Assembly: GCA_944392325.1 (NCBI GenBank)
Contig: CALXWI010000004.1
Coordinates: forward strand, 1-51,550
Direction of reading: 5' to 3'
From: an uncultured Alphaproteobacteria bacterium
Lineage (GTDB): Bacteria > Pseudomonadota > Alphaproteobacteria > RF32 > CAG-239
DNA: 51,550 nucleotides
Under the pieces are notes generated by a model. It was not told the DNA's origin. It was given only the letters and a program-made list of their open reading frames with translations, and made no database searches. Positions 1 to 51,550 of the stretch are shown one piece after another; positions within the stretch are counted from its first letter, which is position 1, and each line of letters starts with the position of its first letter. Made by a program: the position numbers and the translations under genes.

Positions 1-123
1 AATCACCAACGTGATTATTTTACGAAGCAATCCTAGAATACTTGGATTTGTTAAGTCAGATTATTCTGACTGCAACAAAACCTAGTATTCGTGGCGCCTT
101 TAGGCCTAGTCTTCTTAGGCCAC
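1..123. other. Gene-free left edge with short dyads
   Basis: No coding region is supported here. Three small inverted repeats are visible: AATCAC/GTGATT at 1-16, AGTCAGA/TCTGACT at 54-71 and GGCCTA/TAGGCC at 103-121. They could be the tail of a transcript entering from the left or of a structured RNA, but the window is cut and I cannot identify it. Confidence 0.3.
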
Positions 124-150
124 AAAAAAACTCCCTTAACAGGGAGTTTT
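124..150 (-). terminator. Rho-independent terminator of tRNA-Leu
   Basis: On the minus strand an ACTCCCT/AGGGAGT hairpin is followed by a run of T. It directly abuts the CCA end of the tRNA-Leu gene. Confidence 0.85.
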
Positions 151-235
151 GGTGCGGCCAAGAAGACTTGAACTTCCACGGGCTTAGCCCATAACGACCT
201 CAACGTTACGCGTCTACCAGTTCCGCCATGGCCGC
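150..235 (-). tRNA. tRNA-Leu (anticodon GAG)
   Basis: The 86-nt minus-strand gene folds as a class II tRNA. The acceptor stem is GCGGCCA/TGGCCGC with discriminator A and an encoded CCA. The D region contains TGGCGGAACTGGTAGACGC. The anticodon stem TAACG/CGTTA presents loop TTGAGGT (anticodon GAG), and a GGGC/GCCC variable arm is typical of tRNA-Leu. A terminator follows at once. Confidence 0.95.
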
Positions 236-345
236 ATCATTATTAAAACAATAGAGTTATTACATTAGTTATAAAAATAAATCAAGAACTTTTTTCAATT
301 ACGAGAATAAAAAAACACATTTCGGCCTATGCACCATGTTTTTTA

Positions 346-663
346 TTAGATAGTCATTTGAATTATTTCTTTATAAGCCTTAATCGCGGTATCACGAAAA
401 GCCACAACTGTATCCAATGTCTGCTCAGCATTAGAAATTGCCATAACCACATCTTGTACATCAGCTTTACCGGCAATCCCGAGCATGGAAATAGTTTCAG
501 CTTTTTTCATAGTGGTTGAAGCCTCATCCACAGTATTTTTCAACACTGCACTAAACGAGTTGTCCGCCTTAGCCTTATCAACTTCTTTCATTGCCGGAGA
601 TGTACCGATTCTCCCCAAAGCCTGCTGATAAGCATTCAAAGCACTAGAAACATCACTAATCAT
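346..663 (-). CDS. fliE: Flagellar hook-basal body protein FliE
   Basis: FliE links the MS ring to the proximal rod and is the first axial protein exported by the flagellar type III system. The 105-residue product has the usual length. It ends in the family signature around YKEIIQMTI, after the helical stretch ADVQDVVMAISNAEQ (about residues 67-81). The start has an AGGGGATA Shine-Dalgarno. It is the last gene of flgB-flgC-fliE, 28 bp after flgC, and is presumably expressed from the sigma-54 promoter upstream of flgB. An AT-rich, weakly dyadic stretch at about 310-345 may end the transcript. Confidence 0.93.
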   Translation of the reverse strand: MISDVSSALNAYQQALGRIGTSPAMKEVDKAKADNSFSAVLKNTVDEASTTMKKAETISMLGIAGKADVQDVVMAISNAEQTLDTVVAFRDTAIKAYKEIIQMTI

Positions 664-691
664 GGTTTATATCCCCTTTTCAACCATCAAA

Positions 692-1105
692 TTACTTCAA
701 AATATCCAACACCTGAGAGTTCATCTCGCGAGATGTTTTCATCACGCTCAGATTAGCCTCATAAGTACGCTGAGCCTCTTTCAAATCCATCATTTCAATC
801 AACGGGTTAACATTTGGCATTGATACATATCCCTGCGCATCTGCCCCCGGATGATGAGGATCATACTTTTTAATAAATTCTGAATTATCCTTAATAATTT
901 TATCAACCTTAACCAAATGGGCCCCGGTTTCCGCATCAACATATTGCTTAAAGGTCACCACCTGACGGCGATACGGATCCTGCCCCGGCACATCAGAAAT
1001 GGAGTCGACATTTGCCATATTCTCCGAAATCACCTTCAAGCGTTGAGCCTGCGTCTTCATTCCTGAGACTGCGATATCTGCACTAACGGATAAATCACCA
1101 TTCAT
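692..1105 (-). CDS. flgC: Flagellar proximal rod protein FlgC
   Basis: FlgC is a proximal rod subunit of the basal body, exported through the flagellar type III apparatus. The 137-residue product has the conserved N-terminal rod motif (QRLKVISENMANVDS, about residues 22-36), a central YRRQVVTF segment, and the C-terminal motif NPLIEMMDLKEAQRTYEANL that forms the coiled-coil arm. An AGGAGG Shine-Dalgarno precedes the start. It lies 14 bp after flgB and 28 bp before fliE in the standard flgBC-fliE order. Confidence 0.95.
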   Translation of the reverse strand: MNGDLSVSADIAVSGMKTQAQRLKVISENMANVDSISDVPGQDPYRRQVVTFKQYVDAETGAHLVKVDKIIKDNSEFIKKYDPHHPGADAQGYVSMPNVNPLIEMMDLKEAQRTYEANLSVMKTSREMNSQVLDILK

Positions 1106-1119
1106 AATCCAGCCTCCTC

Positions 1120-1524
1120 TTAAGCATTAATCTTCGTGTTAGCGGTTTTGACCAAGGTCTTAAACGAGCTATAAATGGTCAGCATCCGACTATAATCACC
1201 TTTGGTCTTGCTAACTTCATTAAGCTGGTCTTCAATAATAACGCCGTTTCCATCAATACTAAGCGGGTCGGTAACCTCCGGAGTATAAACCCGATTCGCC
1301 ACTGGCTCGCGCTGAGGCAAAGCACTAAAATGCATTGGGTTAGTCACATCCAAGGCCAAAGTTTTTTTAACTTCAGTCTCAAACACTGGTTTTTCAACAT
1401 CTTTGGGTAAGTAGTTAGGTGTATTGGCATTAGCAATATTCTCAGCCAGCACTTTTTGCCGCTCAGTCAAATACGAACGCTCAATATCAATCATTTTGAA
1501 CAATGTCAGGTTATTCAGATCCAT
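1120..1524 (-). CDS. flgB: Flagellar proximal rod protein FlgB
   Basis: FlgB is a proximal rod component. The 134-residue product has the N-terminal rod signature (RQKVLAENIANANTPNYLPKDV, about residues 22-43) and a C-terminal helix, YSSFKTLVKTANTK. It is the first gene of the flgB-flgC-fliE operon. The start is preceded by a purine-rich AAGGGGAAAAG. A near-perfect sigma-54 promoter lies about 47 bp upstream, matching the known sigma-54/FlbD control of alphaproteobacterial basal-body genes. Confidence 0.95.
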   Translation of the reverse strand: MDLNNLTLFKMIDIERSYLTERQKVLAENIANANTPNYLPKDVEKPVFETEVKKTLALDVTNPMHFSALPQREPVANRVYTPEVTDPLSIDGNGVIIEDQLNEVSKTKGDYSRMLTIYSSFKTLVKTANTKINA

Positions 1525-1570
1525 CTTTTCCCCTTTTTTATGACCAAATTCCCCAATTTAGTCATATAGA

Positions 1571-1586
1571 TGCAACAACCGTGCCA
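1571..1586 (-). promoter_or_regulatory. Sigma-54 (-24/-12) promoter of flgBC-fliE
   Basis: The minus strand reads TGGCACG, four bases, TTGCA. This matches the RpoN consensus exactly, with GG and GC in the required positions. The predicted start is near 1560, giving a leader of about 36 nt before flgB. The short intergenic region is shared with the divergent gene at 1664. Confidence 0.85.
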
Positions 1587-1663
1587 AAATTAAAGCATTG
1601 CCAAACCGGCGAAAAACGTGTACAATAATCAAAGATTATAAGGTAACTATTCGGCAGGTTCCC

Positions 1664-1984
1664 ATGCTTGAGGATGATAATAACAAAGATACAGACAAAA
1701 ACAACGACGAAGAAAAGTTGTCCCCAGCTTATGCAGTTGCCCTTGGTTATACCCCCGAGAAAGACAACGCCCCTAAGGTATTGGCCAAAGGACAAGGCCA
1801 CGTTGCAGAAAAAATTATCCAAATAGCCATTGATGAAGGCATCGAGATTCGCCAAGACGCCGACTTGATTGAAATATTAAAAGCCGTAGACATCGACCAA
1901 GAAATTCCGGTTGAGGCCTTTGCCGCTGTAGCTGAAATCATCTCTTATATATACAAAGCTAACGCAGCCTCCGGCAAGACATAA
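1664..1984 (+). CDS. FlhB C-terminal-domain-like protein (FhlB/YlqH type)
   Basis: The 106-residue protein corresponds to the cytoplasmic C-terminal domain of FlhB, the export switch. After an acidic leader (DDNNKDTDKNNDEE) come AVALGY, APKVLAKGQG, VAEKIIQIA and GIEIRQDADLIEIL in family order. There are no membrane helices. The NPTH autocleavage motif before YAVAL is replaced by LSPA, so self-cleavage is not expected. Short FlhB-C homologues are known beside flagellar genes, with a suggested role in export. I chose ATG 1664 over the upstream in-frame TTG because the upstream residues have no family match. It is divergent from flgB. Confidence 0.8.
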   Translation: MLEDDNNKDTDKNNDEEKLSPAYAVALGYTPEKDNAPKVLAKGQGHVAEKIIQIAIDEGIEIRQDADLIEILKAVDIDQEIPVEAFAAVAEIISYIYKANAASGKT

Positions 1985-2015
1985 AAAAACAGAGTGATGT
2001 TTAAGCATCACCCTG
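1983..2015 (-). terminator. Terminator of the gene at 2031-2963
   Basis: On the minus strand a ten-base stem (CAGGGTGATG/CATCACTCTG, one mismatch) is followed by seven T. It lies just downstream of the stop of the minus-strand gene. Confidence 0.8.
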
Positions 2016-2030
2016 CCTGTTACATAGATT

Positions 2031-2963
2031 TTACTTTTTCAAGAGGTCAAAAAAGATTTTATCGTTCGGCGCCGCGATTTTGAGCTGATCTCTGACAATT
2101 TTAATTTCCTCAGTTTCCGGACTAACCAAAATATACCAACGGGCTCTTTCATCAGTCACACCAACCAACCAATAAGGCTTATCAGCATCATATACCGGAA
2201 TCAAATGCCCGTAGAACATAGCCTGAGGATACGTTTTAGAGACATGAGCAAATTTATCCCTAATTTCCGATTTATCCAAATACTTTGATTTTCGTGGATA
2301 AAATCCTTTTCCATTAAAATAAATATACCCTTGCTCTACCTGCAGCAACTTCGGAGTCGATAAGAACATCATTTCGCTGATACCATCAACTCTTTCACAA
2401 GAGCTATTAATCAACCATGTCTGAGTATTGCCATTAATTTTAGCTGTATAACAATACCCTACAGTTTTCTCCCACACATACGGTTTTAACACTTTACCGG
2501 GGATCCAAGCTCTTTCAACCAGCTCTTCTTCCGTTGACAGCAAAAAACGAACATTCAAGAAATTTTCAGCCTCTTCTACTGTTTTAGGCAACGGACGATT
2601 CATCAACTGTCGTAAGCACTGCGTAAATACCGTTTTACCATCATCAGTTTCCGAAATTTCCACCAGCATATATGGCCCATAGAGTTTTCTCTTTTTCAGA
2701 TGATGATACTGAAACAAATGATACTTTGGCAAATCAGCAGCTTCTACCTTTCTGATTTCATGTACAATCGGAAAATACAACATCGTAATTGTATCTTTAC
2801 CGTCAGAAAAAGGCACTGAAACCGCCAACTGATGATCTTCTTGCAAAGATGTAATATTCATTATTGGCTTACCGCTTGGAGCATACCCTGTCAAACCATA
2901 GCGATTAAACGCATCTGTTAACCTTTTTGCAATCTCTTGCAAATTAACTACCTTCTTTTCCAT
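2031..2963 (-). CDS. Hypothetical protein, paralogue of the 3073-4011 gene
   Basis: I do not recognise this 310-residue protein. It has no signal peptide or membrane helix and looks like a soluble cytoplasmic alpha/beta protein. Its second half aligns by eye with the neighbour at 3073-4011: a GYCY/GYAW block, a segment around LLQVEQGYIYF, then YPQAMFYGHLIP and WLVG (neighbour: YPSAKFWEKPIP and WLVG). The two therefore look like diverged tandem copies. It is a single-gene unit with its own TTGACA promoter, an AT-rich leader with no Shine-Dalgarno and its own terminator. Confidence 0.75.
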   Translation of the reverse strand: MEKKVVNLQEIAKRLTDAFNRYGLTGYAPSGKPIMNITSLQEDHQLAVSVPFSDGKDTITMLYFPIVHEIRKVEAADLPKYHLFQYHHLKKRKLYGPYMLVEISETDDGKTVFTQCLRQLMNRPLPKTVEEAENFLNVRFLLSTEEELVERAWIPGKVLKPYVWEKTVGYCYTAKINGNTQTWLINSSCERVDGISEMMFLSTPKLLQVEQGYIYFNGKGFYPRKSKYLDKSEIRDKFAHVSKTYPQAMFYGHLIPVYDADKPYWLVGVTDERARWYILVSPETEEIKIVRDQLKIAAPNDKIFFDLLKK

Positions 2964-3038
2964 AATAAAAATAATTATAAATTAAACAAATAATATTAAC
3001 TGTACTTGACAAATTACCACGACTTGACAAAATGTCAA
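2964..3038 (-). promoter_or_regulatory. Promoter, dyad and SD-less leader of the 2031-2963 gene
   Basis: The minus strand has -35 TTGACA (3033-3038), a 16-bp spacer and -10 TAATTT (3011-3016). The -35 box sits in a perfect dyad, CTTGACA-TTT-TGTCAAG, that may be an operator. The leader is almost only A and T, contains TTTAATTTATAATT and runs into the ATG with no Shine-Dalgarno. Confidence 0.6.
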
Positions 3039-3039
3039 G

Positions 3040-3069
3040 AAAAAAAGAGTCGGTAACCCGACTCTTTTT
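3040..3069 (-). terminator. Terminator of the 3073-4011 gene
   Basis: The hairpin GAGTCGG/CCGACTC is flanked by A and T runs, so it could work in both directions. It lies four bases after the stop codon of the minus-strand gene. It carries GAGTC/GACTC, a GANTC methylation site. Confidence 0.85.
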
Positions 3070-3072
3070 CTG

Positions 3073-4011
3073 TCACTTCCAAGAAAAGTTTGTGTTTTCC
3101 GGAGATGCCAATCCGCCGAACTGCCAAAACGACGATTTTTCAACCGCCTGTACTTGCCCTGATACTAACTCCAACAACAACATACAATCATCCGGCATCA
3201 ATTTTACCTCGCCTACCAACCAACAGTCTTTAAAATAAACTGCCGGAATAGGCTTTTCCCAAAACTTAGCTGACGGATACCTACGCAAAATGATGCTTTT
3301 ATACATATTTATCGCTTTCCCTGAAATAAATTGAGTATTACGCACCACTACATTGTTTTCCGTAGCATAATAGAACTTTCCGTCCTTTTGGCGTACCAGT
3401 TGTTTTAGTATACAAGGGCTCAGTTCACCTTGCTGACATATTGTCCACACTTTGCGAACCGCGTTTCCGTCTGCAAACAAAAACAAAGCCTGTTCATCGT
3501 CCAACTTCCACGCATATCCGGCACATCCGTTAAACATCTTTGGCTCAGGAGCAACTTTTCTTAAGTACACCTGTTCAACCGCTTCATTTCCCAAAACTAA
3601 CACTAAAGCCGCTAATACCTCGTTTGTATGATTCGCATAATACGCCATCGTATCATACAAAGACAATTTCAAAATTAATTGCCCTTCTGCATCTTGAAGC
3701 AGGTTCCACATCAAAAAATTGCCGTCATAACAACCCTGCTGTGCTGGAGTCTTGGCTTTCTTCCAGCCGTCACCGAAAGTTACATTCATATTCAAAGTTT
3801 CCAAACACAAATGACATCCGGCTCCGCTGTTCAAATGACGTAGATTCACCCAAATACGCAGCTGTTTAAACTTCTTTTTGGGTTCATTACTTTGCATTGT
3901 CTCCACATCACAACTTACAATTTCATAATTATCCGCCGTTTCGGGACAATGCCTCAACATAAAGCGCATAAAAAAGCTGCCATAATCGGCCAAACAAAAT
4001 TTTCTTTCCAT
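3073..4011 (-). CDS. Hypothetical protein, paralogue of the 2031-2963 gene
   Basis: Unrecognised 312-residue soluble protein without signal peptide or transmembrane segment. It contains several cysteines (for example GCHLCLE near residue 66). Its C-terminal half shares block order with the preceding paralogue: GYAWKLDDE, DGKFYYA, YPSAKFWEKPIP, CWLVGEV, and a final strand rich in LLLELVSGQVQ. It is a single-gene unit with its own promoter, SD-less AT-rich leader and terminator. Promoter and -35 dyad are nearly the same as those of the paralogue, suggesting the unit was duplicated whole. No function can be given. Confidence 0.75.
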   Translation of the reverse strand: MERKFCLADYGSFFMRFMLRHCPETADNYEIVSCDVETMQSNEPKKKFKQLRIWVNLRHLNSGAGCHLCLETLNMNVTFGDGWKKAKTPAQQGCYDGNFLMWNLLQDAEGQLILKLSLYDTMAYYANHTNEVLAALVLVLGNEAVEQVYLRKVAPEPKMFNGCAGYAWKLDDEQALFLFADGNAVRKVWTICQQGELSPCILKQLVRQKDGKFYYATENNVVVRNTQFISGKAINMYKSIILRRYPSAKFWEKPIPAVYFKDCWLVGEVKLMPDDCMLLLELVSGQVQAVEKSSFWQFGGLASPENTNFSWK

Positions 4012-4089
4012 AATATCAAACAGAATTATATAAGTTTAACAATAATATTTAAGTTAAACGCATCATATCTCTTATTGACAAAATGTCAA
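4012..4089 (-). promoter_or_regulatory. Promoter, dyad and SD-less leader of the 3073-4011 gene
   Basis: -35 TTGACA (4084-4089), a 16-bp spacer and -10 TATGAT (4062-4067) lie on the minus strand. The -35 box is in the dyad CTTGACA-TTT-TGTCAA and overlaps the stop codon of the upstream rsmB-like gene (TCT TGA CA). The leader is AT-rich with no Shine-Dalgarno and ends in ATATTATG. Confidence 0.7.
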
Positions 4090-5297
4090 GATTTTTGAAA
4101 CATCACCAAATAAAAACCATCCGTACCGGTTAACAAAGGCGAAAATACTGCTTCATTGTCATGCCTAAACGGGTAACGCACCTCCAATTTATGCTCCCAT
4201 ATCTGCCGCAAATCCACCCTCTTCACATCTTTATATTTGCGCTCAAACCACTGAGCATTACTTTGGTTTTCATCTTCTAAAATTGAGCAGGTCATATAAA
4301 CTATGCGCCCTCCCCGTCTGGTATGTTCATAAGCCACATCCAACACTTGTCGCTGCACCCCCACAATTTCCTTTAACTTTTCGGGAGTAATTCTGAATTT
4401 AGCATCCGGACTACGCCGCCACGTTCCACTTCCTGAACACGGCGCATCTAAAATAAACAAATCATACTGCCGGTTTGACAAATCTTTAATAATTTCAAAC
4501 TCTTTGACCCCCAAACGCAAAGCTCGGTCTTTAATCGCCTCCAAACGCCCCCAATTGATATCATGCACCGCAATTTTGCCTTGGTTATGCATTAAATATA
4601 ACATTGTCAAGGTTTTGCCCCCTGCTCCGGCACAATAATCCATAATCTCCAGCTCCGGACGCGCATCACATAATATGGCCGCCAACTGCGAAGCCTCATC
4701 TTGCACATCAACTTCCCCATTCTGATAAGCCATGCAATTATTCAGATTCACCCTTTCTTCTGAGCGTATGCCTATTGGCGAATACGGCGCCTTGGCAAAA
4801 AACAATCCTTCAGCTCTCAGCTTAGCCAATACTTCATCTCTCCCGCATCGGGTATTAATGCGCAAATCCGCCGGCGCGGTGGTATTCATAGAGCGTAACA
4901 ACACCTCATTCCCGATTTTATCAAACAGCCACTTTGGCGTTTCCAACTCAACATCTGCGGGGTATGGCGTTTGCGGCAAAGCCTTCAACCATTGCTTTTC
5001 TTCTTTACTAAGTGGCGGCAAAGCATACTCATCAGCCCCAAATATCAAGTCCAAGTTTTCATCTTTCAAATAAACCAGCAACATTTTGCGAACATCTTCA
5101 CCACCGGCTTCAAAGCTCAATCGACGCCGATGTCTTATCATATCCCACACTTTTTCTACAATAAAGCGCCGGTCTTTAGAGCCAATATATTTTCTCTCCC
5201 GTAAATAAGTATTAACAACATTATCTGCCGGCAGTTTATCCTCAAACACTTTAGCCACAATTTCCGCCACGGCTCTGTATCTGGCTCCGTTTTTCAT
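4086..5297 (-). CDS. RsmB/NSUN-family RNA (cytosine-C5)-methyltransferase
   Basis: This enzyme transfers a methyl group from S-adenosylmethionine to C5 of a cytosine in rRNA, or possibly tRNA. The 403-residue product has a NusB-like helical N-terminus (RYRAVAEIVAKVFEDKLPA), the SAM-binding motif MDYCAGAGGKTL, the motif IV segment LDAPCSGSGTWRRSPD and the catalytic-cysteine motif MTCSILEDEN. The start at 5297 is set by the site GAGGAGAAAATT before ATG; longer in-frame extensions lack homology. The exact target base (RsmB, RsmF or another paralogue) cannot be told by eye. Confidence 0.88.
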   Translation of the reverse strand: MKNGARYRAVAEIVAKVFEDKLPADNVVNTYLRERKYIGSKDRRFIVEKVWDMIRHRRRLSFEAGGEDVRKMLLVYLKDENLDLIFGADEYALPPLSKEEKQWLKALPQTPYPADVELETPKWLFDKIGNEVLLRSMNTTAPADLRINTRCGRDEVLAKLRAEGLFFAKAPYSPIGIRSEERVNLNNCMAYQNGEVDVQDEASQLAAILCDARPELEIMDYCAGAGGKTLTMLYLMHNQGKIAVHDINWGRLEAIKDRALRLGVKEFEIIKDLSNRQYDLFILDAPCSGSGTWRRSPDAKFRITPEKLKEIVGVQRQVLDVAYEHTRRGGRIVYMTCSILEDENQSNAQWFERKYKDVKRVDLRQIWEHKLEVRYPFRHDNEAVFSPLLTGTDGFYLVMFQKS

Positions 5298-5333
5298 AAT
5301 TTTCTCCTCAAAGCAATGTTTAAGGTTCATCAT

Positions 5334-5372
5334 AAAACAAAATGGTTTGAAAGCAACAACTTTCAAACCATT
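5334..5372 (-). terminator. Terminator of the 5386-6009 gene
   Basis: A 13-bp perfect stem (AATGGTTTGAAAG/CTTTCAAACCATT) with a six-base loop is followed by a T-rich tract on the minus strand. Confidence 0.9.
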
Positions 5373-5385
5373 CTCTTCATTTAGC

Positions 5386-6009
5386 TCAAAATGTAAGCTT
5401 CTGTATAAATTCAGCTTTAGAGCCGTCAAATTTATACTCATTTTCCTTAGCCACATTGCTACGTAGCAAGCGAGCAAATAACTTATTCAGTGGCATTTCC
5501 CGCTTCATATTTTCTTGCGTAATATGAATTGTATCCACCACCAAAGCCGTCGGCAATAGTTTAACACCACCCCACAGCAACCCGAGTCGCACCTGACAAC
5601 GCAAACGATAAGCATTCAAATAAGCCGCTGTTTTCAGCTCTCCTCCACCGATAGTTTTCTCATAACCTAACGGAAACTCATATTTCCCATAAGAAAAATC
5701 ATCGGCAAAGCGCGCATCTTGCTGATGTACAACATATACCCACGGCACGAAAGGCTGATATAGCGCCACATAAGACACATCATCTTTTGTCATATCTTGC
5801 CAATAGAACAAGTAACTTCCCGGAGCATCCGGAGTAATTTCATCAAACTCCACCGTGGTTACCACATGCCCCAAATTAATAGGTTTAGCCAAGATATACC
5901 CTGCTTTAGAAAGACAACCCTCCAACATAAACTTAATTTGTCTTTCTAAAATTTTTTTGCCTTGCAACAATGGATACACATCTACTTTAATTTTTTCTAC
6001 GTATTTCAT
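5386..6009 (-). CDS. Hypothetical protein, related to the 6132-6671 gene
   Basis: Unrecognised 207-residue soluble protein. A central block (VALYQPFVPWVYVV, about residues 96-109) resembles VVVLYALFASQIYVL in the next gene upstream. Both proteins begin with a short I-x-V-D strand, so they are probably distant paralogues. It is a single-gene unit: TTGACA promoter, SD-less AT-rich leader ending in AAGTTATG, and a strong terminator. It has no signal peptide. I infer only that it belongs to the same family of stand-alone lineage genes as its neighbours. Confidence 0.7.
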   Translation of the reverse strand: MKYVEKIKVDVYPLLQGKKILERQIKFMLEGCLSKAGYILAKPINLGHVVTTVEFDEITPDAPGSYLFYWQDMTKDDVSYVALYQPFVPWVYVVHQQDARFADDFSYGKYEFPLGYEKTIGGGELKTAAYLNAYRLRCQVRLGLLWGGVKLLPTALVVDTIHITQENMKREMPLNKLFARLLRSNVAKENEYKFDGSKAEFIQKLTF

Positions 6010-6087
6010 AACTTTTAAAATTTAATTATATAATAAAATAATAAACTCTGTACAACTGATACTATCCCAAGTTAGACAAATTGTCAA
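6010..6087 (-). promoter_or_regulatory. Promoter and SD-less leader of the 5386-6009 gene
   Basis: Minus-strand -35 TTGACA (6082-6087), 17-bp spacer and -10 TAGTAT (6059-6064). The -35 region contains the odd palindrome GACAATTTGTC. The leader is AT-rich (TTTATTATTTTATTATATAA) and lacks a Shine-Dalgarno. Confidence 0.7.
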
Positions 6088-6089
6088 AC

Positions 6090-6123
6090 AAAAAAAAGAG
6101 GCAGATACTCTCCACCTCCTTTT
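6090..6123 (-). terminator. Probable terminator of the 6132-6671 gene
   Basis: On the minus strand a GGAGG-type stem pairs imperfectly with CCTCT and is followed by eight T, immediately after the stop codon. The stem is interrupted, so support is moderate. Confidence 0.55.
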
Positions 6124-6131
6124 TATTCTAC

Positions 6132-6671
6132 TTAAAGCGTCAACTTTTTAAGCTCGCCCTTTACAATCGTATTGGACGACATCTTACGAAAAGTCAAGCA
6201 CTTAATCTTTCCTCTATCATAAGATATCCGCTGGTCAGCCTCAGCCAGCAAATAATTTCTATGCCCAACACGATACCGAAACTCTCTCAGCCATTCACAA
6301 AGCTGTACCTTGCATAACTCAAATTTCACGGTATTGTTATCTTGCAATGGCTTTTCTACTTTCACAACATCCGCCGGCAACACATATATTTGAGACGCAA
6401 ACAAAGCATACAACACCACGACCCGAGTCTTTTCCATCATTCCGCGGCAATAAAACAAGCGATAATGATTATATCCCAACATCGAAAAACAGACCGCATA
6501 TCCCAGTAACTTGTATGAAACCGGAACTTTAACCTCTGCCAATTCCCATGCTGTATCGCAACGTACCTGCTTTTTCAAATACCTACTGCAATATTTCTCT
6601 ATTGCCGTCATCGGTATCAGCCTCTTTTCTAAAAAGAAAGCTCGATCTACTTGAATTTGCACAATATCCAT
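6132..6671 (-). CDS. Hypothetical protein, related to the 5386-6009 gene
   Basis: Unrecognised 179-residue soluble protein with a basic C-terminus (RKMSSNTIVKGELKKLTL). Similarity to the 207-residue neighbour is limited to an N-terminal I-x-V-D strand and the central LYALFASQIYVL strand pair. Like that neighbour it has its own TTGACA promoter with a GACAATTTGTC dyad, an SD-less AT-rich leader and a terminator. No function can be proposed. Confidence 0.7.
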   Translation of the reverse strand: MDIVQIQVDRAFFLEKRLIPMTAIEKYCSRYLKKQVRCDTAWELAEVKVPVSYKLLGYAVCFSMLGYNHYRLFYCRGMMEKTRVVVLYALFASQIYVLPADVVKVEKPLQDNNTVKFELCKVQLCEWLREFRYRVGHRNYLLAEADQRISYDRGKIKCLTFRKMSSNTIVKGELKKLTL

Positions 6672-6745
6672 AAGCTTAAATTTAATGATTCAACAAAATA
6701 ATAATTTTATGCTCTATACCTATCACTTTTTAGACAAATTGTCAA
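6672..6745 (-). promoter_or_regulatory. Promoter and SD-less leader of the 6132-6671 gene
   Basis: Minus-strand -35 TTGACA (6740-6745), 17-bp spacer and -10 TAGGTA (6717-6722). The dyad GACAATTTGTC overlaps the -35 box as in the related gene at 5386-6009. The leader reads TTATTATTTTGTTGAATC and ends in GCTTATG without a Shine-Dalgarno. Confidence 0.6.
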
Positions 6746-6763
6746 GTATTAAACCTTAACCAT

Positions 6764-7456
6764 TTAACTTTTATGGAATCCCATAGCTACCAAATATTCC
6801 TCCGGCGACCCTTCTCGACTGGCATCTGGTTTGGCATGCACCACTTTTTTGAAACTTTTTTTCACATCTGCCAACAACACATTTTCCATTCCGCCTTTAA
6901 ATACTTTAGTAATAAAAATTCCCCCTTCAGCCAGTACCTCTTTAGCAAACTCATAAGCAATCTCAACCAAAGCAATTGTCCGTAAATGGTCTGTCTGCTG
7001 GTGTCCCGTAGTATTAGCCGCCATATCACTCATCACAATATCAGCTTCACCATCCAATAAAGCTTTCAAGCGTTCAGCCGCTTCCGGTTCAGTAAAGTCT
7101 TGTTGTATTAATATCGCCCCTTCAATTGGTTGGGTTTCCAAGATATCAATTCCAACCACCTTGCCTGCTCCTTTGTTGCGCATAACCGCAACCTGCGTCC
7201 ATCCTCCCGGAGCACAACCCAAATCCACAATGCGTTTTCCCTTACCCAAGAAATGGAATTTTTCATCCAACTGAATTAGCTTGAACGCCGCCCGCGAGCG
7301 ATACCCTCTCCTCTGCGCTTCCGCCACATATGGATCATTTAATTGCCTAGCCAACCATTTGGCTGATGATTTACTGCGTGATTTTGCAGTTTTCACCCTC
7401 ACCGCCAACGTTTTGCGGCCTCTCACTTCTTTAGCTGATTTGGTTAACTTTGTCAT
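6764..7456 (-). CDS. rlmE: 23S rRNA 2'-O-methyltransferase RlmE (FtsJ)
   Basis: RlmE methylates the 2'-O of a conserved uridine in the A-loop of 23S rRNA late in 50S assembly. The 230-residue protein has a basic N-terminus, the SAM motif VDLGCAPGGWTQ (residues 77-88) and the catalytic K-D-K-E set, read as K59 (RAAFKL), D144 (MSDMA), K184 (FITKVFKGG) and E219/E220. The gene starts inside the last codons of the preceding Ppx/GppA gene (26-nt overlap), so the two are probably translationally coupled. A pairing of a ppx/gppA-like gene with rlmE is seen in other Alphaproteobacteria. Confidence 0.95.
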   Translation of the reverse strand: MTKLTKSAKEVRGRKTLAVRVKTAKSRSKSSAKWLARQLNDPYVAEAQRRGYRSRAAFKLIQLDEKFHFLGKGKRIVDLGCAPGGWTQVAVMRNKGAGKVVGIDILETQPIEGAILIQQDFTEPEAAERLKALLDGEADIVMSDMAANTTGHQQTDHLRTIALVEIAYEFAKEVLAEGGIFITKVFKGGMENVLLADVKKSFKKVVHAKPDASREGSPEEYLVAMGFHKS

Positions 7457-8384
7457 TTTTAATCAACTCATCAACAATACCATCTTTAGCACTACGCAAA
7501 GAAGCAATAATCGTATCCGCCTCTAAGCCACTGCAAATATCATTAAACATTAATACTGCGGCCAAAAACATATGAGCTCGATGTTCACCAATACAAGGAT
7601 TTGCAGCCATTTCTTCTACTGACATTGTTTTCAGTTTTTCCAAAACTTTTTGCACATCAGTAAGCTTAAACTTCAAACCATCACAACGCTCACGGTCATA
7701 ACTATCATGTTTTTTTACTAAAGCGGCTAAGCGTAAAGGTGTACTTGACGTTGCCACAAAACAAGTATCCTGCCGCACATCCTTAAAATTACTACTGTTG
7801 CGGAAACCTTCCACCCAGCGTTTTACTTCCTGCGCAAAACGTTTATAGCCTTCTTCATTATACGTATCCAAATGGAAAGCATCCGCAGAGGTTATTGATC
7901 CCCACGGAATAGATACCGTACTCAAAATTTCAGGACGTTTTCCATTGCTGGCTAAAGTAATCTCCGTTGAGCCCCCTCCCAAATCAATAACTACCACATA
8001 AGGTGTTTTCTCGCTCACATGAGAAATTGCTCCACACAAATTCAATCTTGCTTCTTCATAAGGAGTAATTACCTCCAGCGAAATTCCTGTCTTTTCATAT
8101 ATTTTACGAATAAAATCGCCGGCATTTTTAGCTACTCTACAAGCCTCGGTCGCAACTGCCCGCAAATTAACTACATTATATTTTGACAATACCTGAGCAT
8201 ACTGATAAAAACATTCCATCCCGCGATCCATTGCGGCATCTGTCAGCAACATCTGCGCCTGTAAACCTTCACCCAAGCGCGTCGGGATTGAATCCTGATA
8301 CACTTTGCGCCCCTTAGCATCAACAATTTTCAAGCGGCATGAGTTTGTACCTAAATCAATTGCTGCAAAACATCTTTCTTCCAT
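7431..8384 (-). CDS. Ppx/GppA-family phosphatase, second copy
   Basis: A member of the exopolyphosphatase/guanosine pentaphosphatase family of the ASKHA fold. The N-terminal phosphate loop AAIDLGTNSCRLKI, the loop VVIDLGGGSTEI and the segment ATEACRVAKN are intact. At about 317 residues it has the catalytic core without the long C-terminal HD-like region of E. coli Ppx. The likely start at 8384 is spaced well behind AAGG; an ATG three codons earlier is too close to it. It overlaps both neighbours (tandem paralogue upstream, rlmE downstream), so the three form one transcription unit. Whether it acts on polyphosphate or (p)ppGpp cannot be told. Confidence 0.88.
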   Translation of the reverse strand: MEERCFAAIDLGTNSCRLKIVDAKGRKVYQDSIPTRLGEGLQAQMLLTDAAMDRGMECFYQYAQVLSKYNVVNLRAVATEACRVAKNAGDFIRKIYEKTGISLEVITPYEEARLNLCGAISHVSEKTPYVVVIDLGGGSTEITLASNGKRPEILSTVSIPWGSITSADAFHLDTYNEEGYKRFAQEVKRWVEGFRNSSNFKDVRQDTCFVATSSTPLRLAALVKKHDSYDRERCDGLKFKLTDVQKVLEKLKTMSVEEMAANPCIGEHRAHMFLAAVLMFNDICSGLEADTIIASLRSAKDGIVDELIKNDKVNQIS

Positions 8385-8385
8385 T

Positions 8386-9525
8386 TTATGCATCCTTGCT
8401 TTTACGAGTTATATTTTTGGTCGCTCCTCGAGCTTCACGCCAAGGTTTTCCGAATTGGTTACGGCGTCCGTGTTTTTTCTGAATTTTATTCGGATATTTT
8501 TGATTCCGGTGCATCAAATCCAACAATATCCCTTCTCTTATGCCTCTATCTGCTACCGTAATTTCTGATATTGGCCAGAATGAGCACAAAGCTTCAATAA
8601 TGGCACAACCGGCCATAGTCAAATCAGCTTTCTGCGCCCCTATACAAGGGTGCTTTTTGCGCCCCTCATCTCCCAGCATTTTTATTTTGGTAATTGCCCG
8701 ATCAATATCTCGTTTAGATATTGAAATTCCATCAACTGCTGAACGATTATATCGAGCCAAATTCAAATGCACTGCACCTAAAACCGTCACCGTTCCGGAT
8801 GTGCCAATCACCTGAATTTCTTGATTTTGAATTGCCTTAAAAATACCATGTTTTTCATCAAAATCTTTTAAAATTTTGTGTGTTCTTTCAATAATAGTAT
8901 TATAAGCCAAATCCGTTAAATCTTTAGAAGGGAAAGCTTCTGAAATTGTCACCACCCCATAAGGCAGAGATACAAACCCCTCAATAAAAGTCTTACCTGT
9001 ATTGGTTATCCTAGCCAAAGATATCTCGGTTGAACCACCACCAATATCAAAAACCAAAGTCCGTTTAATACAACGATTAAGCAGAGGAATACACCCCACC
9101 ACAGCCAACCTGGCCTCTTCTTTTGATGAAATTGTCTCAATATTCAAACCGGTTTCTCGTTTAACCAAACTTAAAAATTCCTGACAATTTTTAGCCCGTC
9201 TACAAGCCGCCGTAGCAACATAACGAGCCTTACAAATCGGAGCATATTCATTGATAACTCCGGCACAAACCTTCAATGCGGCTACCGTCCGTCGAATAGC
9301 ATGCTTAGAAAGTTCATTATCCTGAATAATTCCCTCCCCCAAACGCGTCACCTTTGAAAAAGTTTCAATCACCTGAAACGATGTCGGCGTAGGCGAAGCA
9401 ATTACCAAACGGCAAGATGTCGTTCCCAAGTCAATAGCAGCATATACAGGGCGAGCTTGTTCGTCAAATCTGCGAGCAAGCCCTCTGCGGTCTTCATCCT
9501 GTTTCAACTGCCATCTATTATTCAT
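8386..9525 (-). CDS. Ppx/GppA-family phosphatase, first copy
   Basis: The 379-residue protein has the two ASKHA phosphate-binding signatures, YAAIDLGTTSCRLVIA (about residues 28-43) and LVFDIGGGSTEISL, plus the ATAACRRAKN helix. It extends beyond its neighbour at both ends: an N-terminal arginine-rich leader (RRGLARRFDEQARP) and a very basic C-terminal tail (KIQKKHGRRNQFGKPW and KNITRKSKDA) that might bind RNA or polyphosphate. It overlaps the second copy by a few bases in a tight Ppx-Ppx-RlmE unit. An SD-like GGGGAGAA lies somewhat far upstream of the ATG. Confidence 0.87.
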   Translation of the reverse strand: MNNRWQLKQDEDRRGLARRFDEQARPVYAAIDLGTTSCRLVIASPTPTSFQVIETFSKVTRLGEGIIQDNELSKHAIRRTVAALKVCAGVINEYAPICKARYVATAACRRAKNCQEFLSLVKRETGLNIETISSKEEARLAVVGCIPLLNRCIKRTLVFDIGGGSTEISLARITNTGKTFIEGFVSLPYGVVTISEAFPSKDLTDLAYNTIIERTHKILKDFDEKHGIFKAIQNQEIQVIGTSGTVTVLGAVHLNLARYNRSAVDGISISKRDIDRAITKIKMLGDEGRKKHPCIGAQKADLTMAGCAIIEALCSFWPISEITVADRGIREGILLDLMHRNQKYPNKIQKKHGRRNQFGKPWREARGATKNITRKSKDA

Positions 9526-9567
9526 TATTTTTTGCCAGTACGTTCTCCCCTGACCTTAAGTCGAAAC

Positions 9568-10695
<1,128 letters not shown>

Positions 10696-10745
10696 TCAAA
10701 CTGCTCATATTATGTGAGAATAAGGTTATAATTTTATTAACGCAA

Positions 10746-10786
10746 CAAAAAAAACTGCGGTTCTCACATAAACCGCAGTTTTTTAT
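10746..10786 (-). terminator. Terminator of the 10801-12554 unit
   Basis: A 13-bp stem (AAAAACTGCGGTT/AACCGCAGTTTTT) has T runs on both strands. It follows the minus-strand gene ending at 10801 and separates it from ccrM. Confidence 0.9.
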
Positions 10787-10800
10787 TAAAAAATATGTAC

Positions 10801-11949
10801 TTAGTTGGCATCAGGATTCTGCGATTGATAAAAGATTCGCAATAATCCATCATCGACTTTCACCTCCAAAGCACCGGTTTGGTACTTTTGCAGAGTCGTA
10901 TAAAACAAATACTCTTTTTCATCTGGCACTCTGACACAAATACCAGCAACAAAATCTTTGCTAATATATTTTTGCCATTTACAAAGCAACTTAGCCATTT
11001 TTCCATACAAATCAAAGCCTTGCAGATGTTCATCATAAGTCATATCGGCAAACACATCATCAATCAACTTTTCCAAACTCAACAAATCAGCATCATCTAA
11101 ATACGCCAAATTTTTTGAATTTTTCAAACATTGTTCAAAGCAATCCGCGGTAATTTCTTCAGCAATGGAATGAAAGATAGCTGTTGCCTGATTACTGATA
11201 GTTTCTTGATTATAATCTTCACCATCATCATCCTCATCATAATCTTCATCATCGCTTTCATCAATTACCTGATTACGTAGCTGAGCCAAGAGTTGCATTT
11301 TTTGCTGATTGACATAAAACTCCTGAAGTTGGTTCTGCCAAACATTAAAGTATTCATCCGCTCCGTCATAGAAAGCGTGTTCCAACATTCCCAGACTAAC
11401 CAACACATATTTACACCTAACTACAACATTGCACAAATCCACATACCAATCTCTTGTTTGCGGATCATCTTTAGCGTCTACCAATAACTCCACGCCCAGC
11501 CTTTCCGCAATCTGCGGAGCAAACACCTCCCAGAATTCTTGATTCTCATAGATTCGTGTTTCAGCTAACACATTCAAAAATCTCTGCAAAAAGTCCTGCG
11601 TATTTATTTGGTTAATATACAAAGCCATCAAGGCATCCAAATACGACATTCTGATTTTAGGCCAAACCTCAGCCATATTGTCGATTTTTGCCATAAGCCC
11701 CAGAAAACTATCTACCATTTTTTGGTTTTCAGCCAAAAGCAAATAAGCCAAACCTTCTGCATCTTGATCTTGATGCATATTTTGCAGTTGCGTTAAGAAT
11801 TTTGCATTAGGATTTTCCAGTTTTATATGGTGCAAAGCATTGGCAAACAAGTCTTCATCACCATAATAGAACACATCTTTCAGCAAAGCCAACGCCGTAC
11901 AATAAGTCTTAATCGGCACCAAGCACCGTCTGATTTCACTAGCTTTCAT
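10801..11949 (-). CDS. Hypothetical acidic alpha-helical protein
   Basis: Unrecognised 382-residue protein, predicted soluble and mostly helical. It contains a very acidic linker (DESDDEDYDEDDDGEDYNQE, about residues 230-249) between two helical regions, and a short strand-rich C-terminus (FVAGICVRVPDEKEYLFY). It overlaps the upstream gene by four bases (ATGA), so the two are co-translated and may form a complex. A strong terminator follows. No catalytic motif or known family is seen. Confidence 0.7.
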   Translation of the reverse strand: MKASEIRRCLVPIKTYCTALALLKDVFYYGDEDLFANALHHIKLENPNAKFLTQLQNMHQDQDAEGLAYLLLAENQKMVDSFLGLMAKIDNMAEVWPKIRMSYLDALMALYINQINTQDFLQRFLNVLAETRIYENQEFWEVFAPQIAERLGVELLVDAKDDPQTRDWYVDLCNVVVRCKYVLVSLGMLEHAFYDGADEYFNVWQNQLQEFYVNQQKMQLLAQLRNQVIDESDDEDYDEDDDGEDYNQETISNQATAIFHSIAEEITADCFEQCLKNSKNLAYLDDADLLSLEKLIDDVFADMTYDEHLQGFDLYGKMAKLLCKWQKYISKDFVAGICVRVPDEKEYLFYTTLQKYQTGALEVKVDDGLLRIFYQSQNPDAN

Positions 11950-12554
11950 AACTGTTGATTTTTAGAGATTAAACAATTTACTGAAGCCACAATTTGCAAA
12001 GACAGCTGCTGAAACTTTCGGCTCAACAAGCGTTCATCTTCGGGCAAATCGCGCTGATATTCATCCAGAGCATCGCTCCACTTAGCCAAAAACGTATGCC
12101 ACACCGCTACCGGATAAGCCTCCAACAGCTTCACGGCAAACTCATAATTGTACATTTCTCGCCAGCGGCAAATATGGTAAGCCATCTCATCTAAAAATGC
12201 ATCATCATTTTTGATCAAGACATAAATAGTAGCCATAGCCGCCGCCAACGCATCAATACAATCAGTCAAACAAGAGCTGTTTTTATCCAACTCCTGACAT
12301 ATAACGCGAAATTCTTGAATTTTGTTATCGAACTCCGCCTCAATAAAGCCAATAAAGGCCTCATCTTCCGGAGTCTCACGAAAATACTCAAACCCGCGCC
12401 GCAGCTCAATTCGTCCATCAAGTTTGCTCAAAGTATCCAATAATAAATAGAACACTTTGTCATTGGCAATCAGCGTTGCTTCTTTGACCTCCGCCAACAT
12501 TGAGACCTGAAACCTAATCAGCGCCAAGCGCTCTTTATACGACATTTGTTTCAT
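11946..12554 (-). CDS. Hypothetical helical protein, first gene of a two-gene unit
   Basis: Unrecognised 202-residue soluble helical protein without signal peptide. It is coupled to the downstream 382-residue gene by an ATGA overlap. The leader is SD-less and AT-rich (AATCTATAATTTATTTATAT before ATG). A weak promoter can be proposed (TTGTGT at 12609-12614, 17 bp, ATAATT). Both proteins are rich in Leu, Asp and Glu, but sequence similarity between them is not obvious. Confidence 0.7.
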   Translation of the reverse strand: MKQMSYKERLALIRFQVSMLAEVKEATLIANDKVFYLLLDTLSKLDGRIELRRGFEYFRETPEDEAFIGFIEAEFDNKIQEFRVICQELDKNSSCLTDCIDALAAAMATIYVLIKNDDAFLDEMAYHICRWREMYNYEFAVKLLEAYPVAVWHTFLAKWSDALDEYQRDLPEDERLLSRKFQQLSLQIVASVNCLISKNQQL

Positions 12555-12609
12555 AATATAAATAAATTATAGATTAGACATAATAAATTATTTCGACCCT
12601 TATTTTAGA

Positions 12610-12650
12610 CACAAAAACAAAATTTGGCAAGTTTTATTTTACTTGCCAAA
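12610..12650 (-). terminator. Terminator of rnhB
   Basis: The perfect ten-base stem TTTGGCAAGT/ACTTGCCAAA is followed by a T-rich tract on the minus strand. It lies just after the rnhB stop and overlaps the proposed promoter of the next unit. Confidence 0.85.
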
Positions 12651-12672
12651 CTAAAAAAATTAAAATCGGAAC

Positions 12673-13299
12673 CTATTTTTGCAAAAATTCTTGTATAGGT
12701 TTATAAGACTTGCGATGCACACCCTCAATAATTCCGTGTTCTTTCAAGCCGTTGATATGAGCTTTGGTGCCATATCCGGCATTTTTTTCAAAACCGTAAT
12801 AAGGGTATTTTTCAGCCAGCTTAGCCATATAATGGTCACGATAAACTTTTGCCATAATTGAGGCAGCGGCAATTGAATACGACTTAGCATCACCTTTAAC
12901 CACGGTCTTGGCTTTCACGGGAAACTCGCGCGGCAGTTGGTTGCCGTCGATTAAGGCTGCTACCGGACAAAGTTTAAGCTTTTGCTCGGCACGTTTCATC
13001 GCCAAAAAAGTTGCTTGCAAAATATTTAAGCTATCAATTTCTTCGCAGGAGGCTTCACCGATACCGATACTAATTTTACCAAGTTTTTCTTGCTCTAACA
13101 AAGCGTTATAAAGTTTTTCTCGTTTAGAAGCTGAAAGTTTTTTAGAGTCATTCAAGCCATTTAAGAGAATGTCGGGCAAATTACGGTCTAAGATTACGAC
13201 GGCACCGGCCACCACGGGTCCGGCCCATGGCCCTCTTCCCGCTTCATCAATACCGGCGACATAACCATCAAACTTGTCTTCAATCTCAAAATCTGGCAT
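12673..13299 (-). CDS. rnhB: Ribonuclease HII
   Basis: RNase HII cuts the RNA strand of RNA-DNA hybrids and removes single ribonucleotides misincorporated in DNA. The 208-residue protein has the type 2 signature GIDEAGRGPWAGPVV (residues 16-30) with catalytic Asp18 and Glu19, further acidic residues around LIDGN, and KGDAKSYSIAAASIMAKVYRD. The C-terminal YGTKAHINGLKEHG motif is intact. An AGGGGAAAA site precedes the ATG. The gene is single, with its own terminator, and lies beside a tandem-repeat region. Confidence 0.95.
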   Translation of the reverse strand: MPDFEIEDKFDGYVAGIDEAGRGPWAGPVVAGAVVILDRNLPDILLNGLNDSKKLSASKREKLYNALLEQEKLGKISIGIGEASCEEIDSLNILQATFLAMKRAEQKLKLCPVAALIDGNQLPREFPVKAKTVVKGDAKSYSIAAASIMAKVYRDHYMAKLAEKYPYYGFEKNAGYGTKAHINGLKEHGIIEGVHRKSYKPIQEFLQK

Positions 13300-13334
13300 A
13301 ACTTTTCCCCTTTTTATTTAAATTGTTATCTTAT

Positions 13335-13616
13335 CCTGCGACCAACGTCCAAATCGACCACATACGGCCAGCCCGCGGCCGGAGAATGAGTCGAGTTGTA
13401 GGAGGCAAAGGGAAAGTACCGGAGCCTACACAAAGGTAGGTGTGGACACTTTCAACCTGCGACCAACGCCCAAATCGACCACATACGACCAGCCCGCGGC
13501 CGAAGAATGAGTCGAGTTGTAGGCGGCAAAGGTGAAAGTACCGGAGCCTACATAAAGGTAGGTGAGGACACTTTCAACCTGCGGCCAACGCCCAAATCGA
13601 CCATTATACGACCGCG
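13335..13616. repeat. 121-bp tandem repeat, two full copies plus a partial third
   Basis: Copies start at 13335, 13456 and 13578 with CCTGCGACCAACG or CCTGCGGCCAACG. The units are 121 and 122 bp and nearly identical, and the third breaks off near 13616. They are clearly more GC-rich than the surroundings and fill the space between rnhB and queH. Each full copy has a GAGTC (GANTC, CcrM target) and nested dyads such as GTAGG/CCTAC. The partial copy reaches into the last codons of queH. A minus-strand reading frame across the repeat is judged spurious. Confidence 0.9.
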
Positions 13617-14161
13617 GAAACGGACGCAGAAAAAGGACACCCACAATACCTTTGCCTATATAGGTTCAATTCTTTGGTAAGCAAAGAACGCCGATCCTGC
13701 ATTCCACCCTTGCGCCCCTCAACCTCCTTGTAAGGCACCATTGTCTCTGCTGAAGCCTTGGCCGCCGCACGGTTTACTTGCGCTAAATCTTTGTAACGAG
13801 AAACACCGAGTACAGAAGCCACCTCGTCAAAACCATTGGCTTTGGCATATTCCATCACTCTTTTCAGACGCATATAAAAGCACACATCACAACGCCGCCC
13901 CCGCTCCGGCTCTTTTTCTAACCCTTTGGTCATAGTCCGCCAACATTCCGGATTATATTCAAGCTCCACAAACGGTACATGGTAGATATCACACACACGC
14001 TTGTTTTCGGCACAACGGCGATGATATTCGTCCTCCGGCGCAATATTGGGATTATAAAAGGCCACGGTAAAATCGGCCTGTTCCTGCGCCAGTTTTTCAA
14101 TCACAGCACAAGAGCACGGGGCACAACAAGATAACAGCAACAGCTTTGACACTTTTATCAT
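13604..14161 (-). CDS. queH: Epoxyqueuosine reductase QueH
   Basis: QueH carries out the last step of queuosine biosynthesis in tRNA, replacing cobalamin-dependent QueG in many bacteria. The 185-residue protein has the family cysteines: the CC pair at residues 12-13 (SCCAPCS), CDVC near the middle (RRCDVCFYMRL) and YCGC at residues 172-175. These bind a 4Fe-4S cluster and a mononuclear iron. SxYKDLxQVN is also conserved. The last residues (ASVSAVV) are encoded by sequence resembling the adjacent tandem repeat. AAGG abuts the ATG, so the start is slightly uncertain. Confidence 0.9.
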   Translation of the reverse strand: MIKVSKLLLLSCCAPCSCAVIEKLAQEQADFTVAFYNPNIAPEDEYHRRCAENKRVCDIYHVPFVELEYNPECWRTMTKGLEKEPERGRRCDVCFYMRLKRVMEYAKANGFDEVASVLGVSRYKDLAQVNRAAAKASAETMVPYKEVEGRKGGMQDRRSLLTKELNLYRQRYCGCPFSASVSAVV

Positions 14162-14221
14162 CCTTAAATTAATACAAATTACTCAAATTGAGCAGAGGTA
14201 TAGCACATTTGCATTGCAAAA

Positions 14222-14476
14222 TCAAGCCAGAATTCCGCCGATTATAACCAAACACAGCAAGGAAAAGAATAGCAAATGCCATAAAACGTCTTTTTTAGTC
14301 AGCTCATTACCGTTTACATCAAGCCATTCACCGGCGCACAACTGAGCACCCCAGATTGCAACCACCAGCAACACCTGCCAAGAAAACACCCCAAACATCC
14401 ACGTAAACAAAACGGCTACCAACCACAATATCAGGTTCAATAGCGGCCATATCCAGTTTACATATAAGTCTTTCAT
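14222..14476 (-). CDS. Small membrane protein, unknown function
   Basis: About 84 residues with three hydrophobic segments (WPLLNLILWLVAVLF, WQVLLVVAIWGAQL and LLFFSLLCLVIIGGILA), so probably an inner-membrane protein. ATG 14476 is preferred over one three codons earlier because the GGAG site is then nine bases away. The start lies only about 30 bp downstream of the terminator of the structured RNA at 14505-14755, an arrangement like a gene under transcription attenuation. Function unknown. Confidence 0.7.
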   Translation of the reverse strand: MKDLYVNWIWPLLNLILWLVAVLFTWMFGVFSWQVLLVVAIWGAQLCAGEWLDVNGNELTKKDVLWHLLFFSLLCLVIIGGILA

Positions 14477-14504
14477 AAAGAACATCTCCGTTGATTAAGT
14501 GCAT

Positions 14505-14533
14505 AAAAAAAAGCCACCTAAAAAGCAGGTGGC
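14505..14533 (-). terminator. Terminator or attenuator of the structured RNA
   Basis: On the minus strand GCCACCT/AGGTGGC is followed by eight T. It ends the candidate RNA and lies directly before the ribosome-binding site of the small membrane protein gene. Confidence 0.85.
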
Positions 14534-14755
14534 CGGAGAGTTCAACAATCATACATATCTAAATGACTCCTTTAACCTTTGGGACAAAGCCCTATTGTAT
14601 ACGTTAAAGGCTCCCCGACCAAAAACACAAGTCGGGGATATTATTTTGCCCGCAAGCAAATTCACGACGATATATCCCAACGCCGAGATATGTATAAAGA
14701 GCCGTTGAAAGCTCCGTACCTGCCTAAGGTACTGAGTACAGAAGTACCTAACGAC
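14505..14755 (-). ncRNA. Candidate structured RNA or riboswitch-like leader
   Basis: The region has no convincing coding frame but strong secondary structure. A perfect ten-base long-range pairing (14551-14560 with 14686-14695) encloses CCTTTAAC/GTTAAAGG (14569-14576 with 14603-14610) and CCCCGAC/GTCGGGG (14613-14619 with 14631-14637). Hairpins GAGC/GCTC and GGTAC/GTACC lie on the 5' side of the transcript. A promoter is likely just upstream (TTGTAA, 16 bp, TATGTT) and a terminator ends it, giving about 245 nt. It lacks the RNase P, SRP and tmRNA signatures I know. It may be a 6S-type RNA, another sRNA, or an attenuating leader of the 14222-14476 gene. Confidence 0.55.
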
Positions 14756-14842
14756 TAACATAGCACAATAAAATTAATTTACAATTAAATTATATTGATT
14801 AGAATATAAAAAAGATGTATTTTGCAACCAAAGGTTTAGACA

Positions 14843-15553
14843 ATGAAGCAATTGATTACTAAATTGGTACTGGGGTTCATTTTTTTATGGCTAATCTTAG
14901 CCTTTGAACACTATACCGACTGGGACACCGAGATTGCCGACTTGTTTTATGACCGTCCGCACAACGGCTGGCTGATTCCGCCGGAACTACACCGCCATCT
15001 TGATATATTTTTTTACAGCGGAATTAAAAAGGTGCTTATGCTTATCGGCATTTTTTGTTTTGTCCGCCTGCTGGCCTCAATCAAATACTCCGACTTGCGC
15101 GCTAACAACCGCCCTTTTCTGATTTTATTGCTCAGCATTATTTTTGTGCCGCTAGTAGTAGCCGGAGCCAAATATTTCACCAACGTATATTGTCCCTATC
15201 AACTTGATATCTATAACGGAGCCTACCCGTTTGTGCGTATTATTGACGCCTATCCGGCTGACTTCATCCAGCCCAAACCGGGGCGGTGTTTTCCGGCCGG
15301 CCACGCCACCGCAGGCTTTGCTCTAATGGCATTGTTTTATTGTTTTAAGAGTCGCCGCAACCGTTACTTTGGCTTAAGCTTAGGCATTATTGCGGGCTGG
15401 GTTGCCGGCATTTACCAAATGATGAGGGGGCAACACTTTTTATCACATACCATGTTTAGTATGGTGGCCTCGTTTATGGTTATAATGATTATTAATGCCG
15501 TTGTAAGGCGGTATGATAAATCATCAAATCAATATTTAAAAACCGCCTGTTAA
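14843..15553 (+). CDS. PAP2-family membrane phosphatase
   Basis: A 236-residue integral membrane phosphatase of the PAP2 superfamily, which typically dephosphorylates lipid phosphates (phosphatidate, undecaprenyl pyrophosphate or lipid A). The motifs are K-x6-CP (KYFTNVYCP, with C where R is usual), CFPAGHATAGF (PSGH variant with the catalytic-region His) and RGQHFLSHT (third motif). There are about five to six hydrophobic segments. The variant motif 1 resembles the PAP2 subgroup near lipid A modification enzymes, but the substrate cannot be fixed. It is a single plus-strand gene whose stop codon lies inside its terminator. Confidence 0.85.
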   Translation: MKQLITKLVLGFIFLWLILAFEHYTDWDTEIADLFYDRPHNGWLIPPELHRHLDIFFYSGIKKVLMLIGIFCFVRLLASIKYSDLRANNRPFLILLLSIIFVPLVVAGAKYFTNVYCPYQLDIYNGAYPFVRIIDAYPADFIQPKPGRCFPAGHATAGFALMALFYCFKSRRNRYFGLSLGIIAGWVAGIYQMMRGQHFLSHTMFSMVASFMVIMIINAVVRRYDKSSNQYLKTAC

Positions 15554-15566
15554 CAGGCGGTTTTTA
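15538..15566 (+). terminator. Terminator of the PAP2 gene
   Basis: The stem AAACCGCCTGT/ACAGGCGGTTT with a two-base loop is followed by T. It includes the stop codon and may also serve the convergent flavodoxin operon. Confidence 0.9.
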
Positions 15567-15583
15567 AGCTTTGGTTTAAGTTA

Positions 15584-16168
15584 TTACTTTTCAGGGAAAC
15601 CCATATCCTCCAGCCAACCGGATACTCCGAAAGTGCGGCTGCCATAACCAACCCAGCCATCGCTTTTGACATTGCAACCTTTGCATTGCGCCGTCATATC
15701 GCGGATGGTGTTTTGCTCGCCACCGCCTCCGTGGGTAATAAACGGAATCACCGTTTTGCCGTTCAGATCATAACTTTCAATAAACGAGCTAACCGCCGGC
15801 GCAATCGTTCCCCACCAGTTAGGCGAGCCAATAAACACAACATCATACTGCGCCATATTGTCCACGCTGCCTTTCAGCTTGGGTCTAAAACCTTCATTAA
15901 TTTCTTTTTTGGCCTGAGCGGTAGTTTCATCATAATCCGTAGGATAAGCTTCCTCAGTCTGAATTTCAAACAAATCACCGCCGACTTGTTTATGAATCGC
16001 ATTAGCCACCTCTTTGGTGTTACCCGACCACGAATAATAAGCCACCAACACTTTCGGATTACTCAGCGCCGTAGTATTTGCGGCCTCTTGGGCCAAGGCA
16101 TTGTGGCCGAACAGGCCCATTGCCATTGACATTAAAGAACCCAAAATCAATCCTTTGCTTTTAGTCAT
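15584..16168 (-). CDS. Exported flavodoxin
   Basis: A 194-residue flavodoxin with an N-terminal Sec-type signal (MTKSKG, hydrophobic core, ALA|QE cleavage near residue 26). Flavodoxins carry electrons on FMN. The phosphate loop is YYSWSGNTKEVA (residues 44-55), followed by FIGSPNWWGTIAPAV and THGGGGEQNT near the isoalloxazine site. Flavodoxins are normally cytoplasmic, so export is notable. It follows the Tat-targeted reductase by 19 bp with its own AAAGGAG site, hence in the same MerR-controlled operon. I infer that it is the partner of the reductase in the cell envelope. Confidence 0.88.
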   Translation of the reverse strand: MTKSKGLILGSLMSMAMGLFGHNALAQEAANTTALSNPKVLVAYYSWSGNTKEVANAIHKQVGGDLFEIQTEEAYPTDYDETTAQAKKEINEGFRPKLKGSVDNMAQYDVVFIGSPNWWGTIAPAVSSFIESYDLNGKTVIPFITHGGGGEQNTIRDMTAQCKGCNVKSDGWVGYGSRTFGVSGWLEDMGFPEK

Positions 16169-16187
16169 TACTTTTCTCCTTTAACTT

Positions 16188-17426
16188 TTAGGCTTCAAAA
16201 GTTTTTGCTACTTCTTTGAGCCACTTAACAATTTCAATATGCTGCGGGCAGTGTTTTTCACAACGGTGGCACTGCACACAGGCTGATGCCTTGCCGTGCG
16301 TCTTGGCTAAATTGGCATAATACATTTTCTGCGCCGTAAACGGCTTGTTGCTAATCTCTTGTTTTTCAGCATTATAGAGTGCAAAATAACTCGGGATGGC
16401 AATTTTCATCGGGCACCATTCCACACAGTACTGACACCCCGTGCACGAAATAGCTACCGAGGCATGCAAAGTCTCAACTGCCTTTTCGATTACTTTCATT
16501 TCTTGCGCTGTCAAAGACTTAAAATTCTGCATATAAGCGGTATTATCTTCCACCTGCTCCAAGGTAGACATTCCGCTCAACACCATCATTACCCCCTCTA
16601 AGCTGGCGGCATATCTAATTGCCCAAGATGCCGGCGACATATTAGGCTCCGCCTCTTTGAACACCTTTTCCACCGCCGGAGGCAGGTTGGCAAGTGTCCC
16701 ACCCTTTACCGGCTCCATCACAATTACCGGTTTGTTGTATTTAAGGGCAATTTCATAACACCGCCGCGACTGAATACTGGCATTATCCCAGTCCACATAA
16801 TTAATTTGCAACTGCACAAATTCTACTTCCGGATGTTCCTTAAGCACTTCTTCCAACAGCTCAGGCGAATCATGGAAGGAGAACCCAATGTGCTTAACCT
16901 TCCCTTCCTTCTTTTTGTCAGCCACAAACTTAAAGCTGTCATACTTGCGGGCATTACCGATAGTATTGGCATTAACATTATGTACCAGATAATAGTCAAA
17001 ATACTCCAGACCGGTTTTTTCCAGCTGCTTATTAAAAATCTCTTCCTGTTCTTCTTTGCTTTTCAAAAAGCCGATAGGCAGCTTGCTTGCTACGGTAAAT
17101 TTATCCCGCGGATAACGCTCCACCAATGACTTGCGCAAAGCCACCTCGCTCTCATATCCCATATACATCCATGCCGTATCAAAATACGTAAACCCGCGGG
17201 CCAAGAACAAATCCACCATTTTATCAAGCGTTTTATAATCGATTGAAGTCTGGTCATCCGGATTTTTCAGCGGCAGGCGCATAAACCCAAAGCCCAGTTT
17301 ATTGGCGGTATTGACCTTAGCCTTAACGGCATCCGGCACGGCAATAGCCTCAGCCAATGTTAGTTTCGGCAAGGCCGACAACGCAAACAAAGCCAACGAG
17401 CTCATCAAAAAATCACGTCTTTTCAT
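16188..17426 (-). CDS. Tat-exported aldo/keto reductase with two 4Fe-4S clusters
   Basis: The 412-residue protein begins with a Tat signal (KRRDFLMSSLALFALS, twin arginines R3-R4). It continues as an aldo/keto reductase barrel with the catalytic set Asp/Tyr (YFDTAWMYMGY), Lys (VASKLPI) and His (YYLVHN). It ends in a ferredoxin-like domain with C-x2-C-x2-C-x3-CP (residues 328-339) and CVQCHRCEKHCP (residues 383-394). It presumably reduces carbonyl compounds using electrons relayed by Fe-S clusters. An AGAGGAG site precedes the ATG. A MerR-type promoter lies upstream, inside the end of tatC, and flavodoxin follows in the same operon. Confidence 0.9.
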   Translation of the reverse strand: MKRRDFLMSSLALFALSALPKLTLAEAIAVPDAVKAKVNTANKLGFGFMRLPLKNPDDQTSIDYKTLDKMVDLFLARGFTYFDTAWMYMGYESEVALRKSLVERYPRDKFTVASKLPIGFLKSKEEQEEIFNKQLEKTGLEYFDYYLVHNVNANTIGNARKYDSFKFVADKKKEGKVKHIGFSFHDSPELLEEVLKEHPEVEFVQLQINYVDWDNASIQSRRCYEIALKYNKPVIVMEPVKGGTLANLPPAVEKVFKEAEPNMSPASWAIRYAASLEGVMMVLSGMSTLEQVEDNTAYMQNFKSLTAQEMKVIEKAVETLHASVAISCTGCQYCVEWCPMKIAIPSYFALYNAEKQEISNKPFTAQKMYYANLAKTHGKASACVQCHRCEKHCPQHIEIVKWLKEVAKTFEA

Positions 17427-17462
17427 TACGATTCTCCTCTGTTTGAGGTTATTTACACGGCG

Positions 17463-17493
17463 AGTATAGTTTTTAGAGTATACTCTAGGTCAA
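17463..17493 (-). promoter_or_regulatory. MerR-type promoter of the reductase-flavodoxin operon
   Basis: -35 TTGACC (17488-17493) and -10 TATACT (17463-17468) are 19 bp apart, the over-long spacing typical of MerR-activated promoters. The spacer holds the perfect dyad TAGAGTATACTCTA (17474-17487). The -35 box forms part of the last tatC codons (GAC TTG ACC TAG). Confidence 0.9.
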
Positions 17494-18213
17494 GTCCTTT
17501 TTTTCGTTGTTTATACTTTTTCCGGCGCAGAACAATCCGGCTTCAAACAACAAATAAGTCGGTATCGCCAACATCAGCTGGCTGACGACATCAGGCGGGG
17601 TTAAAATCGCCGCCACGATTAAAATCGCCACAAACACATAAGGCCGCTTGCTCTTTACTCCTTCATAAGATGCTATTTCCCAGCGTATTAAAGCATACGT
17701 AATCAAGGGGAACTGGAACATCAACCCAAAGACCACCGCCAACCACAAAGCGGTTGAAATTACGTTTGATATTCCAAATACCGCCTTAATCTGCGGAGAA
17801 GCAAAGCTCACCCCAAAGTTAATAATCAGCGGCAAAATAAAAAATATGCAAAATAAAGCCCCCACCACAAACAAAAAGCTTGATAACCCGACTAATGACT
17901 TTATCAAATGCCGCTCGTTATCATATAAGGCCGGCAAGACAAAGTCCCAAATTTTGCGGGCAATGTAAGGAAAGCAGATTAACAAGTCCAACACCACTGC
18001 TACCTTAATTTGCAAAATAAACACTTCCATCGGGGAAAAATAATTCAGCTGCAAATCATGCCCGCTCAGCATCACCTTAATCAGCGCCTCCATACAATAC
18101 GGAGCCGCCAAAAACATCGGCACCAAACCAATGGCTAACGCCGCCACACATTTTAATAATGTCGAGCGCAGCGCTTCCAAATGCGCAACCAAGCTTTCGT
18201 CTTTGTCTTCCAT
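17485..18213 (-). CDS. tatC: Sec-independent protein translocase TatC
   Basis: TatC is the receptor that recognises twin-arginine signals in the inner membrane. The 242-residue protein begins with the family motif SLVAHLEALRSTLLK (about residues 7-21) and has six hydrophobic segments and the loop FCFPYIARKIWDFVLPALYDNE. ATG 18213 is chosen over the TTG codon just before it. It follows tatA by ten bases in the polyferredoxin-tatA-tatC operon. Its last codons carry the promoter of the next operon, whose first product has a Tat signal, so the translocase and a likely cargo are under the same regulator. Confidence 0.94.
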   Translation of the reverse strand: MEDKDESLVAHLEALRSTLLKCVAALAIGLVPMFLAAPYCMEALIKVMLSGHDLQLNYFSPMEVFILQIKVAVVLDLLICFPYIARKIWDFVLPALYDNERHLIKSLVGLSSFLFVVGALFCIFFILPLIINFGVSFASPQIKAVFGISNVISTALWLAVVFGLMFQFPLITYALIRWEIASYEGVKSKRPYVFVAILIVAAILTPPDVVSQLMLAIPTYLLFEAGLFCAGKSINNEKKDLT

Positions 18214-18223
18214 CAACTTCGGC

Positions 18224-18436
18224 TTACTTTTTGCTGTCTTTTTTCTCTTCCTGCTCGGCAGCTTTGGCGACCGTATCTTTCAAATCCTGCGCCTCATTTT
18301 GGAGCAGCTCTTTGGCTTTTTTGTATTCATATTGCGCCTTGCCCAAAGCCTTGGCCAATTCCGGAATACGTTTTCCACCAAACAGCAGCAAAATAACCAC
18401 TAAGATTAAAGCAATTTCCGTTAAACCTAAAGACAT
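18224..18436 (-). CDS. tatA: Sec-independent protein translocase TatA/TatE
   Basis: A 70-residue pore-forming Tat subunit: one N-terminal membrane helix ([20 protein letters not shown]), the hinge [13 protein letters not shown], an amphipathic helix and a lysine/glutamate-rich tail. No separate TatB-like gene is present here, so this may act as a minimal TatAC pair or with a TatB encoded elsewhere. A GGAGAAATAAA site precedes the start. It lies 11 bp after the polyferredoxin gene and ten bases before tatC. Confidence 0.92.
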
Positions 18437-18447
18437 TTTATTTCTCC

Positions 18448-19602
18448 TTATTTATCCAACAATCTTTGTTGCGTCACTTCCTGCATAGATATCGCTCTGA
18501 CCGGACATACATTATAGCATGCCCCACAGCCGATACACTCATCGGGGCTAATTTTGGGAAAACCGCCCTCTTCTTTTACAATAATCTGACGCGGACATTC
18601 ATGCACACACAACCCGCACTTGACGCACACATCTTCATCAACCTGCGCAATAGCTATCTGCGTACGGCGTTTTTCCTCCAAACTCAAAGTTTTAATTGCT
18701 CCGGACGGACAAACCTTCGAGCAGCGGTGGCACTTATAATTACAAAAGGCCTCACTATAATCCAAATGCACCGTCGGATGCTCGGCATCTGCTTTTTTAA
18801 TGATTTTCATAGGGCAGCGCGCCACACACAGGTTGCAGTTCAAGCAACGGTTAGCAAAATCTTCCACATTTCCGGCATTAAACTTCGGCTCAGCTTTAGG
18901 TGCTTTACCCAGTTGCAGAGCTCCGAACTTGCACACACCTTGGCACTTCATACATTTTATGCACATCTCATTGTCGACGGTCTTGTTTTTAATATCGATA
19001 CAGCCGACGGGACACTGTCTGGCGCACATACCGCAAGCCACACATTTGTCCTGATTAATATACACTTTGACCCACGCCTTTTTTGCCAATAAGCCCAGCA
19101 CAGCACCAACCGGACAAATGTTAGCACAAAACCACCGTCCCTTAAACCACACCAACACCGCCAGCAATATCAGCGCACCCAAGCCGATTGCCGCACCGGT
19201 AGCCGCTGAACCAAACAGCGTATAAGGGTCAATCCAGCGTACTACAAGAGCTGAGCCGCCGATTAATACTCCGAAGGATATCGCCGCAATAAAATATTTA
19301 TAGGGCCAATTTTTATGCATCGTATTTTTGCGCCTAAAGATTATCATCATTGCCTCTTGCAAGAGTCCTAAAGGGCACAAAACAGAGCAATACACGCGCC
19401 CAAGCACCAAAGCCAACACCATCAAGCCCAACAGCAAAATTAGCACAAACCACGAAAAATTAACCAAGCTCCGCTGCAACAACGGCACCAATTGTATATC
19501 AAAAATCTTCAACGGATAAAACCAGCCGAAGATTCCGCCAACGGCCAATACCGCGACAAGCAAGGTCAAAATTGCTCGCCCGTAACGATAAAACTTTCCC
19601 AT
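18448..19602 (-). CDS. Membrane polyferredoxin (NapH/YccM-like 4Fe-4S protein)
   Basis: The 384-residue protein has an N-terminal half with four to five membrane helices and two C-x3-CP motifs ([10 protein letters not shown] and [10 protein letters not shown]), as in NapH, NosR and YccM. The C-terminal half has about six ferredoxin-type motifs, for example [47 protein letters not shown] and [12 protein letters not shown]. Such proteins pass electrons between quinol or cytoplasmic donors and the periplasmic side. It leads an operon with tatA and tatC under a MerR-type promoter. I infer that it feeds the Tat-exported Fe-S reductase or the exported flavodoxin. Confidence 0.9.
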
Positions 19603-19635
19603 TTTTTCTCCGCAATTCTGCTATAAATTGGTTAT

Positions 19636-19666
19636 ATGATAATGTTTAGAGTATGGTCTAGGTCAA
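19636..19666 (-). promoter_or_regulatory. MerR-type promoter of the polyferredoxin-tatAC operon
   Basis: -35 TTGACC (19661-19666) and -10 TATCAT (19636-19641) are 19 bp apart. The spacer contains TAGACCATACTCTA, an imperfect copy of the dyad found at the other two promoters of this cluster. The imperfect half-site may mean weaker control. Confidence 0.85.
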
Positions 19667-19707
19667 GAGTTAAACCAATAAAATCCCCATTTTTTTATAA
19701 AAAATCC

Positions 19708-19738
19708 TTGACTTAGAGTATACTCTAGGTTTTAGACT
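19708..19738 (+). promoter_or_regulatory. MerR-type promoter of the merR-family gene
   Basis: -35 TTGACT (19708-19713) and -10 TAGACT (19733-19738) are 19 bp apart, with the perfect dyad TAGAGTATACTCTA at 19714-19727. It lies 33 bp before the regulator gene and is divergent from the polyferredoxin promoter, so the regulator probably controls itself. Confidence 0.88.
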
Positions 19739-19771
19739 AAGTCATTATCGGTTTAAGCAAAGGAACAAACT

Positions 19772-20200
19772 ATGGGATACTCCATCGGCCAAGTCGCCAA
19801 AAAAACCGGACTCAGCGTCCATACTTTAAGATACTATGAGAAAGAAGGCCTACTACCCTTTATTCGCAAAACCAGCTCCGGGCTTAGGGTCTTTTCGGAT
19901 GATGACATCAATTGGCTCGGAATGATTGAATGCCTCAAAGCAACCGGCATGCCGCTCAAAGGCATCAAACAATATATTGACTGGTACCATCAAGGAGATT
20001 CAACCCTTTCGCAAAGGCTTGCCATGTTCCAGCAACAAGAGCAAAATATTAAGGCTAAGATGCAAGAACTCAACACCAATCTGGCCAAAATTCAATATAA
20101 GATTCGCTTGTATGACGCCGCCGTAAAGCAAGGCAGCCTAGACAAAGCCCAACAAGAACCTGAGTTCAGAGCCGCCCGCCTCCGCCTCTTCGGCCATTAA
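19772..20200 (+). CDS. MerR-family transcriptional regulator (AdhR/NmlR-like)
   Basis: The 142-residue regulator has the MerR winged helix (YSIGQVAKKTGLSVHTLRYYEKEGLL, residues 3-28) followed by RVFSDDDINWL and a long dimerisation helix. MerR proteins bind the long spacer of their target promoter and activate by twisting DNA. There is no cluster of metal-binding cysteines at the C-terminus. Together with aldo/keto reductase targets this suggests the group that senses electrophiles or carbonyls (AdhR, NmlR, YraB), but the effector is unknown. Three matching promoters lie in the cluster. It is convergent with the next gene; the stop codons overlap. Confidence 0.9.
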   Translation: MGYSIGQVAKKTGLSVHTLRYYEKEGLLPFIRKTSSGLRVFSDDDINWLGMIECLKATGMPLKGIKQYIDWYHQGDSTLSQRLAMFQQQEQNIKAKMQELNTNLAKIQYKIRLYDAAVKQGSLDKAQQEPEFRAARLRLFGH

Positions 20201-20709
20201 ATCAGCTCGTTTAGCTCCGCTTGCCATCTGGCTAATTTGTCTTTATCGCGCTGGCCGGCATTTGCCGGACTGGTTGAAGGCATCTTGATACAACTTATAT
20301 TATGCGCCCTCGCCCATTCATAATTAGCACTCCGGCAAAAAGTTTCAAAAGCCTTGCCTCCGTTAAACAACAATTTTTGCAAATCCGGAGCCTCTTTGCT
20401 TAATACCGCAAAATCATTTACTTCCACGTCTTGAATATTACTGTCCAAACTACCTTTTCTGGAGCAGCGTTTCATCACATCCCACAAGCCGACACCATGG
20501 CCCAGCAACTTATCAACTTTTTTTTCATAGTCATCATCCGTACTAATATCCGCAAAAATCTGCGCCATATACTTCCAAAAATTATTCCGCGGATGAGCAT
20601 AATATTGCTGCCTGCGCAAAGACTCCTCCCCCGGCATAGACCCAATTACCATCACCCGCACTTGACGGTCTACCCTACGGCTCATACTTTCCCTAATATT
20701 TTCCGGCAT
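20197..20709 (-). CDS. DNA-deoxyinosine glycosylase (UDG superfamily)
   Basis: A member of the uracil-DNA-glycosylase superfamily, resembling the hypoxanthine/deoxyinosine glycosylase group, which removes deaminated bases from DNA. The 170-residue protein has VIGSMPGEESLRRQQYYAHPRNNFW in the N-terminal third (active-site loop) and IKMPSTSPANAG near the C-terminus (DNA-binding loop). ATG 20709 has an AAGGA site nine bases upstream; the TTG two codons earlier is too close to it. It overlaps the end of the convergent merR-family gene by four bases. Confidence 0.82.
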   Translation of the reverse strand: MPENIRESMSRRVDRQVRVMVIGSMPGEESLRRQQYYAHPRNNFWKYMAQIFADISTDDDYEKKVDKLLGHGVGLWDVMKRCSRKGSLDSNIQDVEVNDFAVLSKEAPDLQKLLFNGGKAFETFCRSANYEWARAHNISCIKMPSTSPANAGQRDKDKLARWQAELNELI

Positions 20710-20774
20710 AATCAAATTTCCTTACTTACTCTAACCAATATATTCCTCAGTTTACCCCTTAAGCAAGCAAAAAA

Positions 20775-20815
20775 AACAGCCCGAAAGCTAAAAAACTTTC
20801 AGACTGTTTTCTAAA
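20775..20815 (-). terminator. Terminator of the 48-residue protein gene
   Basis: Imperfect hairpin AAAACAGTCTGAAAG/CTTTCGGGCTGTTTT on the minus strand followed by eight T, about 30 bp after the stop codon. Confidence 0.75.
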
Positions 20816-20843
20816 TAAAAAAATCATTTACCGGCCATCAACA

Positions 20844-20990
20844 TCACGCAGCGTCATAATTACCTTGTTTACGTTTTTTAGCTTTGGCTAAAGCTCTTTC
20901 TCTTTGGTAATCTGTTTGCTTCAAAGATGATTTTTTGAATGCACCTTTTTCTTTTTTCTGACTCGGTTTGTTTTGATTTTTCGTTGCCAT
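20844..20990 (-). CDS. Small very basic protein (48 residues)
   Basis: A minus-strand frame starting MATKNQNKPSQKKEKG and ending KRKQGNYDAA, with 15 Lys/Arg in 48 residues. It is probably disordered or helical and might bind nucleic acid or the ribosome. It sits in a complete unit: -35 TTGACA upstream (21060-21065), an AT-rich leader ending TTGTTATG, and a terminator downstream. The architecture is that of the larger unknown genes in this window, which argues that it is real. No homologue is recognised. Confidence 0.65.
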   Translation of the reverse strand: MATKNQNKPSQKKEKGAFKKSSLKQTDYQRERALAKAKKRKQGNYDAA

Positions 20991-21065
20991 AACAAAAAAA
21001 TTTAAAAGTTAATAAAATAATATAAAAAACGAAAGGAGTTTTATCACTTTCCGCGATTTTGTCAA
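20991..21065 (-). promoter_or_regulatory. Promoter and AT-rich leader of the 48-residue gene
   Basis: Minus-strand TTGACA at 21060-21065 with a weak -10 (TAAAAC, 21038-21043). The leader contains ATATTATTTTATTAAC. A CTCCTTTCG segment upstream is on the wrong strand to serve as a Shine-Dalgarno, so the leader is SD-less. Confidence 0.5.
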
Positions 21066-21085
21066 GAGAAAATTTATATTTTTTT

Positions 21086-21122
21086 ATAAAAAAATGACCT
21101 CAACCAAAGTTAAGGCCATTTT
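21086..21122 (-). terminator. Terminator of the 21139-21375 gene
   Basis: AATGGCCTTAAC/GTTGAGGTCATT, with two mismatches, is followed by seven T on the minus strand. Confidence 0.8.
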
Positions 21123-21138
21123 CACAAGATAAATTCGC

Positions 21139-21375
21139 TTACTTATCTTGCTCAACTTTCTTTCTAATCGCCTGCAAATTGTCATTAATAGACATCAGTA
21201 AATACAACAAATAGAATATGAACACAAAGACAACCAACCCCACTACTAAGGATAATACGGCATTTGCAGCACTCAATCCCATTTCGTTAATGACCATAAT
21301 CACCAATCCCAGCAAATACAGCCAAGCACAAATATCAATCAGATATCTTCCCAGTCCGACCACAAAACCTTTCAT
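21139..21375 (-). CDS. Small two-helix membrane protein
   Basis: 78 residues with two membrane helices (about residues 14-29 and 38-61) and a charged C-terminal tail (NDNLQAIRKKVEQDK) that may form a short coiled coil. It has an ordinary AAAGGAG site and a terminator, so it is a single-gene unit. Its shape (helices plus a LQ-IRKK segment) loosely resembles the small membrane protein at 42221-42541. Function unknown. Confidence 0.75.
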   Translation of the reverse strand: MKGFVVGLGRYLIDICAWLYLLGLVIMVINEMGLSAANAVLSLVVGLVVFVFIFYLLYLLMSINDNLQAIRKKVEQDK

Positions 21376-21452
21376 TGTTAGCTCCTTTCACAAATATTGA
21401 TATTCATCATAGATAATAATAAAACTAAAATTGGTAAAAATTTTCCTAATAA

Positions 21453-21959
21453 TTACTTTTTCTCAGCTTTACAAGTTGATTTTGATATCAGCAGTTGCGT
21501 TTTTACCTCATAACCATCCACATTTAAGGTTAAATCAACGCCCGTCTCCCCATCCGGAATCATTGAGTTATTCAAACAATCCGGACTACATAGAGCCAAA
21601 GCATTAGGATATATCACTTTTACCAACTTTTCCTGCGGCAAAATCACCGATGGCGCTTTCGGGGCATTGCGCTTGGTAAAATCATCTCCCCTAAACATAA
21701 ACTTACCTTTGATTTTACCGTTGCAAATAAAATAAGTCTTGTTCCAATCGACCTCAATATCTTCATAGGTATAATTAAAAATTGACAGCCGATAAGCATT
21801 CATGGGGTATACATCGCCCTCGCCTGAAACAATTTCAATACTGGCTCTAAAATTGCTTGTATCGGCCATAGCTTTATTATCATCAATGCCGAAATTATAA
21901 CAATAATTGCTACAAGCCGACAGCAACACCACCAAACACAAGCCAAGTAATTTCAGCAT
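21453..21959 (-). CDS. Hypothetical lipoprotein
   Basis: 168-residue protein with a lipoprotein signal: MLKLLGLCLVVLLSAC, lipobox LSAC with Cys at about residue 16. The start at 21959 is set by a GGGAGG site six bases before ATG and by the signal peptide. The mature part looks like a beta-rich envelope domain with several cysteines (YFICNG, LCSPDC). It is probably anchored in a membrane on the periplasmic side. I do not recognise the family. Confidence 0.75.
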   Translation of the reverse strand: MLKLLGLCLVVLLSACSNYCYNFGIDDNKAMADTSNFRASIEIVSGEGDVYPMNAYRLSIFNYTYEDIEVDWNKTYFICNGKIKGKFMFRGDDFTKRNAPKAPSVILPQEKLVKVIYPNALALCSPDCLNNSMIPDGETGVDLTLNVDGYEVKTQLLISKSTCKAEKK

Positions 21960-22045
21960 TCCGCCCTCCCAAGGTTCACTTACCATAATAATAATCACAA
22001 ACCTCCCACCAGACAAGCACAATTTTCATATTTTTTATCTATCAC

Positions 22046-22076
22046 AAAAAAAATAGCCCCATAAAAATGAGGCTAT
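22046..22076 (-). terminator. Terminator of the metallophosphoesterase gene
   Basis: ATAGCCTCAT/ATGGGGCTAT hairpin followed by seven to eight T on the minus strand, 20 bp after the stop codon. Confidence 0.85.
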
Positions 22077-22096
22077 GCAAAAATAAAACTAAATTC

Positions 22097-23212
22097 TTAC
22101 TCTGACTTAATATCAACTACCACAAACTCTGATTGGCATCCGGTTTTAAACTTCAGCTCCCAGTCTGAAATCCCCGAGGTTACAATAAAATCGGTATCTT
22201 GCCGTTTTTCGTGGCCATAGATTCTATCATTCATACCTGCCCATTGGCTCACATAATTAAACGGAAACAGCTGCCCTCCGTGCGTATGCCCCGACAACAC
22301 CAAATCTACTTTTGCTTCTGCCTGCTTAGCATAATCACTTGGCTGATGATCCAAAACCAGCATAAACTTTGCCTTATCTAACCCGTTGACTAAATCAGCC
22401 ATTTTTTTACGAGATCGCCCTCGGCGCGGCTCATAGGCATCTTTCCGCCCAATAACATAAAACTCATTACCTATGGCTTGCACCTCATCTTGCAAAACTT
22501 TAATTCCACGTTTTTGCATTTCGGCAACCAAATCATCATTGCTAAACCCTCGAAACGCCACCCCGTTAGAGCTAATGTCATGGTTTCCCAATACCGCATA
22601 AATTCCATAAGTTGTTTTAAGCTTAGCCAACGCATCAAGGCCTGATAACAGTTCATCCCGCGATGTTGAATTATCAACCAAATCACCAACAATCACCAGC
22701 ATATCCGGCTTATATTTTTGCATCTGCTTAACATGGCGTGCCAATTCTGCCCCGCTAAAGGTCGTCCCAATATGGGCATCTGCTAACATCACAATCCGCA
22801 AATTGCCAACCTTTTTAGGAGTTTCAATCACATACTCTACCTCTGCCACATGGTGCGCTTGGTACCATCCGTTAACCAAATAAATCAAGCTCAAGACCAT
22901 CGCTGCCTGACCGGCATAATAGGCCTTCGGCTTCAAATTACTTAGCTTTTGTATCAGCCACCATAAGCCATCACACCCCGCCCAAATCAGCACCACATAA
23001 AACAAAGCAATCACGGCATTCATAAAACCGAGTAAATAAATTGCCGCAAATAATATCACCACCACCAGCAAAATTGCCGCACTCAGCCGCCGCACTTTAA
23101 CCGGAAACATCCGCAACCATATGCCAAACTGCCCAATGCGCCAGCCCAAATATGCCACACCGAGTACACTAAAAACAATCATGGATATTTCCAACAACTG
23201 CCAAAAAGACAT
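22097..23212 (-). CDS. Membrane-anchored metallophosphoesterase (YkuE/YaeI-like)
   Basis: The 371-residue protein has about four N-terminal hydrophobic segments (to about residue 125) followed by a calcineurin-like phosphoesterase domain. The dinuclear-metal motifs are in order: LADAHIG, VIVGDLVDNS, LGNHDISS, LDHQPSD and SGHTHGGQLFPF. YkuE/YaeI relatives act on lipid or phosphodiester substrates at the membrane; the substrate here is unknown. It has an AAGGGA site and a terminator and stands alone. Confidence 0.88.
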   Translation of the reverse strand: MSFWQLLEISMIVFSVLGVAYLGWRIGQFGIWLRMFPVKVRRLSAAILLVVVILFAAIYLLGFMNAVIALFYVVLIWAGCDGLWWLIQKLSNLKPKAYYAGQAAMVLSLIYLVNGWYQAHHVAEVEYVIETPKKVGNLRIVMLADAHIGTTFSGAELARHVKQMQKYKPDMLVIVGDLVDNSTSRDELLSGLDALAKLKTTYGIYAVLGNHDISSNGVAFRGFSNDDLVAEMQKRGIKVLQDEVQAIGNEFYVIGRKDAYEPRRGRSRKKMADLVNGLDKAKFMLVLDHQPSDYAKQAEAKVDLVLSGHTHGGQLFPFNYVSQWAGMNDRIYGHEKRQDTDFIVTSGISDWELKFKTGCQSEFVVVDIKSE

Positions 23213-23305
23213 TTTATTCCCTTAATCGATAAAAACACCGTACAAAAAAAACTATTTCTTTTCAGCTCAACATAAAATCAGCCCCGGCCTAAGTCAACTA
23301 AAAAT

Positions 23306-24670
23306 TTAATATTTTCCGGCCATTGCCTTATAAATATAATTTTCATATTTTATAATCTGGTACTTTTGCTGCACCAAATCTTTTTGCAAAGCATTTTCGC
23401 TGTATATAGCTTGCAAATAATCCTTAAATTCGACTTTACCGTTATTATATCTCTCTTTATAATATTGAGTGATTAGGATTGAGTTTTTATAATTTTCACC
23501 GATATTATCAAAGCTTTGCGTAGCCTTATCATAAGCCAGATAATAATAAGCCACCTCATTTACGGCCTGATTCAGCACATCATTAAAATCAATCACCGCG
23601 ATTTGATACTCCGCTTCTGAAATTTTAATATTGTTTTTTACACGTGTCCAATCCAAAAACGGCAAATCTACCGCCAAACTTCCCATAGCAAACGGCACGT
23701 CAAATGTTGTTCGCGCTTTATCAGATGATGATGACAACGCCGTCCGCAAAGATATGTTCGGATACCAGTTTTTATTTTCCGCCTCTAAGGTTTCAAAAGA
23801 CTTCTGCAAGCGGTATTGACTGGCCAACAAATCCGGACGATTAGCCAACACCGACAGCGGCACATCTAAATTGACGCCCAAACTCTGCTGCTGCAAAATA
23901 TCCCCAAACTTAATACCTAAGTCATCTTCCTGCCGAATATTCAAAATATTTTTCAAAGATGTTTCCATCTCTTTAAACTGGGTTTCCAGCGTCAATAGGC
24001 GGTTTTGCTCTGATAACAAGCTCTGCTTAGCCTCCAAATATTCCACATTATCTGCCTTGCCGTTTTTGTATTTAGCCTCGGCAATATCGCGAATATCCTC
24101 ATACATTTTCACATTTTGGCGGCTCAAATCAATCGAGTTGCTGATATACTCCAGATTAAAGAACAAATCCACCACACTGTTGATTAACGACAGTCTGGCC
24201 GTTTCTTTATCTAACACCGTTGCCTGATATTCAAACTCCTGCGCATTTTGCAGATTGCGTATTTTGCCGTATAAATCGACCTCATACCCCAGCCCGATTT
24301 CTCCTGAAAAATTGTTAGAAACATTATCGCTGGTATCAATTCTGCGTTGCCCGCTGGCGCCCAAATCGCCTGACAGCGTCGGGAACAAATCCGCCGTTGC
24401 CAAATTCAACCGATATAATTCTTGGTTAATCTGCAACGCCGCTTTCAAATAGTCCGGATTATTTTGCAACGCCATATTGACCAACTTATTGAGCTCTGGG
24501 TTATTATATTGGATCCACCAGTCAGCATTAGCCTTGTACTTTTCCTGAATCTCTCGGGTATAATTCAACTCATCAGCCACATTTGGTGTCGCCATACGCT
24601 GAGTTGCGCAGCTTGTTGAAACCAGCAGCATCGCCGTAAAAAGAGCTATATTAAGTACATTTTTCTTCAT
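23306..24670 (-). CDS. Outer-membrane efflux lipoprotein (TolC/OprM family)
   Basis: 454-residue outer-membrane channel of a tripartite exporter. It has a lipoprotein signal (LLVSTSC), then two repeats of the TolC-type helical barrel: the first includes NPDYLKAALQINQELYRLNLATADLFP, the second NRPDLLASQYRLQKSFETLEAENKNWYPNISL. The start at 24670 is set by the signal peptide and a GAGTGA site overlapping the end of macB. It is the third gene of macA-macB-channel, one base after macB. It presumably opens the path for whatever MacB exports. Confidence 0.9.
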   Translation of the reverse strand: MKKNVLNIALFTAMLLVSTSCATQRMATPNVADELNYTREIQEKYKANADWWIQYNNPELNKLVNMALQNNPDYLKAALQINQELYRLNLATADLFPTLSGDLGASGQRRIDTSDNVSNNFSGEIGLGYEVDLYGKIRNLQNAQEFEYQATVLDKETARLSLINSVVDLFFNLEYISNSIDLSRQNVKMYEDIRDIAEAKYKNGKADNVEYLEAKQSLLSEQNRLLTLETQFKEMETSLKNILNIRQEDDLGIKFGDILQQQSLGVNLDVPLSVLANRPDLLASQYRLQKSFETLEAENKNWYPNISLRTALSSSSDKARTTFDVPFAMGSLAVDLPFLDWTRVKNNIKISEAEYQIAVIDFNDVLNQAVNEVAYYYLAYDKATQSFDNIGENYKNSILITQYYKERYNNGKVEFKDYLQAIYSENALQKDLVQQKYQIIKYENYIYKAMAGKY

Positions 24671-24671
24671 T

Positions 24672-26612
24672 TTATTCACTCGCCAAAGCATCTATCGGGT
24701 TCAGGTTTGAGGCATTCTTCGCCGGCATATATCCAAAGATAATTCCGATTGCCGAAGAACAAACCAAAGCCAACACAATAGACGCGGTTGAAAAAATCAT
24801 ACCGAAATCTTCCGAAAAAGTATTAAACCCGACACCGATTAACATCGACAGCGCCACTCCCATAAAACCGCCGACCAAACAAATCAAAATCGCCTCAATC
24901 AAAAACTGTTGCAAAATATCTTCCTGCTTGGCGCCGATAGCCATACGAATACCGATTTCTTTGGTTCTTTCGGTTACTGATACCAACATAATATTCATCA
25001 CGCCGATACCACCCACAATCAATGAAATCACCGCAATACTGGCAATCAACAGTTTCATGGTATTAGTGGCGCTCTCCACCGTCTGTTTAATACTGTCGCT
25101 GTTAATCATAAAAAAGTCTTTTGTACCATGAAGCGATGTCAAAATATTTTCAATACTTTCCTCTGCCACTTGCGAGTTTACGGCATCGGCAATTTTCACG
25201 GTAATTGAGTTAATATCGGTACTTCCGTTAATCTTATACATTGCGGTTGTATAAGGCACCCACAAGTTCATGGAATCAGAGTTCGGACCGGCATTATTCT
25301 CTTCCTCGGTAACGCCGATAACTTTTAACGGCTTTTTATTAAAGATAATAATCTCCCCAACGGGGTTTGGCCGGTCAGCAAAAATCTCTTTATATGTATT
25401 ATGGTCAATCACCACTACCGATGCCACGTTATTAACTTCGTCTTGCGTAAAAATCCGCCCCATCAACAGCTTTTTACCCTTTACATCAAAAAACGAATTG
25501 CCCACACCTTTGAGCTGCGCCGTAGACGATGTATTGCCAAATACTAAAGTTCCACTGGCTGACACACTCGGCGTTGCACTGTCAATAAACCCTTGCTTAG
25601 CCAAATAATCCGAGTCACTTACTTTAAGCGTCTTTACTTTTCCGGAGCGCATATCACCAAAACCCGTTCCCGGCATAATATCAATGGTATTGGTACCCAT
25701 TGAGTTAATCTGCTCCATAATTTTAGCCTGCGATGCATTACCCAATGCCACCACCGATACAACGGATGCAATACCGATGATAATACCCAGCATCGTCAAC
25801 AAAGAACGCATTTTGTTGGCCAAAATGGCATGGATTGACATACTGAAAGATTCCGCAAACCGATATTTAAACGTTTCCAAGCGGCTTTTCTTCACATCAG
25901 CCACCTCGTTTTCCAACGGGTAGAATTCATCAGCTTTTCGCTCATCAGAAACAATCTCGCCGTCTTTAATCTCAATAATCCGGCTGGCCTGAGCGGCAAT
26001 CTTACTGTCATGAGTGACCAAAATAATCGTATGCCCCTGCTTGTGCAGATTTTTAATAATCTCCATCACCATTTCGCCGCTTTTTGAATCCAGCGCACCG
26101 GTAGGCTCATCGGCCAAAATAATCTCACCACCGTTCATCAACGCTCGCGCAATACTAACGCGTTGCTGCTGCCCGCCGGAAAGCTCATTCGGCTTATTAC
26201 CGAGTTTACTGCCAAGCTCCAGCTTTTTCAGCAACTCAATGGCTCTCTGAGTACGGCGTTCTTCCCCCATTCCCAAATATATCGCCGGCAGTGCCGCATT
26301 TTCACTGGCATTAAGACTTGATAACAAATTGTAGCGCTGGAAAATAAAACCAAACGTCTTACAACGTAGCTCTGCCAACTGATTACGGGTCATCTTGCCG
26401 ACCTCGGTATTATTAATTTTATAAGAACCTGAAGTCGGTGTATCCAAACACCCAATAATATTCATCAAGGTAGACTTTCCGGAGCCGGACTGCCCGATAA
26501 TCGCCACAAAGTCACCCTTCTCTACCGAAAAGTTAATCCCTTTCAGCACATGGACACGGTTTTTAGCGTTTCCGAAAAATTTATGAATATTGCTCAGTTC
26601 CAAAATTTTCAT
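24672..26612 (-). CDS. macB: MacB-type ABC transporter, ATPase and permease
   Basis: The 646-residue protein fuses an N-terminal ABC ATPase (Walker A GQSGSGKST, signature LSGGQQQR, Walker B ILADEPTGALD) to a MacB permease with one helix near residue 275, a large periplasmic domain and three C-terminal helices (FtsX-like, TERTKEIGIRMAIGA). MacB transmits ATP-driven movement to the periplasm and exports macrolides, toxins or lipoprotein-like substrates with MacA and a TolC channel. It lies between macA and the channel gene with gaps of two and one bases. The substrate is unknown. Confidence 0.93.
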   Translation of the reverse strand: MKILELSNIHKFFGNAKNRVHVLKGINFSVEKGDFVAIIGQSGSGKSTLMNIIGCLDTPTSGSYKINNTEVGKMTRNQLAELRCKTFGFIFQRYNLLSSLNASENAALPAIYLGMGEERRTQRAIELLKKLELGSKLGNKPNELSGGQQQRVSIARALMNGGEIILADEPTGALDSKSGEMVMEIIKNLHKQGHTIILVTHDSKIAAQASRIIEIKDGEIVSDERKADEFYPLENEVADVKKSRLETFKYRFAESFSMSIHAILANKMRSLLTMLGIIIGIASVVSVVALGNASQAKIMEQINSMGTNTIDIMPGTGFGDMRSGKVKTLKVSDSDYLAKQGFIDSATPSVSASGTLVFGNTSSTAQLKGVGNSFFDVKGKKLLMGRIFTQDEVNNVASVVVIDHNTYKEIFADRPNPVGEIIIFNKKPLKVIGVTEEENNAGPNSDSMNLWVPYTTAMYKINGSTDINSITVKIADAVNSQVAEESIENILTSLHGTKDFFMINSDSIKQTVESATNTMKLLIASIAVISLIVGGIGVMNIMLVSVTERTKEIGIRMAIGAKQEDILQQFLIEAILICLVGGFMGVALSMLIGVGFNTFSEDFGMIFSTASIVLALVCSSAIGIIFGYMPAKNASNLNPIDALASE

Positions 26613-26614
26613 AC

Positions 26615-27811
26615 TTAGAATCCTCTTCTCGGGCCTCTGGCACTCATTGCCTTATCCGAAATCTCTGCCGAAGACATCTGCGCAATCACCACTTCATCAT
26701 TTTCTTTAAGTGCGCCTTTCACCTCAATATTCAAGCCGTCAGATACTCCGGTTTCGACCATTACCTTGACTACTACGCCTTGCGGGTTCAATACCTCCAC
26801 ATACTTACCATCATTGCTCCCCTTAACCGCGGTTACCGGTACGGTCAGCACATTTTCGGCACTGTCAACATAAATCACGTTCTGCGTTGTCATTCCGATA
26901 CGCAACAATCCGTCAGGATTAGGCACCAACAACCGCCCGTAGTAATAAATAGCCTCGCTGGCTTCCACCACTTCGGTATATTCACCGTTAGTCAAGAGCG
27001 TCAACCCTGGGTCGATTGACTTTAACGTTGTTTCAAACACATCGGTCATATTGGCTAATACCGAATAAGTTACTTTAACCCCCGGCTTAATATTACCGAT
27101 ATCCCCTTCCGAAATTTCAATCAATATCTCCATCTGGCTCAAATCGGCAATCTGCACGATAGTCGGCGTATTCATTGCCGCGTTTACGGTCTGCCCTTCT
27201 TTAACGGGAATTGACACCACTGTACCATCAAGAGGGGAAGTAATTTTGGTATATCCCAAATTGGTCTCTGCCGTACTCAAAGATATCTCGGTTTCTTTGA
27301 TTGAAGCCTCCAACTCCGTCACCTTAGACTTTGCGGTTTCATAAGTATTCTGAGCATTTTCCAAATCTTCGGTAGAGGCAGCATTTTTCTTTTTCAGCGC
27401 GGCAGTACGGTCATATTGCTTTTTAGCTACATCTAAAGACACTTTAGCCGCCGACAGCTGAGCCTGATAGCTGTTCAGCCTGGCTTTATTAATATCCACA
27501 TCGTTTTGCTGAGTTGTAGAATCAATCTGGGCAATCATATCACCTTTTTTAACTTGCTGACCGATAGTCACATACAGCTTTTCAATTTTACCGGAAGCCT
27601 GAGCACCGACCGTAACCAGCTCGCTGGCGCGAACCTCACCGGTAGCATTCACCACTTTTTGTATGTTTTGGCGCTTAACCGGCTCGGTAATATAAACCAC
27701 GCCGTTGCCCGAATTTCCCCAATAAGCATATCCGCCCCATCCAAGCAACAGCAGCAAGACCAGCATCAACAATTTTTTATGAGCACTCAAAAAAGCTTTA
27801 CTCTTACTCAT
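26615..27811 (-). CDS. macA: MacA-type periplasmic adaptor (HlyD/RND-MFP family)
   Basis: 398-residue adaptor with an N-terminal membrane anchor (LLMLVLLLLLGWGGYAYW), a lipoyl half-domain (GKIEKLYVTIGQQVKKGDMIAQID), a helical hairpin (about residues 100-185), the second lipoyl half (ITSPLDGTVVSIPVKEGQTV) and a beta-barrel plus membrane-proximal domain. It links MacB to the outer-membrane channel. It is the first gene of the three-gene exporter operon, with an AAAGAG site. The C-terminus ends in a basic RGPRRGF. Confidence 0.92.
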   Translation of the reverse strand: MSKSKAFLSAHKKLLMLVLLLLLGWGGYAYWGNSGNGVVYITEPVKRQNIQKVVNATGEVRASELVTVGAQASGKIEKLYVTIGQQVKKGDMIAQIDSTTQQNDVDINKARLNSYQAQLSAAKVSLDVAKKQYDRTAALKKKNAASTEDLENAQNTYETAKSKVTELEASIKETEISLSTAETNLGYTKITSPLDGTVVSIPVKEGQTVNAAMNTPTIVQIADLSQMEILIEISEGDIGNIKPGVKVTYSVLANMTDVFETTLKSIDPGLTLLTNGEYTEVVEASEAIYYYGRLLVPNPDGLLRIGMTTQNVIYVDSAENVLTVPVTAVKGSNDGKYVEVLNPQGVVVKVMVETGVSDGLNIEVKGALKENDEVVIAQMSSAEISDKAMSARGPRRGF

Positions 27812-27927
27812 TTGTCATCTCTTTTACTAAAATTGCCTAAAAATATCACGTTATCTAAATATGTAAACGACAATGATTAACAAAATGTTCAAAAAAAATA
27901 TATCAAATGCCACAAAATTCTTCCAAC

Positions 27928-27959
27928 AAAAAAAAGCCCTTCTCTAAGAGAAAGGCTTT
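27928..27959 (-). terminator. Terminator of tRNA-Ile
   Basis: AAAGCCTTTCTC/GAGAAGGGCTTT hairpin followed by eight T on the minus strand, directly after the tRNA. Confidence 0.9.
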
Positions 27960-27962
27960 AAG

Positions 27963-28039
27963 TGGTGGGCCCTGATGGACTCGAACCAACGACCAGACCG
28001 TTATGAGCGGCCTGCTCTAACCAACTGAGCTAAGGGCCC
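27963..28039 (-). tRNA. tRNA-Ile (anticodon CAU, lysidine type)
   Basis: 77-nt cloverleaf: acceptor GGGCCCT/AGGGCCC with A73 and an encoded CCA, D-arm TAGCTCAGTTGGTTAGAGC, anticodon stem GGCCG/CGGTC with loop CTCATAA, and T-loop GTTCGAG. The anticodon is CAU, but the acceptor, the AGCAGGC junction and the TGGTCG variable region match bacterial tRNA-Ile2 rather than elongator tRNA-Met. TilS would convert C34 to lysidine. Confidence 0.88.
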
Positions 28040-28057
28040 AACCTGACACCGGATATC

Positions 28058-28086
28058 AACATAAATTAAACTCCCCGTTTAGTCAA
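28058..28086 (-). promoter_or_regulatory. Promoter of tRNA-Ile
   Basis: TTGACT (28081-28086), a 17-bp spacer and TATGTT (28058-28063), about 19 bp upstream of the tRNA 5' end. Confidence 0.75.
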
Positions 28087-28099
28087 GCCCTTATTTAAA

Positions 28100-28139
28100 A
28101 TAATTTAAGAGCCAGCTCCTAATGAGCCGACTCTTAAAC
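28100..28139 (-). terminator. Terminator of the 28158-29306 gene
   Basis: TTTAAGAGTCGGCTC/GAGCTGGCTCTTAAA hairpin with mismatches, then a T-rich tract on the minus strand, about 20 bp after the stop codon. Confidence 0.8.
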
Positions 28140-28157
28140 TTTTGATTAGCACTATGC

Positions 28158-29306
28158 CTAAAGATTACACAGATTATTCCGCACTGCATCCGTCCAAAGC
28201 TTATCAAAATAATCCGTAAAAAACCACCAACCGCTGCCTGTCCATTGAGCATAAAATCGCTTAAACTCATCGGATTTCATGTTGTGAGCATTCCGCATAA
28301 AGAAATCAACACACAATTTTGGCTGAGCCAATTTTGCCCTTAAGGCATCGACAGCAACCTCTGCATCATCGCTGATACGACCCAAATCAGTGTCATTCAT
28401 CATTGATTTTCTGAGTATTTTTACCAAAGGGCGCAAATCCTCGGCATCAGGTTGCTCATCAATCAAGCCTTGGGCCGTATCCAGACTAAACACAATTGCT
28501 CTGTTCAACAGAGTCATATTGTTCACCTGATGATTGGCAATATATCTATCCAAATATTCAAACGCCAATATACAATCCACCGGCGTCACCAAACCTATAT
28601 AGACATCTTCAGGCATCAGCTTATGCAACAAAGTATCCATTTCCATAAAACTTTTGCCCCAATCCGAACGTTGTTTCAGTAAACAGTTGAACAAATATAC
28701 TCTGGCCATAGCCTGCTGAGACACATTTGACAACAGCGAAAACGCCGCCGCAAAATTCCCCCCTTCGCACAAAGTTTTCACCGCCGAAGAAGACACATAA
28801 GACAATGTACTTTTCTCCTGCTTTTTCAACAAGAACTGAAGTTTAATTTTTTCTTTCGGCATTCTGGTTTCAAGCAACAAATTATTAAAGAACATCAATT
28901 TTCTTTCAGCCAGCGAATCTTCATCTGAGCGAACCCCGCGCAGAATAAAATCCGCCTTTTGCTCCAAAGCAAAATCAATCAACATTTCATCGAAAGCCCA
29001 GGTTTGTATAGCTTCCGGCCTTTGCGTAATAATGGCTTTCAGTTTTTGTTTTTCTTCCTCATTTAGCAACGGCACCATATCATACTGTACCAGATCTCGA
29101 GCAACATTTACCAATTCTCTCTGCACCAAAGCGGCGCGTCTTCGATTATCGCCCAACAACGGAGATTTCGCTTCATTATTTCCCACAGCCACAATCAAAT
29201 CCGTAGGTTGTTCTGCATTCAGTTCCAACAATGATCGCAACACCATGTCCAAGTGCCCCACCGTAAAAGGATCAAAACTTCCGGCATAAATTACTTTTCT
29301 GTTCAT
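28158..29306 (-). CDS. CoaD-like nucleotidyltransferase fused to an unknown C-terminal domain
   Basis: Residues 1-180 of 382 resemble phosphopantetheine adenylyltransferase: YAGSFDPFTVGHLDMV (residues 7-22, with the nucleotidyltransferase His18), FILRGVRSDED (120-130, family RG-x-R) and SYVSSSAVK (169-177, family S-x-ISS-x-xVR). CoaD makes dephospho-CoA but is only about 160 residues. Here the Rossmann core has an insertion of about 35 residues, and about 190 helical residues of no known family follow. Start 29306 is set by homology. The promoter is TTGACA-type and the leader is SD-less. It may be the cell's CoaD or a specialised paralogue. Confidence 0.78.
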   Translation of the reverse strand: MNRKVIYAGSFDPFTVGHLDMVLRSLLELNAEQPTDLIVAVGNNEAKSPLLGDNRRRAALVQRELVNVARDLVQYDMVPLLNEEEKQKLKAIITQRPEAIQTWAFDEMLIDFALEQKADFILRGVRSDEDSLAERKLMFFNNLLLETRMPKEKIKLQFLLKKQEKSTLSYVSSSAVKTLCEGGNFAAAFSLLSNVSQQAMARVYLFNCLLKQRSDWGKSFMEMDTLLHKLMPEDVYIGLVTPVDCILAFEYLDRYIANHQVNNMTLLNRAIVFSLDTAQGLIDEQPDAEDLRPLVKILRKSMMNDTDLGRISDDAEVAVDALRAKLAQPKLCVDFFMRNAHNMKSDEFKRFYAQWTGSGWWFFTDYFDKLWTDAVRNNLCNL

Positions 29307-29382
29307 AATAACTACTATTAAAAATTTAACATAAAAATATCTACAAACAGCCTCAATATAACTTATTTTGTACAAATGTCAA
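29307..29382 (-). promoter_or_regulatory. Promoter and SD-less leader of the CoaD-like gene
   Basis: -35 TTGACA (29377-29382), 16-bp spacer, -10 TATATT (29355-29360) on the minus strand. The leader is AT-rich, ends in GTTATTATG and has no Shine-Dalgarno. Confidence 0.7.
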
Positions 29383-29390
29383 CTAAAAGA

Positions 29391-29427
29391 CAAAAAACCT
29401 CCGTAAATCATCAGATTTACAGAGGTT
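29391..29427 (-). terminator. Terminator of the 29435-29875 gene
   Basis: A 14-bp stem, AACCTCTGTAAATC/GATTTACGGAGGTT (one mismatch), with a short loop and T run on the minus strand. Confidence 0.9.
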
Positions 29428-29434
29428 GTTTCAA

Positions 29435-29875
29435 CTAGCACTTAATAATTTCACCATTCAAATAGCGATAATCCTCATCTACAAAACGGCCAAGCTCATC
29501 ATGCATGGTAAAAGTTTCACCGTCTTTGATTTCCTTGAACTCCGCAATTTCTTCTTTACGATGCAGTCGGCACATATTCAAAGTTGTACTTGCAAAAACC
29601 TTTGCGTATACCACAGCTTGAATCCGTTCTCCGGTTGGCAGCATTCCGTCAAAATCACAAGCAAAACACGGGCATCCGACTAAATCATCATCACCACGAT
29701 TCAACCATCCTAATTTGATATCATACTTATGCGTACCAAGAATTTCTTCGCCATAAGCATCTTTTTCCACCGATGTTGCAACCAACTCATTGTCAATCAT
29801 ATTCGCAGCCAACATCGCAGTCATTGCACTCAATGCCTCCGTAGAGGACTTAATTACTAATTTTCTAGTTCCCAT
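29435..29875 (-). CDS. Hypothetical protein
   Basis: Unrecognised 146-residue soluble protein starting MGTRKLVIKSS. It has three cysteines in a short stretch (CPCFACDFDG, about residues 67-76) that could bind a metal or be redox-active, and two more later (NMCRLH, IIKC). The start at 29875 follows from the leader pattern (TTGTATTATG) and the promoter; the upstream in-frame extension lies in the AT-rich leader. Single-gene unit with its own promoter and terminator. Function unknown. Confidence 0.7.
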   Translation of the reverse strand: MGTRKLVIKSSTEALSAMTAMLAANMIDNELVATSVEKDAYGEEILGTHKYDIKLGWLNRGDDDLVGCPCFACDFDGMLPTGERIQAVVYAKVFASTTLNMCRLHRKEEIAEFKEIKDGETFTMHDELGRFVDEDYRYLNGEIIKC

Positions 29876-29942
29876 AATACAATTATAAATTAAATAATAC
29901 AAAATACCCAACCACCATAAAACTTTAAATCTTTTTTGTCAA
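29876..29942 (-). promoter_or_regulatory. Promoter and SD-less leader of the 29435-29875 gene
   Basis: -35 TTGACA (29937-29942), 17-bp spacer, -10 TATGGT (29914-29919). The leader contains TTATTTAATTTATAATT, the best match to the shared leader motif of this window. Confidence 0.7.
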
Positions 29943-29945
29943 ACA

Positions 29946-29981
29946 AAAAGTGTTATCAAATTCTATTTTTGATAACACTTC
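29946..29981 (-). terminator. Terminator of the 29997-30422 gene
   Basis: A perfect 13-bp stem, AAGTGTTATCAAA/TTTGATAACACTT, followed by T on the minus strand. Confidence 0.9.
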
Positions 29982-29996
29982 CTGTACTAATAGCCT

Positions 29997-30422
29997 TTAA
30001 GCGAACCAAGATTTTTCAAAAATCACTTGCTTTCCGGCCCAAACTTTAAGCTCCACATGGTCATCAAACTGCTGCACATCGGCATAATAACAAGTTTTGC
30101 CGACTTTAGCCAAGAACAACGGTGTATCTTCTTCCCATTCCATTTGAGCAATTCCATAAACGGCCAATACATGCTCGGTTAAACGTTCCTGAAACACCTC
30201 TGTTCCGTTCAAACTCACCTCTGTCACCAAATGTTTGCCGCTCTGTACCACATACAACTCAGCATATTTGGCATTCCACACAAATTGGACTCTCAGCTCC
30301 GGTATTGATACCACATCATCACTTTCCAAAGCATAATGATCACCGTCACAATCTGCTGTTTGAGCTTTAATTTCGACTGACATCATCAACAATGCCACCA
30401 AACATAACAATATCTTTCTCAT
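29997..30422 (-). CDS. Hypothetical exported protein
   Basis: 141-residue protein with a Sec signal (MRKILLCLVALLMMSVEIKA, cleavage after about residue 20). The mature part is acidic and predicted all-beta, with two cysteines (TADCDGD and KTCYYAD) that could form a disulfide. It is probably periplasmic. The leader is SD-less and contains ATTATTTAATTTACAATT right before the ATG. Single-gene unit with a strong terminator. Family not recognised. Confidence 0.72.
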   Translation of the reverse strand: MRKILLCLVALLMMSVEIKAQTADCDGDHYALESDDVVSIPELRVQFVWNAKYAELYVVQSGKHLVTEVSLNGTEVFQERLTEHVLAVYGIAQMEWEEDTPLFLAKVGKTCYYADVQQFDDHVELKVWAGKQVIFEKSWFA

Positions 30423-30484
30423 AATTGTAAATTAAATAATTAATAAAACTCTGCGTTTATATCATATTTTTGTTTATTTGTCCA
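30423..30484 (-). promoter_or_regulatory. Promoter and SD-less leader of the 29997-30422 gene
   Basis: -35 TGGACA (30479-30484), 17-bp spacer, -10 TATAAA (30456-30461) on the minus strand, then the AT-rich leader typical of the unknown genes here. Confidence 0.6.
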
Positions 30485-30553
30485 CAAGTTTTTTATATAC
30501 TTTTGATTTATTTTCTTTTTGCTCTTTTCCAATCCATCCGGCTCCGCATACAA

Positions 30554-30586
30554 AAAAATCCCGAAGACCTAAGACCTCGGGATTTT
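30554..30586 (-). terminator. Terminator of rpoD
   Basis: AAATCCCGA/TCGGGATTT hairpin with T run on the minus strand, about 20 bp after the rpoD stop. Confidence 0.88.
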
Positions 30587-30604
30587 CCATCTTTATTTAA
30601 TAAG

Positions 30605-32677
30605 TTACTGATCCAAGAATGAACGCAGCTTGCGTGAACGGCTCGGATGTTTAAGCTTACGCAGAGCCTTCGCCTCAATCTGACGAATACGCTCACGTGT
30701 AACATTAAACTGCTGTCCAACCTCTTCCAAAGTATGGTCGGTATTCATACCAATACCAAAGCGCATACGCAACACCCTCTCCTCACGCGGTGTCAAAGAC
30801 GACAAAATACGTGTGCAAGTTTCCTTCAAGTTAGAGTGGATAGCTGAATCCAAAGGCTGCAAAGCACTCTCATCAGCAATAAAATCGCCCAAAGAAGAGT
30901 CTTCCTCATCACCGACCGGAGCCTCCAAAGATACCGGCTCTTTAGCAATTTTCATCACTTTACGGACTTTTTCAATCGGCATAGACAAACGCTTAGCCAC
31001 CTCTTCAGGTGTCGGCTCGCGTCCCATCTCTGCCAACATCTGGCGTGAAGTACGCACCAACTTGTTAATCGTCTCAATCATATGCACCGGAATACGAATA
31101 GTGCGCGCTTGGTCAGCAATAGAACGCGTAATCGCCTGACGTATCCACCAAGTTGCATAGGTTGAAAACTTATAACCACGGCGATATTCAAACTTATCAA
31201 CCGCCTTCATCAAGCCAATATTTCCTTCCTGAATCAAATCAAGGAACTGTAACCCGCGGTTAGTATATTTTTTAGCAATAGAAATAACCAAACGCAAGTT
31301 AGCTTCAATCATTTCTTTTTTAGCACGGTCAGCCTCGCGCTCGCCTTTCTTAATAGTATCAACCATACGACGATATTCATTAATCGGCAATCCGCATTCA
31401 GAAGCCATCTGCGCAATAGCTTCGCGCAATTCAACAACTTCGGCACCATGTTTTTCAACAAACATTTTCCAATGTTTATCAGTTTTCTTTGCAATTTTAT
31501 CCAGCCACTTGGGATCAAGCTCTGACTTCTGATAAGCTTCCAAAAAGTCCTCACGCTTAACTTTGCAAGACAAAGCATAACGCATCAACTTTCCTTCTAA
31601 GCCCATCAAACGACGATTAAGCTCATTCAATTGCTCAACCAATTGCTCAATCCGTGATGCATTCAAATGAATTGAGCTCATCAATTCTACCAACTCGCGT
31701 TTAACCTGCAAATAGCGGTTTTCAACAGCCGGCTGCACTTTTTTACCGGCAATAATAGCATCGATTCTCTGGCATTGAATTTTTTTCAAATCATCATAAT
31801 AGCTTGAAATTTTGGTCAATATCTCCAAGACCGGCTGCATCAAAGCTTCTTCCATAGCTGATATTGAAGCCGATGAACGCCCACCCATGCCTTCATCATC
31901 TTCTTCATCACCTTCGACATGGTCTTCTTCATCAGCATCATCATCGCTTTCTACGGCCGCATCATCATCTTCTTCCTCATCATCATCGACCGTATCCTCA
32001 AGCTCAATATCATTTTCCAAATCTTCATCAATATCATCAAGATTTTCTTTATCTTCAAGCTCTTCGGCAACTTTTTCCAAATCATCGACCTGAGCTTCAT
32101 CTTCATCATAGACCAAAGCCTCAGCATCATCACCGTACATCATCTCCAAATCGACGATATCACGGAGCTGCATTTTTCCCTCGACCAAGTCATCGCGCCA
32201 AGCGGCAATAGCTTTCAGTGTCATCGGGCTTTCGCACAAACCATCAATCATCACGGTTTTGCCAGCTTCAATACGCTTAGCAATAGCAATTTCACCCTCG
32301 CGGGAGAGCAATTCTACATTGCCCATTTCTTTGAGGTACATTCGCACCGGATCATCTGATCGGCCTAATTCCTTCTCATCAAAATTACCGGAATCATCAT
32401 AATCTTCAACGACTTCGTCTTCTTCAATCTCTCCGGCATCAGCATCGGTTTCAGATACAATACTAATCCCCAAGTCAGAGATTTCGGTCATAATATCTTC
32501 AATTTGTTCAGAAGATTCTTTTTCAGGAGGCAAAGCACGATTAAGCTCTTCTACCGTAATATACCCTCTGGCTCGTCCTTTGTCGATAAGACGTTTTACA
32601 GCACTACCCAAAGAATCAATCAGCGGAGCATCTGCGGCATTACTATCATAAAAGTCTTGATTATCAATATCTGACAT
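30605..32677 (-). CDS. rpoD: RNA polymerase primary sigma factor RpoD (sigma-70)
   Basis: The housekeeping sigma factor, 690 residues. Region 1.2 ([21 protein letters not shown]) is followed by a very acidic non-conserved region (about residues 180-270, long D/E runs). Region 2 carries [28 protein letters not shown] and [14 protein letters not shown]. Regions 3 and 4 end with [31 protein letters not shown]. It follows yqeY and dnaG in the classic macromolecular-synthesis order but has its own promoter, so it can be expressed apart from dnaG. Confidence 0.97.
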
Positions 32678-32750
32678 GACATTCCTTAAAATCGATTTTA
32701 AAAATTAAACACCGGAGCCTTGCGACTCCTGAATAAAGCTAGCTGGCAAC

Positions 32751-32779
32751 CTTTTAATATTTTTTCATTAATTTGTCAA
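32751..32779 (-). promoter_or_regulatory. Promoter of rpoD
   Basis: TTGACA (32774-32779), 17-bp spacer, TAAAAG (32751-32756) in the 158-bp gap between dnaG and rpoD. The leader carries a GGAGTC-GCAA-GGCTCC hairpin containing a GAGTC (GANTC) site. Confidence 0.7.
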
Positions 32780-32835
32780 GTACCGTTTACTAAAAAAACT
32801 GTTTTGCCTTATACCATATATTTATAAAATAATCG

Positions 32836-34677
32836 TTAATCTTGAATATTTTGACTTTCAATCAACGCCTGCCGCTCTTTTTTCAAATTTTGATAATAAT
32901 TATAATCATCTTCTGAAAAACTTTCGGCATTAGAGAGCTTATTCAAACATTCTTTAATCTCTCCGTCCAACTGCCGCACCTGCACTTCCAGCATTTTGGT
33001 TTCAATTTCCTGTCGCAATACATTGAGCAACGGTTTTTGCAGCCTAAACATTTTCAGCTCCCACAAAGCGGCCAAATTTTTAGCCATTCCTTGTTGCTTG
33101 AGCTTTTCGCAAAAATCATCTGATGTCAAGCCTCCCTCTTCCTCGGCATCGACATAAACGGCAGTCATCGCTTCAAATAACTTTTGCCATTCCGGCGCCG
33201 GCATTGCAAACATCGACATTTTTTCCTCATACTCGCCCACCAATTCCGGATAATATAACATTGCCGATAAAATAAACTTTACCACCAACTCATCCAAACT
33301 TGTCTTGGGGCGCACCACCTCAACCTTAACACCGCCGTCCAAACCGTTACGTTTACCATTCCTTGATGTAAAGTTTTTATTTTTGGCATACGATTGTTGC
33401 CAAGCCCCACGGCCCAACTCATTATAGACACGCTCTTTCATCGCCTGACGATAATAGCCTTTGACCTGTTCATCAGCTATTTTAGCGACTTCTTCAAAAA
33501 TATTTTTCTCGATTAAAGCTTTTTGCTCCGGAGTTGCCGCTGGTACATTCTCGGTATTTTTCTTCCACAACAAATCCACCAAAGGCATTGTATTTTGCAA
33601 ATACTCGGCAAAAGCATCGTGTCCTTTGTCTTTCAAAAACTCATCAGGATCTTGCTTATCCGGCAAAAACACATATTTTAGCGAATACCCCGGCTTTAAA
33701 ATTGGTAGAGCCCTGTCCACCGAACGGATAGCCGCCTTAATACCGGCACCGTCGCCATCAAAACACAAAGTCGGCTCATTACACACCTTCCACGCTTCAG
33801 CAATCTGATCTTCGGTCAAAGCCGTACCTAACGGCGCCACCGCATATTCAAAGCCATATTTGCTCAGCGCAATCACATCCATATACCCTTCACAAACAAT
33901 AATATTTTTGGCTTCATAGCCTTTTTCTCGTGCATTGTTTAGATTATACAGCACATGGCGCTTGTTAAAAATTGGCGTTTCCGGAGAATTCAAATACTTA
34001 GGCTGTCCATCATTCATCACCCGCCCACCAAAGGCAATCGGCCGGTTAGCCTTATCAAAAATCGGAATAATCACCCTATCGCGAAAAAAATCGAATACCC
34101 GATTGGAGCCTTCTCGTGACGACATCGCCGCCAAACCAAGCTCCATCATCTCATGCTCGCTCACTCCTTTGGATGCCAGCCAAGCCTTCAAACCATTATT
34201 TGCCGGCGCATATCCTAAACGGAACTTGCTTAAAATGGCATCATCAAACCCACGATGATAAAAATATTCCAAACCATGACGTCCTTCCGGCAAGCGCAAA
34301 CAACGCTCAAAATATTGCACTGCCATTTCCATAATTTCATATAAATTCTTACGTTCTTCGGCTTGAGCTGATTTTTCATGTGAGAGCTTAGGCATTTCCA
34401 AACCGGCCTTATCTGCCAGTTTTTTTATAGCCTCCAAAAACGGCAGCCCATTGGCTTCCATTTCAAACTTAACAATATCACCATGCGCCCCGCAACCAAA
34501 ACAATGATAAAAACCTTTAGCCTCATTTACGGTAAAAGATGGTGTTTTCTCATTATGGAACGGACAGCAGGCTTGATATTCTCGACCTTTGCGTATCAGT
34601 TTAACCTTAGCTCCGACCACATCGACGATCGAAACTTTAGCTCTCAGCTCCTCAATAAACTTCTGCAAATCAGCCAT
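32836..34677 (-). CDS. dnaG: DNA primase DnaG
   Basis: DnaG makes RNA primers for replication. The 613-residue protein has the N-terminal CHC2 zinc finger (CCPFHNEKTPSFTV and YHCFGCGAHGD, about residues 37-65), the TOPRIM core (VCEGYMDVIAL, then LCFDGDGAG) and a C-terminal helicase-binding region. It lies 35 bp after yqeY and before rpoD, a widely conserved order. Its length is close to the family average. Confidence 0.97.
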   Translation of the reverse strand: MADLQKFIEELRAKVSIVDVVGAKVKLIRKGREYQACCPFHNEKTPSFTVNEAKGFYHCFGCGAHGDIVKFEMEANGLPFLEAIKKLADKAGLEMPKLSHEKSAQAEERKNLYEIMEMAVQYFERCLRLPEGRHGLEYFYHRGFDDAILSKFRLGYAPANNGLKAWLASKGVSEHEMMELGLAAMSSREGSNRVFDFFRDRVIIPIFDKANRPIAFGGRVMNDGQPKYLNSPETPIFNKRHVLYNLNNAREKGYEAKNIIVCEGYMDVIALSKYGFEYAVAPLGTALTEDQIAEAWKVCNEPTLCFDGDGAGIKAAIRSVDRALPILKPGYSLKYVFLPDKQDPDEFLKDKGHDAFAEYLQNTMPLVDLLWKKNTENVPAATPEQKALIEKNIFEEVAKIADEQVKGYYRQAMKERVYNELGRGAWQQSYAKNKNFTSRNGKRNGLDGGVKVEVVRPKTSLDELVVKFILSAMLYYPELVGEYEEKMSMFAMPAPEWQKLFEAMTAVYVDAEEEGGLTSDDFCEKLKQQGMAKNLAALWELKMFRLQKPLLNVLRQEIETKMLEVQVRQLDGEIKECLNKLSNAESFSEDDYNYYQNLKKERQALIESQNIQD

Positions 34678-34712
34678 CAGAACTCCAGCCCACTGCCTTT
34701 AGTCCGCAAGCA

Positions 34713-35162
34713 CTAGAACAAAGTCTTAATAATACCTGAAACTTTGCCCATATCCATCTGACCGGCGTATTTTGCCTTCAACACGCCCATAATTTTACCC
34801 ATATCTTTCATTGAAGATGCACCGGTTTCAGCAACTACGGCTTTAACTGCAGCCAACATTTCCTCATCATTCATCTGCTTGGGCAAAAATGTTTCGATTA
34901 CGGCAATTTCCGCCTGCTCTTTATCCGCCAAATCCTGACGATTGCCTTTCAAATACATATCAATAGAGTCGCGGCGCTGTTTAATCATATTCTGCATCAT
35001 TGCCATCAAATCAGTTTCTGAAGCTTCTTTCTGACCTTTACCTCTGGCATCAACATCTTTTTCTTTCATTCCGGCAATAATCAAACGAATAGCTCCTACT
35101 TTTTGAGTATCTTTAGCCAGCATTGATTCTTTTAAAGCCTTTTGCAAATCTTCTCTTAACAT
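34713..35162 (-). CDS. GatB/YqeY-domain protein
   Basis: 149-residue YqeY-type protein: helical repeats with the family pattern LREDLQKALKESMLAKD at the N-terminus, DLADKEQAEIAVIETFLPKQM in the middle and the C-terminal ASSMKDMGKIMGVLKAKYAGQMDMGKV. The domain resembles the tail of GatB and may bind tRNA, but the cellular role is not settled. It has a GGAGG site and precedes dnaG, its usual neighbour. Confidence 0.93.
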   Translation of the reverse strand: MLREDLQKALKESMLAKDTQKVGAIRLIIAGMKEKDVDARGKGQKEASETDLMAMMQNMIKQRRDSIDMYLKGNRQDLADKEQAEIAVIETFLPKQMNDEEMLAAVKAVVAETGASSMKDMGKIMGVLKAKYAGQMDMGKVSGIIKTLF

Positions 35163-35268
35163 TTAAACCTCCATATATAATAAACCAAATTGTTCTTAAG
35201 ATAACCACATTCAAAGCAAATTGCAAGCTCTTTAATCAACGCCTTCTGCTTCCGTTATATTTCTAAAA

Positions 35269-37089
35269 CTAAAAATAATACCTCAAGCCGAGCATTCCTT
35301 CATCAACATCATACTTGCCGCGATTTTGCTCATATTTATACTCTGCTGCCACGGCCCAATCTTTTGCCAAAGCGTAGCTTACCTCGGCATTATATTTCAG
35401 TTTGCTGCCATAATTGGTTGTCGCCCATATCTGCTCAGCCTGCGCCAACACTCTCCAATTGCCCCAATCGGCAAACATTCCGACTGCAGCTCCCAACCCC
35501 AAATATTGATTATGCGGCAAAAACCCACCATAAGCAGCATGGTTATTCAGCATCACAAACCAATAAGTATTCTCCCATGGCTCAAAAGTAAAACCTCCGC
35601 CAACCACCAAATTAGATACATATCCCTCATCGCCGCTTTCGGGATTCATTTCTCTATTAATCCCCCATTGAATATTATAAGAATATGGCATAAACATATC
35701 ATTCACCGGCGATAAGGATTTAATTCCCAGAATATCAAAATCCTGCAACACATATTTGTTATCATTATCATAATGGCGCATTTTCAGGTTCAAAAAATTA
35801 ATTTCGGCGCCATTCAGCAAACCATAACCATTATCAGTCAAAGAATGATACGCCGGCCTTAGCTGAATTTCTTGAAAAGCCTGCCCATTGCGCACACCTG
35901 CCCCCACAACCGATCTTTTGGACTCATGAGCATTCATTGGCTCTTCTCCGTCGGTTAGCGGCTTAAAGTTATCTTTTACTTTAATATTATTGCGCGCCAT
36001 AAGTAATTTAAAACTGCGCTGACGATAGTCTGCAAGCTCCAAATCTCCGGCCACTTGCTGATATTGCACATATTGATAAGCCGCCTCCGCCGCTCCGGCT
36101 TTTTCAGTTTCACTAAGCCCTTCAAAAGCATAATCTTGATGTTTAATTGCCGCTACAAATGCTTTTTTCTGCGCTTCATTCATCTGCTTGTATTGATTAA
36201 TGATTTTTGCCTGACGTGAAGGCCGATAATTAACGCTTTTTACCAACCCCGGCTTTCGATACACCGCTTTAAGCGTATCTAAAGGAATAGCTTGCACCGG
36301 AAATTCATCAGCCAACTGCAAAGACGGCCGCACCGCATCCAGCATTTCTAATAGCATATAAGAGCAGTTTTGCGTAAAGAAATAATATCTGGTCTGTGTA
36401 TGCCCAATCTCCCACAAATGAGCCACAAACATCTCCTGCTCTTCTTGGGTCAAGTCTAAATTGAGCTCCCAAATATCTCTGTTTTCGATGTTATTATAAG
36501 TATTTATCGTATCATAATAAGGTTTTACGGTAAAACCTCCATAATATCCTCCGGTCAACCCCAACACCGCATACAAAGCCCCCGGATTAGGTTCCGTAAA
36601 AGCTCCGTAGTTCATACCGTGCGCCAACAATTGCGTACCTTTCCGTCCGGTATCAATCCTCACCAACGTATGCCCAAACAACGACGACGGATTGTTCATA
36701 TACGCATCCGTAAACAGTAAGGTTACTCCGGCCGGATGCAAATCTTTCACAAATTGTTGATATTCCTCACATTTAGGATAATCAGCTTTCACCCATCCCT
36801 GTTTTTGCAAATATTGATACCGCGCCGGAAACAAACAAATTTTTTCTTTATCTTTAGCTTCCTCAAAAAGCTTTATACTCGCTTGCAATTCACTGGCAGG
36901 ATTAGTTCTGCCATCTTCCGCCAAATAAAAAGATTCGCTATCAATTGTCCCTTCATAACCACCAAACATCTGCGGACGATAATGCACCAAAGCCAGCCAT
37001 TCAGGGGTTACCTCAGGCTTTTCTTTTGCCGACAAGCTCCACGGCCAAACAGCAACTGCCATAGCCACCAACAAAAATATTTTTTTCAT
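35269..37089 (-). CDS. DUF4105 (Lnb-like N-terminal) protein with outer-membrane barrel-like C-terminus
   Basis: 606-residue exported protein with signal MKKIFLLVAMAVAVWPWSLSA. Residues to about 300 look like the DUF4105/Lnb N-terminal domain, with conserved blocks around LLFTDAYMNNPSSLFGHTLVRID, HGMNYGA and FTQNCSYMLLEMLD (His and Cys of a papain-like fold). The rest is rich in alternating aromatic strands and ends in YDVDEGMLGLRYYF, a C-terminal aromatic typical of outer-membrane barrels. Start 37089 is set by the signal peptide; the Shine-Dalgarno is weak. Function uncertain; probably an envelope or outer-membrane enzyme. Confidence 0.7.
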   Translation of the reverse strand: MKKIFLLVAMAVAVWPWSLSAKEKPEVTPEWLALVHYRPQMFGGYEGTIDSESFYLAEDGRTNPASELQASIKLFEEAKDKEKICLFPARYQYLQKQGWVKADYPKCEEYQQFVKDLHPAGVTLLFTDAYMNNPSSLFGHTLVRIDTGRKGTQLLAHGMNYGAFTEPNPGALYAVLGLTGGYYGGFTVKPYYDTINTYNNIENRDIWELNLDLTQEEQEMFVAHLWEIGHTQTRYYFFTQNCSYMLLEMLDAVRPSLQLADEFPVQAIPLDTLKAVYRKPGLVKSVNYRPSRQAKIINQYKQMNEAQKKAFVAAIKHQDYAFEGLSETEKAGAAEAAYQYVQYQQVAGDLELADYRQRSFKLLMARNNIKVKDNFKPLTDGEEPMNAHESKRSVVGAGVRNGQAFQEIQLRPAYHSLTDNGYGLLNGAEINFLNLKMRHYDNDNKYVLQDFDILGIKSLSPVNDMFMPYSYNIQWGINREMNPESGDEGYVSNLVVGGGFTFEPWENTYWFVMLNNHAAYGGFLPHNQYLGLGAAVGMFADWGNWRVLAQAEQIWATTNYGSKLKYNAEVSYALAKDWAVAAEYKYEQNRGKYDVDEGMLGLRYYF

Positions 37090-37138
37090 ATAAATCAACT
37101 GACAGCCTATCAAATTGCAAGTTTTTGCTTAACATAAA

Positions 37139-37187
37139 ACAACAGGGCGGAAACCTGACGACTTAATCGCATATTCCACCCTGTTCA
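37139..37187 (-). terminator. Probable terminator of the DUF3015 gene
   Basis: AACAGGGTGGAA/TTCCGCCCTGTT stem with a long loop and a modest T-rich tail on the minus strand, about 28 bp after the stop. Confidence 0.55.
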
Positions 37188-37214
37188 CTCATTTTTGCAT
37201 AAAATTGTTACCTT

Positions 37215-37670
37215 TTATGCTTTCATAACTTCAAACAAAGCTACGGTAACCGAAACCGCATCAACATTTTCTGAAGAGAAAATATAAGCAAAATTCTGCT
37301 GCGATTTCTCACCCAAAGTCTTGCTGTCCACATTCAAAATACCTGCCAAGGTATCAATGGTTTCACCCTCGCCTTTAGCGGCATCCATAGCATACTGTTC
37401 CATATTATTTTCAATGAAAGCCAACACCATTTTCTGAGTACCGCCGGTGATTCGTCCGTTCGGATCACAACCTGAAGTACCAAAGGTGATACCAAAAGTC
37501 TGAGTACCAAACAACCCGTTAGTAGTAGCCGCCAAAATCTGCGGTACACGCCCCTGCTGACCTCTCCACGCCATAGATCCCAAACCGCAACCGGTACTAT
37601 CAATTGCCGAAGCATTTGATGAAACTAACATTGCACCACAAAGCAAAGATGCCAAAACCGTTTTTTTCAT
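37215..37670 (-). CDS. DUF3015-family exported protein
   Basis: 151-residue protein with signal MKKTVLASLLCGAMLVSSNASA. The mature part has the DUF3015 signature: DSTGCGLGSMAW, then QILAATTNGLFGTQTFGITFGTSGC, with two cysteines probably joined by a disulfide. Members are small periplasmic or surface proteins of unknown role in diderm bacteria. Single gene. Confidence 0.85.
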   Translation of the reverse strand: MKKTVLASLLCGAMLVSSNASAIDSTGCGLGSMAWRGQQGRVPQILAATTNGLFGTQTFGITFGTSGCDPNGRITGGTQKMVLAFIENNMEQYAMDAAKGEGETIDTLAGILNVDSKTLGEKSQQNFAYIFSSENVDAVSVTVALFEVMKA

Positions 37671-37799
37671 TAAATTTCTCCACTAATGTTATATACCAAA
37701 GTACCTTGCAAGGTTATCACAATAAAAAAGATTGTATACAACAAAGATACATTTTCCCCTCAATTTTTATCTTTTATCCCCTTTTTAGGCATAAAACAC

Positions 37800-37827
37800 T
37801 TGCACAATTATTTTTTTGTGCTATATT
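37800..37827 (+). promoter_or_regulatory. Promoter of greA
   Basis: TTGCAC (37800-37805), 16-bp spacer, TATATT (37822-37827). It leaves a leader of about 120 nt before greA that contains a CCTTGGGCCGGGG stretch of unclear meaning. Confidence 0.6.
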
Positions 37828-37952
37828 AAAATAATTGAAATTACCTATATGGCTGTGACCGGTTGATTCCTGTCGCAGTTTAATTTTTCTAACTTTTTTG
37901 AAGTAACCGCTCCCTGCCCTTGGGCCGGGGACATAGATTTTTGAGGTGTAAA

Positions 37953-38426
37953 ATGGAGAAGTTTCCTTTAACTAAACAAGGCTATACTGAACTTGAAGCC
38001 GAATTAAAAAGACTAAAATCTGAAGATCGCCCTAACATCATTGCGGCCATTGCCGAAGCCCGCTCCCATGGTGATTTGTCTGAAAACGCCGAATACTCAG
38101 CCGCTAAAGAAAAACAGAGCTTTATTGAAGGACGCATCCAAGAGCTTGAAGCCGTAATCAGCCGCGCTCAAGTCATCGACCCCTCTCAAAACAAAGGCAG
38201 CGTCATCCGCTTTGGCGCTACGGTTATTGTAGTTGATGAAGCCACTGATGAAGAAAAACAATACCAAATCGTCGGCGATTATGAGGCTGATATTGAAAAG
38301 AACAAAATTTCTCTGTCTTCACCATTGGCCAAAGCCCTCATTGGCAAAGAAACCGGAGATATCGCTGAATATATGGCTCCCGGCGGCAAAAAGTCTTTTG
38401 AAGTATTAGATGTGATTTATCAATAA
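37953..38426 (+). CDS. greA: Transcription elongation factor GreA
   Basis: GreA rescues stalled RNA polymerase by stimulating transcript cleavage through its secondary channel. The 157-residue protein has the N-terminal coiled coil with the acidic tip (EARSHGDLSENAEYSAAKE, about residues 34-52) and the C-terminal FKBP-like domain (ISLSSPLAKALIGKETGDI). ATG 37953 is set by a GAGGTG site and family length. Terminated before trxB. Confidence 0.96.
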   Translation: MEKFPLTKQGYTELEAELKRLKSEDRPNIIAAIAEARSHGDLSENAEYSAAKEKQSFIEGRIQELEAVISRAQVIDPSQNKGSVIRFGATVIVVDEATDEEKQYQIVGDYEADIEKNKISLSSPLAKALIGKETGDIAEYMAPGGKKSFEVLDVIYQ

Positions 38427-38459
38427 AAAATCATTTAAAATTTGCTTTAAAAAGGTTAT

Positions 38460-38492
38460 AAAGAGTTGGAATAGTACCAACTCTTTATTTTT
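38460..38492 (+). terminator. Terminator of greA
   Basis: AAAGAGTTGG/CCAACTCTTT hairpin followed by a T-rich tract. Confidence 0.88.
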
Positions 38493-38515
38493 TATATGCA
38501 GAGGAGCAAACCTTA

Positions 38516-39463
38516 ATGTCTGATTACCAAACCTCCGTACTTATCATCGGTTCCGGCCCGTCTGGTTACACTGCCGGCATTTACGCTGCCCGCGCCGGTC
38601 TCAAACCCTTAATATTTACCGGCCCGCAAACCGGAGGCCAACTTACCCTCACTACTGAGATTGAAAACTTCCCCGGTTTTCCGGAACCCATCTCCGGCCC
38701 TGAATTAATGAGCCGTATGCGTCAACAAGCTGAAAACGTAGGCGTCCAAATTGTTGAAGACAAAATCACCAAGGTTGACCTCAACTCTCGCCCCTTTATC
38801 TGCCAATCTGAAAACGGACACCGCATCAGCGCTGACAGCATCATTATCTCCACCGGCGCCACCGCTCGTTGGCTCGGGCTTGAAAGTGAGAGCAAATTTT
38901 TAGGTTTTGGCGTATCAGGCTGTGCCACCTGCGACGGATTTTTCTACCGCAATAAAGATGTAGCCGTTATCGGCGGCGGCAACACCGCAGTTGATGAAGC
39001 TCTCTACCTCACCAACTTTGCTAGTTCGGTTACTTTAATCCACCGCCGCGATGCTCTGCGTGCTGACCAAACTCTGCAAACCCGCTTGTTTAACAACCCT
39101 AAGATTACGGTTGAATGGGACAGCGTTGTTGATGAATTTGTCGGCACCGACACCCCAAAATCGCTGACTGGATTAAAAGTAAAGAATGTAAAAACCGGAG
39201 ACATTAAAGAAATCAAGGTTGACGGAGCCTTTGTAGCCATTGGTCACCACCCCAATAGTGAGTTGTTTAAAGATTGGCTTGATATTGATGCTGAAGGGTA
39301 CTTAATCACCCCACCCAACAGCTGCAAAACCAAGATTGAGGGTGTTTTTGCTGCAGGAGATGTCCAAGACCCTCATTTCCGTCAAGCCATCGTTGCGGCA
39401 GGCTCAGGCTGTATCGCTGCCCTTGAGGCTGAAAAATACCTCAACGAGTTAAAATCCAAATAA
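38516..39463 (+). CDS. trxB: Thioredoxin reductase TrxB
   Basis: FAD/NADPH-dependent enzyme that reduces thioredoxin. The 315-residue protein has the FAD motif IIGSGPSGYTAGIYAARAG (residues 10-28), the redox-active CATCDG (about residues 139-144), the NADPH motif VIGGGNTAVDEAL and the C-terminal GVFAAGDVQD. An AGAGGAG site precedes the ATG. Single gene, closed by a bidirectional terminator. Confidence 0.96.
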   Translation: MSDYQTSVLIIGSGPSGYTAGIYAARAGLKPLIFTGPQTGGQLTLTTEIENFPGFPEPISGPELMSRMRQQAENVGVQIVEDKITKVDLNSRPFICQSENGHRISADSIIISTGATARWLGLESESKFLGFGVSGCATCDGFFYRNKDVAVIGGGNTAVDEALYLTNFASSVTLIHRRDALRADQTLQTRLFNNPKITVEWDSVVDEFVGTDTPKSLTGLKVKNVKTGDIKEIKVDGAFVAIGHHPNSELFKDWLDIDAEGYLITPPNSCKTKIEGVFAAGDVQDPHFRQAIVAAGSGCIAALEAEKYLNELKSK

Positions 39464-39481
39464 ACTCATCCATTTCAAACC

Positions 39482-39514
39482 AAAGAGGCTCTTATTTTTA
39501 AGAGCCTCTTTCGC
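39482..39514 (+). terminator. Bidirectional terminator between trxB and the barrel gene
   Basis: Perfect 13-bp stem AAAGAGGCTCTTA/TAAGAGCCTCTTT with loop TTTT, between two convergent genes. Confidence 0.85.
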
Positions 39515-39540
39515 GGATATAACTTATATCTGATTTCTGA

Positions 39541-40104
39541 TTAGAAACTATATCTGATACCGGCGGTAACATCAACGATATTATCCAAGGCATCAATATC
39601 AGTATCAACATAACGAGCCATAACACGAGCCGACATATTTTCGGTCAAGTTGTATTGCATACCGGCACCAATTCTATATCCGATACCTGTATCACTATAG
39701 CTTGACAATTTATATCCGCCCTCTTTAACACTGGCGTCTACGTCATAATAGCCGAGACCCAAGCTACCCAAGAGCTCAAACTTTTGCTCACAACCAAGCG
39801 GCATATATCCGATAAAATCAACACCATAAGCCTGATATTTATCTTTAGCCTTTACGGTTTCAAAGAATTTCTTTTCACCTTCTTCGGAACGCTGATAAAA
39901 CGCTTCCATACCAAAATTTTTATGGAATCTGGTACCGGCAGAAACTGCAAAAGCATTCAACTTATCTTCAAAATAAGAGTCGCCTTCTGCCAAATCAACC
40001 ATAGAATAAACATAGTCCAGTCCGACGTACGGTTTCCATTCCATTGCCTGCACATTAGAAGACAACAAAACAGCCGCACCGGCTAACAATAATGTTTTTT
40101 TCAT
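39541..40104 (-). CDS. Outer-membrane beta-barrel protein (OmpA/Opa-like)
   Basis: 187-residue protein with signal MKKTLLLAGAAVLLSSNVQA and a mature domain of about eight amphipathic strands (for example KPYVGLDYVYSMVD, NMSARVMARYVDT), ending in VDVTAGIRYSF with the C-terminal Phe needed by the BAM machinery. No periplasmic OmpA peptidoglycan-binding domain follows. It is probably a small eight-strand barrel with a structural or adhesive role. It is expressed from its own TTGACT promoter. Confidence 0.85.
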   Translation of the reverse strand: MKKTLLLAGAAVLLSSNVQAMEWKPYVGLDYVYSMVDLAEGDSYFEDKLNAFAVSAGTRFHKNFGMEAFYQRSEEGEKKFFETVKAKDKYQAYGVDFIGYMPLGCEQKFELLGSLGLGYYDVDASVKEGGYKLSSYSDTGIGYRIGAGMQYNLTENMSARVMARYVDTDIDALDNIVDVTAGIRYSF

Positions 40105-40156
40105 AAAGAAACTCCTTAATACTTATAAAATATTTAATACGTCCGAAGACGCTATT

Positions 40157-40184
40157 ATATTACAGCACAACTTTTAATAGTCAA
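40157..40184 (-). promoter_or_regulatory. Promoter of the outer-membrane barrel gene
   Basis: TTGACT (40179-40184), 16-bp spacer, TAATAT (40157-40162) on the minus strand. Confidence 0.7.
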
Positions 40185-40194
40185 TACATATTAT

Positions 40195-40290
40195 GTAGAG
40201 TTTAAAAATAATCAAAGCTAAAGTTTGGCGCTTGCCTTCGCCAACTATCCACTCCGAACTGCGTTCGAACCGCAAGAGCTTCGGATTCAC
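40195..40290. other. GC-richer dyad patch downstream of the tRNA pair
   Basis: This segment holds TTTGGCG/CGCCAAA-type and other short dyads (TTCGAAC...GTTCGGA on the minus strand). It contrasts with the AT-rich surroundings. No gene is supported. It could be a small repeat element that also occurs elsewhere in the genome. Confidence 0.35.
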
Positions 40291-40321
40291 AAAAAAGCCA
40301 TCCCGAAGAATGGCTTTTTTT
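40291..40321 (-). terminator. Terminator of the tRNA-Pro/tRNA-Arg transcript
   Basis: AAAGCCATTC/GATGGCTTT hairpin with T run on the minus strand, right after tRNA-Arg. Confidence 0.88.
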
Positions 40322-40324
40322 GAA

Positions 40325-40401
40325 TGGCGCGCTCTGGGCGATTCGAACGCCCGACCCACAGCTTAGAAGGCTGTTGCTCTATCCTGCTGAGCTAAGAGCG
40401 C
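40325..40401 (-). tRNA. tRNA-Arg (anticodon UCU)
   Basis: 77-nt cloverleaf: acceptor GCGCTCT/AGAGCGC, G73, encoded CCA, D-arm TAGCTCAGCAGGATAGAGC, anticodon stem CAGC/GCTG with loop CTTCTAA (anticodon TCT), T-loop GTTCGAATC. Ten bases after tRNA-Pro. Confidence 0.95.
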
Positions 40402-40411
40402 AACAATAAAA

Positions 40412-40488
40412 TGGTCGGGACAGGCGGATTCGAACCGTCGGCATCTTGCTCCCAAAGCAAGCGCTCTACCAGGCTGAGCTATGTCCCG
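40412..40488 (-). tRNA. tRNA-Pro (anticodon UGG)
   Basis: 77-nt cloverleaf: acceptor CGGGACA/TGTCCCG, A73, encoded CCA, D-arm TAGCTCAGCCTGGTAGAGC, anticodon stem CTTGC/GCAAG with loop TTTGGGA (anticodon TGG), T-loop GTTCGAATC. First gene of a two-tRNA transcript. Confidence 0.95.
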
Positions 40489-40506
40489 AGTCTTACGACA
40501 ACCAAT

Positions 40507-40534
40507 AAGATAACTGCTTTATTTTATTTTGCAA
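40507..40534 (-). promoter_or_regulatory. Promoter of the tRNA-Pro/tRNA-Arg transcript
   Basis: TTGCAA (40529-40534), 16-bp spacer, TATCTT (40507-40512), about 18 bp upstream of tRNA-Pro. Confidence 0.6.
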
Positions 40535-40583
40535 GCATTTTTTTCACAAAAATATCGTTTGAGCATCCATACCCCTATTCTGC

Positions 40584-41273
40584 TCAAATCACCTGCAAAG
40601 ACTTCAAACTCGCATAATCATATTTACTGATAATTATATGGTCCAACAATGAAATATTAATCGCCTCTAGGGCTTGCTTAATCTGCTTGGTAATCTCCAC
40701 ATCGGCCCTTGACGGCTTAACATCGCCTGATGGATGATTATGCACCAAAATCAAAGCCGAGGCTTTCTTTTCCATTGCCATTTTAACCACTTCACGCGGA
40801 TGGATTGCTACCTGGTTAATCGTCCCGCGTTGCATTACCTCTTCCCCAATAACGCGAAACTTCACATCCAGAAAAATAATTCTGAACTCTTCAATATCCA
40901 AATGTGACATTTCCGTCCGGCAATAATCAATCATCGCATCCCAGTTGCTGATAATCGGAGCATCAGTTGCTGACAATTCCGCCCACGAAAAACGACGCGC
41001 CGCCTCTTGAATAACCTTAAGCAACACGGCTGTATTTTCCTTTACCCCGTTTACCTCCACCAGCTGCGGGACAGAGGCTTTGGCTGCTCCGGCCAAACTG
41101 CCGAACTTCCGCACAATATCTTTGGCAATGGGTTTCACATCGCGCCGCGGAATTGCATAAGTCAACAACAGCTCCAATAGTTCATAATCAGCCATACTTT
41201 TGCCGCCACCGTTCAAAAAACGGTCGCGCAAACGAGCCCTATGGCCCAAATAGTCCGGAGCATCCTCAGCCAT
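40584..41273 (-). CDS. radC: RadC-family JAMM protein
   Basis: 229-residue protein with an N-terminal helix-hairpin-helix-like region (YELLELLLTYAIPRRDVKPIA) and a C-terminal JAB/JAMM metalloprotease-like domain with the zinc motif LVHNHPSGDVKPSRADVEIT. Once linked to DNA repair, the family has no settled function. It lies four bases after map, so the two are co-transcribed. Confidence 0.93.
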   Translation of the reverse strand: MAEDAPDYLGHRARLRDRFLNGGGKSMADYELLELLLTYAIPRRDVKPIAKDIVRKFGSLAGAAKASVPQLVEVNGVKENTAVLLKVIQEAARRFSWAELSATDAPIISNWDAMIDYCRTEMSHLDIEEFRIIFLDVKFRVIGEEVMQRGTINQVAIHPREVVKMAMEKKASALILVHNHPSGDVKPSRADVEITKQIKQALEAINISLLDHIIISKYDYASLKSLQVI

Positions 41274-41277
41274 CAGC

Positions 41278-42087
41278 CTAACTTTCTAATTTATAAGGCG
41301 GTTTGTCCAGCCCTTTGGGAGAATATGTAAACACCTCATATCCGTCTTTGGTAACCCCAAGCGAGTGCTCAAATTGCATTGACAAGCTCTTGTCCCTCGT
41401 AACTGAAGTCCACCCGTCTTTCAAGATTAGGGCATCTTTTTTGCCTTCATTAATCATCGGCTCAATCGTAAAGAACATCCCCTCTTCCAGCACCAAACCG
41501 GTACCTTTGCGCCCACAGTGCATAACATTCGGCGCATCGTGGAATACCTGTCCCAAGCCATGCCCGCAAAACATATCAACCACCGAATATCCATACTTAT
41601 GCGCCCATTCCTCAATCACGGCGCCGATATCACCCAAGCGCGCCCCCGGCTTAACCGCATCAATCCCGCGCATCATACATTCATAGGTCACCTCGCACAA
41701 GCGCTTAGCCTTAATTTTGGGCTTACCGGCAAAATACATTCGGCTGGTATCACCATACCACCCATCAACTATGGCCGTAACATCAATATTCAGGCTGTCC
41801 CCGTCCAACAACTTGCGCTCGTAGGAAGGGATTCCGTGGCAAATCACGTGGTTAATTGAAATACATACCGACTTTGGATACCCATGATACCCCAAGCAAG
41901 CCGGCACCGCCCCGTGTGAAATCATAAATTCGCGGCACAAATCATCTAACTCACCGGTTGAAACCCCTGGCTGCACATAAGGCGTAATATAATCCAAACA
42001 CTCTGCAGCCACTTTTCCGGCAACACGCATTTTTTCAAATTCTTCCGGCGTATGCAGCACAATACCGTCTCTTCTGCGAACCGACAA
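41278..42087 (-). CDS. map: Type I methionine aminopeptidase
   Basis: Removes the initiator methionine from nascent proteins. The 269-residue protein has the metal-binding residues of the pita-bread fold: NIDVTAIVDGWYGDTSRMY (two Asp), FCGHGLGQVFHDAP (His) and EEGMFFTIEPM (Glu). The start codon is TTG: AGGAGG stands six bases upstream and no ATG lies nearby. It forms an operon with radC. Confidence 0.95.
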   Translation of the reverse strand: MSVRRRDGIVLHTPEEFEKMRVAGKVAAECLDYITPYVQPGVSTGELDDLCREFMISHGAVPACLGYHGYPKSVCISINHVICHGIPSYERKLLDGDSLNIDVTAIVDGWYGDTSRMYFAGKPKIKAKRLCEVTYECMMRGIDAVKPGARLGDIGAVIEEWAHKYGYSVVDMFCGHGLGQVFHDAPNVMHCGRKGTGLVLEEGMFFTIEPMINEGKKDALILKDGWTSVTRDKSLSMQFEHSLGVTKDGYEVFTYSPKGLDKPPYKLES

Positions 42088-42173
42088 TTTATCCTCCTGA
42101 TACAGATATTCTTTTTTTCATTCCAGTAATAAACTTATTTAAGCAATTTTGCAATCCCCATTTTTACAATCCA

Positions 42174-42215
42174 TAAAAAAAATGTATTGTCTGACAAAGA
42201 CAATACATTTTTGCT
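42174..42215 (-). terminator. Terminator of the 42221-43644 unit
   Basis: AATGTATTGTCT/AGACAATACATT hairpin with long A and T flanks, six bases after the stop. Confidence 0.88.
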
Positions 42216-42220
42216 TGATA

Positions 42221-42541
42221 TTAAGCTATCACCAACATCAGGAACACCGCGATTAAAATAATCAATATCAAACCGGCGGTATACCACATCATGCATTTAT
42301 CATGCTCTTCTTCTTTTTCAGGGTTAGGCACCATAATTCCCAGCGGGAACTTTGTATCCTGTCCATACACTTTTAATGCCGTTGAAACCACTTGCTTCTC
42401 TTCTTCGGTCTGTTCGTCAAAATCCTTATATTGGATTGCCTCCTGACGAATTTTTTGCAACTTATTATCAATCTTGATAATCCACCGATAAATCACATAC
42501 AGAGCAGCACACGCAATAATAACAATAAGAAATATTACCAT
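42221..42541 (-). CDS. Small two-helix membrane protein
   Basis: 106 residues: N-terminal helix (FLIVIIACAALYVIYRW), a charged linker with possible coiled coil (KIDNKLQKIRQEAIQYKDFDEQTEEEKQ), and a C-terminal helix (AGLILIILIAVFLMLVIA). The start overlaps the last codons of the upstream 369-residue gene by seven bases (ATGGTAA), so the two are translated together. No family recognised. Confidence 0.75.
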   Translation of the reverse strand: MVIFLIVIIACAALYVIYRWIIKIDNKLQKIRQEAIQYKDFDEQTEEEKQVVSTALKVYGQDTKFPLGIMVPNPEKEEEHDKCMMWYTAGLILIILIAVFLMLVIA

Positions 42542-43644
42542 AATTTTTTAAATTTTAAGAAGTTAGTTTCTACTTTTTTCTTCATTTTAACGCTTTTAAT
42601 AATGCGTTCTTGAGATACCGGACTCATATCCGGATTAATATACATAAAATATCTTTCTCTGGAAATGATGCTTAGCTCTGCCGGAGAAAACTCCGCCCCC
42701 CAATTGATGAATACCTCCGGAGGGAAAATAAAATCTCCTTTAGTTGGGCATCCGATGTTTGAGTCAAAATCACTATATTTATTGGTATGACTTTGCGCAT
42801 ATACATGCAAACCATAGCTCAACTGCAACGGCTCGCCATATTTCACATAGACCTCGCGCAACTCACTTAAGTCTTTTTTACGACGCAGCAAAGCCCTCTC
42901 TACCTCACTATATGACAGATTGCGATATCCGACCATCAGCCTGCAAAAAGCCTTATTATTGCGGCCGGCTTCAGCTTTAATTCCTTTTTTGCGCATCCAT
43001 GTTTCAATGGCTTCATAGTTGCTTTGAGTATTACCTGGCAATCCGTTCCGCAAGACATTAGCATAAGTAGCAAAAAATCTTTGCAAATTGCTCAAGCTTG
43101 AAGGAGCGCAATTTTCCGTCACATCACTCACCGAGCCGCTTACACACACGCCATAAGCCAATGGCATTTCCAAATTAAATTCCCCTGTTTTAACATTCAG
43201 GGAGAACCTTCCGTTTGATCGCAAATACGGATATTTCTCATCCAAAGCCTGCAACGTTTTGTCACGTCGAAACATGGTGAGCATCTTCTCCATATTTACA
43301 ATTTTCAAACCATCTGAAAACGTGTGTTTTTTATTACAAAAGCTAAACCCAACTCCCAACAAATACGGAAATTCGGCAGGAACCACTTCTCTTCGCCCTG
43401 ATGAATAATAGTTTATCACCGTATCACTCATCAAAGGCAAATCGAAAGACATATCGTCAAAGAATTTATTTACCCCATATTGCATCGGATTAAAAATAAA
43501 CTCTTCACCGTTTTTCTGCCCCCAAATTCTTTCCTGAAAAACCAAATGCTCTTTTTCCCCCGGTTGAGAGAAATCAAGCGACGGCCTATCCAGCAAAGAC
43601 GGCAGAAAGCCTTTCTGTTCTTCTTTTCGATAAAGTGTTAACAT
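42535..43644 (-). CDS. Hypothetical protein, first gene of a two-gene unit
   Basis: Unrecognised 369-residue protein without signal peptide or clear membrane helix. It has strand-rich blocks (FSLNVKTGEFNLEMPLAYGVCVSGSV) and a Lys/Phe-rich end (KMKKKVETNFLKFKKLW). It is translationally coupled to the small membrane protein downstream, which could anchor it. The leader is SD-less (TATTCATTATTAAATATC before ATG) and the promoter is divergent from the 43817 gene. No function proposed. Confidence 0.7.
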   Translation of the reverse strand: MLTLYRKEEQKGFLPSLLDRPSLDFSQPGEKEHLVFQERIWGQKNGEEFIFNPMQYGVNKFFDDMSFDLPLMSDTVINYYSSGRREVVPAEFPYLLGVGFSFCNKKHTFSDGLKIVNMEKMLTMFRRDKTLQALDEKYPYLRSNGRFSLNVKTGEFNLEMPLAYGVCVSGSVSDVTENCAPSSLSNLQRFFATYANVLRNGLPGNTQSNYEAIETWMRKKGIKAEAGRNNKAFCRLMVGYRNLSYSEVERALLRRKKDLSELREVYVKYGEPLQLSYGLHVYAQSHTNKYSDFDSNIGCPTKGDFIFPPEVFINWGAEFSPAELSIISRERYFMYINPDMSPVSQERIIKSVKMKKKVETNFLKFKKLW

Positions 43645-43816
43645 AATACATAGATATTTAATAATGAATAAAATAATTTTATAACGGAGATGAAATTAAC
43701 ATATATATTTTTTTTCGTCAATATATTTTTGACAAATTTTCACAAAACCATATTGACAAACCCAAATAATTTCGTTATAAAAATTCACGATTATTAATTA
43801 TTAATTTTTTATTATC
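43645..43816. promoter_or_regulatory. Divergent promoter region with SD-less leaders on both sides
   Basis: Minus: TTGACG (43716-43721), 17 bp, TAATTT (43693-43698). Plus: TTGACA (43753-43758), 17 bp, TATAAA (43776-43781). Both leaders are AT-rich and lack a Shine-Dalgarno. The two -35 boxes are about 31 bp apart, so one regulator could affect both units. Confidence 0.7.
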
Positions 43817-44248
43817 ATGGACACAAATCAATTTTTTCCGATGGATGGCGCAATTTGTGTCATTATCGCGGTGTGTGTAATTTTTGTGGCGTTAGTAGCA
43901 TTGTTTGCTATCGTCTACAATAATTGGAAAAAGCAACGGCTTGAAAACATCGAACTCCAAAAAAAGGATGAAGAACTCAAGCAAAAATGCCAAGAGCTTG
44001 TTGATGCTTTGCAAGCGACCAGAGAAACTATTTCTCAAAACGAAACCTCTTGCAAAACTTTCCAAAAAGAGTTTATGCTGGTTCGTCATCGTCTGTCGCT
44101 CGACAATATGTCAGCTCGCTTGGGTGAAATGTCTGACGAAATCGAGTTAGCCAAAACCCGTGGCTCTATTGATGAAAAAGAGGCCGCCGTTTTAGCTAAC
44201 AGCTACGCTTCAATTAATGCAGTTATTAAAAATTTAAAATCTTTGTAA
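43817..44248 (+). CDS. Membrane-anchored coiled-coil protein
   Basis: 143 residues: one N-terminal helix (ICVIIAVCVIFVALVALFAIVY, about residues 13-34) and then a long predicted coiled coil (KKQRLENIELQKKDEELKQK onward), leaving the bulk in the cytoplasm. The SD-less leader ends TTATTATCATG. It lies two bases before the 44251 gene, so they form an operon. The shape suggests a scaffold or complex partner; no family recognised. Confidence 0.75.
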   Translation: MDTNQFFPMDGAICVIIAVCVIFVALVALFAIVYNNWKKQRLENIELQKKDEELKQKCQELVDALQATRETISQNETSCKTFQKEFMLVRHRLSLDNMSARLGEMSDEIELAKTRGSIDEKEAAVLANSYASINAVIKNLKSL

Positions 44249-44250
44249 TT

Positions 44251-44724
44251 ATGAAGAAGAATGTCATCATCGGCGTTGCGATAGTACTGTTTATTATCCT
44301 CGCCACCGTAAAGCACCTGTGGCCTTTGTTGCTGATTATCATTTTCGTACTTTTGGGTATGGCTCTTATCTACTTTGGCCCGGAAAAATTCCTTGATATA
44401 CTTAAGGAGTACCTGACCTACGGAAAAGACAAAATCAAGCAAGCCAGCGCTCAAAACAATGCCGCCGAACTCACCATCCACGATGTTGAAGTGCAAGAAC
44501 TGGAAGGTCAAAAATTTGAGCTTTCTGTTTTCACGGAAAAAGGCAAAATCACTTTGGCTCCGCGCCAATTTAACCTCATTCCGGAAGTCTTGCAAAAAGG
44601 CAAAAAAGTCACCTATCGGGAAAGCTACATCTGGCTCGATGGTATTATCAAAAAACGCATCACCCTCTCTGCTATCGGCTCTGACGGTGAGGAACGTACC
44701 TTTGAGGTCGCTGTAGGACTTTAA
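44251..44724 (+). CDS. Membrane protein with small soluble domain
   Basis: 157 residues: two closely spaced N-terminal helices (IIGVAIVLFIILATV and LLLIIIFVLLGMALIYF), a linker (FLDILKEYLTYGKDKIKQAS) and a beta-rich C-terminal domain of about 85 residues (VEVQELEGQKFELSVFTEKGKI). Coupled to the upstream coiled-coil gene and closed by a strong terminator. Function unknown. Confidence 0.75.
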   Translation: MKKNVIIGVAIVLFIILATVKHLWPLLLIIIFVLLGMALIYFGPEKFLDILKEYLTYGKDKIKQASAQNNAAELTIHDVEVQELEGQKFELSVFTEKGKITLAPRQFNLIPEVLQKGKKVTYRESYIWLDGIIKKRITLSAIGSDGEERTFEVAVGL

Positions 44725-44732
44725 GCTAAAAC

Positions 44733-44767
44733 AAAAGCAGTGATTGGCAACCCAATCACTGCTTTTT
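44733..44767 (+). terminator. Terminator of the 43817-44724 unit
   Basis: Perfect stem AAAAGCAGTGATTGG/CCAATCACTGCTTTT with loop CAAC, then T. Confidence 0.92.
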
Positions 44768-44773
44768 TATGGC

Positions 44774-45196
44774 CTATTTTCCATACAACACGGTCCGCCA
44801 CCCCAACAGATGAATCAATATCGGCAGAGCAAAAGCGGCCACACACACGCAACCGACCACAATCAAAATTGCATATGCCATTACCGTATCCAACAGGGTA
44901 ACATTTTCGCCATAGTACAAATAGTTTAAACTAAAGTTCAAACCGGCGCCAATCAGGCAGACCACAGCTACATACCCCCATAAGCCCAGCCAAATTCGGG
45001 TTTTCATTTTTTTGCGTTCGTCCATAATTTTGAAAGCGATTGCTTTTTTGCGCCAAGCCTCATCATCTTTTACCAAAGTTGTTACTTTAGCGGCTTCATC
45101 ATCAACTTGTTTCAGTTTAGCCAACATTCGCAAAGCCTTAGCAATTCCCAGCAAAGACAGAACCCCGCAAACGACAATAATAATAAAAGTAATCAT
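44774..45196 (-). CDS. Small membrane protein, unknown function
   Basis: 140 residues with an N-terminal helix (MITFIIIVVCGVLSLLGI), a charged cytoplasmic stretch (AKLKQVDDEAAKVTTLVKDDE) and two C-terminal helices. I place the start at 45196 rather than at the ATG 30 codons upstream, because that ATG lies inside the terminator hairpin of the upstream gene and a consensus promoter sits between them. The resulting leader (TTATTATTAATCTTTGGTATT before ATG) fits the SD-less leader family. No family recognised. Confidence 0.72.
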   Translation of the reverse strand: MITFIIIVVCGVLSLLGIAKALRMLAKLKQVDDEAAKVTTLVKDDEAWRKKAIAFKIMDERKKMKTRIWLGLWGYVAVVCLIGAGLNFSLNYLYYGENVTLLDTVMAYAILIVVGCVCVAAFALPILIHLLGWRTVLYGK

Positions 45197-45230
45197 AATA
45201 CCAAAGATTAATAATAAAACAATACCGCTG

Positions 45231-45258
45231 ATTATAGGCGCTTCACCTTTTTTGTCAA
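45231..45258 (-). promoter_or_regulatory. Consensus promoter of the 44774-45196 gene
   Basis: TTGACA (45253-45258), 16-bp spacer, TATAAT (45231-45236): both hexamers are perfect. It lies just downstream of the terminator of the sfsA-like gene. Confidence 0.85.
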
Positions 45259-45265
45259 TATTTAA

Positions 45266-45300
45266 AATAAAAAAATGCGAGGACATCCCCTCCCCGCATT
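45266..45300 (-). terminator. Terminator of the SfsA-like gene
   Basis: AATGCGGGGA/TCCTCGCATT hairpin (one mismatch) followed by seven T on the minus strand. Confidence 0.88.
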
Positions 45301-45321
45301 ACGGCTCAATACTCTTTTATA

Positions 45322-46023
45322 TTAATACATAATCTCCAATTTGTCGACCAAACGCACTTCTTGCCGACTAACCTCACAACGATACCCATAAAACTTCAAC
45401 CCGTTTTGCACCTCATCATAAATTTTGGCTGCCGCCACCGGATCTTGATTCCACACAAAGCGGATATGTGCGCAATCTTCCCTTGGCACCATCAAAAATA
45501 CGATTGTTTCAGCCCCTTGATGGCGCATTTTTTGCATTTCGGCAAACATTTCTATCTCAAAAAAATTAATCATCGACGGAAACACCACCGCCGTCCCTTG
45601 TTTGTTGAAAATATTTACCACATATACAAACGCCTGATGATGGTCATCATCAATCAGCTCAAAATTCACATATTTCAGCTCCTCTCTGGGCTGAATTTCA
45701 CGAATATATTTATATTTTCCCAACACCTCATCCAAAGCGCCCGACTTAAAAGCCTCAAGAAACATCTGATTTTTGTATTTATAATTCACAAATATCGGCC
45801 CGCTTCCATTGTCAACCAATTGGCACACAAACGGCACCCTCCGCCTTTTTTCAGCAGAGGGCTCAAGCCACACTCTGGCTCCGACTTTATATAGCTGATT
45901 TTTAAAATCCTGCTCCGGACAAAAAGCCGATACCTCATCTCCATCATCAAGTACCACATCAACAATAATGTTTTTGTAGTTGGCTACAATCTCTCCGCTG
46001 ACTAAATTATCATCAAACTTCAT
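45322..46023 (-). CDS. Divergent SfsA-like protein with degenerate active-site region
   Basis: The 233-residue protein aligns with SfsA along its length: IIVDVVLDDGDEVSAFCPEQD (family FLADVxLxDG..HCPNTG), VGARVWLEPSAEKRRRVPF and GAETIVFLMVPREDCAHIRF, DPVAAAKIYDEV and a late FYGYRCEV. The central nuclease-like part is altered: where the family has DxxL...VEVKN..FPDAxTxRGxKHL, this protein reads FELIDD...VYVVNIF and FPSMINFFEIEMFAEM, so the E-x-K pair is lost. It has an AAGGAGGAGG site and its own terminator. Function of SfsA itself is poorly known; this copy may be inactive or repurposed. Confidence 0.7.
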   Translation of the reverse strand: MKFDDNLVSGEIVANYKNIIVDVVLDDGDEVSAFCPEQDFKNQLYKVGARVWLEPSAEKRRRVPFVCQLVDNGSGPIFVNYKYKNQMFLEAFKSGALDEVLGKYKYIREIQPREELKYVNFELIDDDHHQAFVYVVNIFNKQGTAVVFPSMINFFEIEMFAEMQKMRHQGAETIVFLMVPREDCAHIRFVWNQDPVAAAKIYDEVQNGLKFYGYRCEVSRQEVRLVDKLEIMY

Positions 46024-46064
46024 GCAACCTCCTCCTTAATGAGTATCGGCTCCGCCGTTTGGGT

Positions 46065-48032
46065 TTAGCGTCCACCGCGGCTAAAACGATTTACAGCTCT
46101 CGGCTTACCGGACTTGGTTCTTTTGACCCTTTCTACCCCGTTAGCATCAAAATATGTCATCACTTCATCGGGTTCATTGTGCTTACGGTGTTGTTGTGCT
46201 TTGTAATCACGCGCATTTTGCTTAATTCTAGCTTTCTTTTCCTCTGCGTCAAGTTGCTTTTTCTCTTTTCGAGAGAGTTTAGCTTTTCGTTCACGATTTG
46301 ACTCATAGACAACACCGCTGTCTCGGTCATCAAACAATTCAGCTTGGTTGGCATAATATTCATTTTCCCCCGGTTTATAAGATTTTACTACGCTTGTGTC
46401 ATAAAACGGCTTATTTTCAATTGGTTGATAATTTTCATCAACAATCCAAAACTCCTCTTTTCCTTCCGGTGGAATTGCATCATTTGGCTTCAACGGGTTC
46501 GGATACACCTTCTTTAAGGCAATCCACGTAAACGGCCGTTCATCGACTGTTGCCTCTGTTTTACCCTCTGCCACGCTAAGCTGCTCCTGATTAGCCGTCA
46601 ACACCACCTTAGCCTTATGCTGACGCGCCACTTCTGCTACATTTTCACATTGCTGCGGATTACCATGTATTGGCACATAAGTTGCCTTTGGAGCATATTG
46701 CGCAATAAAATCGACCAACTTACCAAAAGCCTCAGCATTCATATGTCCGGAATCCTGCATCTTGACCTCTTCAAAATTAGCCACTTTGCGCATTCCCGGA
46801 GACATCACTACTTTAGCCCCCTGAGCTGCCATTTTCTGCAGCATTTCCGGCCCTGTCTGTCCGTTAATTTCATCAATAATGCGTTGTCTGGCTACAATCA
46901 AACAATTTTTACTGAGCTTCACATCTCTATGCATCCCCAATGCCATTTTGGTAGCCGACGCCATCGGAATATTATTAATCCCGATATGTCCCTGATTATT
47001 GTTGTATTCCTGCAACCCTTGAGCAAAAGCGCCGGTACAAACCACATATTTTTTACCGACTTTTACATCTTCCTGAAACTTTTTCAAATCGCCTTTATAA
47101 ATAACATCGTCAAAATCATTATACCCGCTGAGCTGCATGGCCTGATAAACCAACTTCAACCACGCCCCGTCAAAACATACCTTTGCGCCAACTTGTCGAG
47201 CTGCCTCAATATCCACGGCAATATTCTGAAAGCTGCGTGAGATTACCGGTGATATAATCACATTTCGGTCCGGATTTTGCTTTATCACTTGCACGGTATT
47301 TTCCACTGCCTTATCAAACCCGAGCCTTGGCTTGCCGTTAGGCTCAACGGAGGTTGAATCAACCAACACCGTAGTTGTCAGCTTGCGTTTTAACAAATCC
47401 GCCACGTTTTCAGACTTATAAGCTGCCCCGATAGGCATATTTTCGTCCGTCAACACATCGCCAAAGTTCAAAATTCCGGCATGAGGCTTTCCATCAACAA
47501 AAGTCAAAGTATGGAACCCCATAGATTCCAAAGTCGAATGGCTGACCACAAACGGCTCAATCACCATATCATCACCAATGGCGATATTGTCCCCCGGCTT
47601 AATTGTTTCAAGCTTAGGAGCCTTTACTCCGTTTTGCGTAAATACAATACTGATAAGGTTTTTGGTAAAGCGGCTGGTTTTAATTGTCGGGAGCTGATAC
47701 CCCATTTTAGCATAGTTTACCAAAGCCCCGATATGGTCTTCATGCGCATGGGTAATAAATAAAGCATCCACCGGCTTGCGAGCTTTGGTTTCTTTATTAT
47801 TTTCAGGGTTAACACGGTCAAAATACTCATCCGCATTCGGATAAGCGGACTCAAAACCTGACTCGTATGGGGCAAACATTGCTCCCAAATCAAACATCAC
47901 CCTTGCGGTTTCGCCTTTTTCATTAGTATGCTCAATTACTGATGCATTACCGCCAATTCGGTCTTCATTCACCCCGCCCAAGAACTCAATTTTGGTATCT
48001 GGGGTATTTTTTGTAGTCTTTTTTCCAGCCAT
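46065..48032 (-). CDS. rnj: Ribonuclease J with long basic tail
   Basis: The 655-residue protein has a beta-lactamase-fold core with zinc motif FITHAHEDHIGALVNY (about residues 90-105), a beta-CASP domain and late motifs VPIHGNPQQCENV and HKAKVVLTANQEQLSV. RNase J acts as a 5'-3' exonuclease and endonuclease in mRNA decay and rRNA maturation. It is about 100 residues longer than the usual 550-560; the extra C-terminus is highly basic (RKAKLSRKEKKQLDAEEKKA, ending RAVNRFSRGGR) and probably binds RNA. Start 48032 is set by an AGGAGT site. Confidence 0.9.
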   Translation of the reverse strand: MAGKKTTKNTPDTKIEFLGGVNEDRIGGNASVIEHTNEKGETARVMFDLGAMFAPYESGFESAYPNADEYFDRVNPENNKETKARKPVDALFITHAHEDHIGALVNYAKMGYQLPTIKTSRFTKNLISIVFTQNGVKAPKLETIKPGDNIAIGDDMVIEPFVVSHSTLESMGFHTLTFVDGKPHAGILNFGDVLTDENMPIGAAYKSENVADLLKRKLTTTVLVDSTSVEPNGKPRLGFDKAVENTVQVIKQNPDRNVIISPVISRSFQNIAVDIEAARQVGAKVCFDGAWLKLVYQAMQLSGYNDFDDVIYKGDLKKFQEDVKVGKKYVVCTGAFAQGLQEYNNNQGHIGINNIPMASATKMALGMHRDVKLSKNCLIVARQRIIDEINGQTGPEMLQKMAAQGAKVVMSPGMRKVANFEEVKMQDSGHMNAEAFGKLVDFIAQYAPKATYVPIHGNPQQCENVAEVARQHKAKVVLTANQEQLSVAEGKTEATVDERPFTWIALKKVYPNPLKPNDAIPPEGKEEFWIVDENYQPIENKPFYDTSVVKSYKPGENEYYANQAELFDDRDSGVVYESNRERKAKLSRKEKKQLDAEEKKARIKQNARDYKAQQHRKHNEPDEVMTYFDANGVERVKRTKSGKPRAVNRFSRGGR

Positions 48033-48151
48033 ATCAGGACTCCTATAAATAAGATAGTATATATAAAGCATACTTTTTGACAAAAATCAAGCTTTTTATT
48101 GATATTTTTTGTCATTAAAGAATTCTTGCAAATTTTTTGATATCGTACTAC

Positions 48152-48176
48152 CCTGATACCGTCATTTATCAGGAGG
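48152..48176 (+). promoter_or_regulatory. Hairpin overlapping the tspO ribosome-binding site
   Basis: CCTGATA (48152-48158) pairs with TATCAGG (48167-48173). The second arm covers the first bases of the Shine-Dalgarno AGGAGG (48171-48176), so folding could hide it. It may also be a DNA operator. Confidence 0.45.
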
Positions 48177-48181
48177 TCACA

Positions 48182-48694
48182 ATGGTCAAAAAAATCACCG
48201 AAAACACCAAATATATGATTATGGGCTACGTCTTTGTCGTTGGCTCGGTAGTCGCTTATTATTCCAAAGTCTTCATCAACATTGGTTTGAATGAATGGTA
48301 TCAATTGATTTACCACCCCTTTTTAGCACCTGCCAATTTTTTCTTTCCGGTAGCCTGGATGTTGGCTGATATTCTGCTCGGAGCCGCATTCTTTTTACTG
48401 GTTTTACGCCTTCCCTCCATTGAGTTCCCTAAATACAACTACCCATTTTTAGGGCTTTTGATTATGCAATTTCTGTGGTGCTACACCTTTTTCTATTACC
48501 GTTGGCTCGGAGTCGGATTATTAATAATGATACCTTATATGGTTTTAGCCTTCAAAACCATCCGTACTTTCCGTGAAGGCGATGCCCAATCAGCCCTTAT
48601 TCTCTACCCATACTTTATCTTTATCATCTACACCACTTTGGTTAATATGAGCTTTGTTAACGAGCACGGATTAACCGCAATAATTTATATGTAG
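48182..48694 (+). CDS. tspO: TspO/MBR-family membrane protein
   Basis: 170-residue, five-helix protein of the TspO (translocator/peripheral benzodiazepine receptor) family: EWYQLIYHPFLAPANFFFPVAWMLADILLGAA (family WY..L.KP...PP...F..VW), LLIMQFLWCYTFFYYRWLG and YPYFIFIIYTTLVNMSF. TspO binds porphyrins and affects tetrapyrrole and stress responses. Start 48182 is set by AGGAGG five bases upstream. The sequence is divergent and several Trp/Asn positions in the last helices differ from the standard motif, so ligand binding may differ. Confidence 0.8.
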   Translation: MVKKITENTKYMIMGYVFVVGSVVAYYSKVFINIGLNEWYQLIYHPFLAPANFFFPVAWMLADILLGAAFFLLVLRLPSIEFPKYNYPFLGLLIMQFLWCYTFFYYRWLGVGLLIMIPYMVLAFKTIRTFREGDAQSALILYPYFIFIIYTTLVNMSFVNEHGLTAIIYM

Positions 48695-48785
48695 GGAGCA
48701 GATTCTGCTGGACATTTACCAAGAATTGCCCTAATTTAACGCGGATAGAATCAAAACTACTAAATTTTGGGAAGTAAAATAAACA

Positions 48786-51416
48786 ATGACAACAACACTA
48801 AAAGATATAAGAAGTACTTATCTTAACTTCTTTGCCAAACACGGACACAAAATTGTGCCCTCCTCCTCACTTGTACCAGACAACGACCCGACCTTAATGT
48901 TCACCAATTCGGGCATGGTACAATTTAAACATATCTTCACCGGCAACGAAACCCGCGACTATACACGAGCGACCACTTCCCAAAAGTCAGTCCGCGCCGG
49001 TGGCAAACACAATGACCTAGACAACGTCGGTTATACCGTACGCCACCATACTTTTTTTGAGATGCTCGGCAACTTCTCTTTTGGTGATTATTTTAAAGAT
49101 GAAGCCATTGCTTGGGCTTGGGAACTGGTAACCAAAGAATTTTGCCTGCCTAAAGACCGCTTAGCCGTAACCGTATATCATACTGATGATGAAGCCCACG
49201 ATATCTGGAAAAAAGTTTCCGGCTTACCTGAAGATCGCATCATCCGCATTGCAACCAAAGACAACTTCTGGCAAATGGGCGATACCGGTCCTTGTGGTCC
49301 TTGCTCTGAGATTTTTTATGACCACGGCCCTGAAGTCTGGGGCGGCCTCCCTGGTACTCCTGAAGAAGACGGCGACCGCTGGATTGAAATTTGGAACTTG
49401 GTTTTTGACCAATTTGAAGACTTGCCTGACGGCTCTCGCATTCCATTAAAGAAAAAATGTATAGATACCGGCATGGGCTTGGAGCGTATTTCTGCTATTT
49501 TGCAAGGCGTACACTCCAACTATGATATTGACCTCTTCCGCAATATTATCAAAGACATTGCTGATTTAGCCAACTCTGATCCCAATGGTCCGCTCAAAGC
49601 CTCTCATAACGTAATTGCTGACCACTTGCGCTCTACTGCCTTTTTGATTGCCGACGGCGTTTTGCCGTCTAATGAAGGCCGCGGCTACGTTTTGCGCCGT
49701 ATTATGCGCCGTGCTATGCGCCACGCTTATATGCTTGGCGTTAAAGAGCCGATGATGTATAAACTTCTGCCTTCTCTGCAGCGCGAAATGGGTGAAGCTT
49801 ACCCTGAACTATACCGCGCTGAAGCCTTGATTAAAGAAACCATCAAGACTGAAGAAACCCGTTTCCTTCGCACTCTTGACAAAGGCTTGCGCTTACTTGA
49901 CGATGCCTCTGCTGATCTTAGCACCGGTGATACCTTATCTGGCGAAACCGCCTTCAAACTTTATGATACTTATGGTTTCCCTCTTGACTTGACTCAAGAC
50001 GCTCTGCGTGCCAAAAACATCAACGTTGATACCAAAGGCTTTGACGCCGCCATGGCTCGTCAAAAAGCTGAAGCACGCAAAAACTGGGCCGGCTCAGGTG
50101 ATACCGGAACCGAAAATATCTGGTTTGAGGTTCAAGACAAAGTTGGCAGCACCGAATTTTTGGGCTACAACACCCTCAAAACAGATGCGCAGATTACCGC
50201 TCTGGTCAAAGACGGTCAAATGCTCAACACCATTACCTCCGGCGAATTTTATCTGGTTGCCAACCAAACTCCGTTCTACGCAGAAATGGGCGGCCAAGTT
50301 GGCGATACCGGTATGATTTATGGGCCTGAAACCACCATCGAGGTTACCGATACCAAACACAAGCTCGACGGAATTTCAGTACATTGTTGTAAACTCATCA
50401 AAGGAACCGTCAAGGTTGGTGATACCCTCACCTTCCATGTCCATGAAGAACGCCGTGCTGAAATCTGCGCCAACCACTCCGTAACTCACTTGGCTCACCG
50501 AGCTTTGCGTGAAGTCTTAGGCGATCACGTATCCCAAAAAGGCTCATTAGTTGGCCCTGATCGTATGCGCTTTGATATTTCTCACCCCAAACAAATCACT
50601 GCTGAAGAATTGCGTCAGGTTGAAAATATCGTCAATGAGGCTATCCGTAAAAACTACGCCATCACCACTACCCTTATGTCACAAGATGAGGCTATCAAAC
50701 TCGGCGCTATGGCTCTGTTTGGTGAAAAATATGGTGATGAAGTCCGCGTTATCACTATGGGTAATGATAACGAAGTCTTCTCTCGCGAGCTCTGCGGCGG
50801 TACTCACGCTAAACACACCGGCGACATCGGCTATTTTAACATTGTTAGTGAGAGCGCCGTTGCTGCAGGTATCCGTCGTATTGAATGCGTTACCGGCCGT
50901 GGGGCTGAAGAATACGTCCAACATATGGAAGACAAACTCCACGCCATTTCCCAGATATTAAAATCTGATTTCAACAACTTGGAAGCTCGCATTAAGCAGC
51001 TGCTTGAAGATAAGAAGAAGCTTGAAAACGACCTTCTTAACCTAAAGAAGAGCTTTGTCAACAATAAAGCTGCTGATAATAAAGATAGCTTTGAGGTCGT
51101 CAATGGCATCAAATTTGTGGCCAAAGCCATTCCTGATGTCCACCCCAAAGAGCTCAAATCCTTTATTGATGAAATCAACAAGAGCTTAGGCTCCGGCATT
51201 GTAGTACTTGGTACCGGCAAAGACGGCAAAGCCTCAATTGTTGTCGGCGTAACACCTGATTTGACTAACAAATACTCGGCAGTTGACTTAGTCAAAATAG
51301 CCTCCAGCGCTGTTGGCGGGCAAGGCGGCGGCGGACGTCCTGATATGGCCCAAGCCGGCGGCCCTAACGGCAACAAGCTTGAAGACGCCTTCACCGCAGT
51401 CAAACAAGCAATTTAG
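48786..51416 (+). CDS. alaS: Alanyl-tRNA synthetase
   Basis: The 876-residue class II synthetase charges tRNA-Ala and edits misacylated Ser/Gly. Visible landmarks are the N-terminal [22 protein letters not shown] and [16 protein letters not shown] blocks, class II motifs ([35 protein letters not shown]), the editing-domain [11 protein letters not shown] and [13 protein letters not shown], and the C-terminal Gly-rich [16 protein letters not shown] (C-Ala). Length is typical. The Shine-Dalgarno is weak (GGAAG far upstream). Followed by a strong terminator. Confidence 0.98.
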
Positions 51417-51420
51417 CAAA

Positions 51421-51456
51421 TATCCCCGAAGCAAAAAACTTCGGGGATATTGTTTT
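51421..51456 (+). terminator. Terminator of alaS
   Basis: TATCCCCGAAG/CTTCGGGGATA hairpin with an A-rich loop, then TTGTTTT, four bases after the stop. Confidence 0.92.
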
Positions 51457-51491
51457 AGCAAACAACTATTTCTTTTTAATGCCTTACAGAC

Positions 51492-51513
51492 TACCCCCAT
51501 TTTAATGGGGGTT
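51492..51513. repeat. Palindrome near the right edge
   Basis: ACCCCCATT/AATGGGGGT is perfect over nine bases with a two-base centre. It has no T run on either side, so it does not look like a terminator. It may be an operator or the edge of an element cut off by the window end. Confidence 0.45.
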
Positions 51514-51550
51514 GAATGCTCACGACGACGATGCTATAAGAAGGTATGGA

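Follow-up and report, generated by a model that had tools for sequence, protein, structure and literature searches.

The Tat translocase encoded in this stretch of DNA travels together with its cargo, and this cargo comprises more than one protein. We read the gene cluster as an envelope redox module with its own TatAC, which would serve mainly the folded, cofactor-loaded proteins of the module and would likely be induced by electrophiles; for this whole reading we estimate a probability of roughly 0.6. No prior description of the module was found in the literature searched at the level of titles and abstract beginnings, and no literature joining Gastranaerophilales with the twin-arginine pathway was found.

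The cluster consists of six open reading frames in the window (the whole 51,550-nt stretch that was analysed), and all six frames were found to be open. An exported flavodoxin (15584–16168), an aldo/keto reductase (AKR; 16188–17426), tatC (17485–18213), tatA (18224–18436) and a polyferredoxin (PFD; 18448–19602) are encoded on the minus strand, with a divergent NmlR/AdhR-like merR gene on the plus strand (19772–20200). Pfam models and inspection of the sequence confirmed the ORFs, domains and signals of all six genes described in the initial annotation. The host bacterium is a relative of gut species, and its 1.53 Mb genome is 91% complete.

The search for synteny outside this genome showed that PFD, tatA and tatC lie side by side in 75 of the 80 named loci, which come from uncultured Alphaproteobacteria and Gastranaerophilales, with the PFD-tatAC adjacency kept in two phyla. 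AKR was present in 50 and flavodoxin in 54 of these loci. Co-occurrence was surveyed across the window's family (49 genomes), using E<=1e-60 for PFD and the model cut-off for TatC. PFD and TatC were present in the same 28 genomes and neither was found in the other 21, with eight genera holding both states. An ordinary housekeeping tat operon was rejected as the main reading, since in none of the 49 genomes was a TatC found in the absence of PFD. AKR was found in 22 of the 28 genomes with PFD and TatC and in one of the remaining 21; one genome (G079) encodes an AKR with an intact Tat signal, yet no TatC or PFD was found in it. The six genomes with PFD and TatC that lack AKR rule out AKR as the sole Tat cargo across the family and make PFD, not the reductase, the constant partner. 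The earlier suggestion that TatAC is tied to one substrate is thus not supported, as the PFD of relatives also has an internal Tat signal of its own.

Both translocase subunits were assigned from profile matches. TatC scored 184.1 bits with PF00902 (cut-off 25.1) and 157.5 with TIGR00945 (cut-off 132.7), and the ATG at 18213 is a more likely start for it than the TTG listed at 18216. TatA scored 58.7 bits with TatA_B_E (cut-off 21) and 52.8 with TIGR01411, just under the cut-off of 53.9. The proposed check for another tatABC was carried out on the 91% complete genome: no second tatC and no tatB were found, and the module tatA was the sole TatA_B_E match. TatC is 95% identical to its nearest relative; in the phylogeny, module TatC is separated from the 19 TatCs taken from other alphaproteobacterial families (99/94 and 100/99) and nests among Gastranaerophilales. 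Further Tat cargo in this genome is possible. A Tat-signal model gave two sub-threshold places there, neither at a recognisable gene start, and missed the AKR itself, and an RR-x-F-L DNA pattern was too noisy (347 matches vs 562 for the reversed control).

An inducible Tat translocase tied to its substrate had been called unusual, but there is a precedent in TatAdCd-PhoD of Bacillus subtilis, a minimal TatAC encoded beside and co-induced with a dedicated substrate (PMC3068169). The minimal TatAC of the window is likewise encoded beside a predicted substrate. B. subtilis differs in having a second, constitutive translocase, whereas that of the module is the only one found, and the module has a MerR-type regulator and Fe-S/flavin redox neighbours (compared with the available text of PMC3068169).

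PFD matched Fer4_5 and several Fer4 models and is built like a NapH-NapG fusion, with a NapH-like membrane part (two CX3CP motifs and two clusters) followed by a four-cluster domain. Alignment to relatives revealed that the 384-residue protein of the window is without a stretch of 42 residues, near 18.87 kb, which in relatives contains an RR motif and the last membrane helix. This gap, overlooked in the initial annotation, is in-frame and recurs in a second database sequence (P0123) that differs at one other residue. The internal RR motif before the last helix was present in the matched PFD of all 80 named loci and in 119 of 120 among the database relatives listed. We infer from these sequences that the PFD of relatives is also Tat cargo, by way of an internal Tat signal-anchor that the PFD of the window would not have. 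The electron route drawn earlier, from a membrane polyferredoxin to the periplasm, must therefore be revised for this strain: without the Tat-dependent helix, electrons could not cross through PFD as drawn. AKR is then the one evident Tat cargo of the cluster there, since the PFD of the window is without its membrane-crossing part. The PFD of relatives resembles the dual Sec-Tat polyferredoxin, a NapH-NapG fusion, of PMC5449189 in its NapH part, the RR motif before the last helix, the positive charges after this helix and the four-cluster domain that follows, whereas the RR motif and helix are missing in the window. The available text of PMC5449189 had no matches for "aldo" or "operon" and does not describe linked tat genes or an AKR.

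The AKR combines an Aldo_ket_red domain with C-terminal 4Fe-4S dicluster models (two 4Fe-4S motifs) and begins with a signal that reads as Tat type (MKRRDFL...TLAEA). Residues D83, Y88, K115 and H149, which we take to be the Asp-Tyr-Lys-His catalytic tetrad of AKRs, and eight cysteines were invariant in 36 of 36 sequences. A TIM barrel is predicted, for which the best Foldseek match was 1ynp (AKR11C1). By sequence, a narrow profile (A2) found no solved relatives at E<=1e-10; remote AKRs only were matched, and a wider profile (A3) reached AKR11C1 (1ynp) at 2.2e-16. The protein is 98% identical to its nearest relative, and the N-terminal RR was present in 119 of 120 among the database relatives listed. 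All 13 aligned AKRs of the Gastranaerophilales type have a lipobox within the Tat signal as well, which we regard as a second sign of export. The flavodoxin (Flavodoxin_4, E 2.5e-30) has a hydrophobic Sec-type signal (...NALAQE) with no RR, and Sec-type N-termini were seen in most of its orthologues listed.

Three promoters with a 19-bp spacer were identified in the cluster. MerR promoters typically have a spacer of this length over a dyad. The dyad TAGAGTATACTCTA is exact in the AKR-flavodoxin promoter (17474–17487, minus strand; -35 TTGACC at 17493–17488, -10 TATACT at 17468–17463) and in the merR promoter (19714–19727, plus strand; TTGACT and TAGACT), and has two mismatches in the PFD-tatAC promoter (19647–19660, minus strand; TTGACC and TATCAT). 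The claim that all three promoters share spacer and dyad holds for the spacer and is slightly overstated for the dyad. The TAG stop codon of tatC doubles as the first TAG in the operator of AKR. No other exact copies of the dyad were found in the 1.53 Mb genome; allowing up to two mismatches, it occurred in three further places on other contigs (L165-L167), and none of these short stretches contains module genes. In 42 of the 80 loci of relatives, the operator, paired with a -10 at 19 bp, precedes module genes, at a density 33 times that of the background.

The regulator matched MerR_1, and Cys54 was present in 15 of 15 regulators. The NCBIfam equivalog NmlR was its best model, yet its 99.5 bits lie below the cut-off of 175, and it is therefore named NmlR-like only. 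A merR gene was found within just 15 of the 80 stretches, two of the 15 at 27% and 36% identity. Together with the conserved operators, the NmlR-like regulator with its invariant cysteine supports the MerR-type control proposed earlier. The MerR fold and single conserved Cys54 are common to the NmlR/AdhR carbonyl-stress regulons (PMC4776306); in contrast to these, adhC-estD are not neighbours in the window, and the operators precede envelope redox and Tat genes. Induction of the module by electrophiles is predicted as likely.

In most of the family, markers of quinone synthesis were not found: UbiE was found in none of the 49 genomes (E<=1e-30) and UbiA in only two. This makes quinol an unlikely electron source for the module and weakens a quinol-fed NapGH; quinones scavenged from outside are a possible one. 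Electrons would instead be supplied by a pool of ferredoxin or flavodoxin in the cytosol and enter through the NapH-like membrane part. TatAC would export the AKR; in relatives it would also export the NapG-like half of PFD, which lies behind the internal Tat signal-anchor. Outside the cell, the electrons would reach the exported flavodoxin and the Fe-S reductase, and the latter would use them to reduce a carbonyl-like substrate. NapH-like extracytosolic electron-transfer systems are reported to serve reductases or oxidases (PMC8238504). The module resembles these in placing a NapH-like Fe-S protein of the membrane next to redox proteins outside the cytosol, and differs from those in the available text in that its polyferredoxin is accompanied by flavodoxin and AKR and its host family has hardly any quinone markers.

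The AKR loci of relatives point to a possible extension of this scheme. Judged by similarity to one LarB, LarC and LarE each above the NCBIfam equivalog cut-offs, all three genes were present in 33 of 50 such loci and at least one in 34; no match for larBCE was found among the ORFs of the window contig. Some such loci also encode a DUF362 protein with a predicted LarA fold. Among 13 DUF362 genes, seven of the ten with a readable start had a Tat signal, and most had the same operator. K179 and H196 were conserved in 40 of 40 sequences, with a spacing along the sequence of 17 compared to 16 in LarA, where K184 and H200 are the NPN-binding lysine and nickel-ligand histidine (PMC7583248). No solved relatives of DUF362 were found by sequence (two chance matches). 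The loci thus resemble the LarA/LarBCE system (PMC7583248, PMC11796402, PMC12611868) in their LarB, LarC and LarE and, in some, DUF362; unlike LarA, this DUF362 is shorter, mostly has a Tat signal and lies beside AKR and Tat genes, and the window contig is without lar or DUF362 genes. We tentatively propose, as a minority view, that the module in its wider form is a nickel-pincer redox system of the envelope, controlled by electrophiles and working without quinones. The cofactor would be made in the cytosol by LarB, LarC and LarE with a nickel importer, and TatAC would export the preloaded short LarA-fold DUF362, and perhaps the Fe-S AKR encoded beside larBCE, which would draw electrons through polyferredoxin and flavodoxin. 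What uses the cofactor where larBCE is present and larA absent is an open question (PMC11796402), for which the loci offer named candidates in the Tat-signal DUF362 protein and the Fe-S AKR. If the proposal is true, DUF362, and possibly the AKR, would be among the missing users in the ~15% of surveyed genomes with larBCE and no larA. DUF362 had no matches in the available main texts of PMC7583248, PMC12611868 and PMC11796402.

The 42-residue gap raises the question of whether the locus is decaying in this strain, with PFD no longer anchoring its exported half and the remainder being residual. The same gap in P0123, and the 21 of 49 relatives in which PFD and TatC were not found, would fit such a loss; the six open frames, the intact operators and the 98% and 95% identity of AKR and TatC to their nearest relatives speak against it, and we consider decay unlikely. 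Somewhat less probable still is a reverse flow, in which the AKR, once exported, would oxidise an alcohol or hydroxy acid and hand the electrons to the polyferredoxin for transfer inward. AKR reactions are reversible in principle, which would permit this direction. It would also fit the larBCE genes and predicted LarA-like protein of relatives' loci, which point to hydroxy-acid chemistry, and the service of NapH-like systems to oxidases as well as reductases (PMC8238504). The NmlR-like control, however, would fit a stress response better than growth on a substrate, and the near absence of UbiE and UbiA gives no indication of quinones that could take up the electrons.

We regard as improbable that the Tat genes form a general-purpose system merely beside redox genes. 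The tatC loci of Bacilli are often near substrate genes, yet serve other substrates too (PMC3827258); against a similar situation here stand the 21 PFD-less genomes, none with a TatC found, the eight mixed genera, and the adjacency of PFD and tatAC across two phyla.

Tat is usually treated as housekeeping. Under the preferred reading of an envelope redox module with its own TatAC, Tat in the window's family behaves as part of one redox module and not as general housekeeping. The pairing of TatAC with PFD and the separate TatC lineage provide a natural setting in which to test which features a minimal TatAC must recognise. In bacteria apparently without quinones, the electron path of such a module through the membrane would have to begin at a source other than quinol.

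The six genes of the module are placed and labelled as in the initial annotation, each label was matched by Pfam, and the observation made there on the cluster holds. The genes of a flavodoxin (15584-16168, Sec-type signal) and of an Fe-S aldo/keto reductase (AKR; 16188-17426, Tat-type signal) lie downstream of tatC, tatA and the gene of a NapH-NapG-like polyferredoxin (PFD; 18448-19602) on a common strand, with merR (19772-20200) divergent from these five. A PAP2/lipid A phosphatase-like gene (14843-15553) adjoins the module and is near it at L082 and L083 too, while a DNA-deoxyinosine glycosylase-like gene (20197-20715) is convergent with merR and overlaps its stop by 4 bases.

GTDB genomes were scanned by PFD alignment, and the best 80 of 213 loci were retained. 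Synteny is conserved outside this genome, with PFD, tatA and tatC contiguous at 75 of these 80 loci; among the other five, a contig end truncates L100 and L132, and L117, L129 and L145 are uncut, with one TatC located elsewhere in their genomes. AKR is present at 50 of the 80, flavodoxin at 54 and MerR at 15 (two of these MerRs having only 27% and 36% identity). Loci titled Gastranaerophilales or Scatousia carry AKR and TatAC in 13/13 cases and flavodoxin within the stretch in seven. The genomes behind Gastranaerophilales-type loci have a single TatC in 12/14 cases, with a second in G080 and a second, weak match in G093. An AKR-less variant (L102, L112, L136, L139, L140, L143, L147) carries MerR, an NADPH:FMN reductase-like gene and, at most of these loci, a cupin gene.

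When a second Tat translocase was looked for, the window's genome (91% complete) yielded a single TatC match, one TatA-type match and no tatB. In the window's family (49 genomes, 46 at ≥90% completeness), TatC exceeded the family cut-off in 28 genomes, never in two copies, and PFD at E≤1e-60 was found in exactly the same 28 (Fisher 2.6e-14, kinship ignored). Both states, pair present and pair not found, occur within eight genera, and PFD and TatC were therefore probably gained or lost jointly on several occasions. AKR accompanies them in 22 of the 28 genomes and occurs in 1 of the 21 others, G079, whose AKR keeps its Tat signal although no TatC was found in that genome; in G065 the TatC and PFD scored as present are fragments, each with an internal stop. 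A tree of 96 TatC proteins, read with a midpoint root, some long rows and a bootstrap short of full settling, separated the module TatCs (61 alphaproteobacterial, 15 from Gastranaerophilales-type loci) from 19 TatCs belonging to the class's other families (supports 99/94, 100/99) and nested the alphaproteobacterial ones within Gastranaerophilales (98/92). The simplest reading is that an ancestral TatABC was replaced by a transferred module, the Tat system probably being "borrowed". The main inference of the initial annotation, a Tat translocase tied to the module, is better supported than the sequence alone could show.

The idea of one Tat substrate needs changing, since the matched PFD also has an RR motif ahead of its last helix at all of the best 80 of 213 loci; the same is true of 119/120 PFD relatives among the database matches listed. 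That helix is of moderate hydrophobicity and is followed by at least three positive charges, matching the dual Sec-Tat polyferredoxin architecture outlined by Tooke et al. (PMC5449189). The window's PFD differs in that an in-frame 42-residue gap removes this internal Tat signal-anchor, motif and helix alike. The only exception among the 120 listed is P0123, a 384-aa protein that differs from the window's PFD at a single residue; it has the same gap, which speaks against one assembly error. Without motif and helix, the NapG-like half should stay cytosolic in the window's strain, and AKR is the cluster's one evident Tat cargo. The AKR signal has its RR in 119/120 relatives among those listed, the lone exception having a later start, and the 13 Gastranaerophilales-type AKRs aligned have a lipobox within it.

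The missing motif and helix also require a change to the electron path drawn previously, from a membrane polyferredoxin to periplasmic flavodoxin and reductase. Quinol is thought to feed NapH-type systems, in some cases at least (PMC8238504). UbiE/MenG was found in 0/49 genomes of the window's family (E≤1e-30) and UbiA-type prenyltransferases in two, with none found in 47; the family seems unable to synthesize quinones. Melainabacteria have likewise been described, in one account, as without quinones or a linked electron transport chain (PMC3787301). Because these markers are missing, a cytosolic ferredoxin or flavodoxin is the more likely donor. The predicted AKR structure is an AKR barrel, and 36/36 sequences keep both the tetrad of catalytic residues and the eight cysteines of the clusters. 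Free NAD(P)H is not expected in the periplasm, so electrons would reach AKR through its Fe-S clusters, or through a cofactor bound before export.

Three promoters had been credited with a dyad in a 19-bp spacer. The spacers stand at all three, each dyad sitting between -35 and -10 hexamers; the dyad itself is a perfect copy at 17474 and 19714, the one at 19647 differs from it at two positions, and no further exact copy of the 14-mer was found in the rest of the 1.53-Mb genome. The AKR operator opens with the tatC stop codon, and AKR and flavodoxin therefore have their own promoter at the tatC end. Taken together, 41 distinct upstream sites gave the operator consensus TTGACT-TAGAGTnnACTCTAAAAAT-TATACT; as the search pattern stopped short of the -10, conservation of the latter at 19 bp is independent evidence. 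Sites with ≤2 mismatches numbered 48 at ≤300 bp upstream of module genes versus 26 elsewhere (33-fold density), and upstream sites were present at 42/80 loci. For the window's regulator, NmlR was the best NCBIfam model, at a score under the model cut-off. Cys54, invariant in 15/15 regulators compared, is reported as required for the formaldehyde response of H. influenzae NmlR, as is its counterpart Cys52 in B. subtilis AdhR (PMC4776306). We infer that the module's regulator senses electrophiles.

Several of the 26 sites elsewhere stand before DUF362 genes or operon heads. DUF362 proteins occur at 13 loci (L089:4369-5310 and 12 more), mostly with a Tat signal, one having a predicted LarA-like fold; close relatives exist in other groups too, under database names including Desulfovibrio and Zoogloeaceae. 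The AKR operon of L084-L090, L125-L158 and others includes larB, larC and larE, for nickel-pincer cofactor synthesis, together with metal importers that are NicO/UreH-like (by eye) or CbiM-like. This putative link between nickel-pincer chemistry and the module, drawn from the relatives' loci, is the most novel part of the finding.
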